From assembly GCA_019359315.1 (NCBI GenBank), contig JAHHHO010000036.1, positions 1 through 55,035 on the forward strand: 55,035 nt of DNA, in the 5' to 3' direction. The stretch comes from Myxacorys californica WJT36-NPBG1 (lineage in GTDB: Bacteria; Cyanobacteriota; Cyanobacteriia; Leptolyngbyales; Leptolyngbyaceae). This document shows positions 1 to 55,035 of the stretch, piece by piece (the stretch's first letter is position 1; every line of letters begins with the position of its first letter). Made by a program: the position numbers and the translations under genes. Below the pieces are notes generated by a model. It ran no database searches. It saw only the letters and a program-made list of their open reading frames with translations, and was not told the origin of the DNA.

Positions 1-75
1 AAACGCTTTCCGGTTCAATCCAGTTAGCGCCCGCACTAATCGGTCTTGCTTCAGCACCCGTTGAATGTCTAGCAT
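1..75 (-). pseudogene. IS5-type transposase, N-terminal 25 codons, cut by the window edge
   Basis: Read leftward from an ATG at 73-75, the frame stays open to the window edge and begins MLDIQRVLKQDRLVRALTGL. The pattern R-A-L-T-G-[LM]-N-x-x-[AE]-F is what I know from the N-terminus of IS5-family transposases common in cyanobacteria. Only the start is visible, so I cannot say whether the gene is intact. No inverted repeat could be matched because the other end lies outside the window. Confidence 0.5.
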
Positions 76-230
76 TATCTCATCTCGTCACTGTTCTCTA
101 TTCTCCCTTATTTACCGACAAGTCTAAGGATTTCAGTAATATTACGCAAGTGTAACCACAGGGTGATAAGGCAATTAAGCTAGGAGACTCAACGCTTCAA
201 AAATATATAAAGCCAATTTTCTATCTACTT

Positions 231-1682
231 TTACGAACCGTTGATACTTACGGATTGGTTGATGAATAAGTAGACGCGATCGCGCTGATACTCTAGTCGA
301 AACATTGGATCGGTCTGAGCTTGCTGAAGTACCGTCTGTGCCAATTCTGGACTACTTGCCCAGCCAGGATCTTGAAGGTTCAAAAGAACATAGTGAAAGC
401 GATCTAAGCGAGTTGGAGGCGCAATCAGCTTTGTGTAGTCCAGCACCGGACGATGGGTTAAATGGGGGGCAATGTAGCTGGTGGTCAGAATGGGTTGCCT
501 TGATACTGCTGTTGCTTCGGAAGCGCGAACAAGGTTAATCGCCTCTCGCGTCGCCTGCCAACTGTCTAGGCGTGTCAGATATTTCTCCCCAAAGAACCCG
601 TACTTTGCCAATGCCAAAAATGCAATGAACGACCAAAGCACAATCCATCGGGGTTTTTTGAGCCACGCTTGATCGGCTGCCAAGCTTCCAATGGTCGCCA
701 GCAACAGAAATGGCAATGCGGGCAGCGAATATTGATGAAGTAAATCTCTTTGAAGCGATAAATCAGACAAACTATTAATCACAAGCGTTGGCACGGCTGG
801 AATAAGGGGCAACAACTGTCGAACCGAGAGTCCCCACGCGATCGGAATGAATAGAAAGACAAGATAAACTAGGATTTCTAAAGAGAAAATTTTACCCAAA
901 ATTAGGTTTGGCTTAAGAAAGAGATTGGCGACAATCTCAAACAGTGAATTGCCTAAGTAGGAATAGCGGGCGACAGACTCGACGCCATCGGGACGAAAGT
1001 GAGGAATTACAACTTGAGTCACAATCAAGAACCAGGCCGTACCGAGACACAGCGCGATCGCACCACACATTGTTTTTCGTTCAAAGGTAATTAACCACAG
1101 CCCCATCGCCGCAACGGTGATTGACAGCGCATCTCGGCATCCCAAAATCATCACAACGCAGAGCGTAAACCAGCCTACTCGATTGCCTCTAGCTGCCCAA
1201 ACTGCCCACAGCAGAAGCGGTAGCGCGATCACTTCAGGGTGAAAATCAAACAAATTGAGATTAAAAACCAGTGGGTAGAGTAGGTAGACTAGCGCGATCG
1301 CAGTTGCCTGCGATACCTCTAATCCGGCTTGTCGTGCCAAATGCCAACTCGGTAACGCTCCTCCTGCTAATGAAAGCGCCTGAATTGCAAATAACCAGTA
1401 GACGCTGGGATATAGCTTATAGAACCCCGCAATCCCGTAGATGATCCAATCCGCGTGTCCTCCCATGACGTGGTATCCCCAAAAAGACACAATGGGGGGC
1501 AAACCTTGGCTAATGAGGTAAATTGCCTGGTCAAAATAGCCCAAATCCAACGCTGTAGATTGAAATAGCTGATGGCGGACGCTGCTACAGACAAAGAGGA
1601 TGAGAGCCGCGATCGTCATCATCACGCCGACTTGCCAGGGGAGATCAAGGAGTAAAAGGCGCTTTTTCCAGTGGGCATGCAT
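231..1682 (-). CDS. DUF2079 family polytopic membrane protein
   Basis: This 483-residue protein has about ten hydrophobic segments, a short basic N-terminus (KKR) and a hydrophilic C-terminal third. Residues around 45-60 carry LDLGYFDQAIY and the region near 145 carries FDFHPEV, which match the DLGxxDQ and FHP landmarks of DUF2079 proteins. Those proteins resemble GT-C glycosyltransferases in topology, but their substrate is unknown. The gene stands alone, divergent from plsX. An inverted repeat lies just upstream of its ATG (1730-1762). Family assignment is fairly sure; enzymatic activity is not. Confidence 0.8.
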   Translation of the reverse strand: MHAHWKKRLLLLDLPWQVGVMMTIAALILFVCSSVRHQLFQSTALDLGYFDQAIYLISQGLPPIVSFWGYHVMGGHADWIIYGIAGFYKLYPSVYWLFAIQALSLAGGALPSWHLARQAGLEVSQATAIALVYLLYPLVFNLNLFDFHPEVIALPLLLWAVWAARGNRVGWFTLCVVMILGCRDALSITVAAMGLWLITFERKTMCGAIALCLGTAWFLIVTQVVIPHFRPDGVESVARYSYLGNSLFEIVANLFLKPNLILGKIFSLEILVYLVFLFIPIAWGLSVRQLLPLIPAVPTLVINSLSDLSLQRDLLHQYSLPALPFLLLATIGSLAADQAWLKKPRWIVLWSFIAFLALAKYGFFGEKYLTRLDSWQATREAINLVRASEATAVSRQPILTTSYIAPHLTHRPVLDYTKLIAPPTRLDRFHYVLLNLQDPGWASSPELAQTVLQQAQTDPMFRLEYQRDRVYLFINQSVSINGS

Positions 1683-1729
1683 GATCAGGAAAGGGATTGT
1701 GGTGTAGACAAGCCGTGAGAAACGGATAA

Positions 1730-1762
1730 AGGGCTAAATGCAGTTTAGGAGAATTTAGCCCT
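1730..1762. other. 10-bp inverted repeat in the DUF2079-plsX divergent intergenic region
   Basis: AGGGCTAAAT at 1730-1739 pairs perfectly with ATTTAGCCCT at 1753-1762 across a 13-nt loop. It lies between two divergent starts and has no clear T-run on either side. It could be an operator or a 5' leader hairpin rather than a terminator. Confidence 0.4.
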
Positions 1763-1929
1763 ATTTGTTGAAGCTTGCGATGTCGTTCTTACGTCCTAAC
1801 TTCTACAGTCCCTTCCTTATTTGTCCTCTGGTGAGCGACAATAAAGTAACTTTCCCTTCTACCCGATTGAAGGAGCTATGAATGGAAGGCGGTCTGATAG
1901 AATTTGTAAGGTTTTTACAAACTTAGCTA

Positions 1930-2952
1930 ATGGGATCAACGCGGGTACGAATTGCAATTGATGCCATGGGAGGCGACAACGCTCCTGCTGAAATCGTGGC
2001 TGGAGCGCTCCGGGCACAAGAAGAATTGGAGGCAGAGGTTTTACTAGTTGGCGAACCCCAACAAGTAGAAGCCGCTCTCAAGCAACACGCGCAAACTTCT
2101 CTGATCGAAATTGTTCCTGCTGAAGGAACGATCGAAATGGAAGAAGAGCCACTCACTGCCTTGCGTCGCAAGCCTAAAGCATCCATTAACGTGGCAATGG
2201 ATCTGGTGAAAAAGGGTCGAGCCGATGCGGTGGTGTCGGCGGGGCATTCAGGGGCGGCAATGGCAGCCGCGTTGCTGCGTCTCGGTCGTCTGCCCGGAAT
2301 CGATCGTCCCGCGATCGGGGCGGTGTTGCCGACGCTGATTGCCGGAAAGCCAGTTCTAATTTTAGATGTCGGGGCAAATGTCGATTGTCGCCCCAAGTTT
2401 CTAGAGCAATTCGCGCTTATGGGAACCATCTATTCTCAGTATGTCCTGGGCAATCCCGATCCAAAAGTCGGTTTGCTCAACATTGGTGAAGAACCAAACA
2501 AAGGGAACGAATTAGCGATTCAGACCCACCAACTGCTGCAAGAAAATTCGGCTATTCCCTTTATTGGCAACGCGGAAGGACGAGATGTACTGTCAGGGCA
2601 CTTTGATGTGATTGTCTGCGACGGCTTTGCTGGAAACGTTTTGCTCAAATTTGCAGAAGCCGTTGGAGAAGTGGCGCTACAAATTCTTCGCGAAGAGCTT
2701 CCAAGAGGCTTGCACGGTAAAGCAGGCGTATCGCTCTTGCGTCCCAACCTCAAGCGGATTAAACAACGGATGGATCACGCTGAGCATGGCGGTGGGCTCT
2801 TGCTTGGTGTAGCGGGAGTTTGCATTATTAGCCATGGCAGTTCTCAAGCACCGACGATTTTTAACGCTGCTCGATTGGCGAAAGATGCGATCGACAATCA
2901 TGTGTTAGATCGCATTCGGTCTAGCTATGAAAAACCCGCCGTGAGTAGCTGA
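1930..2952 (+). CDS. plsX: Phosphate acyltransferase PlsX
   Basis: PlsX makes acyl-phosphate from acyl-ACP and phosphate, the first step of the PlsX/PlsY route to phosphatidic acid. The 340-residue product starts MGSTRVRIAIDAMGGDNAP, with the diagnostic DAMGGD near residue 13. SAGHSGAAMAAALLRLGRL near 100 and CDGFAGNVLLK near 230 are also typical, and the length is normal. It begins a forward cluster plsX-fabH-fabD-plsC with gaps of 66, 55 and 39 bp, an arrangement known from cyanobacteria. No strong Shine-Dalgarno precedes the ATG. Expression as one operon is inferred from spacing and strand. Confidence 0.97.
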   Translation: MGSTRVRIAIDAMGGDNAPAEIVAGALRAQEELEAEVLLVGEPQQVEAALKQHAQTSLIEIVPAEGTIEMEEEPLTALRRKPKASINVAMDLVKKGRADAVVSAGHSGAAMAAALLRLGRLPGIDRPAIGAVLPTLIAGKPVLILDVGANVDCRPKFLEQFALMGTIYSQYVLGNPDPKVGLLNIGEEPNKGNELAIQTHQLLQENSAIPFIGNAEGRDVLSGHFDVIVCDGFAGNVLLKFAEAVGEVALQILREELPRGLHGKAGVSLLRPNLKRIKQRMDHAEHGGGLLLGVAGVCIISHGSSQAPTIFNAARLAKDAIDNHVLDRIRSSYEKPAVSS

Positions 2953-3018
2953 CCACTAATTTCCCTCAGAGGCGCACGGCGTCTGAACTATTGCCCTGCA
3001 AAGATGGAGTAAAGAACC

Positions 3019-4023
3019 TTGGAACACTCAGGGTTAGGACTAGCAATTACAGGCTGCGGATCGGCAACTCCCGCTGTGTCTGTTGACAATACTCAACTCA
3101 GTCAAATCGTGGAAACATCGGATGACTGGATTGCTTCGCGGACTGGCATTCGTCACCGACGGTTAGCACCTCCCGATAGCTCTCTAGCCGAGCTTGCGGC
3201 AGAGGCGGCAAAGGGTGCGATCTCAATGGCGGGCATCACCGCAATGGATGTCGACCTGATTCTCCTCGCAACGTCCACTCCGGACGATTTGTTTGGCACT
3301 GCCTGTCGAGTCCAGGCAGAAATCGGAGCGTCTAGAGCCGTAGCGTTTGACCTCACTGCTGCCTGCTCTGGCTTTGTCTTTGGCATGGTGACTGCCGCAC
3401 AGTACATTCGCACTGGTGTTTACCAAAATGTGTTGCTGATTGGGGCAGACATTCTCTCCCGCTGGGTTGATTGGACGGATCGGCGCACGTGCGTCCTATT
3501 TGGCGATGGTGCGGGTGCAGTTGTCATGCAAGCAAACGAGGCCGATCGATTGCTCGCGTTTGAGCTTCGCAGCGATGGCATGCTCAATAAGTGTCTCAAT
3601 TTGTCGTATAACAGCCAACCAAAACCCTTATTGGAAGATGTAGCGATCGCACAGGGTACATTCAATCCGATCACGATGAACGGGCAAGATGTCTATCGCT
3701 TTGCCGTAAAGCGAGTTCCCGAGGTGATCGAAAAGGCTCTATTTCGGGCAAATCTAACCGTTGAACAGGTGGATTGGCTCTTGCTGCACCAAGCCAACCA
3801 GCGAATTTTAGATGCCGTTGCCACCCGACTGCATATTCCTTCCCATAAAGTCATTAGCAATCTGGCACAACACGGCAATACATCAGCGGCGTCAATTCCC
3901 CTAGCGTTAGATGAAGCCGTGCGCCACGGACAGGTCAAACCTGGAGATATGATCGCGGCGTCTGGTTTCGGCGCAGGCTTAACCTGGGGGGCTGCCCTAT
4001 TTCAATGGGGTCGATTCGATTAG
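3019..4023 (+). CDS. fabH: 3-oxoacyl-ACP synthase III (FabH)
   Basis: FabH condenses acetyl-CoA with malonyl-ACP to start fatty-acid synthesis. The 334-residue protein keeps the Cys-His-Asn triad: Cys in DLTAACSGF (about 117), His in LLHQANQRI (about 259) and Asn in HGNTSAAS (about 289). The N-terminal TSDDWIASRTGIRHR motif is standard. The start is a TTG at 3019 with GGAG about 9 nt upstream; no ATG suits the family alignment. It is the second gene of the lipid cluster. Confidence 0.97.
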   Translation: MEHSGLGLAITGCGSATPAVSVDNTQLSQIVETSDDWIASRTGIRHRRLAPPDSSLAELAAEAAKGAISMAGITAMDVDLILLATSTPDDLFGTACRVQAEIGASRAVAFDLTAACSGFVFGMVTAAQYIRTGVYQNVLLIGADILSRWVDWTDRRTCVLFGDGAGAVVMQANEADRLLAFELRSDGMLNKCLNLSYNSQPKPLLEDVAIAQGTFNPITMNGQDVYRFAVKRVPEVIEKALFRANLTVEQVDWLLLHQANQRILDAVATRLHIPSHKVISNLAQHGNTSAASIPLALDEAVRHGQVKPGDMIAASGFGAGLTWGAALFQWGRFD

Positions 4024-4078
4024 TTCTTCGACAGACGCACTTCCACAGTTCTCTATCCATCACACTGTAGAACCACTA

Positions 4079-4960
4079 ATGACGAAAACGGCATGGGTAT
4101 TCCCTGGGCAAGGATCTCAGACGGTTGGTATGGGCATCGATTTACTTGATCTGCCAGCAGGAAAGGCACGATTTGAGCAGGCTGAGCAAATTTTAGGCTG
4201 GTCTGTTGTTGAAACCTGTCAGAACGAAGACGACAAGGTTTCGCAAACGCGGTACACGCAGCCTTGTATGTACGTCGTTGAAACGGTTCTAGCAGACCTG
4301 CTAAATGCCCAAGGACATCGCCCTGATTATGTAGCAGGTCACAGTTTAGGAGAATACGCCGCTCTCTACACCGCAGGCGTCTTTGATTTTGAATCTGGAC
4401 TGCGCCTAATTCAACGCCGAGCCGAATTGATGGACACTGCTTCGGAGGGCATGATGGCAGCATTGTTAGGCTGCGATCGCGCTCAACTCGACGCTGTTCT
4501 TGCCCAAACGCCCGACGCCGTTCTTGCCAACGACAATAATTCTGGGCAGGTCGTCATTTCTGGAACGCCCGACGCGGTTGAATTGGTTTTAGGTCAAGTC
4601 AAGGCGAAACGCGCGATCCGTCTCAATGTGAGTGGAGCCTTTCACTCTCCGCTGATGGCAGATGCCGCCGCTCGGTTCAACACTGTTCTCGATCAGGTTG
4701 AATTTCAAACGGCTCAAGTTCCAGTATTGTCTAATGTTGACCCAACTCCCAGCACCGACGCAGTGGCGCTCAAGGACCGGCTTAGTCGTCAGATGACGGG
4801 TTCTGTTCGGTGGCGCGAGATCTCACTAAAGTTTCCTCAGCAAGGCGTCAGTCGTGTGATTGAGGTCGGACCTGGTAAAGTTTTAACAGGCATCATCAAG
4901 CGTAGCTGCCCTGAGTTAGGCTTAGAAAATATTAGTAGTGTCGCAGACTTACCTGCTTAG
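4079..4960 (+). CDS. fabD: Malonyl-CoA:ACP transacylase (FabD)
   Basis: FabD loads malonyl groups onto acyl carrier protein. The 293-residue sequence has the oxyanion-loop motif FPGQGSQTVGMG at residues 8-19, the nucleophile elbow GHSLGEYAAL near 90 and the family His in GAFHSPLM near 195. Length and start are normal for the family. It lies between fabH and plsC on the same strand, so malonyl-ACP supply, FabH initiation and acyl transfer to glycerol phosphate are clustered. acpP, fabF and fabG are not in the window. Confidence 0.97.
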   Translation: MTKTAWVFPGQGSQTVGMGIDLLDLPAGKARFEQAEQILGWSVVETCQNEDDKVSQTRYTQPCMYVVETVLADLLNAQGHRPDYVAGHSLGEYAALYTAGVFDFESGLRLIQRRAELMDTASEGMMAALLGCDRAQLDAVLAQTPDAVLANDNNSGQVVISGTPDAVELVLGQVKAKRAIRLNVSGAFHSPLMADAAARFNTVLDQVEFQTAQVPVLSNVDPTPSTDAVALKDRLSRQMTGSVRWREISLKFPQQGVSRVIEVGPGKVLTGIIKRSCPELGLENISSVADLPA

Positions 4961-4999
4961 GGGGGACGCTAGGAGTCACACTCCCCCTACCCGATACCT

Positions 5000-5680
5000 A
5001 TGACCCCCAATTCTATAGAACCGTCCCCCCAGTCTTCAAATCTTGAACCTCAGCGAGAACCGTTCATCAGTCTCGCTCTTTATCATCTGTTTAAATGGTC
5101 TGTTGTCGCTCCCGTCCTCCACGGCTATTTCCGGGGGCGCATTTATGGTGCCGATCATGTACCTCGCTACGGACGATTACTCGTTGTCAGCAATCATGCT
5201 AGCGATTTTGACCCTCCATTACTATCGTGTGCGGTAGGGCGTCCTGTAGCCTACATGGCAAAAGAAGAGTTATTTCAGATTCCAGTTCTGAAGCAAGCCA
5301 TTCAGGCGTATGGAGCGTATCCAGTGAAGCGAGGGAGCGCTGACCGTGCCGCGATGAAAGCCGCGATCGCATCAATCAAATCGGGTTGGGCAACGGGCGT
5401 ATTTCTCGATGGCACTCGCACCCTTGACGGTCGCATTACTGATCCAAAACTCGGGGCGGCATGGATTGCTGCCAAAACAAACTCCCCACTCTTACCCGTC
5501 GGCTTGTGGGGAACTGATCAAGTCTTTAAGAAAGGCTCTACCATTCCGCGTCCTGTGCCTGTGACCATTCGGATTGGAGAGATCATTTTGCCGCCCCAAT
5601 CGAGCGATCGCGCTGAACTGGAAGCCGTCACTAGTCGCTGTGCCGAAACCATTAATGCCTTACTCGATTTAGGACGCTAA
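5000..5680 (+). CDS. plsC: 1-acyl-sn-glycerol-3-phosphate acyltransferase (PlsC)
   Basis: PlsC acylates lysophosphatidic acid to phosphatidic acid at the membrane. The 226-residue protein has the acyltransferase motif SNHASDFDPP (H-x4-D) near residue 55, an alkaline-rich KRGSADR stretch, and FLDGTRTLDG near 136 in place of the usual FPEGTR. The N-terminal 25 residues are Pro/Ser-rich and probably cytoplasmic. It is last in the lipid cluster. A small inverted repeat, TCAGATT/AATCTGA at 5691-5709, separates it from the convergent anti-sigma kinase gene. Confidence 0.93.
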   Translation: MTPNSIEPSPQSSNLEPQREPFISLALYHLFKWSVVAPVLHGYFRGRIYGADHVPRYGRLLVVSNHASDFDPPLLSCAVGRPVAYMAKEELFQIPVLKQAIQAYGAYPVKRGSADRAAMKAAIASIKSGWATGVFLDGTRTLDGRITDPKLGAAWIAAKTNSPLLPVGLWGTDQVFKKGSTIPRPVPVTIRIGEIILPPQSSDRAELEAVTSRCAETINALLDLGR

Positions 5681-5700
5681 TGCTGGCACATCAGATTGCT

Positions 5701-6117
5701 CTAATCTGAAAAACTAGCTTCAAGCTTCAAACAATTTCGACCGTTGACTTGGAGACGATATTCTACGCGATCCATCAGTCGATTGAGAATTAGCCATCCA
5801 TAGCCATGTTCCTGCATCTCTTGCGGAGAAGGAGGGAGATAGGTAGATAGGTCGTAGCCCGCGCCATGATCCCAAATTTCTAAGGCAAACTCTCGGTTTC
5901 TCAATTCCAACCGCAGAATCACGGGAAGCGTCGGCTGATCGCGGTGAGCATGACGCACAACATTTGAGTATGCCTCGACTAACGCAAGGCGCAATCGAGT
6001 CGATTGACGTGACCAATCGACTTGATCGCCAATTTCAGCTTCTAGCGTACCAAGGAGCCAAGTCTCAGCTACGTTAAGGAATTTTATATCACTCGGGATC
6101 TGAAGCTCAGTTCTCAT
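5701..6117 (-). CDS. RsbW-like anti-sigma factor / serine-protein kinase (HATPase_c_2)
   Basis: The 138-residue protein is a single GHKL ATPase domain without a histidine phosphoacceptor. It shows an N-box (ALVEAYSNVVRHAH, about 46-59), a G1 box (WDHGAGYD, about 82) and a G2-like segment (HGYGWLILNRLMD, about 104). These match RsbW/SpoIIAB-type kinases that bind or phosphorylate partner-switching proteins. Its ATG lies 3 bp after the stop of the PP2C phosphatase gene on the same strand, so they are almost certainly co-transcribed. No STAS antagonist or sigma factor is adjacent; the partner must be elsewhere. Confidence 0.88.
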   Translation of the reverse strand: MRTELQIPSDIKFLNVAETWLLGTLEAEIGDQVDWSRQSTRLRLALVEAYSNVVRHAHRDQPTLPVILRLELRNREFALEIWDHGAGYDLSTYLPPSPQEMQEHGYGWLILNRLMDRVEYRLQVNGRNCLKLEASFSD

Positions 6118-6120
6118 AAG

Positions 6121-7770
6121 TTACAGAACCTCCAGAGAAAGAATCGTCTGGTCATCTTCCTGAATAGCAGTTTGGGCTTGAATGCGACTGAGAAGTTGCT
6201 TCAAATCTAAGCATTCCCTTGTTTGCCGTAATAATTGCCATAGTCCAGTTTCTCTCAGCATCAAACCCGTTCCACATCCTTCCAAAGGAGACTCACCATA
6301 AACAGTTGCTTCTGTAATGCCATCGCTTGTCAGTAACAACACTTCGCCAGGTTGAAGCGCCAAATCACCTGCGATCGCGTTCCAAGTTGGTAAAATGCCG
6401 AGCGGTACTCCACGAACTTTCAGGTAATTCGGCTCAACAGGTTCGGTTCGGTTCGACCAGACTAGCGGATAAATATGTCCAGCATTGGCGTATACCAGTT
6501 GCTTTGTATCTGGGCTATAGCGGGCAAGAACTAAGGTGATAAAGCAATTTGCACTAACTAGATCATTCGCTAGAATGCTGTTGAGATTTCGCATCACCTC
6601 ATCCGGTTCTGGCGGTGCTTCTTGAGCTAATTCTCGGCGTAAGACCGAAATGGCGCTTGCCATAAACAAGGCGGCTGGAACCCCTTTTCCAGACACATCC
6701 CCAACCGCTAACCAAACATCGCCATGGGGATGCTGGTAGACCTCAAAAAAATCGCCGCCCACTTCGCTTGCCGGATGACAGCACGCTTGAACTTTAAACT
6801 CCTCTACATCGGGCAATATCTGACGCAGAAGATTGCTTTGAATCTGGCGGGCGACTCCTAACTCTACGCGGATCTGCTCGGCTTGCTGTTGGGTACGCTG
6901 ATAGAGTTGTGCTTGCGAAATAGCGAGCGCGGCTTGTTCTGCTACTTCTTCAATGAGATGAATATCCTCTTTCGACCACAAAGGAGTATCAACTCCTCGA
7001 TGCAACGAGAGAATTGCTAGTAACCCTTGTTGATACGTGAGCGGAACAGCAAGATGAGGCGCTTGCTCACCTTGGCTGGGTGGCTCCATTTCCGTCTGGT
7101 GTTGCTTGAGAACCGATTGAATCAGAGCAGACTTCCGATCTGCATCACAATCTCCGTCCCGGCAACCAGTGGAGCAAAAAATGGCTGATTGAGAGAGTAG
7201 CATATCTCCTTCTACCGGGTGGAGCATGCTACAGGTCGCTTCAAACGCCTGCCCCAAGGTCTCCACGAGTGTTTGCAGCATACTCTGATAGTTTAGAGAA
7301 CTGCGAATGGCAGAAGTGATAGCATTAAAGAGTGATTCCCGTCGCAGGGCGCGCTTTAAATCTTCGGTGCGTTGTTTGATAACACGGTAAGTTTCGGTTG
7401 CCTGCTCGATCACGACTTGAAGTTGCTGAGGCTTCCAAGGCTTGGTGATGTATTTGAAAACTTTACCTGCATTGATCGCATCCACCAAATCCTCGACATC
7501 GGTGTATCCCGTGAGAACAATCCGAATTGTGTCTGGGAAGAGATCGACGGTTCTGCCGAGAAACTCAGTGCCGAGCATTTCGGGCATCCGTTGATCAGAA
7601 ATAATAATTGCCATCTCGCCATGATCATCCAGCAGTTTGAGAGCCTCGATCGCGCTCGTTGCTCTAACCACGTCATAGTCTCGCCGGAACGTGCGATAGA
7701 GCAAGTCAAGGTTATCTGGCTCATCATCTACAATCATGAGTTTAAGCTTGGGCTTTGATTCCCGTCTCAT
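6121..7770 (-). CDS. Response regulator with GAF and SpoIIE-type PP2C phosphatase domains
   Basis: Domains in order: a receiver domain (MIVDDEPDN near the N-terminus, phosphoacceptor Asp in IISDQRMPE, Lys in ITKPWKPQ), a GAF domain over roughly residues 160-290, a short coiled linker, and a PP2C serine phosphatase with GGDFFEVYQ, GDVSGKGVPAAL and LTSDGITEA supplying metal-binding Asp residues. The likely role is to dephosphorylate a STAS-domain protein when the receiver or GAF domain is triggered, opposing the RsbW-like kinase encoded just downstream. The ATG at 7770 has GAGG 6 nt upstream; a GTG at 7782 overlaps an AAGGAG and is less likely. The GAF domain carries a Cys-rich loop. Confidence 0.93.
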   Translation of the reverse strand: MRRESKPKLKLMIVDDEPDNLDLLYRTFRRDYDVVRATSAIEALKLLDDHGEMAIIISDQRMPEMLGTEFLGRTVDLFPDTIRIVLTGYTDVEDLVDAINAGKVFKYITKPWKPQQLQVVIEQATETYRVIKQRTEDLKRALRRESLFNAITSAIRSSLNYQSMLQTLVETLGQAFEATCSMLHPVEGDMLLSQSAIFCSTGCRDGDCDADRKSALIQSVLKQHQTEMEPPSQGEQAPHLAVPLTYQQGLLAILSLHRGVDTPLWSKEDIHLIEEVAEQAALAISQAQLYQRTQQQAEQIRVELGVARQIQSNLLRQILPDVEEFKVQACCHPASEVGGDFFEVYQHPHGDVWLAVGDVSGKGVPAALFMASAISVLRRELAQEAPPEPDEVMRNLNSILANDLVSANCFITLVLARYSPDTKQLVYANAGHIYPLVWSNRTEPVEPNYLKVRGVPLGILPTWNAIAGDLALQPGEVLLLTSDGITEATVYGESPLEGCGTGLMLRETGLWQLLRQTRECLDLKQLLSRIQAQTAIQEDDQTILSLEVL

Positions 7771-7865
7771 GCCATTCCTCACTCCTTAGAGCTTATAAAC
7801 TCTAGGTTAAGTTTTCCCTTTCTAGGGGTTGAACGAACGGCTGGGGCAGAGGCACAAGCTGCAAA

Positions 7866-8735
7866 CTAGTTTGATTGAGCCAGGTTTTGCCAGCTTTGGA
7901 TGACAGTTTGGAGAGGACTGGGGAGTTGATTTTGAACTGAGTCAGAATATTGAACGGTTGCCGCTGGACTGGTGAGCGTGACGGTAAAGAAATCAGCAGA
8001 ACCTGGCTTTGCAGGATAGCTGAGCCGATCAAATTGCTCCAAATGAGCTTGCTCTAGCATCTTCTGAAAGGGCTGTAATTGCTGAGGAGAGAGGCGGTAG
8101 ACCTTGGTTGGAGCGTAGGTTCCGTTGGCTCTCATTCTGGAGTGAAGGAGCCGTCCGTCAGCTAATAAAACAGTTTGAGCCGTTTGCCCAGCGAAACCGC
8201 CGCTTGTGATGACGCGAAAAACGGTTCCTCGCTCCAGTGGTTTCGGAAGTTCGTCGTCTTCCAAGCGAGTCGGACTAAGTTGGCTCGTGCTGGTCTTGGG
8301 TTCAAGCTTGATCACGGAACCTTGACGATCGCTGCGATACGTCCATGCTTGGTTCTTGCCTTCAACGCGCACCCGCCAACCGTCAACTAGCGCTTGGGTG
8401 CAGAGTACTCCGGGTTCTGCTAAGCCCAGACAGCCATCGCTCCAAGTGCGTGGCTCAACCTGAATGATTCTTAACGATGAACGGGAAACGTCGGATTTTC
8501 GAGTAATGTCTCGTAGGATCGCGTTGGTCACTGGGATTGGAGCCATTGGAGAGCGAGAGGCGTTGACCGGACGAGCAGTAGCGTCTTCAGATGAATTACT
8601 CAGTTTCTTGACTTCGGAAGATTGCTTGAGGGGATTCGCGGAAGCGGGTTGGAGCAATGGCATTCCGGTCATGAGGGACAGCGCTCCAACAAGCGCGATC
8701 GCGGCGAGAAGCTTGGCAGAAGAACTAGGACGCAT
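7866..8735 (-). CDS. Secreted cyanobacterial protein of unknown function
   Basis: The 289-residue product has a signal peptide (basic start, hydrophobic core LLAAIALVGALSLMTG, likely cleavage after ASA near residue 34). A Ser/Pro-rich linker runs to about 75, followed by a globular part. Around 115 it carries WSDGCLGLAEPGVLCTQAL, whose two Cys could form a disulfide in the periplasm. I recall similar uncharacterised cyanobacterial proteins with the WSDGCLGL segment. It sits between the phosphatase gene and the M50 protease gene, all on the minus strand, with gaps that do not force an operon. No catalytic motif is seen. Confidence 0.75.
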   Translation of the reverse strand: MRPSSSAKLLAAIALVGALSLMTGMPLLQPASANPLKQSSEVKKLSNSSEDATARPVNASRSPMAPIPVTNAILRDITRKSDVSRSSLRIIQVEPRTWSDGCLGLAEPGVLCTQALVDGWRVRVEGKNQAWTYRSDRQGSVIKLEPKTSTSQLSPTRLEDDELPKPLERGTVFRVITSGGFAGQTAQTVLLADGRLLHSRMRANGTYAPTKVYRLSPQQLQPFQKMLEQAHLEQFDRLSYPAKPGSADFFTVTLTSPAATVQYSDSVQNQLPSPLQTVIQSWQNLAQSN

Positions 8736-8877
8736 GGGAAAATTCTGAAAGAGTAGGTACTAGCTATGACGACACCAGCGCAACGCAAGGTTCCGGGACA
8801 GGTGTTCATTTAGTAGGCAAGAAATTTGACAAAGTAGACAAGTTAGCCCGATTACACAATCAAACCAACTACCTAAA

Positions 8878-10374
8878 CTAACCACCAATTCCTAGTCGTC
8901 CTGCAAGGCTGGGCGTTAGCGGCAGCAGAATTGTAATCATTAGAAATAACGCCAGTAACCCAAAAGCGGCTCGTGCGTCGTCGGGTTCTGTCAGTTCGTT
9001 AAAGCTTGGACGCTCAAGGCTACGTTGCAACACCACAATGACGATTGCCCAATACAATGCTAATGGGTTTACGAGGGAAGCAATTCCGAGGACCAAAATA
9101 GTAGCAACCGTGGTTCTATTAGCGGTTTTGCGTCCGTAAATCGCTTGAACAATTCTGCCGCCGTCTAACTGTCCAGCAGGCATGACATTGATGGCGGTAA
9201 TCACTAACCCAATCCAACCGAGAACAACTAAGGGATGAATGGCGACAATGGGTTGTTGAACAGCCGTTCCTAAAAGAACCCGTGCCAATGTTCCGATCAG
9301 GATCGACCCTTCAAAAAATTGGGTTGGCACTTTGAATAGGCTATCAGCATTAGAAAGAGACAGTCCAGTAATCAGCATTCCTAGCGATAGAATTCCTCCG
9401 GCAGCAGGACCCGCGATCGCGATATCAAACAGGGCGCTGCGGCTCGGCAGAAATGATTCAAATCGCGTAATTGCTCCGAATGAGCCAATTTGCCAAGTCG
9501 GAATGAAATAGGGCAGACTCAATCGAACCCGATAGCGGCGCGCCATCAGCCAGTGACCCAGTTCATGAACTCCCAAAATTGCCAGCAGCCCTAAGCTAAT
9601 AGGTAATACTTCCCAATAGCGATCGGGCGAACTGTAGAAGTCAAATCCTAATAGAATCCCCCCTGTTTCTAAACTTGTAGCGATCGTCGCGACAAACAAA
9701 ACGAGTGCCAGCAGCTTCTGTGTTAGAGTAGACGGCTTCGGATCATTCTTACTCGGTAAAACAACCACCACCGGCTTTCCTTGGGGATTTTCAACCAGAA
9801 AGAGATGGTAGCGATCGCCGACTCGTTCTTCTAAACTCTTCGATAGCCTAGTGAAGGTTGGCTCAACCTCGCCCCGCAAATTGCCTTGAAAGATAGCTCC
9901 TTCTTGGTAGGACGTTGTTTCAGTTACAAAAAATGTATCAATCCCAAAGATTTCTTTGATGGTTTGCAAATCTTCTGCCGGAATCGGTACAACTTCGGGA
10001 GGTTGAAGCGCTTCTGCGGCTTTTTCTACAGCTTGCCGTTCGCTCAGTGTCGCTTGAGAAGGGGAATCCCCGTTAGGTTCTAGGTCTGGATTGGCAAGAG
10101 TTGCCGCTCGTTTCGATAAAACATCTTGCCCAGCAGCTCTTAGCTGGCGTCCAAGCAAAATATAGGCGGCTGTAGATGCAATAAATAACAGCAGCATCCC
10201 AGCAAGATTTAAATAGATTCCAACAGCAAATAATCCAAAAAAGAGCAGCCAAGGAGCCATCAAGACCACAGACTGGAGCCACGCTAAAATGCCTATCTTT
10301 CCATAGGGTCGAGCGCGGTTAAACCCCCAGCCCAAGACGGCTATAGCGACTAATACGGTTAGGGCAGTAATCAT
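8878..10374 (-). CDS. EGY-like site-2 protease (M50 family)
   Basis: This 498-residue intramembrane metalloprotease has two N-terminal hydrophobic segments, a soluble region with FQGNLRGE (the GNLR motif of the plant EGY group), then about six membrane segments. The zinc motif is GVHELGHWL (HExxH), and the second metal-ligand site is NVMPAGQLDGGR (the NPDG-type motif). The family cleaves membrane-anchored substrates; plant EGY1 acts in chloroplast development. No PDZ domain is present, unlike the RseP homologue at 48.4 kb. It is monocistronic or the first gene ahead of the secreted protein. Its substrate is unknown. Confidence 0.92.
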   Translation of the reverse strand: MITALTVLVAIAVLGWGFNRARPYGKIGILAWLQSVVLMAPWLLFFGLFAVGIYLNLAGMLLLFIASTAAYILLGRQLRAAGQDVLSKRAATLANPDLEPNGDSPSQATLSERQAVEKAAEALQPPEVVPIPAEDLQTIKEIFGIDTFFVTETTSYQEGAIFQGNLRGEVEPTFTRLSKSLEERVGDRYHLFLVENPQGKPVVVVLPSKNDPKPSTLTQKLLALVLFVATIATSLETGGILLGFDFYSSPDRYWEVLPISLGLLAILGVHELGHWLMARRYRVRLSLPYFIPTWQIGSFGAITRFESFLPSRSALFDIAIAGPAAGGILSLGMLITGLSLSNADSLFKVPTQFFEGSILIGTLARVLLGTAVQQPIVAIHPLVVLGWIGLVITAINVMPAGQLDGGRIVQAIYGRKTANRTTVATILVLGIASLVNPLALYWAIVIVVLQRSLERPSFNELTEPDDARAAFGLLALFLMITILLPLTPSLAGRLGIGG

Positions 10375-10518
10375 AGCTATTAAACCCCTGTAAGACAGTG
10401 CTGACCTTGATCAAATCAGTCTCAGTGCAGCGTTTACAGTTCTCTATCAGTGAAACATCTTCAGTTCTACTGTATACCGAACGCGGGGTCTTCTAAAGAG
10501 AGAAAGCGAGACGTCACA

Positions 10519-10564
10519 AAAATCGTGTAGAGATAGTTCTATAGAACTATCTCTACACGATTTT
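10519..10564 (-). terminator. Perfect 46-bp palindrome, terminator of the TPR gene
   Basis: The two 23-bp arms (10519-10541 and 10542-10564) are exact reverse complements with no spacer, beginning AAAATCGTGTAGAG and ending CTCTACACGATTTT. It starts 25 bp after the TPR gene stop, and the minus strand runs into TTTTT after the arm, so an intrinsic terminator is likely. The perfect arms would also work on the plus strand. Confidence 0.75.
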
Positions 10565-10589
10565 AGCAGCATGTTGTCAAACCAACAAA

Positions 10590-12035
10590 TTATTGCTTCA
10601 TGCTGTTTAGATTGCTGAGCGAGTTGCGGTAGCCTTCGGCATTACTATCTTGGCGGTAAAGCTCTGCCGCCTTCTGGAGATCCAGGAACGCTGCTTGGCG
10701 ATCGCCAGAGCGGGCAAGTAACATGCCGCGATTGTAATAAGCTTCAGCGCTATTGACATTGAGCCGGAGCGTCTGATTGAAATCCTCGATCGCGCCCTGC
10801 AAGTCGCCGAGTTGCATCCGGGCTTTGCCCCGCGCCTCGTAGGCATTGGGATCGTTGGTGTTGTAATTTACTGCTTGGGTGTAATCGGCAAACGCGCCTT
10901 GTTTATCGCCTAGCTGCGATCGCACTGAGGCACGTGCAGCATAAGCAGTGGTCAGGGTAGGTTGCGCTAAAAGGGCTTGATCGTAATCTGCGATCGCGCC
11001 TGGTTTGTCGCCCATAATGCCCCGCAGATCGCCTCGACTTTTCAGAACATCGGCATAGTCTGACTTCAAGCGAAGCGCTTGATTATAATCGTCCATTGCG
11101 CCGGACTCATCACCCAACGCCGCTCGAATCAGACCCCGTTGATGAAACGTCTCAGGCTGATCAGGACTCAGTTGAATGACTTGCGTGTAATCGGCTTGAG
11201 CCGCTTCTAAATTGCCCATTTTAGAATTTGTAGCCGCGCGGCTGAAGTAAGCGGCAATGTAGTTGGGCTTGAGGCGAATCGCTTGGCTGATATCCTCGAT
11301 CGCGACAGCGTCTTCGCCCATATCGTGACGCAAGGTTCCTCGGATCAGAAAGGCTTCCGCATAATTGGACTGAAGCTTAATTGCTTGATTCAGGTCATCT
11401 AGCGCGCCCGTGCGATCGCCCTGATTAAATTTGACATACCCCCGGTTTAAGAGGGCTGGAGCATAAGTCGGCTGGACTTGTAGGGCTTTCTCAAAGTCTG
11501 CGATCGCACCGCTCGTATCCTGAGACTGCGATTTGATGTAGCCCCGATTCACATATGCCGCTGCTAAAGTCGGATCAAGCTCAATTGCCTTGCTCAGATC
11601 GTTAATCGCAGCTTCCATGCTGCCTGAGTTATAGCGAATGCCACCGCGATGAGCGTAAACGATCGCATCGGCTGGGTTCATGGTGGCAGCGTGATTGAGG
11701 TCTTGCATTGCCCCTTCGCGATCGCCAAGCCGCGACCGTACCATACCCCGTCCGACAAACGCGCCACTCAAGCTCGGATTGCGTTGGATCGCTTGATTAT
11801 AGTCCTCTAGCGCCTCGCGATAGCGGGCGCTGCGGGCCTTGCTTTCTCCCTGATTGTAAAAATTTTGAGCTTCTTGAATAACCTTTGAAAGTTCGATGGT
11901 CTTGGCTGGTGGCTGAGTCGTTTCAGCCCAAGCTGCGCCGCCAACAGCAGCAATCATATTAATTGTAGTAAGAGCGGTCAGCGCAAAGCGTGAAGCAATT
12001 GCAACCTGAGATCGAGTGTGACGAATGAAGCGCAT
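10590..12035 (-). CDS. Exported tetratricopeptide-repeat protein
   Basis: The 481-residue protein has a signal peptide (hydrophobic stretch near 14-36 ending AWA) and then about twelve consecutive 34-residue TPR units from residue 55 to the C-terminus. The units follow the pattern A-x-x-x-R-G-x-x-x-x-x-x-G-D-x-x-G-A-[IM]-x-D-[YF/L]-[NT]-[QK]-A. It is a scaffold with no catalytic domain, probably periplasmic or thylakoid-lumenal. The repeat is regular, so recombination-driven change in repeat number is possible. It is monocistronic, with a strong terminator at 10519-10564. Partners cannot be inferred from the neighbours. Confidence 0.9.
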   Translation of the reverse strand: MRFIRHTRSQVAIASRFALTALTTINMIAAVGGAAWAETTQPPAKTIELSKVIQEAQNFYNQGESKARSARYREALEDYNQAIQRNPSLSGAFVGRGMVRSRLGDREGAMQDLNHAATMNPADAIVYAHRGGIRYNSGSMEAAINDLSKAIELDPTLAAAYVNRGYIKSQSQDTSGAIADFEKALQVQPTYAPALLNRGYVKFNQGDRTGALDDLNQAIKLQSNYAEAFLIRGTLRHDMGEDAVAIEDISQAIRLKPNYIAAYFSRAATNSKMGNLEAAQADYTQVIQLSPDQPETFHQRGLIRAALGDESGAMDDYNQALRLKSDYADVLKSRGDLRGIMGDKPGAIADYDQALLAQPTLTTAYAARASVRSQLGDKQGAFADYTQAVNYNTNDPNAYEARGKARMQLGDLQGAIEDFNQTLRLNVNSAEAYYNRGMLLARSGDRQAAFLDLQKAAELYRQDSNAEGYRNSLSNLNSMKQ

Positions 12036-12148
12036 GGCTCTCCAACGCTATGGAATTTTTAAACTTCCCTCTCAGGATTCCCATAACTAGCCATCGAGTT
12101 GCATTTTAGATATCTCGCTGACGCTACACTGCTATGTTTAAGTTGCGA

Positions 12149-12397
12149 TTAAGTTGGCACTAGCTCACCCGGACGGAGTTTCACCCACTTTCCTGATTCC
12201 TCTCTGAAACTGAGACAGCCAACCACATCCCATTCCATTTCGATGTAGTCACCGCGATCGCGGATGTTAACATTGATTGTTGGCTCAGTTGCCTCAAAAT
12301 CGGGCGTTTCGGTCAGGTGGACTTGCTGGTGCTGCGTTTCTACTGCGTTGTAGGTCGTGCAGCGATCGACGTAATGGCAATTGATGCAAATACACAT
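12149..12397 (-). CDS. ycf34: Ycf34 family iron-sulfur protein
   Basis: The 82-residue product starts MCICINCHYVDRC, the Cys-rich N-terminus of Ycf34. Ycf34 is a small conserved protein of cyanobacteria and algal plastids reported to carry an Fe-S cluster. The C-terminus EMEWDVVGCLSFREESGKW and KLRPGELVPT are also characteristic. I chose the ATG at 12397, because the seven extra codons upstream do not belong to the family. It is divergent from the CCA-adding enzyme gene and appears monocistronic. Confidence 0.93.
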   Translation of the reverse strand: MCICINCHYVDRCTTYNAVETQHQQVHLTETPDFEATEPTINVNIRDRGDYIEMEWDVVGCLSFREESGKWVKLRPGELVPT

Positions 12398-12573
12398 GGT
12401 TCTAGTCTCTCTGTTCAAATAGAATCGAGATCCTCTCTATTTCTGCTACTCTAGCTCAGGCACAACCATTAAATCACTCACTATTGGTTGATTTATGTTG
12501 CGGAAACAGCAGAGGTTGAACTCCAAATTTTGTTGCTTCATTAAGTTTAAATTACCTACGGATTGATCGACCC

Positions 12574-13983
12574 TTGACTGTTCTGAACGAGTATCAACTA
12601 AACGTGTTATCCGACTCCTCGGTGCTGTCTCCCCGGAAATGGCCCTTCAGCATCAAGTGGCTACCGAAGGCCGCTTGTTTGGTAGGAGGGACAGTCCGAG
12701 ACGCCCTGCTCGGTCGAGAATCGGAGTATTTAGATCTCGATTTTGTGTTACCCAGCGATGCGGTCGAAACGGCAACCGCGATCGCCCGCCACTATAGAGC
12801 CGGATTTGTGCTGCTTGATGCAGAACGTCAGATTGCACGGGTCGTGTTTGAGCAAGGAACGGCTGATTTTGCGCTACAGGTGGGAGCCTCTCTAGAAGCA
12901 GATTTGCGGCGACGCGATTTTACCGTCAACGCGATCGCGTACAATCCGCACACCGCAGAATTGCTTGACCCACTTGGGGGTTACGAAGATTTGCAGCGCA
13001 AACGCCTCCGCATGATTTGTGCGGAGAATTTGCAGGAAGATCCCTTGAGGCTGCTGCGTGCCTACCGTCAAGCGTCTCAACTCGGATTTACGTTAGATCA
13101 AGATACTCAGCACGCCATTCGTCAGCTTGCCCCACAGTTACGCCACATTGCGGCAGAGCGAGTCCAATCAGAACTAAATTATCTGCTCAGCACGGTAAAA
13201 GGAACGCCTTGGCTGCGGAGCGCTTGGGAGGATGGCTTACTGAATGATTGGTTCCCCGACGCGACCGATGAAGGATTGCGCCGAATTGCGGCGATCGATC
13301 AAACGACCGTCGTAATTCAAGAAACTTGGGCAGATTTTTGGGCAGAACTGGTGCGCGGAGTCCGTGGCGCGACAGCCGGAAAATCTCGAATGGAGCCAAA
13401 AGCGTCAGGGTCAGCCCGAACCTGGATTACGATCGCTAAGCTTGCTAGCCTACTCTCTAGCGATCCCCAAACTGCAGAAGGGCAGCTATGGCGGCTGAAA
13501 TACAGTCGGGCAGAAATCCAAGCCGCAAGTACGGTGATCAAATCATTGCCTGCGTTTCAGACTGCTAATCCTTGCTCCAAGTGGACGCTGGCAGAGCAGT
13601 ATTTCTTCTTCCAAAGTGCTGGCATTACGTTTCCAGCGGTGATGCTGCTGGCGATTGGCGCTGCCAAGCTCCAAAGGGATGCGTACGACGTCTCAAGTAG
13701 TATGGCAGCGGGACTGTTTTTCGATGGGCTAAGCGCCGGCAATTCTGAAGGAGGCGCTCTCCTAATTGAGCGGTTCTTAAACAGCAATGATCCAGTCGCC
13801 CATCCGAAGGCTTTGGTGACAGGGCAAGACCTAATGAAAACCCTGCATATTCCTGCTGGACCTATTATTGGACGACTGCTCGCCGCACTGCAACTGGCAC
13901 ATGCTGAGCAAAAAATTACGAGTCGTGATGATGCGTTGGCTTTGGCTAAAACCTTGTTAGCGGCGGATTCCTCGAATTTTTAG
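12574..13983 (+). CDS. cca: CCA tRNA nucleotidyltransferase
   Basis: The enzyme adds or repairs the 3' CCA of tRNAs. This class II nucleotidyltransferase has LVGGTVRDALLGRESEYLD (G-G-x-x-R-D) near residue 37 and the catalytic carboxylates LDLDFVLPS. RRRDFTVNAIAYN and DPLRLLRAYRQA of the head and neck domains follow. Only a TTG at 12574 gives the longest frame; GTG codons at 12604 and 12622 are alternatives, and 12622 (VLSPRKWPFS) fits related proteins best. The C-terminal 150 residues are poorly conserved. It has no operon partner. Confidence 0.93.
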   Translation: MTVLNEYQLNVLSDSSVLSPRKWPFSIKWLPKAACLVGGTVRDALLGRESEYLDLDFVLPSDAVETATAIARHYRAGFVLLDAERQIARVVFEQGTADFALQVGASLEADLRRRDFTVNAIAYNPHTAELLDPLGGYEDLQRKRLRMICAENLQEDPLRLLRAYRQASQLGFTLDQDTQHAIRQLAPQLRHIAAERVQSELNYLLSTVKGTPWLRSAWEDGLLNDWFPDATDEGLRRIAAIDQTTVVIQETWADFWAELVRGVRGATAGKSRMEPKASGSARTWITIAKLASLLSSDPQTAEGQLWRLKYSRAEIQAASTVIKSLPAFQTANPCSKWTLAEQYFFFQSAGITFPAVMLLAIGAAKLQRDAYDVSSSMAAGLFFDGLSAGNSEGGALLIERFLNSNDPVAHPKALVTGQDLMKTLHIPAGPIIGRLLAALQLAHAEQKITSRDDALALAKTLLAADSSNF

Positions 13984-14439
13984 CGTCTAGCCTCAGATTC
14001 TTGGTTTTTTGATGCGGTACTGAATCGGTAAATACTGAACCAGGCGTTTTGAAGAACCGTGTTTTCTCGCTTGTGCTATGGAATAGCAAGACTTTTGCCA
14101 GAAACTTCCGGAGTGAAAAACCTAGATAGAGAAGGTAACAAGATGCCCCTTTCAAATCTTGGCTTCTGCCGTCAAGAAGCAACATCCTGCTGTTGCTCAA
14201 AATCATTCGTCTCTATTGCTAGGAATAATAGAAATAGGGAGTCCTCGATTTTCTTCATTAAAGAAACCAATTTGACAGGAACTTAGTTGGTTTCCACAAT
14301 CAAGAGGAGTAATTTAACGTGCTCGTCATGATCCCCTTACTCACCGATTAAAAATCTGCTCAAAGAGTTTTAATGTCTTTAAACTCTACCCTTAGGTAGG
14401 TTGCGATCATAAAATTTAATTAAAGGACGTTGAGGTCGT
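13984..14439. other. 456-bp intergenic region cca-mrdA with possible small ORF and leader peptide
   Basis: No recognisable gene lies here. Two weak coding signals are visible: a Cys-rich 47-codon frame from ATG 14143 to 14286 with GAAGG upstream, and a 10-codon frame from GTG 14319 to TAA 14351 with GAGGAG upstream. An AGAGTTT/AAACTCT hairpin lies between the second frame and mrdA. Confidence 0.4.
14143..14286 (+). CDS. Possible small Cys-rich ORF, unrecognised
   Basis: The 47-residue frame begins MPLSNLGFCRQEATSCCCSK and has a plausible Shine-Dalgarno (GAAGG, 8 nt upstream of the ATG). Four Cys cluster between residues 9 and 19. I recognise no family, and codon use is not convincing, so chance is a real possibility. 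Confidence 0.2.
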   Translation: MPLSNLGFCRQEATSCCCSKSFVSIARNNRNRESSIFFIKETNLTGT

Positions 14440-16215
14440 ATGGCGACAGGCTTTTCATCTGCATCTACTAAAAATTGGGTTAATCGGACGCGATCGCACC
14501 GCACGTCTCGTGCCATTGTGTTGTTGATGATTGCGACGGGGTTAATTAGCATCTGTTTGTTTCGCGTTGCTTACCTACAGCTTGTGCAAGGCGAGTACAA
14601 TCGGCAGCTTGCTGACAATAACCGAATTCGTCCGCTGCCGATTGTTGCCGATCGCGGCAATATTCTCGATCGCAACGGCAAAACATTAGCAACGAGTCAA
14701 CTCTCGCGATCGGTGTATCTCTATCCACGCGAGCAAACGAAAGAGCAATGGCAGGAAAGCGCTAAACAATTGAGTCAGCTTCTAGGGATGCCTGCCGAAG
14801 AAATTCTCAAGAAAATAGAAGAGCGAGGATATCGATCGGCAATGCCTGTGCGGATCTTCCGCAAACTCGACGAGAAACGCTTTATTGCCCTTTCTGAAAG
14901 CGGAACGATCCCCGGACTCGAGATGCAGCCTGAATCGAACCGATTCTACCCCCATGGCAGTTTGGCGTCGCATGTGATCGGCTATATCGGTGAGGCAACC
15001 CAAGACGATCTCAAAGGACACCCCGAATTTCCGGTCGGAATGCTGCTGGGTCGAATGGGAATCGAGCGGATCGCAGATGATGTGTTGCGCGGAACCTGGG
15101 GCAATCGCTTGATTGAGGTGGACTCTGTTGGTAAAGAGTTGAACATGTTGGGCGTACAGCAACCTGCTTCAGGTTCACCCTTACAACTCACCTTAGATTT
15201 GAAAATGCAACAAGCGGCGGAGAAAGCGTTGAACAATCAGCGCGGTGCGGTTGTGGCAATGGACATCAAGACCGGAGCTGTATTAGTGCTAGCGAGTGGG
15301 CCAACGTTTGATCCCAACATGTTTACGCGCAAGATTACTCAAACCGAATGGGACGCACTTCAAAACGAAAACACGCCCTTGTTAAACCGTGCGCTGCAAG
15401 GCTATCCGCCGGGAAGCACATTCAAAATTGTGACGGCGGCGGCAGGAATGGAGTCGGGTAAGTTTTCGCCCACGTCCACCTTACCTACCTATGGCGCAAT
15501 CAATATTGGTGGCACGCTGTTTCACGAACATGGGGGCGGAGGCCATGGTGTAATTGGCTTTCGAGATGCATTTGCCGTTAGCAGCAACACGTTCTTCTAT
15601 CAAGTGGGCATGGCGGCTGGTCCGGAAGAAATTGCGAAATGGGGACAGAACCTCGGCATTGGAACATCATCAAACATGGGACTTGAGGGGGGCAATCATG
15701 GCGTGATTCCCACCCCAGAGCAAAAACAAAAGCTCTACAACGAGCCGTGGTATGGGGGCGACACGGTGAGTATGGCGATCGGGCAAGGTGTTGTCCAGGT
15801 GACGCCGCTCGAGATGGCGGTGATGGTGTCTGCGATCGCCAATGGTGGTAAGCGAGTGAAACCTCACCTGATGGTCAACCAAAACTTTCAGCCTGAGATG
15901 CAGCCCGAAGCGACTGGAATGAATCCAGGCACAGTTAACGCGATTCGAGAAGGACTCATTGCGGTGGTGAAAGAAGGAACCGCGCGTCAGCTTAGCGATG
16001 GCTCTATTCCCCCAACGGCTGGTAAAACCGGAACTGCTGAAGTGCTTGGACAACGCGACAATGCGGTGTATGTAGGGTATGGTCCGGTAAAGAACCCACA
16101 GATTGCAGTGGCGGTTGTGGTGGAAAATGGCGGATTTGGGGCAGAATCGGCAGTGCCGATCGCGCATGAGATCTACAAGGCTTATTTTGGCCCTCAGAAG
16201 AAACCTAATTCTTAG
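14440..16215 (+). CDS. mrdA: Penicillin-binding protein 2 (MrdA), peptidoglycan DD-transpeptidase
   Basis: PBP2 cross-links peptidoglycan during lateral growth with RodA. The 591-residue protein has one N-terminal membrane anchor (about 27-48) and a dimerisation region with VADRGNILDRNGK and GYIGEATQDDL. Its transpeptidase domain carries the three motifs: STFK (in PPGSTFKIV, about 327), SSN (in AVSSNTFF, about 384) and KTG (in AGKTGTAEV, about 528). A purine-rich AAAGGAC...GAGG precedes the ATG. An intrinsic terminator follows at 16240-16274. rodA and mreBCD are not adjacent. Confidence 0.96.
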   Translation: MATGFSSASTKNWVNRTRSHRTSRAIVLLMIATGLISICLFRVAYLQLVQGEYNRQLADNNRIRPLPIVADRGNILDRNGKTLATSQLSRSVYLYPREQTKEQWQESAKQLSQLLGMPAEEILKKIEERGYRSAMPVRIFRKLDEKRFIALSESGTIPGLEMQPESNRFYPHGSLASHVIGYIGEATQDDLKGHPEFPVGMLLGRMGIERIADDVLRGTWGNRLIEVDSVGKELNMLGVQQPASGSPLQLTLDLKMQQAAEKALNNQRGAVVAMDIKTGAVLVLASGPTFDPNMFTRKITQTEWDALQNENTPLLNRALQGYPPGSTFKIVTAAAGMESGKFSPTSTLPTYGAINIGGTLFHEHGGGGHGVIGFRDAFAVSSNTFFYQVGMAAGPEEIAKWGQNLGIGTSSNMGLEGGNHGVIPTPEQKQKLYNEPWYGGDTVSMAIGQGVVQVTPLEMAVMVSAIANGGKRVKPHLMVNQNFQPEMQPEATGMNPGTVNAIREGLIAVVKEGTARQLSDGSIPPTAGKTGTAEVLGQRDNAVYVGYGPVKNPQIAVAVVVENGGFGAESAVPIAHEIYKAYFGPQKKPNS

Positions 16216-16239
16216 TTCATAGTCAGTCATTACTAGGAC

Positions 16240-16274
16240 AGAGATTTTTGGGTATTTCCAAAAATCTCTTTTTT
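16240..16274 (+). terminator. Intrinsic terminator after mrdA
   Basis: AGAGATTTTTGG at 16240-16251 pairs with CCAAAAATCTCT at 16258-16269 and is followed by a T-run. It starts 24 bp after the mrdA stop. It also argues against any start for the next gene upstream of about 16300. Confidence 0.85.
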
Positions 16275-16373
16275 GTTATAAGAGGAACAAATATAATTGG
16301 GATGGAGGGAAAATTATGTACTTGCCATATTTGTTCAGTTAAGAATTTAGAATTTGCGGGCGGGAGTAAGTTT

Positions 16374-17342
16374 GTGAATCATGATCTTCTGAGCTTTTCT
16401 ATTATCTTAGAAACAGAAAACTTGGTGAATGCTGATTTGAAAGGGCTCTCGCGATCGCTCTCTTCATTGGCCGCTCAAGAGCCTGGCCCCACTTGTGCAA
16501 ACGAAGTTATTCTAATTGATAGTGGCAATGCGCCAGCAGATTTACTAGAGGAGTTGTGTCACCTTTATCCCTGGATTGAAATTCACGAAGCGCCTATAGG
16601 CACTGGATATTATCAGTCCAAAATGCTGGGTGCAAAGCTGGCAACTGGAGAAATCATTGTCTTCTATGATTCTGATTGTACTTATGAACATTATTGGTTA
16701 GAAGTAATATTGCAGCCATTTTACCAATCAGAAAATATCCAAATTGTTGCAGGTGAAACGGCAACGGTCAGTGCAGGAATTTATGGAACTGCAATGGCAA
16801 TGACTTACATTTTTCCTCAATTTTCTGGTCAAAAAGAGTTAGCTCCAGCTAAGCAATATTTTCTAAACAACGTTGCATTTCGCCGAGAGTTTTTGTTGCG
16901 CTATCCTATCCCTACTCAGTTGCCGCTCTACCGAGGCAATTGTGTGATTCATGCTCATTATCTCCGAGAACAAGGCTTCACGATTTGGAAACAGCCACAG
17001 GCAAGAACGCTACATGCACCGCCCAATGGTTTAGCTCATTTCTTCTGGCGATTTTTATTAATCGGTCATGATTATTATTGGCAAAAGCGACTGCTGAGAC
17101 GGGGAAAAAAGCGAGACCAACTAGACGATCCAACGATGAATGGAATTGGTGGCAAGATACAGGTGTTTTGCGATCGCCTTCACAAAATGGTTGCAAACGA
17201 TCCTCGCCATATCTTCTTTTTTCCTTTGGCCATTCCCGTTATGTTCGTATCAGCATCGCTAATCCACCTTGGCTATCTCATTTCTCTACGAAAGCCAAAT
17301 TATCTACTAGAGCAATACAGCAAGATTCTAGATAATCACTAA
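16374..17342 (+). CDS. Family 2 glycosyltransferase, membrane-associated
   Basis: The GT-A fold is shown by SIILETENLVN at the N-terminus (the usual nucleotide-binding start), EVILIDSGNAP near 43, and IVFYDSDCTYEHYWL near 103, where DSD replaces the usual DxD. One or two hydrophobic segments lie at the C-terminus (FFFPLAIPVMFVSASLIHLGYL). I chose the GTG at 16374, which has GGGAG 8 nt upstream; an ATG at 16302 and codons further upstream run into the mrdA terminator. Base composition is AT-richer than that of mrdA. The acceptor is unknown, and no polysaccharide cluster surrounds it. Confidence 0.8.
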   Translation: MNHDLLSFSIILETENLVNADLKGLSRSLSSLAAQEPGPTCANEVILIDSGNAPADLLEELCHLYPWIEIHEAPIGTGYYQSKMLGAKLATGEIIVFYDSDCTYEHYWLEVILQPFYQSENIQIVAGETATVSAGIYGTAMAMTYIFPQFSGQKELAPAKQYFLNNVAFRREFLLRYPIPTQLPLYRGNCVIHAHYLREQGFTIWKQPQARTLHAPPNGLAHFFWRFLLIGHDYYWQKRLLRRGKKRDQLDDPTMNGIGGKIQVFCDRLHKMVANDPRHIFFFPLAIPVMFVSASLIHLGYLISLRKPNYLLEQYSKILDNH

Positions 17343-17393
17343 TGCCCCCTGTCTTTATAGATGATGTCTCATAGAGGCTGTCTGAATTGGTAA

Positions 17394-18611
17394 TCACCCA
17401 TTCAACGCCGGAAAGAAGTTCTCCCCCACCGATCGCTTTAGCCGCCGCATTGCCCGACCTGCCATATCGGTAAACAGCAACTCCCCACACAAAAGCTGTG
17501 TGGCATAGCGTGTTGCCTTCTCATATTTGACGCCATATTTATAGCAAGCGCCCGTCCACTGATAAAACACGCGAGATAGATTGAGCGCTGCATCAAAGTT
17601 CGCCGCAAACTCAGCATGAATCCGATTGGTGTACTCGTGAGCCGCATCGTCTGCGATCGCACTAGCGGCGATCGCGCCACTTTTCACGGCATGCAGAATC
17701 CCATCACCAAACAATGGATTAATCAATCCTGCCGCATCGCCAATTAATAAGATCCGTCCTTCATGCAGTAATTCTTTGCCGCTCCAGGTTGGTAAGGGAT
17801 GTCCCCGAAAGCGGAGATTGTTCGGATCGTATTTTACATTCAGCGCATCCATATACTCAAAAATCGTTTTCTGCAATTCCGTCCGAATCGTGCTGTCGCC
17901 CCGCGCATCTTTCTTATCTGGACGAAACAATCCCGCGCCGATATTGAGGTGATCCGCTTTCGGAAAGATCCAGGCATAGCCCCGCTTCACCGCACCGTAT
18001 TCCAAATGGGCAATATCAGGACGCAATTCTCCATGTCCATCGCCCCACTGGTGAGGCTGTTCAACCTCTAGCGCGATCGCGATCGCAGGATTCTTTCTTA
18101 ACTTCGTCGCCTTGACGGTCACGCCATTAGCACCATCAGCTCCAATTACATACTTTGCTTTTGCAACAAACTGGGTTCCGGTTTTGACCCCTTCCGCCCG
18201 GACAATCACGCCGTCGGACTGGGGATCTAGCGATCGCAGCGCAACCCCATCGCGTAAATCTGCCCCCAGTTGGGCCGCTCGTTGCGCTAACACATTGTCA
18301 AAGATCGGACGCTGCACCATCCACAGAGAGAGCGTTTCATCAGAACCGGGAGGATTAATCGGAGCGAGGTAAGGATCATCAAATTTCCAGGTATGACGCA
18401 TAAACATCACATCCGATTCGACAAACGCTTCTGGCGCTAAATCATACAAATGGTTTTGCATCACCATTGGCATTCCGCCGCCGCACGTTTTATGACGCGG
18501 CAAAAACTGTTTTTCCAGTAGCGCAACCTTTAGTCCTGCTCTTGCGGCTTCCGCCGCTGCCGTTGCCCCCGCAGGCCCGGCTCCACACACGACAACATCG
18601 TAATTCTGCAT
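17394..18611 (-). CDS. Geranylgeranyl reductase family FAD-dependent oxidoreductase
   Basis: The 405-residue flavoprotein opens with the dinucleotide-binding motif VVVCGAGPAGATAAAEAARA and continues with LEKQFLPRHKTCGGGMP, the substrate-site signature of the GGR/ChlP family. VIGADGANGVTVKA near 155 and LLIGDAAGLINPLFGDGI near 290 are the second and third FAD motifs. These enzymes saturate isoprenoid double bonds. Cyanobacteria carry ChlP plus paralogues, and I cannot decide from sequence alone which lipid this one reduces. It is convergent with the glycosyltransferase and has a 566-bp upstream region. Confidence 0.87.
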   Translation of the reverse strand: MQNYDVVVCGAGPAGATAAAEAARAGLKVALLEKQFLPRHKTCGGGMPMVMQNHLYDLAPEAFVESDVMFMRHTWKFDDPYLAPINPPGSDETLSLWMVQRPIFDNVLAQRAAQLGADLRDGVALRSLDPQSDGVIVRAEGVKTGTQFVAKAKYVIGADGANGVTVKATKLRKNPAIAIALEVEQPHQWGDGHGELRPDIAHLEYGAVKRGYAWIFPKADHLNIGAGLFRPDKKDARGDSTIRTELQKTIFEYMDALNVKYDPNNLRFRGHPLPTWSGKELLHEGRILLIGDAAGLINPLFGDGILHAVKSGAIAASAIADDAAHEYTNRIHAEFAANFDAALNLSRVFYQWTGACYKYGVKYEKATRYATQLLCGELLFTDMAGRAMRRLKRSVGENFFPALNG

Positions 18612-19177
18612 AGATTCAAGTCTTGCTACATCGCAATCTTTAGCTTAAAGGGAAAGGGGAAAGGGGGGAAGAGGAAAGATCAGTTCGTTTTCAACCCTTC
18701 ATTAAGCCTCACAGTTAAATTCTGTATTCATCACCTTAACTTTCTACCACAGGGTTGATGACTTCAGATCTACAGCTACTTTTCAATTTGTATAATCAAG
18801 GCATCAGGGTAAGTTAGCAGAACCGACGACCAAGCTACACACTGTCACATATGTTCTACCTTTCAGTAGCGATCAATTGATAATGATTTTGGCTACGCGG
18901 CGTATAGACAGCATTAGATTTAGTCAGGTGTAGCACTAGATATTTAATACGAGAAATAATCAAACAAATAGCGTTTTATAGCGAAATTTTTATTGAGGCA
19001 ACTTTAGTAAAAATACATATTATCTACCACCCTATTTAGCTGGAACTGCGCATTCTGTTGAGTTCTAACCATAGAGCGTTAGGCATCATACGGCTTAACC
19101 AGGCCATTGATATACGCTAAATTTCTACTGCACTCTTAACAAAAAGCGCTATGAGCTTGAGAGAATGAGGCGATCTG
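18612..19177. other. 566-bp divergent intergenic region, no gene seen
   Basis: The left part has a long purine tract (about 18646-18680) upstream of the flavoprotein gene. The rest is AT-rich and should hold promoters for both divergent genes. I find no open frame with a ribosome site, no tRNA and no strong terminator. Confidence 0.6.
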
Positions 19178-20272
19178 ATGAAGATTTTAGTGATTGAAGA
19201 TGAGAAAGATGTTCGGCTGAATATTATAGAAATTTTGGCGTCTGGTGGCTTCGACTCAATCTATGCAGAAACGGGTTTAACCGGCATTGAGTTAGCAAAG
19301 GAAACGGCTCCAGATTTAATTATTTGCGATATTAAAATGCCCAATTTTGATGGCTATAGTGTCTTGCAAGAACTGCGGCAAGAGCAGTCCACCAGTATGA
19401 TTCCGTTTATCTTCTTGACGGCAAAAGCAGACAAAGCCGAAATTCGTCAAGGCATGAATTTGGGAGCTGATGACTATCTCACAAAACCGTTTCGCCGAAC
19501 AGAATTATTAGAGACGATCGCCGCTCGTCTCAAACGCCATAGTGCTCAGCTAGATATTCAAAAAAAGGTTAAAGAACTTCGAGACATTAATAACCAAAAG
19601 GACGATTTTGTCACTACCATTACTCACGATCTGAGAGCGCCGCTTACAACCATTAAAGTTGCTCTGCAATTGATGGAGGCTATGCCCAACAATCGCAAGC
19701 AATATACAGAGATCGCGCTAGCGGCTTGCACTCAAGGAGAGGAACTCATTCAGAATTTGCTCGATTTATATCAGTTAGAGTCGGGTGAGACGTTAGCAGC
19801 ATCTGAACCGTTGAACATTAGAGAACAGCTGCGCAAGCTCGGCGAGTCTTTTCAGGTGAGATCGCGCGAATGTCACCAAGTTTTGAAGCTCGATATTCCC
19901 GATGACTTGCCCATCATTGTGGCAGATAGCGTTAGTTTACAAAGAATCTTTGTCGAACTCCTTAATAATGCTTGCAAATACACTCCAAGCCGGGGAGAAA
20001 TTGTGTTTAGAATCGAAGCGAATTCAGAAGAACCCGTCCCTATGCTAAACATTACGATCGCGAATCAGGCTGAGATTCGGACTAAAGATCTGCCCCACAT
20101 TTTTGATAAATTTTATCGAGTTCCGGGCAGCGATCGCTGGCAAAAAGGTGGCACAGGACTGGGTCTGGCATTAGTTAAAAAACTAATCGAGCAGTTGCAA
20201 GGAACGATCCAAGTCAGCAGTCAAGACGGTTGGACGACATTCAAAATCAAACTTCCCTACGAAACTCTTTAA
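19178..20272 (+). CDS. Hybrid protein: receiver domain fused N-terminally to a histidine kinase
   Basis: Residues 1-120 are a receiver domain (VIEDEKDV, phosphoacceptor Asp in IICDIKMPNFDG near 52, Lys in LTKPFRR near 104). A short coiled linker leads to a HisKA domain with the phospho-His in TITHDLRAPLTTIK, and then an HATPase domain with ELLNNACKYTP (N-box) and GGTGLGLALV (G2). The input is therefore another phosphorelay, not a ligand-binding domain. The next gene, 88 bp downstream on the same strand, is a PAS histidine kinase and a plausible phosphodonor. The ATG follows a GAGG about 9 nt upstream. Confidence 0.92.
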   Translation: MKILVIEDEKDVRLNIIEILASGGFDSIYAETGLTGIELAKETAPDLIICDIKMPNFDGYSVLQELRQEQSTSMIPFIFLTAKADKAEIRQGMNLGADDYLTKPFRRTELLETIAARLKRHSAQLDIQKKVKELRDINNQKDDFVTTITHDLRAPLTTIKVALQLMEAMPNNRKQYTEIALAACTQGEELIQNLLDLYQLESGETLAASEPLNIREQLRKLGESFQVRSRECHQVLKLDIPDDLPIIVADSVSLQRIFVELLNNACKYTPSRGEIVFRIEANSEEPVPMLNITIANQAEIRTKDLPHIFDKFYRVPGSDRWQKGGTGLGLALVKKLIEQLQGTIQVSSQDGWTTFKIKLPYETL

Positions 20273-20360
20273 GCAAGCTTTAAAGTGTAGACCGAAAAAA
20301 ATCTACTTCTAACTTTTATAAGCAAGAATCTAGGCATAAGCGCAGTAGTGACAATGAGCT

Positions 20361-22400
20361 ATGCAGGAAGACGAACAGCAGAAGTTACAGCAACAGTTAC
20401 AGCAACGCAATGCCGAACTAGAAAATCTGGTTCAAACCCTCAAAGCTCAATTACAAGCAACGTCGCTGCCCCTAGTTACGGATTCTAGCGGCACCGCCAA
20501 TGAACAAGATCAGGCACAGAAAGCCCTGCAGCGCCTCAACTTTCATGTCAACAATTCACCTTTTGCAGTGATCGAATGGGATCAAGAGTTGCGGGTCACA
20601 CGATGGTCGCGAGAAGCCGAAAGCCTTTTGGGCTGGAGTGCTCATGAAGTATTGGGCAAACGGTTTGGAAGCTGGAAATTTGTGGTTCGGGAAGACTTTA
20701 AGAGCGTTGACCCGACGCTCGCAGCCCTGCTCAGCGGACAAGTGACGCGCAACGTCTGCTATAACCGCAACTACACGAAAACTGGGGAAATCATCCACTG
20801 CGAATGGTACAACTCGGTTTTATTTGACGAGTCTGGCGAACGGGCGTCAATCATGTCCCTAGTGTTGAATGTGGGCGATCGCGAGCAAGCCGCAGAAGAA
20901 CTGCGCGAAAGCGAAGAGCGCTTCCGACAACTCGCAGAAAATATCCAGCAAATCTTCTGGATGTATGACTTTGAAGAACAGAAGCTAATCTACATCAGTC
21001 CGGTATGCCAACAGGTAATCGGCTACGAGAATGAACGCTGTTACGACAAGTCCCTAGAGTTTTGGCTAGGACACGTACGCCAGGACGACTTACCTCAAGT
21101 CATGAAAGCCAGTCGGCAAGCAGTCCGGGGCAAACCTGCCGAAGTGACTCTTCGCTTCACCAAACCGGACGGGGCAGAACGATGGCTCTTAGCGCGGGCG
21201 TTTCCGGTGCGAAATGCAGCAGGGCGTGTCTATCGAATCGCCGGAATTGCAGAAGATATTAGCGATCGCAAAGAGCAAGAACGCCGCCTCCGGTTGCTCG
21301 AATCGGTCGTGGTCAACGCCAACGATGCGGTTGTGATTACCGAAGCAGAACCCGTAGAACCACCCGGACCCAAAATCATCTACATTAATGACGCCTTTAC
21401 CCGCATGATGGGTTATCGATCTGAAGAAGTAATCGGCAGAACGCCGCGCATTCTGCAAGGACCGAAAACCGATTGGGGGGAATTGAAGCACATTCGGACG
21501 GCGCTGAAGCATTGGGAACCAGCGCTGGCAGAATTAGTGAACTATCACAAAGACGGCTCAGAAGTCTGGATCGAACTCAGTATTTTTCCCGTCACTGACC
21601 AAACCGGGCACTATACCTATTGGGTCGGACTGCAACGAGACATTACCCAGCGCAAGCAAGCAGAGGTGGAAAGGCAAAAAGCCCTCGATCAAGAACGGGA
21701 ACTGAGCGAACTAAAATCCCGGTTTGTTTCGACCGCCTCTCACGAATTCCGAACGCCGTTGAGTACCATTCTCTCGTCAGCCGATTTACTGGAGTTTTAT
21801 TTAGGAAATTGCACAGTCGAGAAGCAGCGTGAACATATTGAGCGCATTCAAGGGGCAGCGCTGAATATGAACAATTTGCTTAGTGATGTGCTGGTGATTG
21901 AACGAGCGGAAGCCAAGTTTGAACCGACAGAGCTAGATTTACACTTGTTTTGTCAGGAACTAGTGGACGAGATGCGGATCAATGATCAAGATCAGCATCG
22001 CTTCGAGTTGTATGTCCAGGCAACGGGGGGAGAAACTCAAGCGCGGATGGACAATAAGCTGCTGAGGCAGATTCTGACCAATCTGCTCTCCAATGCGCTG
22101 AAATATTCCCCCGCTGGAACCACCGTTTATCTGAGGCTTGAATGCGATCGCACCGCTGCAAAGTTTGAAGTCAAAGACGAAGGTATTGGCATTCCGCCCG
22201 AAGATCAAGGCCGCCTGTTTGAGCCATTCCATCGCGGAACCAATGTTGGCGCAGTATCGGGCAATGGATTAGGGTTAGCGATCGTCAAGCAGTCGGTGGA
22301 TGCTCATGGGGGGCAGATTGCGATCGCGAGTTATGAAAAAGGGACAACCATCTGTGTGACGTTGCCCCTTCAGCCTAAAGACTACAGCAATGTTGAATAA
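20361..22400 (+). CDS. Triple-PAS sensor histidine kinase
   Basis: The 679-residue soluble kinase starts with a Gln-rich coiled coil (1-35). Three PAS domains follow (about 60-180, 185-310 and 312-435), then HisKA with the phospho-His in STASHEFRTPLSTIL, then HATPase with NLLSNALKYSP, DEGIGIP and GNGLGLAIV. No transmembrane segment is present, so it senses a cytoplasmic signal. The third PAS has GRTPRILQGPKTD, which resembles the LOV core but lacks the photoactive Cys. It follows the REC-kinase hybrid and probably forms one phosphorelay with it. Confidence 0.93.
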   Translation: MQEDEQQKLQQQLQQRNAELENLVQTLKAQLQATSLPLVTDSSGTANEQDQAQKALQRLNFHVNNSPFAVIEWDQELRVTRWSREAESLLGWSAHEVLGKRFGSWKFVVREDFKSVDPTLAALLSGQVTRNVCYNRNYTKTGEIIHCEWYNSVLFDESGERASIMSLVLNVGDREQAAEELRESEERFRQLAENIQQIFWMYDFEEQKLIYISPVCQQVIGYENERCYDKSLEFWLGHVRQDDLPQVMKASRQAVRGKPAEVTLRFTKPDGAERWLLARAFPVRNAAGRVYRIAGIAEDISDRKEQERRLRLLESVVVNANDAVVITEAEPVEPPGPKIIYINDAFTRMMGYRSEEVIGRTPRILQGPKTDWGELKHIRTALKHWEPALAELVNYHKDGSEVWIELSIFPVTDQTGHYTYWVGLQRDITQRKQAEVERQKALDQERELSELKSRFVSTASHEFRTPLSTILSSADLLEFYLGNCTVEKQREHIERIQGAALNMNNLLSDVLVIERAEAKFEPTELDLHLFCQELVDEMRINDQDQHRFELYVQATGGETQARMDNKLLRQILTNLLSNALKYSPAGTTVYLRLECDRTAAKFEVKDEGIGIPPEDQGRLFEPFHRGTNVGAVSGNGLGLAIVKQSVDAHGGQIAIASYEKGTTICVTLPLQPKDYSNVE

Positions 22401-22583
22401 AAAGTAGATTTCTGGCAGAAATCCGTTGATCGTCGAGCGAATAATAAATGGTGGAATGAAATCTGTGACTACCGTCTTTGTATTGTCCTTAAAACTTGTG
22501 TTGCGTTGAAATTTATATTTTCTTTGAAGGTTGTTGTCTTTGATCCGTTGTCAGGGAGATGTTCAAACCATCTGCTTAAAATC

Positions 22584-22808
22584 TCAAGCTCTAGACATTA
22601 CTGGGTTGGCAGCGCGCTCCTTCAAGATAGAAGGTTTAGGCAAATTATCTCCTTGATAAACACTCGTAGAAAGGCTCCTAGAGAGAGATACCAAATCTGG
22701 CATCTCTTGCCAACAGTGAGTGCAGAACCAATATACTCTTCCTTGGCGAGCATGGCGTAGGAGTTTGCTTGAGCAACAGGGACATTCAGACACGGTATTA
22801 AATCCCAA
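22584..22808 (-). CDS. Small zinc-ribbon protein
   Basis: The 74-residue frame starts at an ATG and has ECPCCSSKLLRHARQGRVYW followed by FCTHCWQEMPDL, giving a C-x2-C...C-x2-C zinc ribbon spaced by about 20 residues. I recall small cyanobacterial proteins with the LLRH(A/I)R...YWFC..CWQEMP pattern, often annotated hypothetical, which supports a real gene. The C-terminal 35 residues look disordered. It is convergent with the PAS kinase gene, 183 bp away. Its role is unknown. Confidence 0.65.
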   Translation of the reverse strand: MGFNTVSECPCCSSKLLRHARQGRVYWFCTHCWQEMPDLVSLSRSLSTSVYQGDNLPKPSILKERAANPVMSRA

Positions 22809-23288
22809 TTTCTTGAAAGTGTTTCTAAATCAGAGAGACGTGTTAAGAAGGTGTTTCATGCCTCTTTCATGACTCTATTTCTAACATTAAGGCTTGCAGG
22901 GATCATCCGCCATAAGGCACTTACCCGTTTCTTGGGTAGGTTTCCCCACTGAACGTATTAACTTTTGCACTGATTTTTTTAGCCGTATAAATACATTTCT
23001 TCAATCTCATTCTTTAACCTAAATTGATAGAAATGTAACGAGGATAAGTTAGAACAGTTTTCGTCGCTTTGAGGAATTGAAAGTCGTTGATTTTGTCCCT
23101 TCGACTTCGCAGATTCAGCTCGCAAATGTAACGAACTGTAGCAAATAGTCTGAAGGCAACGGCTCAGTAGACCAGCTACCGATCACTCATTTCTTGGTGT
23201 AGAAAGTCTAAAAGTGGATGATGTGCCATTCTCGGATTAGAAACGTTTATAATTCTCTTTCTGATTGTTTGTATCATCTTCGAGATTC
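22809..23288. other. 480-bp intergenic region, no gene seen
   Basis: It separates the divergent zinc-ribbon and MgtC-like genes. The only structure I see is a short hairpin TACCC-GTTTCTT-GGGTA at about 22922-22938. The stretch is AT-rich and stop-dense in all frames. Confidence 0.5.
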
Positions 23289-23765
23289 ATGCTCACGTCT
23301 TCAAATCCCTCTCATAACTTGATTGATTTATTGTTGCGATTAATGTTAGCGATCGCCGCTGGAGGAAGCATTGGGTGGAATCGTGAGAAACGCCACAAGG
23401 CTGCTGGTTTGCGAACCCACATTTTAGTGAGTTTAGGAGCAGCGCTGTTTGTATTGATTCCATTGCAATTGAACCTAGATTCGATGGGTGAGAGCGTTAG
23501 CCGTGCCATCCAAGGGATTGCGGCAGGCGTTGGATTTTTAGGGGCTGGAGAAATTTTGCATACCAAGCGTCCTGATACAAATGAGCAAAGAGCTAAAGGG
23601 CTCACCTCCGCCGCCGCGATTTGGGTAACGGCGGCCTTGGGTGCAGTGGGGGGTTGCGGATTGTGGGAGCTTGCGATCGCAGGCACTTTTTTCACGTTGT
23701 TAACCCTGGAAGGATTGAAAAAAGTTGAGCAGCGCTCCAGTCGCTACGACAATCCAGAAGATTGA
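23289..23765 (+). CDS. MgtC/SapB family membrane protein
   Basis: The 158-residue protein has four or five membrane segments and the MgtC core motifs LAIAAGGSIGWNREKRHKAA, GLRTHILVSLGAALF and AAGVGFLGAGEIL. MgtC proteins are linked to growth at low magnesium and to F-type ATPase control in pathogens; in cyanobacteria the role is unproven. I chose the ATG at 23289, since the eight codons before it are not family-like. The C-terminal soluble extension of enterobacterial MgtC is missing, as in SapB-type members. Confidence 0.88.
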   Translation: MLTSSNPSHNLIDLLLRLMLAIAAGGSIGWNREKRHKAAGLRTHILVSLGAALFVLIPLQLNLDSMGESVSRAIQGIAAGVGFLGAGEILHTKRPDTNEQRAKGLTSAAAIWVTAALGAVGGCGLWELAIAGTFFTLLTLEGLKKVEQRSSRYDNPED

Positions 23766-23841
23766 CCGAAAAGAGGCAAAATATATTGAGTAGGAAAATA
23801 CCGAGAAACTGCTCTAGGTGTTGTCAAACGAGTAAGAACGA

Positions 23842-25548
23842 ATGAATCGGGAAATTTCTACGGATGGCGCTTATGTCAGAAGAACGCCTCCTGATCAGGA
23901 TTGGATTGATCCAGTTTGGACAGTTGGGCTACTGCTGGGTGCAGTAATTTTGCTAACCGTAAACTTGGGGAGCTTGCCTCTGCGAGATTGGGACGAGGGA
24001 ATTGTCGCTCAGGTCGCGCGGGAGATGGTGCGCTCGCCGTTTGATTCACTCACCTGGCTCTACCCCAAAGAAATAGGCGGAAACCCCTATTTCAACAAAC
24101 CGCCTCTGATTCACTGGTTAGTTGCCCTAGCGTACCGGGCGGGTGGGATTAGCGAATGGACATCGCGATTGCCGGGAGCGCTGCTGACGGCTCTATCGGT
24201 CCCTGTGGTGTATGGGATTGGTCGAGAAGTCTTCTTTCAACGCTCGGCTGCCGTATTTGCGGCTTTGGTCTACCTGACAACGCTACCCGTGATTCGGAAT
24301 GGACGCTTGGCGATGCTCGATGGGGCGGTGCTGTGCTTTTTAGTCGTTATGGTTTGGTGTGTGCTGCGATCGCGGCGCGATTTGCGTTGGGGACTCGGCG
24401 TTGGTATTAGTTTCGGGTTGATTTGCCTCACTAAAGGAATTCTAGGGTTTTTGCTCGGCGCGATCGCTCTTGGGTTTCTGGCGTGGGATACTCCGCGCCT
24501 GCTGGCATCCGGGTATCTGTGGGGCGGTTTTCTGCTGGGTTGCGTTCCGGTGGCCTCGTGGTACGGCGCACAGATTCAACACTACGGACAAACCTTTATT
24601 GACGCGCATCTGCTGAATCAGTCGCTGAAGCGCATTTCAGACAAGGTAAGCAACAATCAGGGTCCAACTTGGTTTTATGGGTTAGAGATTCTCAAGAATG
24701 GCGTGCCCTGGGTCTTGTTTTTGCCATCTGGATTTCGTTACGCCTGGGAGAACCGGAACTTAGGCTGGGCAAAGCTGGTGTTAATTTGGAGCGGCCTTTA
24801 TTTTGGTGTGATCTCGGTGATGCAAACGAAATTGCCGTGGTATGTGTTGCCAATCTATCCGGCACTCGCTTTAGTTGTTGGAGCGCAACTCAATCGCATG
24901 TGGATACCGCTGACAGCCGCACTCCGGCAATACCGTCGCATTGCTCATGCCGGAGTTTGGGCAACTTGGTTTGGGGTGCTAGCGATCGCGGCTTGGGGTC
25001 TCTGTGCGTTCTACACCTTCTCTTCTCCATTCCAATCGGATGTCCAGTTGATCTTTGCAACGCTGGCGCTCACCCTCACGGTCACCACGATCCTCATTCT
25101 GCGGCACGATACTCAATTCATCGCTTGTCTCATCTGGGGGATGTACTTGACGCTACTCACCTTTGTGATGTCAAATAACTGGGTTTGGGAGTTAGAAGAA
25201 GCCTATCCGGTTAAGCCTGTGGCGGCGATAGTGAACCAATTTACCCCCCGGAAGCAGATCATCTACACGTCCTATCCTTACAATCGCCCCTCGCTCAATT
25301 TCTATAGCGATCGTCGGGTATTCCCAATTTCGGAGACAGAGATCAAAGAGCGTTGGCGGGAAGACGTTCAGCCCTACTTTTTGCTGGAGTCTACTTGGCT
25401 AGAAAAGTTACCGCCCAGAGAACGGCAAGTATTGGCAGCCCAAGGAAAGTGGATATTGGTAGTCCGAAGAACTAGCCGCTTCTTTGCACCCAAGATCATT
25501 GCCCTCCATCCACAAAAGTCTGATTTTGAAAAGTTTGATCTTGATTAG
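23842..25548 (+). CDS. ArnT/PMT-type glycosyltransferase (GT39/GT83-like)
   Basis: The 568-residue polytopic protein has about eleven membrane helices. The first periplasmic loop contains LRDWDEGIVAQVAREM, whose D-E pair is the catalytic signature of GT-C transferases using lipid-linked sugars. NPYFNKPPLIHWLVAL is the second ArnT-like landmark. The C-terminal 90 residues are a soluble periplasmic domain. The donor is presumably a polyprenyl-phosphate sugar; the acceptor is unknown. It is convergent with lspA, leaving only 6 bp between stop codons. Confidence 0.87.
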   Translation: MNREISTDGAYVRRTPPDQDWIDPVWTVGLLLGAVILLTVNLGSLPLRDWDEGIVAQVAREMVRSPFDSLTWLYPKEIGGNPYFNKPPLIHWLVALAYRAGGISEWTSRLPGALLTALSVPVVYGIGREVFFQRSAAVFAALVYLTTLPVIRNGRLAMLDGAVLCFLVVMVWCVLRSRRDLRWGLGVGISFGLICLTKGILGFLLGAIALGFLAWDTPRLLASGYLWGGFLLGCVPVASWYGAQIQHYGQTFIDAHLLNQSLKRISDKVSNNQGPTWFYGLEILKNGVPWVLFLPSGFRYAWENRNLGWAKLVLIWSGLYFGVISVMQTKLPWYVLPIYPALALVVGAQLNRMWIPLTAALRQYRRIAHAGVWATWFGVLAIAAWGLCAFYTFSSPFQSDVQLIFATLALTLTVTTILILRHDTQFIACLIWGMYLTLLTFVMSNNWVWELEEAYPVKPVAAIVNQFTPRKQIIYTSYPYNRPSLNFYSDRRVFPISETEIKERWREDVQPYFLLESTWLEKLPPRERQVLAAQGKWILVVRRTSRFFAPKIIALHPQKSDFEKFDLD

Positions 25549-25554
25549 AAGGCG

Positions 25555-26010
25555 CTATTTCTGCTCAGTTTTTAGGAACGTTGCAATGATCAAACAAACA
25601 ATGCCAACGTTAATGAAAACATCCGCTAAATTAAACACCGGAAAATTAATCAGTCGAACATCAATGAAATCGACCACATGACCTAACACAAAGCGATCGA
25701 TGCCATTTCCCAGTGCGCCGCTCAGAATAAACCCGTATCCGAACTGTTCCCACCGGGGAAACCGAGGACCAAACCACGCCATTGCCATCAAGCCGAGGCT
25801 CACCGCCAGCGAAAGCCAGCGCAACCAAATGCTGCCCGAAAATAGACTAAACGCTGCGCCTTTGTTGACGACATACGTGAAGTGAAAAACGTCTGGAATT
25901 AGGGGAATCGACTGGAGTAAAACTAGCGTTTTTACCACCCAAAGTTTGGTGATTCGATCGAGAATTAACCCCGCGATCGCTGCGAGCCAAAAAAAGCGAT
26001 TTTTGAGCAT
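25555..26010 (-). CDS. lspA: Lipoprotein signal peptidase
   Basis: LspA cleaves prolipoprotein signal peptides in the inner membrane. The roughly 151-residue protein has four membrane segments and both aspartyl motifs: GNGIDRFVLGHVVDF and PVFNLADVFINVG. The early DRITKLWV motif is standard. The ATG at 26010 lies 4 bp after the bioY stop; an upstream ATG at 26031 would overlap bioY. Translational coupling with bioY is likely. The serpin at 28.0-29.3 kb is a plausible client because it carries a possible lipobox. Confidence 0.94.
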   Translation of the reverse strand: MLKNRFFWLAAIAGLILDRITKLWVVKTLVLLQSIPLIPDVFHFTYVVNKGAAFSLFSGSIWLRWLSLAVSLGLMAMAWFGPRFPRWEQFGYGFILSGALGNGIDRFVLGHVVDFIDVRLINFPVFNLADVFINVGIVCLIIATFLKTEQK

Positions 26011-26014
26011 GAAC

Positions 26015-26662
26015 CTAGTAAAACATGACACGTCTGAGGCAATAGGCCAGCACTGCGATCGCGCAAATCACCGCTAATTGTCCTGGTAGCAGATTAACAG
26101 AATACGTCATCAGTGCCTTTGTAAAGGGCATAGAAGCAGCATCAATCCACTTCAAGAGATAACTCAATATTAGATAAGCGATGCCGACAATGTGAATCAC
26201 AATCACACCGCACAGTCCGCTAAATGCTAGCGACTCCAAGCGAGGCGGTGCTTTAAACGCAATGTATCCACAGACCCAAGCTGCCGGAACAAACCCAAGC
26301 AAGTAGCCAAAACTCGGTTCTGTCAGATACTGCATTCCCCCGCCTTGAGAGAACACCTGAAATCCGGCCAAGCCAAGCGAGAGATAGGCAATCTGTGACA
26401 TTACCGCCGCATTCCGACCGCCCAAGCATCCGACCAGCATCACCGCACCAATTTGATAACTCACACCCAAAAAATGCAGAGGCACCTGCCCGTTTGCCCA
26501 CGTCCAAGGCACTCCTGTTGTAGATGCTTTTAATAACGTCCCACCGATCGTTAGCAGCAGCCCAATCAACGCCCATAGCAACTCCGTCAGCGTAATCCTA
26601 AAACGCTGTGATTTAGCAGGAGCGCGGCGGCGACGACGAGAAGGAGACGGTTTCATAGCCAT
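26015..26662 (-). CDS. bioY: Biotin transporter substrate-binding subunit BioY
   Basis: BioY is the S-component of the biotin ECF transporter. The 215-residue protein has a basic N-terminus (KPSPSRRRRRAPAKSQ) and six membrane segments. The signature GGRNAAVMSQIAYLSLGLAG is followed by GGGMQYLTEPSFGYLLGF. The ATG at 26662 was chosen because upstream residues are not family-like. bioB is divergently transcribed 267 bp away, so uptake and synthesis of biotin may share control. The energising EcfT and EcfA subunits are not in the window. Confidence 0.92.
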   Translation of the reverse strand: MAMKPSPSRRRRRAPAKSQRFRITLTELLWALIGLLLTIGGTLLKASTTGVPWTWANGQVPLHFLGVSYQIGAVMLVGCLGGRNAAVMSQIAYLSLGLAGFQVFSQGGGMQYLTEPSFGYLLGFVPAAWVCGYIAFKAPPRLESLAFSGLCGVIVIHIVGIAYLILSYLLKWIDAASMPFTKALMTYSVNLLPGQLAVICAIAVLAYCLRRVMFY

Positions 26663-26784
26663 GGCATTGTACACCACGAGTTGGAAAGCAGGGCGATTTG
26701 TGTAGAGAGGGAAGAGAGATGAATCAGCAGGGAGGGATGAGGGATGAAAATTTAAGCACGTGAACCCAAAAAACTTGTATTGGA

Positions 26785-26813
26785 CTCTCCGATTCCTCGA
26801 AAAAATCGGAGAG
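26785..26813. promoter_or_regulatory. Inverted repeat in the bioY-bioB divergent region
   Basis: CTCTCCGAT (26785-26793) pairs exactly with ATCGGAGAG (26805-26813) around an 11-nt loop. Its position between divergent biotin genes suggests an operator or leader hairpin. I cannot match it to a known BirA or BioR box. Confidence 0.4.
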
Positions 26814-26929
26814 CTTTGCCCAAGGGAGACGCAAATCATTCTGTCTCTCTACCTGTCTTCTCTACCTATGGTGTTGCTTTAAGGAGCTTAATCATTGATG
26901 ATCAAAAGCTGTAGTTGTTTATCGCGCTC

Positions 26930-27877
26930 ATGGTTGCCAACTTCACGACTCTCGACCGAATTACCCACATTTATGAACAACCATTGCCCGATCTGCTGTT
27001 TGAAGCCCAACGGATTCATCGGGAGCATCATGATCCGCGTGCAGTCCAGATGTGTACCTTAAGCAGTATCAAAACGGGTGCATGTCCTGAAGATTGTGGG
27101 TATTGTGCTCAGAGTGCCCACCACAGCACCGGGCTGCAACCCGAGCCGTTGATGAACATAGCTGACGTGCTGGAAGATGCAAAAGCCGCGAAAGCCGCAG
27201 GCTCAACCCGGTTTTGTATGGGGGCAGCTTGGCGAGAAATTCGGGATGGGGCGCAGTTCGATCGCGTTTTAGACATGGTGCGACAAGTGGCAGCGATGGA
27301 GATGGAAGTTTGCTGCACGTTGGGAATGCTAAAACCTCATCAAGCCCAACAACTCAAAGAAGCTGGATTAACGGCTTACAATCACAACTTAGATACGTCA
27401 CCGAGCTATTACGACAAAATTATTTCCACTCGCACCTATAAAGACCGACTTGATACGATTCGGGCCGTGAGTGATGCTGGAATCTCAGTTTGCTGTGGTG
27501 GCATTTTAGGATTAGGAGAATCGGTGCGCGATCGCTTAGAACTGTTAGAAACTCTCTGCCATCTTGATCCGCCACCTGAGTCGATTCCGATCAATTGCCT
27601 GATTCCAATTGAAGGAACTCCGCTAGAGAATGCAGTGCCGATCGATCCATTTGACATGGTGCGGATGGTTGCTACCACGCGCATTTTATTTCCGGCGGCA
27701 ATGGTGCGACTCTCGGCAGGTCGAACAGAGATGAGCGATGAACTGCAAGCGATGTGTTTTTTAGCTGGAGCAAATTCAATTTTTACAGGCGCAAAGTTGT
27801 TGACAGCAGCAAATCCAGAGCGATCGCACGACGAACAACTGCTCGATCGCCTAGGCATGATTCCCAAACCGCTTTAA
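26930..27877 (+). CDS. bioB: Biotin synthase
   Basis: BioB is the radical-SAM enzyme that inserts sulfur into dethiobiotin. The 315-residue protein has the cluster motif [13 protein letters not shown] (C-x3-C-x2-C) near residue 47. [13 protein letters not shown] and [11 protein letters not shown] are the conserved substrate and 2Fe-2S regions, and [12 protein letters not shown] is at the C-terminal end. The ATG at 26930 begins MVANFTTLD; an upstream TTG at 26915 is less likely. It is monocistronic. Confidence 0.96.
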
Positions 27878-28000
27878 GCCAAAGGTAGTGAATGATTTCT
27901 GAATCTCAATCTATAATCTGACGCGATCGCGCTAGTAGTCTGTCACGTCTGGATCGATGTGTTTGGAAGAAGCACTACCGTTTTATCAATGTTTTATCAG

Positions 28001-29263
28001 TTAGGAATTAGGATTAACAATTGATCCCATAAACAGAATTTCGCCTGTTTTGTTATCCCGAATTGCGCAGAAAAACGGTCGGTTAACAACCATTTCAAAC
28101 GGAGGGGTTTCAACCTGAACCGAAGTAACCGTTATTCCTACCGAGGTCACTGCTGCTGCTTCAGTTCCTTCTTCATTCACTTCTACAAATGTTTTATGTT
28201 TTACTTCATCAATGTTAGTTGTAGCATTGCTAAGGTTAGAGAAATTAGCCTTTGATCGGTCAAACGCAACTCCCATTCCTAATGCAGATAGCGCCTCTTT
28301 TAACTCAGTGTCGTAAGATAGCTTGAATCGTGGAATTTGAATTGATCCTTGGCGTTGACTAAACTGCTCCATCCAAGTTTGCCAATTCTTCTCGGTCAAC
28401 GTTTTATAGAATGTTGACAAGTTCGATTTTTCATTAGGCAAAAAGACATAAAGGCTCATTTGTTCGCTGCCGTAGGGTAAGCTAACCGCCTGAAACTGCT
28501 CGTTTTCGTAGTAGCGGTATTTGCCTTTTTGCTGCATCAACGGATGCTGCTTCTGCGTTCCATCTGCTAAGTAGAATGGACGGGTTTTGGTTTGCTTCTT
28601 ATCAAACTCGTCTGTCCACTTGCCTTTGAAATAAACGGCGTTGAGCAAAAACATGACTTGATCGGATCGGATCTGCTCAACAATCTGGCTAATTCTGCCG
28701 CGAGTACTTTCTTTAACCCAATTATTAATTTCGCCAGGGGCAGCCGCAGAATTAAAGTCTAACGTTTTAACGTTTGCATTGTAAAAAGTTTGATTGCGAT
28801 CGATAAATCCAGAATTAAACGAAACTCCCTCTCGTGCCCACAGCGAATTCGCGATCGCAATTTGCACACTCGGATCGGCATTCTCTAAACCAGTTTTCAA
28901 ATCTGCATTTGCCTGGTTCAATTCGCTTAAACTCAACCCTTGGATTTGCAGCGCTTTTGCCATTGCCTTCTGCGTTTCGCCGCTTGCGCCGTTATAGGTC
29001 ATCGACAGCGCGATCGCAACACTCGACGGCGACACAAACACATTGTCCTGACCGTCTTGCTTCAAAATTTCTGAAAATAACTTGAATCCAAATTGCGTAT
29101 TTGCCTTGACTAGTTTGGGGTTCACCTGCTGCGATTTCCTCTCCTGCTTTACGGTTGGAGGAGATGGCGTTGATTTTGCCGCATCCGAGCAGCCTAAAGA
29201 ACTCAATGCGACGATCGCTGCAATTAAAACAACCCCAACTCTTGGCAACATTCGCAATTCCAT
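28001..29263 (-). CDS. Serpin family serine protease inhibitor, probable lipoprotein
   Basis: The 420-residue protein has an N-terminal hydrophobic segment ending SSLGCSD (a plausible lipobox), a Pro/Ser linker, and a full serpin domain from about residue 55. The hinge EEGTEAAAVTS matches the inhibitory consensus, and FEMVVNRPFFCAIRD plus GEILFMGSIVNP are the family signature. Counting 17 residues from the hinge puts P1-P1' near Thr-Ser, but the loop is about five residues longer than in alpha-1-antitrypsin, so this is uncertain. ATG 29263 is preferred to a TTG at 29272. The gene directly upstream encodes a subtilase, a possible target. Confidence 0.93.
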   Translation of the reverse strand: MELRMLPRVGVVLIAAIVALSSLGCSDAAKSTPSPPTVKQERKSQQVNPKLVKANTQFGFKLFSEILKQDGQDNVFVSPSSVAIALSMTYNGASGETQKAMAKALQIQGLSLSELNQANADLKTGLENADPSVQIAIANSLWAREGVSFNSGFIDRNQTFYNANVKTLDFNSAAAPGEINNWVKESTRGRISQIVEQIRSDQVMFLLNAVYFKGKWTDEFDKKQTKTRPFYLADGTQKQHPLMQQKGKYRYYENEQFQAVSLPYGSEQMSLYVFLPNEKSNLSTFYKTLTEKNWQTWMEQFSQRQGSIQIPRFKLSYDTELKEALSALGMGVAFDRSKANFSNLSNATTNIDEVKHKTFVEVNEEGTEAAAVTSVGITVTSVQVETPPFEMVVNRPFFCAIRDNKTGEILFMGSIVNPNS

Positions 29264-29313
29264 ATCGTTCAACCTAGTTCTGCACGCTCTAAACTATTAA
29301 GCCCAAGAAAAAG

Positions 29314-29366
29314 TCGTAATCCGTAAAGATTGTGGTTTTCGCTACAAGCCGGATTACGGATTACGA
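29314..29366. other. 13-bp inverted repeat between subtilase and serpin genes
   Basis: TCGTAATCCGTAA (29314-29326) is the exact reverse complement of TTACGGATTACGA (29354-29366), with a 27-nt loop. It sits in the 204-bp gap between the subtilase stop and the serpin start. It lacks a clear T-run, so it may be a processing or attenuation hairpin. Confidence 0.45.
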
Positions 29367-29467
29367 ATGTTACTGACCTTTTCGTGTGCGGGCACCCTGT
29401 TAACTCACACTTTAACGTTGCCCTAGTTAAACCAAAGCAGTGGTTACAGTTTTTGAGACACTGGATT

Positions 29468-31144
29468 TTAAAACACTGGAACTGTCCACCATGCCAATCC
29501 ATAAGACTGGGTGGGCTGATTCACCTGTTGGCGAAAGACGACGCGAATTTTGTAACGCCCAGTTTGAGGAACTTGCTGAAAGATGTGTTCTACATTGTCG
29601 ATCGCGCTGACCGACGACCAGATGCTTCGTCTAGCGTCCGTATCTTCGGCTTTCATAAGATAAAGATCGAGATTATTGAGACCGCGATCGCGGAAATTCT
29701 CTCCCACGTCATACTCGCCATTTCGATTTTTATCGTTCAGTTCAACCCAGCGATCCCACGTCAATGTGGCTGACACGTAGCTTCCCTGCCGAAGCGGTTT
29801 TTCTAGCACATAGTCTTGATAATTTTGAGAGGACGCGCGTCCTGAAGGCGTTCCTAAGCCCACTTTGCCATAGTCCCACGCGATCGCCGGTACAGGCTGA
29901 GTTGGGTTCCATTTTCCTGCACTAAACTGCTGATAGGCCCGAAAGGCGTTCAGTTGCCCGGCTCCCATTTGAATATTCAGCGGGATTTTCGGATTCTTAT
30001 ACGCATCAGAATCCGTCCAGATCCGATTGTTTTTCTCCAAAATGGTTCGCGTCATTCCCAACATCAAGCCGTTGCCACTATCTTTAAGCTTGTCAGCAGA
30101 ATTCATCAGAACAGCTTTCATGACTTCATGGCGACGCGCATCAGTTGTCCAGGGAGCCTTGCAGCCAGCGCCCCGTTTGCAGCTTTGGCGGACGTTGCGA
30201 TCGCCAAATTCTTGCAGAAGCGCCACCGTTCCAGTAACATGCGGAGCCGCAAAGCTCGACCCAACTTGATTCAGTTCATCTCCTTTCAAACTAGCGACCG
30301 CAATTTTAGTTCCGGGAGCCGCCAGCGAGATCGAGCGGCGTCCTCCCAAACTTGTTTCAACTCCATCATTACGTTTAAGAATGCTAGGAGCAACATCACC
30401 GATATTGGAGAAATCAATTTTTGCAAACAGCTTTTCCAATCGGCGTGTAAATGAAATGGTCATGCCATTGTAATTGTCCGTTGGAATCGGAATTCCGCCC
30501 TTCCCTTGATTCCCCGCGACAACGTAAAGCACATCATGAACTCTCGCAGACCAATCCACACATTGCGTTAAAAGCGCATTTCCATCTAGTTTGGGATTGG
30601 GCCGTGGATCTTGTTGTAGAGCTTCTCCAAAGCTAAAGTTAATCGCCCGCACATCTCCTCCGTTCTGCATCGCCACATGCTCGGCGGAGCGACATTCTTC
30701 TGCTTGCCCGCCCCGTTGGGGAGTCGCTGCCGCCGAGGAATATAGTTTCGCGCTCGGAGCCACACCGCGCACCGCTTTACTATCTCCGATCATCACACTC
30801 GCTACTTGGGCTGCATGAGTATCGAGATTGGCATTCCCTTTTGCAGGTTGGTCGCGGTAGAAGGCTCGCGCCAACGCCACAACCCGATTCCGACTTGCTG
30901 CCTTATCGACGCCAAACTGCCCCGGACGCCCGATTTCAACTTGCCCGATCGCGATCTTTTGCCCAGTCAGTCGGTAGGGCGGAGACTGCAACTTCAACGC
31001 ATCAATGCCGTCTTGCCCGATCGATGAGTCTTGCACCAGCACGCTGTAAGCAGGAACTCCGCCCAACACAACGACTCCTACAATCCCAATTCCTAGCTGC
31101 CCAACTCCTAGCCGCCCAACTCCTAGCCAAAATCCTCTCACCAT
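29468..31144 (-). CDS. S8 family (subtilisin-like) serine peptidase, exported
   Basis: The 558-residue protein has a Gly/Leu/Val-rich signal segment (residues 3-30), followed by an S8 domain. The His motif is LDTHAAQVASVMIG, the oxyanion Asn is in YVVAGNQGKGG, and the nucleophile is in VGSSFAAPHVTGTVALL. Where the catalytic Asp is expected (D-[ST]-G) the sequence reads IAIGQVEIGRPG, so Glu may replace Asp. The C-terminal 110 residues form a beta-rich, pre-peptidase-like domain (SYVSATLTWDRWVEL...GRYKIRVVFRQ). ATG 31144 (MVRGFW) gives the best signal peptide. It is upstream of the serpin on the same strand. Confidence 0.92.
   Translation of the reverse strand: MVRGFWLGVGRLGVGQLGIGIVGVVVLGGVPAYSVLVQDSSIGQDGIDALKLQSPPYRLTGQKIAIGQVEIGRPGQFGVDKAASRNRVVALARAFYRDQPAKGNANLDTHAAQVASVMIGDSKAVRGVAPSAKLYSSAAATPQRGGQAEECRSAEHVAMQNGGDVRAINFSFGEALQQDPRPNPKLDGNALLTQCVDWSARVHDVLYVVAGNQGKGGIPIPTDNYNGMTISFTRRLEKLFAKIDFSNIGDVAPSILKRNDGVETSLGGRRSISLAAPGTKIAVASLKGDELNQVGSSFAAPHVTGTVALLQEFGDRNVRQSCKRGAGCKAPWTTDARRHEVMKAVLMNSADKLKDSGNGLMLGMTRTILEKNNRIWTDSDAYKNPKIPLNIQMGAGQLNAFRAYQQFSAGKWNPTQPVPAIAWDYGKVGLGTPSGRASSQNYQDYVLEKPLRQGSYVSATLTWDRWVELNDKNRNGEYDVGENFRDRGLNNLDLYLMKAEDTDARRSIWSSVSAIDNVEHIFQQVPQTGRYKIRVVFRQQVNQPTQSYGLAWWTVPVF
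31092..31136. repeat. 15-bp direct repeats in the subtilase signal-peptide region
   Basis: TCCTAGCTGCCCAAC and TCCTAGCCGCCCAAC follow each other and are continued by TCCTAGCC. On the coding strand they give GVGRLGVGQLGIG in the hydrophobic core. Slippage here would lengthen or shorten the signal peptide by five residues. Confidence 0.6.
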
Positions 31145-31323
31145 CTTCGTTTCCCCGTCATACCACTCTCTATTTTCACTCGATCCCCTCAACCCGATTT
31201 CCCAAACTTCAAATTAGGTATTTCTTCCTAAAGATTTCTCAAGTTCTGGCTAAGTTATGAGAGAAAAGATTCACAATTTGTTAAACTAATTACAACTTTT
31301 GGAACCCAAGGGGACTAGCCATC

Positions 31324-32028
31324 ATGACTCAATCGTCCAAGAAGCCGATTGTCGTTGCGCCATCGATTCTATCTGCTGATTTCAGTCGTTTAGGAGAAGA
31401 GATCCGGGCTGTCGATGCCGCCGGAGCAGATTGGATTCACGTTGATGTAATGGATGGTCGCTTTGTCCCCAACATTACGATCGGTCCCTTGATTGTGGAA
31501 GCGATTCGTCCGGTTACCCAAAAGCCGCTAGACGTTCACCTAATGATCGTTGAGCCAGAGAAATATGTTGGCGATTTTGCGAAAGCAGGCGCAGATCATA
31601 TCTATGTTCACGCTGAGCATAATGCCTCACCTCACCTGCACCGGACACTTGGACAAATTAAAGAGTACGGAAAAAAAGCGGGCGTTGTTCTCAATCCGGG
31701 TAGCCCGTTGGAATTGATCGACTACGTGCTTGAACTGTGCGACCTCGTGCTGATTATGAGCGTCAACCCAGGATTTGGAGGTCAAAGCTTTATTCCTGGT
31801 GTCCTGCCCAAGATCCGTAAGTTAAGACAGATGTGTGATGAGCGCGGTCTTGATCCGTGGATCGAAGTCGATGGTGGTTTGAAAGGGAATAACACTTGGC
31901 AAGTAATTGAAGCGGGAGCGAATGCGATCGTAGCGGGTTCCGCTGTATTCAATGCCCCGGATTATGCCACTGCGATCGAAGAAATCCGCAACAGCAAGCG
32001 TCCCGCACAAGAGTTAGCGGCGGTCTAA
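31324..32028 (+). CDS. rpe: Ribulose-phosphate 3-epimerase
   Basis: Rpe interconverts ribulose-5-phosphate and xylulose-5-phosphate in the Calvin and pentose phosphate cycles. The 234-residue TIM barrel has [16 protein letters not shown] at the start, the metal-binding [12 protein letters not shown] near 41 and [11 protein letters not shown] near 73. Further on are [12 protein letters not shown] near 141 and [10 protein letters not shown] near 180. AAGGGGA precedes the ATG, and a clear terminator follows at 32049-32081. It is monocistronic. Confidence 0.98.
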
Positions 32029-32048
32029 TTACGACAACTTAATTTTAG

Positions 32049-32081
32049 AGACAGGTTGCTTCATAGGCAGCCTGTCTTTTT
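32049..32081 (+). terminator. Intrinsic terminator of rpe
   Basis: GACAGGTTGC (32050-32059) pairs with GCAGCCTGTC (32067-32076), with one G-U pair and a 7-nt loop, followed by TTTTT. It lies 21 bp after the rpe stop and ends just before the IS element. Confidence 0.9.
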
Positions 32082-32103
32082 AGTTTTATTTCTCGACGTT
32101 AAT

Positions 32104-33494
32104 CCATTTGTGACAACTTAAGAGAAGCAAGCTTTTGTCAAGGGGGCGGGAGTGGTAGATTGGCGACATGGGAAAACGCGCCTACCGCAATCGAGACCAC
32201 ATCCGCCGCCGAAATTCAGCAGCGAGGCCGTGGAAGCGTATTTGCATGAGTTGTTGGGTCCAGCCGTTTACAGCCAACTGAATGCCTATCGACAGCTGGG
32301 ACTACGAGAGCGAATTCTGAGTTTGCCGCTGATGGTCGCGGCGGTATTGATGTTGCTGTGGCGACAAGTGCCCTCGGTGCATGAATTGACTCGGGTGTTA
32401 AACCGGAAGAACTTGCTATGGGCAACAGCAACCCAGGTGTCTCAGCAAGCGTTAGACAAACGCTTGTTAACGTTTCCAGCCATCTTGTTTGAGCAGGTGT
32501 TGATGCAATTGCTGTCGTTACTCAAGGAACGGTGGCAGGTTCGTCAACAGCGTCCCTTGCCTGCCAGTATTGCTTGGAGCCACAACCACTTCGGGCAGAT
32601 TGAGGTGGTCGATGGTTCTACCCTTGAAACGCTGTTTCGCAAGTTGGAGAGCCTGCAAGATGAGCCAGCTCGGTTAGCAGGCAAGCTTTACCCGTGGTGG
32701 ACTGAGTGACGCAGTTGCCCGTCAAGATCTGGCTAGAGGAGAAGCCCTTTCTCAACGACACGGTGGTCTGGAGCCATCTGTTGGCTCTGAGTCCACCGAG
32801 GACCCTCCTGATTTTAGACCGGGACTTTTACGACTTTGGGCAATTTGCGGCACTCGTCGAGCAGGGGGCGGCTTGGCTGACTCGACTGAAGCACAACGCC
32901 CGTTACCGAGTGCTCGAACCCCTCACCAGCACCCCTAACCTCAAAGACCAAATATCTGTTTGGGACATGGCAGAGGTAATAGTCCGACCTACACGGTGCG
33001 CTTAGTCGAGATCCCGCATGGCCACACGTGGTATCGCTACATTACCTCTGTGCTCTCGCCGCACCCGCTGCCGCCCTATGTTGTTGCCGATCTCTATGGA
33101 CGACGTTGGCAGATTGAAACCGCCTTTGGGTTGGTCAAACGGCTGTTGGGATTGTCTTACCTCTGGACCGGCTCGTTCAATGGCGTCAAACTCCAAGTGT
33201 GGGCCACCTGACTGTTCTATGCCGTCTTGCTGGATTTAGCCGATGCCCTCGCGGATGAATTGTCATTGCCCACAGAACAGATTTCAGTCGAGATGCTGTT
33301 TCGGGGCTTGTATCACTTCACGGTGGCTGCCAATTGCGGCAACGCCACTGACCCCATCCGCTATTTCACAGCACCCGAAAACACAGACTTGAGAATTGTC
33401 AAAACCGTGCCGGAAGCCAAGCAGAATCAGCGTTTAGACCTCTCACCTCATCCCACTTGACGGTCGCTCCTCAACTCTAAGTTGTCACAAATGG
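32104..33494 (+). mobile_element. Inactivated IS4-family insertion sequence
   Basis: The ends are imperfect inverted repeats: CCATTTGTGACAACTTAAGAG at the left, and at the right the reverse complement of CCATTTGTGACAACTTAGAG, giving a 1391-bp element. Inside is a single broken DDE transposase gene. No convincing target duplication is visible (at most the 2 bp AT if the repeats are trimmed), so a deletion may have followed insertion. The exact ends are uncertain by a few bases. The left end lies just past the rpe terminator; the right end abuts a heptad-coding repeat. Confidence 0.85.
32152..33460 (+). pseudogene. IS4-family transposase, disrupted by frameshifts and stops
   Basis: Pieces of one transposase appear in order. 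32152-32709 has the first Asp in IEVVDGSTLE. 32706-33005 has the second Asp in LLILDRDFYDFGQF. 32960-33211 has YGRRWQIETAFGLVKRLL, the Y-x2-R-x3-E-x6-K signature. 33227-33460 is the C-terminus. There is a frameshift near 32695 with a TGA in the restored frame at 32703-32705, a second frameshift near 32965-32990, and TGA at 33209-33211 where neighbouring residues suggest Trp. At least four lesions make it non-functional. Confidence 0.88.
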
Positions 33495-33862
33495 TTCAGA
33501 GGGTGAAACGTCGCCTTCCGAACCCGAAGCTCCAAGAGCAGAACCCGAAACATCGCCTTCCGAACCAATTGACATTGCTTATTCTTGGGAACTGTGAAGC
33601 GATTAGCGCCAAGCGCAACTCCAAAAGAATCGCGGAGAATGAAGAGGACAGATGAATTCCTAAATCCGTTGAGCTGCTTGCGATTGGTTCCCGTCAAGCT
33701 CCGAAGGGCTTCGCGAAGCGAACCCCGTTGGATCACGTGACGTTGCAGCGATCGCAAATAGCTTGTAACTGAGCCGCCATCGTTACCTCTAGGCTAAACT
33801 TTCTAGCAGTAGAATCTATTTCAGTAAGAGATAAGCAGCAATAGAGAGGTGTTGATGTCATC
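33495..33862. other. 368-bp relic region after the IS element
   Basis: The first 75 bp contain three heptad-coding 21-bp repeats (separate entry). The minus strand at 33485-33757 encodes a 90-residue frame with IQRGSLREALRSLTGTNRK, which resembles the transposase start at 1-75 (IQR...R-[AS]-L-T-G-x-N-R-K). After that the similarity is lost. I read the stretch as debris of genes and perhaps of an IS5-type transposase; nothing here looks functional. Confidence 0.4.
33508..33570 (+). repeat. Three 21-bp heptad-coding repeats (left array)
   Basis: Units ACGTCGCCTTCCGAACCCGA(A), GCTCCAAGAGCAGAACCCGA(A) and ACATCGCCTTCCGAACCAAT(T) code TSPSEPE, APRAEPE and TSPSEPI on the plus strand. The same unit makes up the larger array at 35045-35296. 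The frame runs back to the IS end at about 33490 and stops at a TGA after SWEL. Confidence 0.7.
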
Positions 33863-34064
33863 ATGAGTGCCAAAGAACAGTTGCTTAAAGAGATTGAGCA
33901 AGCCCCCGACCTACTGATTGAAGAAATTCTTGACTTTTGCCTATTCGTATAAAGAGCGTCAACAAGCCAAAGAAATGGCTAAGGCTGTCTCCCTTGACCA
34001 AGCGCGGAGCCACGAGGGCACAGTTCGCCCCACAAAGGATCACTTGGATGAACCAACAATTTGA
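33863..34064 (+). pseudogene. DUF2281-like antitoxin, frameshifted
   Basis: The frame starts MSAKEQLLKEIEQAPDLLIE, then EILDFCLF, and hits TAA at about 33950. Shifting by one base restores YKERQQAKEMAKAVSLDQAR through HLDEPTI to a TGA at 34062. The N-terminus (LL.EIE..PD.LIEE.LDF) is typical of DUF2281/VapB-like antitoxins, which I know at about 60-80 residues. A single-base insertion near 33945 explains the break. No toxin gene is directly downstream, so it may be an orphan. Confidence 0.6.
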
Positions 34065-34082
34065 AGCACTGGAGCTTGACAT

Positions 34083-34122
34083 CAACAACTAATTAAGGAG
34101 AGCAACAACTAATTAAGGAGAG
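34083..34122 (+). repeat. Perfect 20-bp tandem duplication carrying a ribosome-binding site
   Basis: CAACAACTAATTAAGGAGAG occurs twice in a row (34083-34102 and 34103-34122). Each copy has a stop codon (TAA) and an AAGGAG. The second copy sits 9 bp upstream of the ATG of the HicB-like ORF. It looks like a recent slippage event at a gene junction. Confidence 0.8.
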
Positions 34123-34130
34123 CAAACCGC

Positions 34131-34289
34131 ATGAATGAAATTATTTTTTTAATGGGAGATGACCCCGAAGGTGGGTATGTTGCTCAAGCAATCGGACAAT
34201 CTATCCTTACGCAATGTAATTGTCATGCTCAGTGCAAAGCACAACTGCAACACAACCAGAAACCGATCTCCACACTTGCCCCTTGCTAG
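34131..34289 (+). pseudogene. Truncated HicB-like antitoxin ORF
   Basis: The 52-residue frame starts MNEIIFLMGDDPEGGYVAQA and continues IGQSILTQ. This corresponds to the first beta strands of HicB-type proteins (DPEGGY.A.A.G.SI.T.), normally about 70 residues long with a C-terminal half that continues D(T)xEEL. Here the sequence after TQ diverges (CNCHAQCKAQLQHNQKP) and stops, so the C-terminal half has been lost, perhaps by frameshift. AAGGAG lies 11 nt upstream. No HicA gene follows. Confidence 0.5.
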
Positions 34290-34320
34290 AATCTGAGCAG
34301 AATCCATCATTCTAATAACC

Positions 34321-34632
34321 ATGCAAGCCATCGAAGCCATCGGAACGATCGACGCCCACGGACACCTATCATTGGATCAACCGCTACAAGTGAGTCATTC
34401 GGGTAAAGTGCGGGTCATTGTGTTGCTATCAGATAACGAGGGCACAACTTCTAATGGCAACGGAGTAGATCAAACCGAGAGTTCGCAGCAACTACCCAGT
34501 CTCCCACCCTTTCTACAGTTTGTTGAAGAAATCAGCGCCCAAGTTCCCAAAGAAGAATGGGAAAAATTACCCAGTGACCTTTCTAAAAACGTAGATCATT
34601 ACCTGTATGGCTCACCAAAGGACGAGGAATGA
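34321..34632 (+). CDS. Antitoxin of a VapC-type toxin-antitoxin pair
   Basis: The 103-residue protein begins MQAIEAIGTIDAHGHLSLDQ, followed by PLQV...KVRVIVLLSD. This small N-terminal domain is common in cyanobacterial antitoxins related to AbrB/Phd-like proteins. The middle is low complexity (SNGNGVDQTESSQQ), and the C-terminus is acidic and helical, suitable for wrapping a toxin. Its stop overlaps the toxin ATG by 4 bp (ATGA), as is usual for such pairs. Autoregulation is expected but no operator is obvious. Confidence 0.75.
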   Translation: MQAIEAIGTIDAHGHLSLDQPLQVSHSGKVRVIVLLSDNEGTTSNGNGVDQTESSQQLPSLPPFLQFVEEISAQVPKEEWEKLPSDLSKNVDHYLYGSPKDEE

Positions 34633-35039
34633 AAACCGTCTTTGCCGATGCGGGGTATTGGATTGCAATTCTTAACCCTGCGGATAACCTTCGTGCCAAA
34701 GCTGTCAGTCTTTCCAATGCTCTAGAACCTTTTCAAATCGTGACTAGTGAAATGATCTTCACCGAAGTCTTGAATTCGTTTTCCAGACGAGAGAGTGCGT
34801 TTAGACAAGCGGCGGCTCAATTCGTCAAGCGATCGTTCAACAATCCCAGAATCGAGATTGTTGCTCAAACCAGCGACTTATTTCATCAATCGCTCAATCT
34901 TTACGAACAAAGAGCCGACAAAGACTGGAGCCATACCGATTGTGCTTCGTTCTGCATCATGCAGCAGAAAAATATCCTCGAAGCCCTGAGTCATGATCGC
35001 CACTTTGAGCAAGCTGGCTTCGTTGCTCTACTCCGTTAG
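34629..35039 (+). CDS. PIN-domain ribonuclease toxin (VapC family)
   Basis: The 136-residue protein has the four acidic PIN positions: Asp in VFADAGYWIAIL (7), Glu in TSEMIFTEVLN (about 47), Asp in WSHTDCASF (about 101) and Asp in LSHDRHFEQAGF (about 121). VapC toxins cleave tRNA or rRNA; the target here is unknown. It is translationally coupled to the antitoxin and looks intact, in contrast to the two broken antitoxin-like genes just upstream. A 12-unit repeat array starts 6 bp after its stop. Confidence 0.85.
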   Translation: MKTVFADAGYWIAILNPADNLRAKAVSLSNALEPFQIVTSEMIFTEVLNSFSRRESAFRQAAAQFVKRSFNNPRIEIVAQTSDLFHQSLNLYEQRADKDWSHTDCASFCIMQQKNILEALSHDRHFEQAGFVALLR

Positions 35040-35044
35040 CAGAA

Positions 35045-35296
35045 GCATCGCCCTCCAATCCTCACCTTTCGCCCTCTGATCTCGGAACTCCGACCTCCGA
35101 ACCTGGAACTTCGGCTTCCGATCGCAAAACTCCGCCCCTTGAACCCGGAACTCCGCCTTCCGAACTCGGAGTTTTGCCCTCCGAACCTGGAACTTCGGCT
35201 TCCGAACCTCAAACTCCGAGATCAAAGCTTAAAACCTCGCCTTCCGAACCTGGAACTCCGCCTTCCGAACCCCAAACTCCGAGTTCAGATGCTCAC
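35045..35296 (+). repeat. Twelve-unit 21-bp tandem repeat (right array)
   Basis: The stretch divides exactly into twelve 21-bp units with consensus ACTCCGCCTTCCGAACCTGG(A). In one plus-strand frame they code TPPSEPG-type heptads (TPTSEPG, TSASDRK, TPPLEPG, TPPSELG, TSASEPQ, TSPSEPG, TPPSEPQ and others). That frame has no ATG with a ribosome site and continues to a stop at 35423-35425. Units differ by point changes but not by indels, so length has been preserved. The same unit occurs at 33508-33570. Confidence 0.85.
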
Positions 35297-35576
35297 TCCT
35301 GTAAACCTGTATCAAGACAGACTTGCGAAAAACGCGGTTCTCCAGTAGCCTTGTTCTTCAGTAACAACAAATATCCGGGATTAAAGCGTCACCTGAGACT
35401 GTTTGCACCAGCCCCAGGCGACTAACCCTCAAGACTGCGTACAACAGTCCGGAGGGCTAGAGGGCAGTTTATCACTCCACTAGCCACCCTGACTTGCTAT
35501 GGCAAAAAAGCGAGGGGGTGGCTTTGGTTTTGGGTATCGCTTCAACCCATCTCTTCTGTGGAGTGACACAACTGCT
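35297..35576. other. Intergenic stretch after the repeat array
   Basis: The repeat frame continues to about 35425 without recognisable domains. A GC-rich segment near 35446-35466 (TCCGGAGGGCTAGAGGGCAG) could fold. I see no further gene before 35577. Confidence 0.4.
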
Positions 35577-35783
35577 ATGACCTACAACACATCTCCGATT
35601 CAAATCAACCCCGATCCGCGTCTGCTGACGATCGTAGGGATCGGCATCCCCGAAACGGTGCAAAGCTACATCCGTGACCAACACCTGCGCGGCTATGCCA
35701 AAGTCTACGAGTGGAGCAAAGCACAACCTGCGCCCGACGGTTCCGCTAAAGTCCTGGTTGCCCTCAATCGAACGGTGGTCTAA
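35577..35783 (+). CDS. Small conserved-looking hypothetical protein
   Basis: The 68-residue frame begins MTYNTSPIQINPDPRLLTIV and continues GIGIPETVQSYIRDQHLRGY. It looks like a compact soluble protein with no signal or membrane segment. An upstream in-frame ATG at 35499 would add a Gly-rich basic leader (AKKRGGGFGFGYRF) that seems unlikely. A strong inverted repeat follows at 35789-35833, which supports transcription in this direction. I cannot name a family. Confidence 0.5.
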   Translation: MTYNTSPIQINPDPRLLTIVGIGIPETVQSYIRDQHLRGYAKVYEWSKAQPAPDGSAKVLVALNRTVV

Positions 35784-35788
35784 GCCGT

Positions 35789-35838
35789 GTAACGGGATCT
35801 CCAAGTTCTCGAAGAAGTCAGAGATCCCGTTACGCAGT
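35789..35838 (+). terminator. Terminator-like 13-bp inverted repeat
   Basis: GTAACGGGATCTC (35789-35801) is the exact reverse complement of GAGATCCCGTTAC (35821-35833) and is followed by GCAGTTTTG. It begins 6 bp after the stop of the small ORF. Confidence 0.65.
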
Positions 35839-35967
35839 TTTGTAGTGTCCACAGACTGAGCGCTGTCACAGAATCGCGCCCTGCAAACGTGTGCCAAGCG
35901 GTACAAGTCGCTCAACCTATCCGTTTACTACACTAAAAAAGTATCTTCGTTAACCATTTGGAGTCGA

Positions 35968-36858
35968 GTGTTGACCCCTCTACAAACCATCGAGCTTGAA
36001 GCCGCAGAAGCACTGCTGCGATTATCTCTGTTATTGGTCTTGGTCGTAGTGATTGCCTTCTTCGTTGCCGCAGAACTCGCGATCGTGTCCGCTTCCAAAG
36101 GCGAACTCTACCGTCTCGCCAAAAATCCAGACACCCAAGCCGCCGCTCAACAGGTGCAGCACGCTCAGAGCAATCTCAAGCGCTATCTCTCGGTCACTCA
36201 GACGGGAACCACAGCAGGAAGTCTGCTCCTCGGTTGGCTCGGTGAGGGTGCAACCGTGCATTGGATTGAACCGTGGATCGCTCGACTGCCGCTGCCGCAT
36301 CTACCCGCCGTGATCACGACTCACGCGATCGCAACCGCGATCGCATTTCTACTCGTCACCTATGTAGAAATCGTGTTGGGCGAACTCGTTCCCAAAGTGC
36401 TGGCGTCTCAAGCCCCAGAACGAACCGCATTACTGCTGATTCGCCCCCTCCAACTCTGTGCGTATCTCTTCTTTCCGGCACTCGTCGTTTTAGATGCAAC
36501 GGTAAACGTCTTAACCGGATGGATCAATCGAAGAACAACTCCAGCGTTGCCCCAGCCCAACGCGCCCATCGTTGGAGTTGATAGCCATTCTGTAACCGTG
36601 GAAGGCGCTGTAGACTTGCAAACCCTAAACGAGCAAATCGGCATAAATCTGCCCGCAAGCGACGCTTACAAAACCGTAGCGGGCTTTATGATCCATCAGT
36701 TAGGACGGGTTCCGGCGGAGTACGATCGCGTGCAGTGGGGCGAACTCGAACTCGAAGCGGTGCGCGTCGTCGAAAATCGGTTAGAAGCCATTCTCTTACG
36801 TCAAATCACTCGTCCGTTGGGAGAAGTGGGCGAACGTGAAGCCATTTCTAACGTCTAA
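35968..36858 (+). CDS. DUF21 (CNNM) membrane protein lacking CBS domains
   Basis: Residues 10-200 are a DUF21 transmembrane domain (VIAFFVAAELAIVSASKGEL, then QTGTTAGSLLLGWLGEG, and EIVLGELVPKVLA near 140). Residues 200-296 match the C-terminal CorC_HlyC domain (GFMIHQLGRVPAEYDRVQW...ILLRQ). The CBS pair that normally lies between them is absent, so the protein is 296 rather than about 430 residues. Full-length relatives act in magnesium or cobalt efflux. The start is GTG at 35968 with GGAG 6 nt upstream. It is not adjacent to another transporter gene. Confidence 0.85.
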   Translation: MLTPLQTIELEAAEALLRLSLLLVLVVVIAFFVAAELAIVSASKGELYRLAKNPDTQAAAQQVQHAQSNLKRYLSVTQTGTTAGSLLLGWLGEGATVHWIEPWIARLPLPHLPAVITTHAIATAIAFLLVTYVEIVLGELVPKVLASQAPERTALLLIRPLQLCAYLFFPALVVLDATVNVLTGWINRRTTPALPQPNAPIVGVDSHSVTVEGAVDLQTLNEQIGINLPASDAYKTVAGFMIHQLGRVPAEYDRVQWGELELEAVRVVENRLEAILLRQITRPLGEVGEREAISNV

Positions 36859-36907
36859 GTGATCAGTCCTGTACGCTAGAAGATATTGCAACTTGAGAGG
36901 AAATGCA

Positions 36908-37585
36908 GTGGCACTCACCGCCCAGCAACTTGCCGATCTCATGCCAGATGCAACCCAACTCGAAAGCGATGAGCCAGAAATGGAAAGCTCGTTACATTCT
37001 GCTCAGTTGTCCTTGCTGGTGTCTTGCCTAGAGTGGTGGTGGCGCACGCGACAGGACTTTTTTATTGGTGACAACCTAACCATTTATTTCAGCCGACAAC
37101 AACTAAAAAACCGAGATTTTCGCGGCCCCGATTTCTTTCTCGTGAAGCAAACCCAGCGCCAACCGCGAAAATCTTGGGTCGTTTGGGAAGAGGATGGAAA
37201 GTATCCAGATCTCATTATTGAGTTACTGTCAGATTCGACCGCAGATATTGATCGTGGTTTGAAGAATCTATATCAAGACCGCTTCCGAACGCACGAATAT
37301 TTCTGGTTCTCTCCAGATACCTTGGAATTTGCTAGATTCCGTTTAGTCAGCCAACGCTATCAGCCAATTACTCCAACAACGCAGGGCTTACTGTGGAGTG
37401 AAGCGCTGGATTTGTTTTTGGGGATTGATTCAGGCAAGTTGAGATATTTTCAATCGAATGGTCAACTTGTTCCTACACCTGAAGAGGACGCCTTAGCCGC
37501 GCAACAACGAGCGGATGAAGCGCAACAACGGGCAGAACGGTTGGCAGAACAACTGCGATCGCTCGGTATCGATCCGGACGCCTAA
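36908..37585 (+). CDS. Uma2 family endonuclease (PD-(D/E)XK fold)
   Basis: The 225-residue protein has the Uma2 core FRGPDFFLVKQ, WEEDGKYPDLIIELLSDST and LYQDRFRTHEYFWFSP. The Asp in PDLIIE and the Glu two positions after the Ile pair are the expected metal ligands. The C-terminus is an Ala/Gln/Arg coiled coil (AQQRADEAQQRAERLAEQ), common in this family. Uma2 genes are greatly expanded in cyanobacteria, and their role is unclear. The GTG at 36908 is preferred to a TTG at 36893. The stop overlaps the convergent tautomerase gene by 4 bp. Confidence 0.9.
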   Translation: MALTAQQLADLMPDATQLESDEPEMESSLHSAQLSLLVSCLEWWWRTRQDFFIGDNLTIYFSRQQLKNRDFRGPDFFLVKQTQRQPRKSWVVWEEDGKYPDLIIELLSDSTADIDRGLKNLYQDRFRTHEYFWFSPDTLEFARFRLVSQRYQPITPTTQGLLWSEALDLFLGIDSGKLRYFQSNGQLVPTPEEDALAAQQRADEAQQRAERLAEQLRSLGIDPDA

Positions 37586-37971
37586 ACTTCAATCTTGCCA
37601 TTCAACTCCAATTCATCCCCAACCTTGCCCCGAACGCCCCAGTTGTGCTTTGAAGTTTCAGCGATCGTAATTTCAACGTCATTTGCAGCGATTCCAGCCT
37701 GCTCTGACAATCGAGAGAACAGCAGCCGAATCAAGTGCTTCTTCGCGTCTACAGTGCGCCCCTCAAACATGCTGATTTCGATAATGATGTATTTTTCAGA
37801 GCGATCGGATGGATAGATAAAATTTTCTGGTTCGAGCGGGATAAATCGATGAAACCGTTTCTCTAACGGAAACGCTAACGCATCTATACCGCAAGCATGA
37901 ATCGTGTCAGAAATGACTTGACGCGACCGAGCTAGAAAGGAAGCATTCCCGTAAATCTTAATTTGTGGCAT
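37582..37971 (-). CDS. Tautomerase-superfamily (MIF/4-OT-like) protein
   Basis: The 129-residue protein begins MPQIKIYG, leaving Pro as the N-terminal catalytic base after Met removal. EKYIIIEISMFEGRTVDAKK and LIRLLFSRLSEQAGIAANDV give the beta-alpha-beta unit, followed by EITIAETSKHNWGVRGKVGD near the end. Length and layout match single-chain tautomerase-family enzymes. The substrate is unknown. It is convergent with the Uma2 gene, with the two stop codons overlapping by 4 bp. Confidence 0.85.
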   Translation of the reverse strand: MPQIKIYGNASFLARSRQVISDTIHACGIDALAFPLEKRFHRFIPLEPENFIYPSDRSEKYIIIEISMFEGRTVDAKKHLIRLLFSRLSEQAGIAANDVEITIAETSKHNWGVRGKVGDELELNGKIEV

Positions 37972-38150
37972 GGAGTCTCAATCCAAATCGTTCAAAATAC
38001 TATCAAGTAGTAAGACTATCAAATAGTAAGCGGTTACAGGTATTGACAGTAGTCCGAGACGGTCTGTGAGAGTTTAAGGCAAAGCTTTTGTCGATCGCGG
38101 AGAGAAGCAATTTCATTTAGACTGTTGAGGCGCAGGTTTCAAAGTCAGTT

Positions 38151-38210
38151 TTTGAACAATTGAGTTTTGAACAGTTGAGTTTTGAACAGTTGAGTTTTGA
38201 ACAATTGAGT
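38151..38210 (+). repeat. Four tandem 15-bp repeats before the GNAT start
   Basis: Units TTTGAACAATTGAGT, TTTGAACAGTTGAGT, TTTGAACAGTTGAGT and TTTGAACAATTGAGT run directly into the ATG at 38211. In frame they read FEQLS four times. They either lengthen the GNAT N-terminus through TTG starts or act as a variable leader. Confidence 0.85.
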
Positions 38211-38702
38211 ATGGATTACGCAGTTCGAGCTTTGACCGTTGAAGATGAGCCTATCCTATGGACAATGCTGATGTACGCTGCACAGGAACCCTCACTCGAA
38301 TCGGTTCAGAAGCAACCTTACCTTTCTTGTTACGTTGGCGGTTGGGGCAGAGTAGGCGATGTAGGTTTCGGTGCATTCATTAACGAAGTACCAGTTGGGG
38401 CGGTATGGCTGCGTTTATGGTCGGATAGCGACAGAGGATTTGGCTATACTGATCCGGCAATTCCAGAATTGGCAATGGCTGTGTTGCCTGAATATCGTGG
38501 GGAAGGTGTTGGAACTAAACTACTGACGCAGATTTTAGAAACAGCCCAAGATAGATTTCCTGCGGTATGTCTTAATGTTCGAGCAAACAACCCAGTTGTG
38601 GGGCTGTATCAACGAGCAGGGTTTATTAAAGTAGAGGGTAGCGACGTTGTGAATCGTACGGGTGGTATTTCGTTCAATATGATCTGTAAGTTCACTCGTT
38701 AA
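38211..38702 (+). CDS. GNAT family N-acetyltransferase
   Basis: The 163-residue protein has the acetyl-CoA motif ELAMAVLPEYRGEGVGTKLL (R-G-x-G-x-G/A) near residue 90 and the C-terminal CLNVRANNPVVGLYQRAGFI of the RimI-like group. The acceptor is unknown. ATG 38211 begins MDYAVRALTVEDEPIL, which fits the first beta strand of the fold. Four in-frame FEQLS repeats lie directly upstream, and translation could begin in them at TTG codons. It is convergent with the TgpA-like gene. Confidence 0.88.
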   Translation: MDYAVRALTVEDEPILWTMLMYAAQEPSLESVQKQPYLSCYVGGWGRVGDVGFGAFINEVPVGAVWLRLWSDSDRGFGYTDPAIPELAMAVLPEYRGEGVGTKLLTQILETAQDRFPAVCLNVRANNPVVGLYQRAGFIKVEGSDVVNRTGGISFNMICKFTR

Positions 38703-38817
38703 GTGCCTAACAAGCGAACAAGTTGATGAAGCAGACGACTGAAAGCCGCTCGTGATGAAGCCGAAACGTTTTGCCACCGCTTATTCTAGGCAAAACTGAT
38801 TGTTTTAAACCTCTAGA

Positions 38818-41076
38818 TTATTTTGCCTGACCTGATTTCCGCATTTCTCGCCATCTCTGCTCAAGGTTTTGCAGATTTGGATTTTGTCCTCCATATCGCC
38901 AACCTACATAAGCATTAGAAATCTCCTGGATTGTTTGAGCGCGTTCTTTAGAATGCAATTGGTGAGACTGCTGAGCGTACTCTAGAGGTGTCTGCGCCGG
39001 ATGCTTGCGGAATCCTTGTGTAGCTTGCCAATTGAGCATGTCCTGATACAGGCTCTCCATCGGAGGCAATTTCTTTAGCCAACGACGATAGCGCCATTTT
39101 CGCCAACCTTGCCAAATTAGCCAGCCGAAGAATCCGAAACACGTTGCCAAAAGTAAGCCCATCAAGAGTCCTGTCCAACCTCTTGAGAAGAGACTGATGA
39201 GCCACGCGATTGGCTGCAGCACGATCGACTGAATCGCACCCGCAATTCCCGCCATAATCCATGCCAACACTGCTGCAATCGGGGACGGCAACCAGCCTGC
39301 AACCCATTTCCAAAAGTGCTGCAACACCGTGAACGTTTGGTCATCCTCAATGGATGGTGGAATCAATTCATGTCCCGGAATCGGATCGATCGCAAACCAG
39401 CCAAATTTTGGAATATTAATTTCCGTCATTGCATAAGCATCAGTGTTGCGCACCTCATACAATCCTGTAAATGGATTAAATCGTCCGGGCGCAAATCCGA
39501 CTACCAATCGGCAAGGAATGCCAATTGATCGCAGCATGACTGTTAGCGTTGTCGAAAAGTGATCTGGATATCCACCTTTGAACTTCATTAAGAACGCTTC
39601 TGTCAGATCCTCATCTTTCTCTAGAAGGGGTATATCTAACTGAACTGTGTAATTTTGCTTTAAGTATTGTCCTAGAAATAGCGATTTATCATACGTTGAG
39701 ATTAGTGGCTGAGATGATGTTGCTAAAATTTCTTCTGTGCGTTGACGAATCTTGGTTTTATTCCCTAAAGGAAGTTGTAAATAAATGCTATTCTTCGGCG
39801 TTTCTAAATTTGTTGAGCCTTTTTGCAACAGTGTGACATCTCGATATGGCACTTCTGAAACGACAGAATAGGTCAGCCCTTCACTGAGGGGAACGGGCGA
39901 TCGCAGTCCGCCTTCTAGATCAAGCCCCACTTCTGAGGTCGGAAAATAAAGTTCCTTCGGCTGTGACAGCGCTGGAATCAGGTTCGGCAACTCAGAAACG
40001 ATCGTATAGGTCTGAACAATAGGCTTCGTTTTGCTTAACGTTATGGTGTGAGGTAAATAGAACTGATACAACCACGCAGGGCGCTTGAGTGTTTTGGTTT
40101 GAGCATTGCGCGATACTTCCCACCCTTGCCCTGTGTAGCGATCAAACGCCATGACCCGCCAGAACCCTTCCGCCTGCGATCTCACCCGCATCACTACTTG
40201 AGGCTTTAGTTTGCCGCGCCGATTTTGATTAATCTTGTCTCCAAATCCATAGTAAAACTGCTCATCAAACTGATTGGAATCCCCCTTTTCTGCCTGTCCT
40301 CCAACGCCTGCGCCTTGTCCCGCTTTTCCGCCGCGAACATATCCTGGATTCGTCACTCGCTGATTGTCAAATTTGTCAGGTAATTGAATCTGAGCGCTCA
40401 CGGGCAGCGATCGCAGTTGATACCCCGAAAAGCGTGGCATCACGGCAAAGATGATCAGTCCTAGTAGCAGCGTCACCAGAAAGATTTTCGCTAGAGCCGG
40501 AACATTAAATTTTCGCAGGATCGACTGCTCTGCTTTCGCGCTGCTGAGTCCTAGACGCGAGCGATAGTCCAGCATCAGAACGGGAAGCGCGATCGCTAGA
40601 AAGACAAGCAGCATCACTCCAAACATCATCGTTTGACTTAGGGTACTCGCCACCCCCAGCAGCACTAATCCAATGATCATCGAATAGCCTAGATCTTTGC
40701 GGCGCGGCAAATCAAAACTGTGTAGAACCTGGATCTGAATCAAAAATTCGGCCAAAATCAGCCGCGTATCATTCAGTTGCCCAGTGCTGAGCAATCGCGA
40801 GAAAAACGCGGCTAGGACTCCTAGCATGGCGATCGCTAATACAAACTTCGTCGGAATATTTCGCGTATGACGACAATACCAACTCCACGTCGCCCCCGCC
40901 ATACTCAGCGGAATTGCCCAAACAGAAATGTGGGTCTCTGCAGCAATATCCGTTGCCAAGATTCCCACACTTACAAGGCTCTGCGTCAACACCCGAAACA
41001 GAATCGAGTCTTCGGGTGTTGACGCAGGCAACGGTTTTAGTCTTGATTGAAGCGAATGCCACCAGTGCTGGGTCAT
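38818..41076 (-). CDS. TgpA-like transglutaminase-fold membrane protein with degenerate triad
   Basis: The 752-residue protein has six or seven N-terminal membrane helices (DUF3488, about 25-220), a periplasmic transglutaminase-like domain (about 290-590), one or two further helices near 610-670 and a DUF4129-type cytoplasmic tail. In the core, GGYPDHFSTTLTVMLRSIGI has Pro where GYCEHF normally carries Cys. RNTDAYAMTEINIPKFGW has Tyr where HAW carries His, while Asp remains in FAIDPIPG. The fold is clear but a thiol protease or transglutaminase mechanism is unlikely. It is upstream of no obvious partner (MoxR and DUF58 genes are absent). Confidence 0.9.
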   Translation of the reverse strand: MTQHWWHSLQSRLKPLPASTPEDSILFRVLTQSLVSVGILATDIAAETHISVWAIPLSMAGATWSWYCRHTRNIPTKFVLAIAMLGVLAAFFSRLLSTGQLNDTRLILAEFLIQIQVLHSFDLPRRKDLGYSMIIGLVLLGVASTLSQTMMFGVMLLVFLAIALPVLMLDYRSRLGLSSAKAEQSILRKFNVPALAKIFLVTLLLGLIIFAVMPRFSGYQLRSLPVSAQIQLPDKFDNQRVTNPGYVRGGKAGQGAGVGGQAEKGDSNQFDEQFYYGFGDKINQNRRGKLKPQVVMRVRSQAEGFWRVMAFDRYTGQGWEVSRNAQTKTLKRPAWLYQFYLPHTITLSKTKPIVQTYTIVSELPNLIPALSQPKELYFPTSEVGLDLEGGLRSPVPLSEGLTYSVVSEVPYRDVTLLQKGSTNLETPKNSIYLQLPLGNKTKIRQRTEEILATSSQPLISTYDKSLFLGQYLKQNYTVQLDIPLLEKDEDLTEAFLMKFKGGYPDHFSTTLTVMLRSIGIPCRLVVGFAPGRFNPFTGLYEVRNTDAYAMTEINIPKFGWFAIDPIPGHELIPPSIEDDQTFTVLQHFWKWVAGWLPSPIAAVLAWIMAGIAGAIQSIVLQPIAWLISLFSRGWTGLLMGLLLATCFGFFGWLIWQGWRKWRYRRWLKKLPPMESLYQDMLNWQATQGFRKHPAQTPLEYAQQSHQLHSKERAQTIQEISNAYVGWRYGGQNPNLQNLEQRWREMRKSGQAK

Positions 41077-41182
41077 GGGTGCGGGGTAGGGGGAAAATCA
41101 AAATTCATAGTACCCCTTTCGTCAAAGAGGCAATCTAGAATGCAGAACTTGATACGACTTTTTCCCCCAATTCCCTAATCTC

Positions 41183-42208
41183 CTAGCCCTCACTCACCGG
41201 ATGAATGGCAAACACCAGCAAATCCTGTTCCCCTAAACGCACTTCCAAAGGATAGGTCCGATCGGGAACAAAATCGCGAATTTCTAAGCTCAGGCAACCC
41301 GCGTTGTCCCGGTCTGCCAGCGATCGAAATTCCTCACCTTGAAACTGGAGACTACCCCCACAAGGAAGCTCAGCATCCACTCGTAACCGCACCGTACCTC
41401 CGCCAAAGTGATAGTGCGATCGCAGCGAAAACGCTCCCAGTTCAGTCAGCCATTCTCGCTCTTGCTGAGGCTGTTTAGGCGACACCGTAAAGGTCAACGT
41501 ATGCATGATTTCTCGCGCCGCCAGCAGCGATAGAGCCATCTGCTGAGTATCGATCGCCTCTTCGTAATGATCAGGAAACTCAATTCCCGCTCTAGCCGCA
41601 AGGTCTTGCAGCCCTGCCACCGAAGAACGAGCGGGGGAAACCATAACATACCCCGCAACATCGTTCAGCAGTTGCGCCTGTCCTGGGAACAGCGTATCAA
41701 CCGCTTTCACGAGTTTTGCTCCTTCCCGGAGCGATGATGTGACGATTGCCTGACACCGAGTCAGCAGTTCGGTTAGAATGCTTTCTGGCATCGGCACAGG
41801 TAACTGTAAATTGCGTAGTTGTGTCATCCACACTGAAGTCGCTGCAAAGACAGGGCTAGTGGCTCTAGCACTGACAGCCTCAGCATCATAATCCGTAATC
41901 TCTTTCTCCCAAGGAAAAAGAGGCGGCTTACGCTGAGCCTCAACTTGAAGCCGACGTTTCAGCAGCGCATGAAAACGATCTTGCACAGCAGGTATCTCTC
42001 CCGGTTTAAGTAAAAAGTCCTCTTGAAAGAGGCTGGGTGGAGCCTGGTTAGACTCCCTCACCAACGAATCGCGACTCGACTCTACTGGATTGGACTGAGG
42101 ATAGTATCCTGCAAGTCCAAGAGTTTGCAGCAGATCTAAAAGGATTTGCTTTTTAGCTTCAAAATCGCGATCCATTTGTGATAACACCCTATTCATCAAG
42201 AGATTCAC
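41183..42208 (-). CDS. PatU-like protein, downstream of hetZ
   Basis: The 341-residue soluble protein has an N-terminal helical piece, a low-complexity stretch (about 40-65) and RKPPLFPWEKEITDYDAEA near residue 95. A C-terminal domain ends LAVG-like as DLLVFAIHPVSEG. I assign it to the PatU family mainly because it directly follows hetZ, as patU does in heterocystous cyanobacteria. The PLFPWE segment also seems familiar from that family. The GTG at 42208 has GGAGGAA just upstream and overlaps the hetZ stop; ATG 42196 is an alternative. In Anabaena the homologue affects heterocyst pattern by interacting with HetZ. Confidence 0.6.
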   Translation of the reverse strand: MNLLMNRVLSQMDRDFEAKKQILLDLLQTLGLAGYYPQSNPVESSRDSLVRESNQAPPSLFQEDFLLKPGEIPAVQDRFHALLKRRLQVEAQRKPPLFPWEKEITDYDAEAVSARATSPVFAATSVWMTQLRNLQLPVPMPESILTELLTRCQAIVTSSLREGAKLVKAVDTLFPGQAQLLNDVAGYVMVSPARSSVAGLQDLAARAGIEFPDHYEEAIDTQQMALSLLAAREIMHTLTFTVSPKQPQQEREWLTELGAFSLRSHYHFGGGTVRLRVDAELPCGGSLQFQGEEFRSLADRDNAGCLSLEIRDFVPDRTYPLEVRLGEQDLLVFAIHPVSEG

Positions 42209-43406
42209 TTCCTCCGGAATCTTGGTGATTACGAATTTCCCAAGCTTGTTCCAGAAGTTTAAACCATTGTTTCTGAACTTGATTGACCGTGCAACCGATT
42301 TGCTGCGCGATCGCGCTTTCAGGGGTCTGCTGCTGCTTTAAGCTCAACAGCTTCGTCTGTTGTGGCGTCAGTCGAGCCTGAAGACTCTGCCACTGCCGGT
42401 GAGATAACCCCAAATTACGCTCTAAGTCTACCTCTAACCACTGATGCACCAACTCCCACTGGTGAGAGAAGGAGAAGCGAATGAGATGGTACTTAAATCG
42501 CTGTTGTAAGTAATCCCGTTGGCGGGCTGTCAGCCCCAAAATCTCTTCAATTTCGTTAGCAGGTAGGTCTTGCAGCCGCAGCGTAAAGTAATCGATACAA
42601 TCGTGCTGCTTGCGGTCTTCTAGGTAAGCAATGAGCTCTTTAACGACGCTATGACGTAACGTATCTTCTGCCAATTCAGGTTCTTGTGCAACCATCTGCT
42701 CTCGGACTTGCTGCATCGACGCAACACTCCAAGAACTATCTGAGTCAGACATTGCCCCTTCTGCTGCCTGCTCAAAATCGACCAGAGCATCACTCGGCTG
42801 CTGCTGGGAGAACGTCTGCGCCCTCAAGATGATGAGCTGCTGATTGCGGTGTCCTGGCAAGGGAATGCGACGCTTCCCATACCGCTCTGTAAACGCCATA
42901 TATTCGGCCAACTCCAGCACCGACTGCGGACTGTACGTTGGCGGTAGCTGCGACTCGCGCCGAAAGGCATTGAGCGCTTCCATATAAAAGCTTTGTAGAA
43001 AATCCTCAATCAGCGTTAACCGGGCTTGATAGCTCGATTGGCTTTGCGGCGGCGTAATGTAGCGGTAGACCACAGCACTTAAATTACTGTGAAGCTCAAC
43101 CCGCCCCCGCCGAGAACCGAGTTTATAGTAGTGCAAACATTGCTGAAGCCGATGCCGTGCCAGAGTTGTCGCCCACGTTTGGACTTCGCCCGACGCTTGA
43201 ATGCGCTTGCTCTCAGAACAAATGCGGACTACCTCCTGAGCCAACCGATCTGCAACTTCACGGCAATTTGGCTCGGATGCCTTTGTTGCCTGTTGGAGTT
43301 CGGTAACTAGAAGTTGAAAGATTGAGTCCACGCTCTGGCAGATTTCCCCCACGATGTCTAATGTCTTGCAAATCAATGGAATTGCTCTCATTACTAGCAG
43401 GAACAT
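42189..43406 (-). CDS. hetZ: HetZ family regulatory protein
   Basis: The 405-residue length equals that of Anabaena HetZ (about 400). The central HRLQQCLHYYKLGSRRGRVE, LHSNLSAVVYRYITPP and YMAFTERYGKRRIPLPGHRN segments are what I recognise from this family. The C-terminus has a sigma-like helix-turn-helix, QIGCTVNQVQKQWFKLLEQA. HetZ is a DNA-binding factor needed early in heterocyst differentiation in Anabaena, but it also occurs in filamentous species without heterocysts. It is co-transcribed with the PatU-like gene (20-bp overlap) and divergent from a small unknown gene only 21 bp away. Confidence 0.75.
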   Translation of the reverse strand: MFLLVMRAIPLICKTLDIVGEICQSVDSIFQLLVTELQQATKASEPNCREVADRLAQEVVRICSESKRIQASGEVQTWATTLARHRLQQCLHYYKLGSRRGRVELHSNLSAVVYRYITPPQSQSSYQARLTLIEDFLQSFYMEALNAFRRESQLPPTYSPQSVLELAEYMAFTERYGKRRIPLPGHRNQQLIILRAQTFSQQQPSDALVDFEQAAEGAMSDSDSSWSVASMQQVREQMVAQEPELAEDTLRHSVVKELIAYLEDRKQHDCIDYFTLRLQDLPANEIEEILGLTARQRDYLQQRFKYHLIRFSFSHQWELVHQWLEVDLERNLGLSHRQWQSLQARLTPQQTKLLSLKQQQTPESAIAQQIGCTVNQVQKQWFKLLEQAWEIRNHQDSGGSESLDE

Positions 43407-43409
43407 TTT

Positions 43410-43427
43410 TGTGATCTGTCGATCACA
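43410..43427. promoter_or_regulatory. Palindrome between hetZ and its divergent neighbour
   Basis: TGTGATC-TGTC-GATCACA fills 18 of the 21 bp between the two starts. It could be an operator acting on both genes. The spacing does not fit NtcA (GTA-N8-TAC) or the E. coli-type CRP box. Confidence 0.4.
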
Positions 43428-43952
43428 ATGGTGGTAGAAGAAACCCCTGATTATTCACTGGATGCTGGAATGAATTTAGACCAACAACTTCAAGACCTGA
43501 TCGATCATGCGCCGCAAGATGGCTCAACTCCACAAATTATGGAGCGAGTTGCGCCCGCGATTAAAACTGTGGCTGGACGCTTAAGACATCCTCAGTACTA
43601 CGTGGTGCAGACGCTCGATCAAAGCTGGGTGATGCTAACCCTCGCTAATCGTACCCAAACTGGTCGTGAGAAAAACGTGATTTACGCCTTCCCGACGCTC
43701 AAGGATGTGGCAGCGAGTCCTTACGATTTCTCTGATCCCAGCCTCATTGCTTTACCCGTTCCAGTGACACATATCTTGTTTCAAATGTTGGCGATGGAGC
43801 AAACACATAGCACCATCTTTTTTGAAACACCAGGAAATGTGACGATTGGTACGGAGATTGAACGGGCTGACATAGAGAAGTTGATTCAAGAAAACTGGCG
43901 AGATCAGATAGATGCGGACTCTCAATACAATATTCCAAGTGATATTGCTTAA
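43428..43952 (+). CDS. Conserved hypothetical protein divergent from hetZ
   Basis: The 174-residue soluble protein has an acidic N-terminus, then a folded region with HPQYYVVQTLDQSWVMLTLA, followed by NVIYAFPTLKDV and an acidic C-terminal helix (IERADIEKLIQENWRDQID). No catalytic motif is visible. The ATG at 43428 directly follows the intergenic palindrome; ATG 43470 (MNLDQQLQDL) may be the true start. Conservation next to hetZ would hint at a shared process, but I cannot verify it. Confidence 0.65.
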   Translation: MVVEETPDYSLDAGMNLDQQLQDLIDHAPQDGSTPQIMERVAPAIKTVAGRLRHPQYYVVQTLDQSWVMLTLANRTQTGREKNVIYAFPTLKDVAASPYDFSDPSLIALPVPVTHILFQMLAMEQTHSTIFFETPGNVTIGTEIERADIEKLIQENWRDQIDADSQYNIPSDIA

Positions 43953-44539
43953 GAGACTTTACGGATTGAATTAAACACAAACTTCATCAAAGGGGAACTG
44001 TAAATTTTGAATACTTGCAGTCAGTGTTGCTTGATGTTCCTAGATTTGCAGTTCTACCTTAAACGATGAAAGTTGCATGAGCGTCAACCGTTAAACTACG
44101 AATTCCCTTCGATTGTACCTGCTCTCCTCTTCGTAAAAGTTCCGGACGGAAATCGAAACAGAATTATTAAATTCAAGGCTCTCTATTTCACCAAATCTTT
44201 ATATGGCTAAACCCATCCTAGTACTCTGAATTCCAGCACTATATCGCCAGCACCGGATTCTGAAATCGCTGAACTGAGCTTAGTAAATGGCAGAGCAAGA
44301 TGTACATTTAATTGCTGACTAACGCTAGGCATTTAACCGGAACTGTAGAAATTCAACAGTTTGGATCTAATACGTGTTCGTAGTTTTTCACATCATTTGC
44401 ATTTATATTTTGCATTTATATTTATATGCTTCAGAAGTATACTCTCGCGTTATGAAGCAATTATATTTTTACTGAGACAGTCAGTGTTAAGATTAATAAG
44501 GTTTATAAGATTTTTCGATTTAGTATCAAAACTTTAAAA
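43953..44539. other. 587-bp AT-rich region without a recognisable gene
   Basis: The stretch is stop-dense in all frames and contains only very short frames (for example from ATG 44287). It precedes the DUF1830 pseudogene and may hold its promoter. I see no tRNA, terminator or repeat. Confidence 0.5.
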
Positions 44540-44827
44540 ATGGTTGATTCATTATCGGCGGAGTTTAGCTTAATTTTGTGCTGCTACGCCAACACAAGTC
44601 CGCGTGTGCAAATTATTCGGATTGCAGATGTCTCAGATTTTTATTTAGAACGAGTCATTTTTCCGAGTTAGCGTCTTCTGTTTGAAGTGCCTTCTAATGC
44701 TTCTTTGGAGGTGCATACGGGACGGTTTATCGGTGCGATCGCATCAGATACGATCGTATGTGAGACTCTAAAGGTGAAGCAACCTGAGCCTCTTGAAGCG
44801 GTTCCTCCAGAGTTGCGCTCTATGTAA
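44540..44827 (+). pseudogene. DUF1830 gene interrupted by one in-frame amber codon
   Basis: From ATG 44540 the frame reads MVDSLSAEFSLILCCYANTS, then VQIIRIADVSDFYLERVIFP, a TAG at 44669-44671, and continues RLLFEVPSNASLEVHTGRFI to TAA at 44825-44827. This is the cyanobacterial DUF1830 pattern (CCY.N.....Q..RI......ERVVFPGQRL.FE). The amber codon sits where related proteins have Gln, so a CAG to TAG change explains it. The rest of the frame is intact, suggesting a recent mutation, a sequencing error or readthrough. The function of DUF1830 is unknown. Confidence 0.75.
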
Positions 44828-45004
44828 TCACTTAGAGTAATCACTTAGACAAGTTAGGCGTATTAGAGATTTATCACGATGCGTGCAACAGCATTCTAGA
44901 GTCTCTAGAACCAAAGACAGGAGCACTCACTGTTAGAATAATGCAGGCAGGTTTATCCTCCGCTCGGCTTGCGTGAGCGACTTCTGTATTGAGTAATTCT
45001 ACCC

Positions 45005-46072
45005 ATGCGTAAAACGTCCGACCTACATGTTGTGGAAACCAAGCGGCTGATGGCTCCCACAGCATTAAAAGCAGAAATTCCAATGACAGAGACTGCCGCT
45101 TCACTTGTGGCTCAGACGCGCGATCGCATTCGTCGCATTCTTCGACAAGAGGACGATCGCTTACTCGTTGTGGTTGGACCTTGCTCAATTCATGATGTTA
45201 AGGCAGCTTACGAATACGCTGAAAAATTAGCACCCGTTCGTCAGGCGCTTTCTGACAAATTGGAAATCGTGATGCGCGTGTATTTTGAGAAACCGCGCAC
45301 AACCATGGGTTGGAAAGGGCTAATTAACGATCCCCATCTAGATGAAAGCTACGACATCAACACGGGGCTGCGTTTAGCGCGTAGATTACTGCTTGACTTG
45401 GCGCAATTAGGGATTCCGAGCGCCACCGAGCTACTCGATCCAATTATTCCTCAATATTTAGCGGATTTGATTTCATGGAGTGCGATCGGCGCTCGAACAA
45501 CTGAAAGTCAGACTCATCGTGAGATGGCCTCCGGTCTTTCAATGCCAGTGGGCTTCAAAAACAGCACTGACGGCAATCTTCTGACGGCTGTTCACGCAGT
45601 TATGGCAGCCAGTTGTCCTCACCGTTTTCTGGGCATTAATACAGAAGGAATGGCAAGTATTGTCGCCACGACGGGCAATCCTGACTGCCATGTTATTCTA
45701 CGCGGGGGCAAGAATGGGCCTAATTACAATGCCGCTGCGCTTGAGAAGGCCGTTGCTGAGTTAGTTCAGCAAAATGTTGTGTCGCGGGTGATGGTTGATT
45801 GTAGTCACGGCAACAGCAGCAAGGATTATCGGCGTCAATCCACTGTGCTGAAGGATTTAGTAGAACAGCTAAAAGCCGGGTCACGGCACTGCATGGGGGT
45901 CATGATCGAAAGTCATCTCGTTGCAGGTAGCCAATCTGTCCCTGATGACTTAGATCAACTAACCTATGGACAAAGCATCACTGATGCTTGTGTTGATTTC
46001 TCGACAACGCTTGACATGCTGCATATGCTCGCCGATGCGGTCGAGTGTAGAAGCGCAGAAGTCTTGTGCTAA
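45005..46072 (+). CDS. aroF: 3-deoxy-7-phosphoheptulonate synthase (DAHP synthase, AroFGH type)
   Basis: The enzyme condenses PEP and erythrose-4-phosphate at the entry to aromatic amino-acid synthesis. The 355-residue type I-alpha protein has LLVVVGPCSIHD near residue 56, the substrate motif RVYFEKPRTTMGWKGLINDP near 90 and GARTTESQTHREMASGLSMP near 162. It also has MVDCSHGNSSKDYRRQ near 262 and the C-terminal SITDACVDFSTT. The N-terminal extension resembles the feedback-regulatory region of E. coli isoenzymes. It is monocistronic. Which aro letter applies cannot be decided. Confidence 0.95.
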   Translation: MRKTSDLHVVETKRLMAPTALKAEIPMTETAASLVAQTRDRIRRILRQEDDRLLVVVGPCSIHDVKAAYEYAEKLAPVRQALSDKLEIVMRVYFEKPRTTMGWKGLINDPHLDESYDINTGLRLARRLLLDLAQLGIPSATELLDPIIPQYLADLISWSAIGARTTESQTHREMASGLSMPVGFKNSTDGNLLTAVHAVMAASCPHRFLGINTEGMASIVATTGNPDCHVILRGGKNGPNYNAAALEKAVAELVQQNVVSRVMVDCSHGNSSKDYRRQSTVLKDLVEQLKAGSRHCMGVMIESHLVAGSQSVPDDLDQLTYGQSITDACVDFSTTLDMLHMLADAVECRSAEVLC

Positions 46073-46096
46073 TCGGGCTTGTGTTAGCTAGTCTGA

Positions 46097-46161
46097 AATG
46101 ATCCGCTCAGTCCTAATCTTTTTTTGTAGTTTACTGAGAATGGTCTAAAGGGCGGATCATT
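46097..46161. other. Nested inverted repeats after the DAHP synthase gene
   Basis: AATGATCCGC (46097-46106) pairs exactly with GCGGATCATT (46152-46161), and inside it CTCAG (46106-46110) can pair with CTGAG (46134-46138) around a T-rich loop. It starts 25 bp after the stop and could form a branched terminator or a small structured RNA. Confidence 0.45.
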
Positions 46162-46306
46162 GGAGTACATCTCTTGAAGCTGTTAGTTTGACTGGCGACA
46201 CAATTCTCTAAAGCAACCGCTTTGAAAGAAGACAGCCTTTGGGAATGCAGCCTCGCTTGAAAAACAACGCTATGCTACTAGCAACAGTGAATTCAAGAGG
46301 GAACTC

Positions 46307-46918
46307 ATGATTGATCTCTATACTTTCACTACTCCAAATGGCCGTAAAGCATCGATCATGCTGGAAGAAGTTGGTGTGCCTTACCAAGTCCATGTGATTG
46401 ATATTACTAAAGGTGATCAGTTTAGCGAAGAGTTTGTTGCGATCAATCCTAATAGTAAGATTCCGGCGATCGTCGATCACGATACCAAGATCACCGTGTT
46501 TGAATCTGGAGCAATCCTGCTGTATTTAGCAGAGAAAACCGGAGCGTTGATGCTGACAGATCAGGTAGGCCGCTATCAAGTTCTGGAGTGGCTGATGCTT
46601 CAGATGGGAAGTGTAGGACCGATGTTTGGGCAACTCAATCATTTCAAAAAATTTGCGCCAGAAAAGATCCCTTATGCCATTGAGCGCTACGAGAAAGAAA
46701 CTCTAAGACTGTATGGTGTCTTAGATGGACAACTAGCAAAGCATGAGTATCTTGCCGGGGAGTACACGATCGCAGACATCGCTACGTTTCCGTGGGTTGC
46801 TACTTATGAGTTTCAAGGATTGACGCTGGACAAGCATCCCAATCTGAAGCGCTGGTTTGAGGCGATCAACCAACGCCCTGCTGTCCAGAAAGGCATGAAT
46901 GTTCCAGAACGAAAGTAG
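46307..46918 (+). CDS. Glutathione S-transferase, YfcG/nu-class-like
   Basis: The 203-residue protein has an N-terminal thioredoxin fold (LYTFTTPNGRKASIMLEEVG) and NPNSKIPAIVDHD with the cis-Pro, then FESGAILLYLAEKTG. The C-terminal helical domain contains YTIADIATFPWV. The TPNGRK motif is that of nu-class GSTs such as E. coli YfcG, which act as GSH-dependent disulfide reductases rather than conjugating enzymes. A GAGGGA precedes the ATG. Monocistronic; role in redox defence inferred. Confidence 0.92.
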   Translation: MIDLYTFTTPNGRKASIMLEEVGVPYQVHVIDITKGDQFSEEFVAINPNSKIPAIVDHDTKITVFESGAILLYLAEKTGALMLTDQVGRYQVLEWLMLQMGSVGPMFGQLNHFKKFAPEKIPYAIERYEKETLRLYGVLDGQLAKHEYLAGEYTIADIATFPWVATYEFQGLTLDKHPNLKRWFEAINQRPAVQKGMNVPERK

Positions 46919-47009
46919 ACCGCTTATCGACTACAACTGTAAGCTGTGCAAGGTATCCTGATTGATGAGCAATCATGCTCGATCACCTATCAGACCTTGG
47001 GATACCTCT

Positions 47010-48287
47010 GTGCTTGACCTGAAGCTAATTCGCGAAAATCCAGACCTTGTTCAAGAAAAGCTCAACCGTCGCGGTGGTGGCTATGATGTTAGCGCGATCG
47101 CAGCCCTTGACCAGCAACGGCGTGACTTAGAAGCCGCGCGATCGCGGCTGCAAGCTCGCAGTAACGAAATTGGAAAACTCGTTGGGCAGAAGATCAAGGC
47201 AGGATCTGATCCAAAAGGCGAAGAGATTCAAGCTCTGCGCGACGAAGGAACGCAGATCAAAACAGAACTCGCTGACTTAGAGCCAACGGAGAAAGAGATC
47301 GACGCTCAAATCAAAGATCTAGTGTTGGCGCTGCCCAACCTGCCGAGTGACTCAACTCCAATCGGCAAAGATGAAACTGAGAATGTGGAAGTGCGGCGGT
47401 GGGGGGATGAATATAAGCCGACGATCAAGGTGTTACCTCACTATGAAATTGCCGAACAACTAGGAATTCTCAACAGCGAACGAGGTACAAAGGTCGCTCA
47501 GACTCGATTTGTCGTCTTGATGGGTGCGGGCGCTGCTTTAGAGCGGGCCTTGATTCAGTTCATGTTGGATCAGCAGATTGCGGCTGGTTATCTGGAAGTG
47601 TTGCCTCCTCTGTTAGTGAATACGCGATCGCTGAGCGCCACGGGTCAACTCCCTAAATTTGCAGAGGAAAGTTTTAAGTGCGCGGATGACGATTTGTGGC
47701 TGATTCCGACTGCTGAAGTTCCAGTAACAAATCTGTATCGCGATGAAATTATTCCCGCCGATCAGTTACCCATTCATCATTGTTCTTACACGCCTTGCTT
47801 TCGACGGGAAGCGGGAAGCTACGGACGAGATACTCGCGGTTTAATTCGACTGCACCAATTTAATAAAGTGGAGTTGGTCAAACTGGTGGCTCCTGAAACC
47901 TCCCAGCAGGAGCATGAAGCATTAGTGCAGAATGCGGAAGCGATTCTACAAGCTTTGAAACTTCCCTATCGCACGATCGAACTATGTACGGGAGATTTAG
48001 GGTTCGGAGCGGCCAAGTGCTATGACCTCGAAGTGTGGCTTCCAGCTTCAGAAGCTTATCGCGAGATTTCAAGCTGCTCGAACTTTATGGATTTTCAAGC
48101 TCGTCGCGGCAACATTCGGTTCAAAGAAGCTGGACAGAAAGGAACCCAGTTTGTCCATACCTTGAACGGATCAGGGTTAGCGATCGGTCGAACCATGGCA
48201 GCAGTATTGGAGAACTATCAGCAAGCAGATGGCACAGTCCGGGTTCCAGAAGTGCTGCGATCGTACTTGGGTCGCGACCTTCTGTGA
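47010..48287 (+). CDS. serS: Seryl-tRNA synthetase
   Basis: The enzyme charges tRNA-Ser and, where present, tRNA-Sec. The 425-residue protein has the N-terminal coiled-coil arm (about 35-100, [20 protein letters not shown]), then the class II core. Motif 2 is [18 protein letters not shown], preceded by [13 protein letters not shown]; motif 3 includes [34 protein letters not shown] is the serine-binding region. The GTG at 47010 ([14 protein letters not shown]) matches the family start, so the sixteen codons from 46962 are probably untranslated. Confidence 0.97.
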
Positions 48288-48377
48288 CCGAACTCTGTCT
48301 AGGTGAAGTTTCTTAACACTCCTGCTCACGCTCTAGAATAGAAGAATGTTGTCAACACGGCGTTCAGGTCTTTGCCT

Positions 48378-49496
48378 ATGTCAGTTCTGGCGGTTATTCT
48401 TCTTCTAGCGGTTCTCATCTTTGTTCATGAGTTGGGTCACTTTCTGGCAGCTCGGCTTCAAGGCATCTATGCGAATCGGTTCTCCCTTGGCTTTGGCCCC
48501 ATTGTTTGGAAATACCAAGGGTCGCAAACTGAATACGCGCTTCGGGCTTTACCGCTCGGAGGGTTTGTCGGATTTCCCGATGACGATCCAGACAGCGAAA
48601 TTCCGCCGAACGATCCAAATTTATTAAAAAATCGTCCGGTATTAGATCGGGCGATCGTCATCAGCGCAGGCGTGATTGCCAATCTTCTGTTCGCTTACCT
48701 CGTCTTGGTTGCCCAAATGGGATTTGTTGGACTACCCAGCATTCAATACAATCCTGGCGCACTCATTCCGAAGGTGGTTTCTCAAGAAACGGCTGCACAA
48801 GCAGGCATTCGAGATGGTGATGTGATAGTCGCCATCAATGGACAGCCGATCCCATTCACGAAGCCCGAAACTTCAACCTTAGAAATCTCAACCGAAGCCA
48901 CCTCAGCCCTGAGAGAAGCGATCGAGTCTCGTCCGGGTCAACCCCTGAATTTGACGATTCAGCGCAAGAGCGAACGGGTCAATGTTACGGTGACGCCTAA
49001 AGACGATGCGGGCAAAGGCAGAATTGGAATTCAGCTTCAACCTAACATCAAGCCTCAACCGGACGGCAAACTCGCCTACTACAAGCGCTCTACGAATGTC
49101 CTGCAAATTTTTAGCTGGGCAGGCGAGGAATTTCAGCAAAACGTGGTGCGGACGGTACAAGGGTTCGGTCAACTGATTAGTAATTTCAGTAAAACCGCCG
49201 ACCAAGTTGCAGGCCCTGTTGCGATCGTGGCGACCGGAGCCAAAATTGCTGAATCGGATGCCGCAAGTTTATTCAACTTTGCGTCGTTGATCAGCATCAA
49301 CCTGGCTATCATCAACATCCTTCCTTTGCCCGCGCTCGATGGCGGACAGCTTGCCTTCTTACTGGTAGAAGGAGTGCGTGGCAAGCCATTGCCCAACCGC
49401 ATTCAGGAAAGTGTAATGCAAACGGGCTTAGTGCTGCTACTGGGATTAGGCGTTTTTCTGATCATCCGAGATACTGTCAATTTAATTCCGCAGTGA
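48378..49496 (+). CDS. rseP: RseP-like site-2 protease (M50) with PDZ domain
   Basis: The 372-residue intramembrane zinc protease has FVHELGHFLAARLQG near residue 15 (HExxH) in its first helix. A PDZ domain lies about 110-220 (QAGIRDGDVIVAINGQPI), and NILPLPALDGGQLAFLL near 315 gives the third ligand Asp. RseP homologues cleave anti-sigma factors and leftover signal peptides. The ATG at 48378 is used; a TTG two codons upstream is unlikely. Its stop overlaps the nth start by 4 bp (GTGA), so the two genes are translationally coupled. Confidence 0.95.
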   Translation: MSVLAVILLLAVLIFVHELGHFLAARLQGIYANRFSLGFGPIVWKYQGSQTEYALRALPLGGFVGFPDDDPDSEIPPNDPNLLKNRPVLDRAIVISAGVIANLLFAYLVLVAQMGFVGLPSIQYNPGALIPKVVSQETAAQAGIRDGDVIVAINGQPIPFTKPETSTLEISTEATSALREAIESRPGQPLNLTIQRKSERVNVTVTPKDDAGKGRIGIQLQPNIKPQPDGKLAYYKRSTNVLQIFSWAGEEFQQNVVRTVQGFGQLISNFSKTADQVAGPVAIVATGAKIAESDAASLFNFASLISINLAIINILPLPALDGGQLAFLLVEGVRGKPLPNRIQESVMQTGLVLLLGLGVFLIIRDTVNLIPQ

Positions 49497-50182
49497 GCAT
49501 TACTCGAAACGTCTCTGCTAAAAAACAGCGTGCATTAGAGGTTCTGATTCGTCTGAAACGGCTCTATCCAGAGGCTCCTTGTACGCTCGATTACGAAACG
49601 CCGGTGCAGTTGATGGTCGCCACGATTCTGTCGGCTCAATGCACCGATGCGCGAGTTAATATGGTCACTCCTGCCTTGTTTCGTCGATTCCCGGATGCGG
49701 CGGCATTTGCAGGAGCCGACCTTTCAGAGTTAGAAGAATTGGTGCGATCGACCGGGTTTTACCGTAACAAGGCAAAAAATATTCAAGCGGCTTGCCGCCT
49801 GATTGTAGAGCGCTTTGGGGGTGAAGTGCCTCGGACGATGGAAGAGTTACTTCAACTTCCAGGCGTGGCCCGAAAAACGGCAAATGTCGTTTCGGCTCAT
49901 GCGTTCGGCGTCAATTTGGGAGTCACCGTTGATACTCACGTCAAGCGCCTCGCCTATCGCTTGGGCTTCACCAAAAACACCGAGCCAGTGAAGATCGAGC
50001 GAGATTTGATGAAACTGATTCCGCAGCCTGACTGGGAGAATTGGTCAATTCGACTGATTTATCATGGTCGCGCCGTGTGCGACGCGCGGAAGCCAGAGTG
50101 CGATCGCTGTGAGCTTGCCGATCTCTGTCCCTCCGCCTTCTTAGCTGCCAACCCTGCAAAAAAGGTTGCTGCCAAGTCGTAA
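49493..50182 (+). CDS. nth: Endonuclease III
   Basis: Nth is a base-excision DNA glycosylase/AP lyase for oxidised pyrimidines. The 229-residue protein has LPGVARKTANVVSAHAF (helix-hairpin-helix with the catalytic Lys) near residue 122 and VDTHVKRLAYRLG with the catalytic Asp. The [4Fe-4S] ligands are at the C-terminus: C-x6-C-x2-C-x5-C in CDARKPECDRCELADLC. The start is a GTG overlapping the rseP stop. The 15 extra C-terminal residues are basic. Confidence 0.97.
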   Translation: MSITRNVSAKKQRALEVLIRLKRLYPEAPCTLDYETPVQLMVATILSAQCTDARVNMVTPALFRRFPDAAAFAGADLSELEELVRSTGFYRNKAKNIQAACRLIVERFGGEVPRTMEELLQLPGVARKTANVVSAHAFGVNLGVTVDTHVKRLAYRLGFTKNTEPVKIERDLMKLIPQPDWENWSIRLIYHGRAVCDARKPECDRCELADLCPSAFLAANPAKKVAAKS

Positions 50183-50245
50183 TTGCATTGGATTATTGAG
50201 TACAATCAGAAACAGTGTCTTTAGAAGAAGGTTCAAGATTAAGTC

Positions 50246-50548
50246 ATGGCTAAGAAAAGCATGATTGAGCGCGAGAAAAAGCGCAAGAAAACTGTCGAAA
50301 AGTATGCTGAGAAGCGCAGCGAACTGAAAAGTCAGTTTGAAGCGGCAACGTCGCAGTCTGAAAAGCTAGAAATCCATCGCCAAATTCAGCAGCTTCCCCG
50401 CAACAGTGCCAGAGTGCGTGTGCGGAATCGCTGTTGGATCACGGGTCGTCCGAGAGGCGTATATCGCGATTTTGGGCTGTCTCGCCACTGCCTTCGCGAA
50501 ATGGCTCACCAAGGACTGCTTCCTGGCGTTGTCAAGGCAAGCTGGTAA
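50246..50548 (+). CDS. rpsN: 30S ribosomal protein S14
   Basis: The 100-residue protein is the long, zinc-free form of S14: [15 protein letters not shown] at the start and [20 protein letters not shown] near residue 52. [20 protein letters not shown] ends the protein. The long form has no CxxC pairs, consistent with one Cys at 58 and one at 82 only. It stands alone, as usual in cyanobacteria, outside the main ribosomal operon. An inverted repeat follows its stop. Confidence 0.98.
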
Positions 50549-50557
50549 CTTGTGTTC

Positions 50558-50592
50558 AGGTTTAAGGGGCAGTCATGAATAACCTTAAACCT
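50558..50592 (+). terminator. Hairpin after rpsN
   Basis: AGGTTTAAGG (50558-50567) is the exact reverse complement of CCTTAAACCT (50583-50592) with a 15-nt loop, starting 9 bp after the rpsN stop. There is no T-run directly after it, so termination may be partial. It also ends the convergent gene at 50615. Confidence 0.6.
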
Positions 50593-50614
50593 CAACGCTT
50601 TCTTAATATAAAAA

Positions 50615-50944
50615 CTATTGTCCGCAGCATCGATCGATTCCTAAGCTGTCAAGCAGAAGATCGCTGACTGCGTTGGCAACTGCAAATTCGCTATAGAAGC
50701 TTTGGGAAAAATCAAACGCCTGCATCTCGGCGATGATCGCCATGACCAAGGCTCCCAAATCATTTTCTCCCTCCATTCTCTGTCTTACAAAGATTTGCGC
50801 GGCACGGTAGGCGATGACTTGATTAATAATTTCTGGTAAAAATTCTGTATCGAGCCACTGCTGGAGCTTTTGTTGTAGCCACTCCCCTTCACGCTTGGGG
50901 TGTTGGGCAGGCGGTAAGGTAATGGATGGAATGGGTTCAACCAT
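50615..50944 (-). CDS. Conserved cyanobacterial hypothetical protein
   Basis: The roughly 109-residue protein starts [20 protein letters not shown] at the ATG at 50944 and has a helical middle, [20 protein letters not shown]. No membrane segment, signal peptide or catalytic motif is visible; it ends [12 protein letters not shown] believe similar short proteins occur next to aat in other cyanobacteria, but I cannot confirm it. An extension to 51007 would overlap the aat promoter region. It is divergent from aat by 86 bp. Confidence 0.65.
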
Positions 50945-51030
50945 ACGAGGCTCCCGTTTCTGAACACGGCTATCTAGACTATAACGCTCCCCCTTTGCTC
51001 CGTTCATTAAAAATCATCTCGGTTCCGCCC

Positions 51031-51609
51031 ATGCGAATTGATGTGCCATCCATTATTGAGGGGTATGTACAAGGGTATTTCCTGATGGCAGATGAATCAG
51101 GAGATGATTTGGCATGGTATACCAGTCGCGATCGCACGCTGATTCCGCTTGATGATCGGTTTCGCTACCCGCGATCGCTACAACGCATTCTTAACCAAAA
51201 TCGATTTTCGGTCGCGATCAATCGAGACTTTCAGGCCGTGGTAGAAGGATGCGCCGATCGCGAGACGACCTGGATTTCATCTGAATTAAAGAGCATTTAC
51301 TGGATGTTGTACGAGGAAGGATGGGCGTACAGTTTTGAGACTTGGCAAGGCGATGAACTAGCGGGGGGGATTTTGGGTCTTGCGATTCGAGGAGCATTCA
51401 TTGGCGAGTCAATGTTTTACCGGATTCCAGATGGATCTAAGGTGGCAATGGTAAAACTAGTGGAGCATTTGAGGGTGAGGCAGTTTGTCCTGTTCGATGC
51501 TCAGATGATGAACCCGCACTTAGAGCGATTTGGAGCGTTTCCAATCGGGGGACGGGGATACAAGGATTTGTTGCGGCAGGCACTAGAGCGAGACTGCGCG
51601 ATCCTGTAG
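51031..51609 (+). CDS. aat: Leucyl/phenylalanyl-tRNA-protein transferase
   Basis: Aat adds Leu or Phe to basic N-termini, marking proteins for ClpS-ClpAP. The 192-residue protein begins [20 protein letters not shown] and has the family features [40 protein letters not shown] and [20 protein letters not shown]. The N-terminal domain of the E. coli enzyme is shortened, as is typical in cyanobacteria. The ATG at 51031 is chosen because upstream codons encode no conserved residues. It is convergent with the DUF3598 gene. Confidence 0.9.
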
Positions 51610-51620
51610 GGATGTGCCCT

Positions 51621-52463
51621 TTACTGTTTGTGTTCTGTCACCAACGTTAAACTCGTCCATTCTCCTTTACTGTCATAGCTACGAACGATCCGTTGGCGCA
51701 GGTTCAATCGCAGCAACCAGCCCAGTTCTAAAACAAATGGCTGACCGGGTTTGATTTGCAACGGACAGTTACACGACGCCCCATCCGGCAAGAGCAAAAT
51801 TTGAATCGGCGTTGTGCTTTGATCGAATAACAGCGTTGAACCTTTGATTGCAGCAGTGGATGCGATGGTATGTCCTGCGTCTCCCTCTCCAAACCGGAGT
51901 TTCTGCTTTAAGCGATCGCCCTCACGTTGAATGGTTAGCGCTGTTGAGTAGGAATCGGGCGATCGCCAGTCGGGATACAGCGTCACCGCTTCACCTTGCC
52001 ACTCTCCGATCAAATCATCGACGGTTAGTGGAGGACGTTCAGGAGCATTGGTTCCAGCCCGTTGTTCGCAAATCAGGGTTAATGTGTGGAGGGCTTGATT
52101 CTCGAAAAGCTGAACAAGTCTGAGGCGACGATTCGCTCCGCGAAGCTCTGAAGGATCGATTTCCATCAATCCAAATTCGCAACCAAATTTTCCAAATGGG
52201 CTAAGCTGCATCGACCCAAGCGAGAACGCTCCAGTCTCAAAAAATAGCGCATCGCGACCGAACGAGCCGCGCAAGTCAAGTTCAATATCTTGATGGTTTG
52301 GCGAATCTCGGTGGAGGGTGAAATGAACCTGTTGAGGTTGCGTTTGCTCAATGATTACAACAGAAGGGATATCCTCCAATGCCTCACCTTGCCGTGAAAG
52401 GCTCGTGAATGAACCGTGCCATTCTCCAACATTTTGTAGAAAGCATTCCCACTGAGACTTCAT
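51621..52463 (-). CDS. DUF3598 family protein
   Basis: The 280-residue protein starts MKSQWECFLQNVGEWHGSFT and shows two similar beta-rich halves. The first has GEWHGSF and the second IGEWQGEAVTLYPDWRSPDS near residue 150. This duplicated lipocalin-like or calycin-like fold is characteristic of DUF3598, a family of cyanobacteria and plastids. A small-molecule or pigment-binding role is possible, but no ligand residues can be named. ftsX ends 7 bp upstream on the same strand, so they may form an operon. Confidence 0.85.
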   Translation of the reverse strand: MKSQWECFLQNVGEWHGSFTSLSRQGEALEDIPSVVIIEQTQPQQVHFTLHRDSPNHQDIELDLRGSFGRDALFFETGAFSLGSMQLSPFGKFGCEFGLMEIDPSELRGANRRLRLVQLFENQALHTLTLICEQRAGTNAPERPPLTVDDLIGEWQGEAVTLYPDWRSPDSYSTALTIQREGDRLKQKLRFGEGDAGHTIASTAAIKGSTLLFDQSTTPIQILLLPDGASCNCPLQIKPGQPFVLELGWLLRLNLRQRIVRSYDSKGEWTSLTLVTEHKQ

Positions 52464-52469
52464 AGGCGA

Positions 52470-53372
52470 TTAAGTTTTTGCGAAACGGCGTACCGCAAAC
52501 AGACTGCCCATTAATCCTACCGAAGCTCCGAAGCTCAGCAAAATTGTCGGAAGGAGGATGACCTCCATGGGTTTAAGTGGAGCGTTGTGCGTGAGAAATT
52601 GCAAAAAGTCGGCTTGCTCGGATAGAAGATGCGCGATCGCCCGTTGTACCCCGTAAATCAATCCCCCGGCGATCGTGGCTCCTACAACGCCAAATGTGAT
52701 GCCTTGCAGCACAAACGGTAGATAAATCCAGCCCCGTGTGGCTCCCACCAGTTGCATCACTTCAATTTCGCGACGACGGGCCAACACAATCAGTCGAATC
52801 GTCGTGCTGATCACGGCGATCGCCGTTATGGTTAGCATCCCCGTGATCATCAAACTGACCGAGTTAAATCCTTGATTAAGTTGGGCAATTCGTTGTACCG
52901 CTTCATCCACATAGCGAACGTCTTCAACGCCTTGTAGCTGTTTAAGCGTTTGAGCGAGAGCCGGCACTTGCTCAGATGATTTTGCTTTGACTTTCAATTC
53001 GTCAACTAAAGGATTTCCCTCCAGCTGGTTGGTTGCATCTTTGAGGCTCGACAAACCCAGTTCTTTTACTAAATGGCTCCATGCTTCCTCTTTTGAAGTT
53101 CCTTCTACAGCCGCCACCGAAGGCAGCTTCTCGACGACCGGCTTGAGCATGTCTACCGAAACGCCCGTTTCTAGATAAGCCGAAACTTCTAACTGGCTGC
53201 CAAACTGGTTCAGCAAGCCTTCTAGCTGCCATGATGCTTGCAAACTCACGCCAAACAGAAACAGCAGAACTGTTACCGTACTGATGGCTGCCCAATTCAT
53301 CCAGCCGCCCCGCCTTAAGCCGAGCATCGTTTCTCGCAGCAAATAATCAAGCTTTGTAAAAAATCGCAGCAT
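52470..53372 (-). CDS. ftsX: Cell division ABC transporter permease FtsX
   Basis: FtsX couples the FtsE ATPase to activation of periplasmic peptidoglycan hydrolases at the septum. The 300-residue protein has the expected layout: one N-terminal helix (about 30-50), a periplasmic domain (50-180, SAYLETGVSVDMLKP...VRYVDEAV), then three helices. The conserved cytoplasmic LARRREIEVMQLVGATRGWI lies between helices 2 and 3. The ATG at 53372 starts MLRFFTKLDYLLRETMLGLR. ftsE is not adjacent. It lies upstream of DUF3598 on the same strand. Confidence 0.94.
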   Translation of the reverse strand: MLRFFTKLDYLLRETMLGLRRGGWMNWAAISTVTVLLFLFGVSLQASWQLEGLLNQFGSQLEVSAYLETGVSVDMLKPVVEKLPSVAAVEGTSKEEAWSHLVKELGLSSLKDATNQLEGNPLVDELKVKAKSSEQVPALAQTLKQLQGVEDVRYVDEAVQRIAQLNQGFNSVSLMITGMLTITAIAVISTTIRLIVLARRREIEVMQLVGATRGWIYLPFVLQGITFGVVGATIAGGLIYGVQRAIAHLLSEQADFLQFLTHNAPLKPMEVILLPTILLSFGASVGLMGSLFAVRRFAKT

Positions 53373-53537
53373 TAAAATTTCCTCCCCCGTTGCGCTCTCC
53401 CTTTTAACACACATTTTTCTGAACCAAACCCTAGATTCCCAATCCGAAAACCGCACTCCGACCTGCCATAAATTGGATAAGATAGAACCAAGGCGGAATC
53501 GATCCGACCTTTGGCATTCAATGCGGGTGAACTGTCC

Positions 53538-54101
53538 ATGCCTTCTGAAGTTTTAGTTGAGAAAAAAAAGTTAGCAAAGCCGCCCCTAGAGTTGCATCAT
53601 CTCGGCGATCGCGTTTTGCGTCAGCCTGCCAAGCGGGTCGCGAAGGTGGATGACGAAATTCGGCAAATTGTCCGCCAAATGCTGCAAACTATGTATTCCG
53701 AAGATGGGATCGGGTTAGCTGCACCGCAGGTGGCAATCAATAAGCAAATTGTGGTGATTGATATTGATCCTGAGAATCCTGAGCATCAGCCGCTCGTGTT
53801 GATCAATCCAACCGTGAAGTCGTTTGGTAGCGAGATTGTTGCGTCTCAGGAAGGCTGTCTCAGTATTCCGGGCGTCTATTTAGACGTGCAGCGTCCTGAA
53901 GCGATTGAAGTTTCATTTAAAGATGAGCAGGGACGCCCCCGAACGATTAAGGCGACGGGCTTATTATCCCGTGCGATTCAGCATGAGATCGATCACCTCA
54001 ACGGGGTGCTGTTTGTCGATCGCGTGAATAATCAATTGGCGCTGACGCAAGAATTGAAGAAGCGCGGATTCTCAACTCAAGCTGTGAAGCCGGTGGCGTA
54101 A
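53538..54101 (+). CDS. def: Peptide deformylase
   Basis: Def removes the formyl group from nascent proteins. The 187-residue enzyme has all three motifs: EDGIGLAAPQV (motif 1, near 60), EGCLSIPG (motif 2, with the metal-binding Cys) and IQHEIDHLNGVLF (motif 3, HExxH). The ATG at 53538 (MPSEVLVEKKKL) is preferred to the TTG at 53511. A small membrane protein gene follows after 2 bp, so translation is likely coupled. Confidence 0.97.
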   Translation: MPSEVLVEKKKLAKPPLELHHLGDRVLRQPAKRVAKVDDEIRQIVRQMLQTMYSEDGIGLAAPQVAINKQIVVIDIDPENPEHQPLVLINPTVKSFGSEIVASQEGCLSIPGVYLDVQRPEAIEVSFKDEQGRPRTIKATGLLSRAIQHEIDHLNGVLFVDRVNNQLALTQELKKRGFSTQAVKPVA

Positions 54102-54103
54102 CT

Positions 54104-54307
54104 ATGATCATGACTCCCAAAAGCGGCATTTTTCTTGCCGGGTCTTGTGTCGCTGCGATCGCAGCAGTTGGCAGCATTTTTGAGCTTTCCTCTGGCACTC
54201 CAGATTTGGGTGTTCTGAATACCGGAATTATCTTGGGGCTGAGCGCTCCAGCTTGTGTCGTTTGTTTTCTCTCGGCTGTGTCGGATGCGAGAAAACATAA
54301 TTCGTAA
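54104..54307 (+). CDS. Small membrane protein, co-transcribed with def
   Basis: The 67-residue protein has two hydrophobic stretches (GIFLAGSCVAAIAAVGSIF and GVLNTGIILGLSAPACVVCF) joined by a short polar loop, and a basic C-terminus (DARKHNS). Its start lies 2 bp after the def stop, which supports a real gene. I do not recognise a named family, although similar two-helix proteins occur in cyanobacteria. Confidence 0.6.
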   Translation: MIMTPKSGIFLAGSCVAAIAAVGSIFELSSGTPDLGVLNTGIILGLSAPACVVCFLSAVSDARKHNS

Positions 54308-54755
54308 TTTAGCCTGACGATAGAACGTTGAAGAGACGCTAGATGATTGATCTGGCGTCTCTTTGTCGATGGGAGTTCGACATCAATAGGGAGGGAGTTC
54401 GACGAGTTGTTTCGCTTCGTTGACAGCAGCTTTTGCCCCCTAAATCTCCCATTCTGGGGGACTTTGAAGTGGGAGGTTTGGCTTGAAGTTGCCCAATTTT
54501 GGAGGATTTAGGAGCTTCCCGAATTCATAATTGGAGCGAACTACTTCTGTCGAACTAAGATCTTTTTAAGGTTGAACACAGCTATTCCCTAAGCGGCTCT
54601 CGACTAGCTTAGTTTAGTTTGGACTAGCAGGCTTCGAGTGTTACTCAACAGGATGTCATGAAAAACTTGCTCAACCGTTGATAGCAGTTGAAGCCAATGC
54701 ATGGACGTTGCTATTCTCAAACCTAAGCTGCTGTTGAGGCTGAAGGTGTAGAGGA
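54308..54755. other. 448-bp intergenic region with noncoding repeat-like sequence
   Basis: It contains a short direct repeat GGGAGTTCGAC (about 54370 and 54391) and an inverted partner GTCGAACT near 54550. Between them is CCCCCTAAATCTCCCATTCT-type sequence, which resembles dispersed noncoding elements of cyanobacterial genomes. I see no open frame. It may be a small palindromic repeat element or IS relic. Confidence 0.4.
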
Positions 54756-55035
54756 TTACTCGGATTTTCTGCGTTTAGAGACTCGTTTTTTAACCGTCGG
54801 ATAGCGAGGAGGCGGAGATGGCTTTTCTCCTTTCGCCCGTCCTGGGGATTTACCTCACTGTTTGGGTGGAGGAGCAGGTGTGCCAATTGCGGCAAGAATG
54901 CTGGCAAAACGACTTGGCAAGTTACTGCGATAGAAAAAACGGTCGCGAGAGGAGATCGCGAGTTAGCTTGGCAAGAGCCTCTGTAAAATCTGCTCCCCGG
55001 TCTGCCTCTGGTTAAACTGCGTCAAGATGAATTGC
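54756..55035 (-). pseudogene. C-terminal remnant of an IS701/IS4-like transposase
   Basis: Read on the minus strand, one frame gives ILAAIGTPAPPPKQ, a TGA, GKSPGRAKGEKPSPPPRYPT, then VKKRVSKRRKSE and a TAA at 54756. The IGTPAP.PK..GKSPGR.KG......RYP.VKK ending is well known from a large group of cyanobacterial transposases. The internal TGA, at a place where relatives have Arg or Trp, and a TAA upstream show decay. It runs into the right window edge. Confidence 0.6.

Follow-up and report, generated by a model that had tools for sequence, protein, structure and literature searches.

Adjacent subtilase and serpin genes in cyanobacteria: an apparently old neighborhood with a possible protease-inhibitor relationship

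Across cyanobacteria, a gene for an exported-looking subtilase-fold protein and a gene for a serpin stand side by side far more often than chance would allow, and the spread of this arrangement points to an old neighborhood. We analyzed one instance in a 55,035-nucleotide stretch of Myxacorys californica WJT36-NPBG1 (the window), in which both genes lie on the same strand, the serpin downstream, at the spacing given by an earlier sequence-only reading (Table 1). That reading proposed a protease-inhibitor partnership; the adjacency is established and the partnership is possible. The interpretation we favor, at a probability of about 0.58, is that the serpin is a miropin-type guard of the cell envelope with broad targets, of which the neighboring subtilase may be one without being a dedicated partner. 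The serpin would be exported, inhibitory and, in most relatives, probably lipid-anchored; a protease would cut its loop near Thr380-Ser381, and insertion of the hinge into the main beta sheet would then leave that protease trapped as a dead acyl-enzyme. Several elastase- and subtilisin-like proteases, the cell's own and foreign, would be held off in this way, and the neighborhood would be mainly an inherited block that gains and loses its serpin, a direction of change that we infer, as we do the inhibition, anchoring and targets of the serpin.

Table 1. Features of the subtilase-serpin locus in window coordinates.
Feature	Position	Strand	Basis and remarks
Serpin CDS	28001..29263	-	420 aa from ATG 29263; Pfam Serpin 399.5 bits
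Serpin reactive-centre loop, hinge to counted P1' (EEGTEAAAVTSVGITVTS)	28121..28174	-	Sequence; alignment to miropin
Serpin signal peptide with lipobox-like SSLGC	29189..29263	-	Sequence; Cys25 at 29189-29191
Intergenic stretch, 204 bp	29264..29467	.	Imperfect inverted repeat, arms 29306-29326 and 29354-29374
Subtilase-fold protein, exported	29468..31144	-	558 aa; Pfam Peptidase_S8 66.5 bits; AF2 model; fold match KP-43
Ser297 codon, nucleophile, GSSFAAPHV	30254..30256	-	Invariant; just ahead of helix 300-321
Asn212 codon, oxyanion-hole Asn	30509..30511	-	Invariant in 18 and 41 homologues
His110 codon, catalytic His	30815..30817	-	Invariant in 18 and 41 homologues; start of helix 109-119
Glu70 codon at S8 catalytic Asp place (motif GQVEIGRP)	30935..30937	-	Invariant in homologues
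rpe (ribulose-phosphate 3-epimerase)	31324..32028	+	Pfam PF00834 296.7 bits; divergent neighbor of subtilase

Of 121 cyanobacterial genomes in which both genes could be placed by coordinates, 35 have subtilase and serpin adjacent, with identical strand and order in all 35 cases; among named loci, they are adjacent in 40 of the 72 that could be assessed, from Leptolyngbyaceae to Nostocaceae, the two samples overlapping in genomes. Because adjacency is conserved across cyanobacteria, the co-occurrence search suggested by the sequence-only reading leaves its pair proposal standing. Its remark that serpins are rare in bacteria does not carry over to cyanobacteria, where we found a serpin in 144/388 genomes sampled across the class and in 41/42 genomes of the window's family, the window genome itself holding one. 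Joint presence of the two genes over the 388 genomes is correlated (odds ratio 6.4, uncorrected for descent), yet co-occurrence is not obligate, as each gene is found without the other: 21/144 serpin genomes have no subtilase match at E 1e-20, and 117/240 subtilase genomes have no serpin match, although some of these are incomplete drafts. In one 99% complete genome (G007, locus L028), the serpin adjoins rpe at the place expected for the subtilase, which is absent. Gaps between the genes, taken up to the earliest ATG or GTG in the open frame, range from 21 to 2133 bp across loci, which makes a tight operon unlikely in most of them; in the gap of the window, no terminator-like or sigma-70-like site was called.

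These data bear on an alternative in which the genes encode a dedicated pair, a propeptide-less subtilase being restrained in the periplasm or outer membrane by a lipid-anchored serpin that shields the cell or modulates the enzyme. Widespread adjacency, fixed order and strand, and correlated presence speak for such a pair, whereas the many genomes with one gene alone and the variable gaps speak against it. So does the wider neighborhood, an older block of rpe, subtilase and serpin followed by a small membrane protein gene and a gene for an LCP protein (PF03816), of which the window retains the first three. The rpe gene adjoins the subtilase in 27/30 loci and in 71/75 assessable named loci. When 20 distant regions, which had been picked for adjacency, were compared with the 42 window genes, only rpe, subtilase and serpin were common to them, besides weak RR/HK matches. 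We nevertheless rejected a three-gene island as the unit, since the small membrane protein and LCP genes recur in 13/21 loci and 4/8 families, which makes rpe, subtilase and serpin part of a wider block.

The serpin is kept beside the subtilase no better than the LCP gene, the single bystander compared: the former is linked to the subtilase in 31/59 loci and the latter in 30/59. Seven named loci show linkage of LCP gene and subtilase without a serpin, and in four of these seven genomes, all MAGs, no serpin was found anywhere. Because the LCP gene stays linked about as often as the serpin, a subtilase-serpin partnership is a possibility only; conserved adjacency, the exported look of both proteins and the serpin hinge uphold that proposal in part, and the separability of the genes counts against it. 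Some observations run against the guard interpretation: strand and order are fixed throughout the adjacent cases, the pair stands with the LCP gene out of reach in 8/31 adjacent loci with a long flank, and presence is correlated.

The serpin is full length, its Pfam match (PF00079) spanning profile positions 2-370 of 370, and its closest PDB relative is miropin of Tannerella forsythia (5ncs; E 2e-78, 267 bits); NCBIfam has no family for it and PADLOC returned no match. The inhibitory-type hinge noted from the sequence, EEGTEAAAVTS, is present, with EEGTEAAAVTA at the same place in miropin, and its small-residue stretch EEGTEAAAVT with Gly at P15 is of the inhibitory form found there. Counting from the hinge, and not from cleavage data, P15 is Gly366, P1 is Thr380 and P1' is Ser381. 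The two serpins thus share a near-identical hinge, a similar loop length and a counted P1 Thr, and they differ at counted P2 (Lys in miropin, Val in the window serpin) and in source, miropin coming from a host-associated pathogen. Residues around the counted bond read I-T-V-T/S in the window serpin and mostly I-V-A-T/S in adjacent serpins, small residues that would suit elastase- and subtilisin-like proteases. Miropin reportedly uses several loop bonds, as the title of Ksiazek 2015 has it.

The sequence-only reading had also pointed to a possible lipobox. A Cys is indeed present, in SSLGC, and position -3 is Ser, so that "possible" is as far as the claim goes under the strict pattern [LVI][ASTVI][GAS]C after the signal peptide; lipid anchoring of the window serpin is uncertain, which also weighs on the guard interpretation. 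The corresponding region reads SALGC in the sister species and VLGC in many Nostocaceae. A relaxed pattern occurs ahead of the core in 47/67 adjacent serpins, a count in which it may match upstream of the true start, and 6/67 have no Cys in this region.

Neither the loop nor a mirror-tree comparison ties the serpin to its neighbor. Counted P1 is Thr in 53/65 adjacent, 34/40 non-adjacent and 16/21 subtilase-less serpins (one gene among the last entered twice, as L012 and L180), which makes the loop independent of the neighboring gene. A basic residue at counted P1 or P2 is present in 3/65 adjacent, 4/40 non-adjacent and 13/21 subtilase-less serpins, the 21 being 23 rows minus L164 and L171, which gave no pattern match; L084, L085 and L178 also gave no match. 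At genus level the corresponding counts are 3/25 and 7/11 (p 0.003), or 7/12 with g144 added (p 0.006), genus g10 being scored basic though just one of its two serpins is. Independent tree pairs, drawn from a set that included L171 with Arg at counted P2, erase this signal (7 starred pairs, median p 1), and we rejected a loop change tied to subtilase presence. Co-evolution was likewise rejected: the mirror-tree partial correlation of serpin with subtilase given rpe is 0.83 over 63 adjacent loci (0/2000 permutations), but a non-adjacent control is as high as the adjacent set (0.75 in 12 genomes versus 0.77 in 13). We see no excess co-evolution and no descent-corrected loop difference, and judge a dedicated pair rather unlikely.

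The less expected feature of the locus is the subtilase, which has no recognizable propeptide and a Glu in place of the catalytic Asp, and which keeps His, Asn and Ser. It had been described as a secreted S8 peptidase; family, fold and exported look bear this out, and the canonical Asp motif is missing. The Peptidase_S8 match (PF00082) scores 66.5 bits, above the cut-off of 21.8, and covers profile positions 43-283 of 288 only, with the Asp motif outside the match. Other models match weakly, namely an NCBIfam mycosin model at 34.5 bits, far under its cut-off of 278.75, and a PADLOC "subtilase" model at 36 bits, and PADLOC gave no sign of a defense system at the locus. The protein consists of an N-terminal hydrophobic stretch, the catalytic domain and a C-terminal beta domain, and its AF2 model (pLDDT 74, pTM 0.82) has KP-43 as best Foldseek match (1wmd, E 6e-21), with SubHal at E 2e-20 (5fax). 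KP-43 and SubHal share the catalytic domain plus C-terminal beta domain with it at about 20% identity, and differ from its family in the Glu and in the propeptide.

Glu70 is invariant in 18 and in 41 aligned homologues, and Glu occupies the Asp place in each of the 129 homologous loci that span it, of 130 loci representing 117 distinct sequences. Instead of D-[ST]-G the motif reads E-I-G, or E-V-G in a few of the 129, and the His motif reads HA, not HG, among aligned homologues. In the model, Glu70 closes strand 65-70; its assignment to the Asp place relies on the motif, on spacing and on predicted secondary structure rather than residue-level superposition. Asp-His and His-Ser spacings are 43 and 176 residues in L204, another subtilase of the same genome, and the corresponding spacings in the window subtilase, counted from Glu70, are 40 and 187. 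Asp80 is also invariant, a weaker alternative for the acid. A sequence-only alignment with other subtilases of this genome, covering two of the six (L201, L204), misaligned the Asp motif and was discarded.

The Glu, the shortened N-terminus, HA in place of HG and a weak Pfam match that leaves the Asp motif uncovered could together mean that the family is proteolytically dead and serves another role, the genes being pure bystanders and the serpin acting on other proteases only. We regard this as quite improbable, since all 41 of 41 aligned homologues keep His, Asn and Ser, a conservation that an inactive enzyme would not usually show, Glu is also an acid that could fill the same role, and the Foldseek matches include active subtilases such as KP-43. 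The window genome has seven Peptidase_S8 matches, this subtilase counted, and the neighbor is therefore not the sole candidate target of the serpin.

The N-terminus returns us to a dedicated pair. No inhibitory propeptide of the I9 type matched in Pfam at E 0.001, and the conserved catalytic domain begins near residue 46, leaving some 45 residues, signal peptide included, ahead of it. A class-wide version, in which exported Glu-His-Ser subtilases without propeptide are held by an adjacent lipid-anchored serpin acting as a trans inhibitor in the propeptide's stead, seems to us unlikely. Secreted protease genes do stand beside inhibitor genes in the dedicated staphopain-staphostatin and KLIKK protease-potempin pairs, whose inhibitors are not serpins; the window pair differs in that its inhibitor is a serpin and its genes often separate.

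Subtilisin-like enzymes as serpin targets, the remaining point of the sequence-only reading, find precedent, and precedent involving the producer's own enzyme supports a dedicated pair as well. Passages of PMC6718151 describe subtilisin inhibition by Clostridium thermocellum serpins (Clotm-serpin 1, PinA) and suggest the producer's own subtilisin-like protease as target, and passages of PMC8233489 report that a Thermococcus serpin inhibits that organism's own subtilisins. Unlike the window serpin, two of the three C. thermocellum serpins are predicted to be cellulosomal, and Tk-serpin of Thermococcus kodakarensis comes from a hyperthermophilic archaeon. For miropin, PMC4404884 gives prevention of damage by secreted serine proteases as the likely function. 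Inhibition of host proteases by miropin, as stated in PMC8233489 and PMC6718151, would also fit a serpin aimed purely at foreign proteases, those of grazers, lytic bacteria or hosts, with no endogenous target, and so would its broad distribution in cyanobacteria and its persistence in genomes without the subtilase. Such a role is highly improbable to us, as it leaves inherited synteny as the sole explanation for the long-standing link with a protease gene and as the named producers, judged from their names, are mostly free-living. In Nodularia, according to PMC5853447, the strongest up-regulation at 0 g/L NaCl is that of a serpin gene, a possible orthologue of the window gene, which is in keeping with the guard interpretation. 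Within the open-licence literature we found no report of a subtilase-serpin gene pair or of a Glu-for-Asp family, nor any biochemical study of a serpin from cyanobacteria.

Few physiological targets of bacterial serpins are known, and this old cyanobacterial neighborhood offers a concrete enzyme and inhibitor. Some cyanobacteria are transformable. If active, the subtilase family would be notable in itself, with Glu as the triad acid throughout, because Asp is the rule among subtilases.

The same-strand subtilase and serpin genes picked out by the sequence-only reading are both real and stand where it placed them (see table), and the window copy is the sole serpin match in the whole 5.97 Mb genome. 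Its nearest solved structure is miropin from Tannerella forsythia (5ncs). The expectation that serpins are rare in bacteria does not hold in this class, where they are common, occurring in 144/388 sampled genomes and in 41/42 genomes of the window's own family.

Features of the window and their coordinates
Feature	Coordinates	Strand	Remarks
Serpin	28001-29263	minus	full-length family member
Imperfect inverted repeat	29306-29374		21-nt arms; in the subtilase-serpin gap
Subtilase	29468-31144	minus	204 bp upstream of serpin
rpe (ribulose-phosphate 3-epimerase)	31324-32028	plus	divergent neighbour of subtilase
Three short ORFs	32152-33211		beside rpe; different frames; jointly resemble a degraded transposase; Pfam match (DDE_Tnp_1) for the third alone
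Two small overlapping ORFs	34321-35039		antitoxin and PIN-type toxin in appearance (by eye); neither matches Pfam at E 0.001
Repeat array, probably intergenic	35028-35425	both	short repeated peptide-like units in ORFs (ORF list)

Conserved adjacency in relatives, a check proposed by the same reading, was found and is widespread. Among 121 genomes with coordinates for both genes, the two lie within 5 kb in 35 (within 2 kb in 34), a lower bound because some pairs sit on short contigs; all 35 close pairs share a strand, with the subtilase first. Close pairs spread over eight family codes (f1, 15/38 genomes; f13, 2/18; f24, 5/21; f25, 3/3; f27, 1/1; f28, 1/1; f32, 7/8; f38, 1/1), with none in the 30 genomes of the ten remaining codes, 15 of them f23. 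A second sample, overlapping the first in genomes, comprised 80 named loci (the best 80 of 388 confirmed); here the serpin gene directly follows the subtilase in 40 of 72 assessable loci, including Myxacorys, Phormidesmis, Leptolyngbya, Aphanothece, Trichocoleus, Oculatella, Hormoscilla, Tolypothrix, Scytonema, Brasilonema, Anabaena, Nostoc and others, and rpe is divergent and upstream of the subtilase in 71/75 assessable loci. On a tree of 126 serpins (a quick search with many weak branches), the adjacent state is scattered over deep branches and needs 12 changes, against a shuffled mean of 42.4. The adjacency is probably old; the simplest reading is that it was then lost many times, although counts alone do not separate gain from loss.

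Beyond the serpin, 13 of 21 adjacent loci, compared among themselves, carry genes for a small membrane protein that matches no Pfam family and for an LCP protein (LytR_cpsA_psr, PF03816), in some loci with an AI-2E-type transporter gene (PF01594) in between on the opposite strand. The block rpe, subtilase, serpin, (transporter), small membrane protein, LCP was seen in four of the eight family codes (L061-L078 and named loci). The LCP gene served as a single bystander control in the 59 named loci whose downstream flank reaches 6.5 kb or more. Of these, 31 retain the serpin and 30 the LCP gene (23 have both, 8 the serpin alone, 7 the LCP gene alone and 21 neither); since LCP genes more than 7 kb away were missed, LCP retention is, if anything, understated. 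At the LCP-only loci, the small membrane protein gene lies 50-391 bp from the subtilase (L103, L104, L106, L116), the transporter lies in between (L101, L111), or the block begins 3.5 kb off (L130). No serpin was found in four of these seven genomes, all MAGs in which absence is uncertain; the other three have a serpin elsewhere, as do 23 of 31 searched genomes whose subtilase locus has no adjoining serpin.

The proposed protease-inhibitor partnership fared less well than the neighbourhood. Adjacency recurs, but each gene also occurs without the other: at E 1e-20 the subtilase is matched in 240/388 genomes, of which 117 gave no serpin match (some genomes being incomplete), and 21/144 serpin-bearing genomes lack this subtilase. 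In one genome without a subtilase match (G007, 99% complete), the serpin directly adjoins rpe. The mirror-tree signal is the same in adjacent and non-adjacent sets, and loop residues do not track subtilase presence once descent is accounted for. Given solo occurrence, LCP linkage, and the mirror-tree and loop controls, inherited synteny accounts for this gene arrangement roughly as well as a functional link would. Adjacency does not necessarily mean partnership; the latter is unproven, and the LCP comparison, with its one bystander, gives it no advantage over inherited synteny. That serpin and subtilase form a dedicated pair seems unlikely to us; more probably the serpin is an envelope guard with broad targets, a reading to which we give a probability of 0.58.

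Counted from the hinge, the serpin's P1-P1' is Thr380-Ser381; P1 so counted is Thr in 53/65 adjacent, 34/40 non-adjacent and 16/21 subtilase-less serpins. As to the suggested lipobox, most adjacent serpins have a lipobox-like Cys ahead of the core, but the window's SSLGC is not canonical. A serpin gene reportedly tops the up-regulated genes of Nodularia spumigena at 0 g/L NaCl (PMC5853447). Tandem serpin genes about 0.5 kb apart or less occur at L025 and in genomes G056, G134, G142, G190 and G310; one serpin is broken across two frames (G008 C3:25564-26657), and remnants lie beside intact copies in G389 (in pieces) and G391 (with stops).

The AF2 model of the subtilase (mean pLDDT 74, pTM 0.82) best matches KP-43, SubHal and Tk-SP in fold, and no propeptide domain was found. 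Glu70, which ends strand 65-70 and lies 40 residues ahead of His110, is predicted to occupy the place of the subtilase catalytic Asp, and with His110, Asn212 and Ser297 it is invariant in 41 homologues. The His110-Ser297 spacing of 187 residues equals that of KP-43, if its triad is Asp30-His68-Ser255. Across 130 loci (117 distinct subtilase sequences), Glu was read by pattern in 125 and is visible in the sequence stretch of four more (L065, L111, L126, L129), L087 being cut off before the site; patterns read His in 125, Asn in 125 and Ser in 122, the rest being pattern misses. One such cyanobacterial-type subtilase (L157) comes from a genome labelled Candidatus Gracilibacteria (SU_1_2), a label that is probably wrong given the genome's size of 6.0 Mb. 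The family is class-wide in cyanobacteria (the window gene; L031-L160), with Glu for the catalytic Asp and HA, not HG, at the His motif, and it is this Glu-for-Asp subtilase family that we rank first for follow-up.
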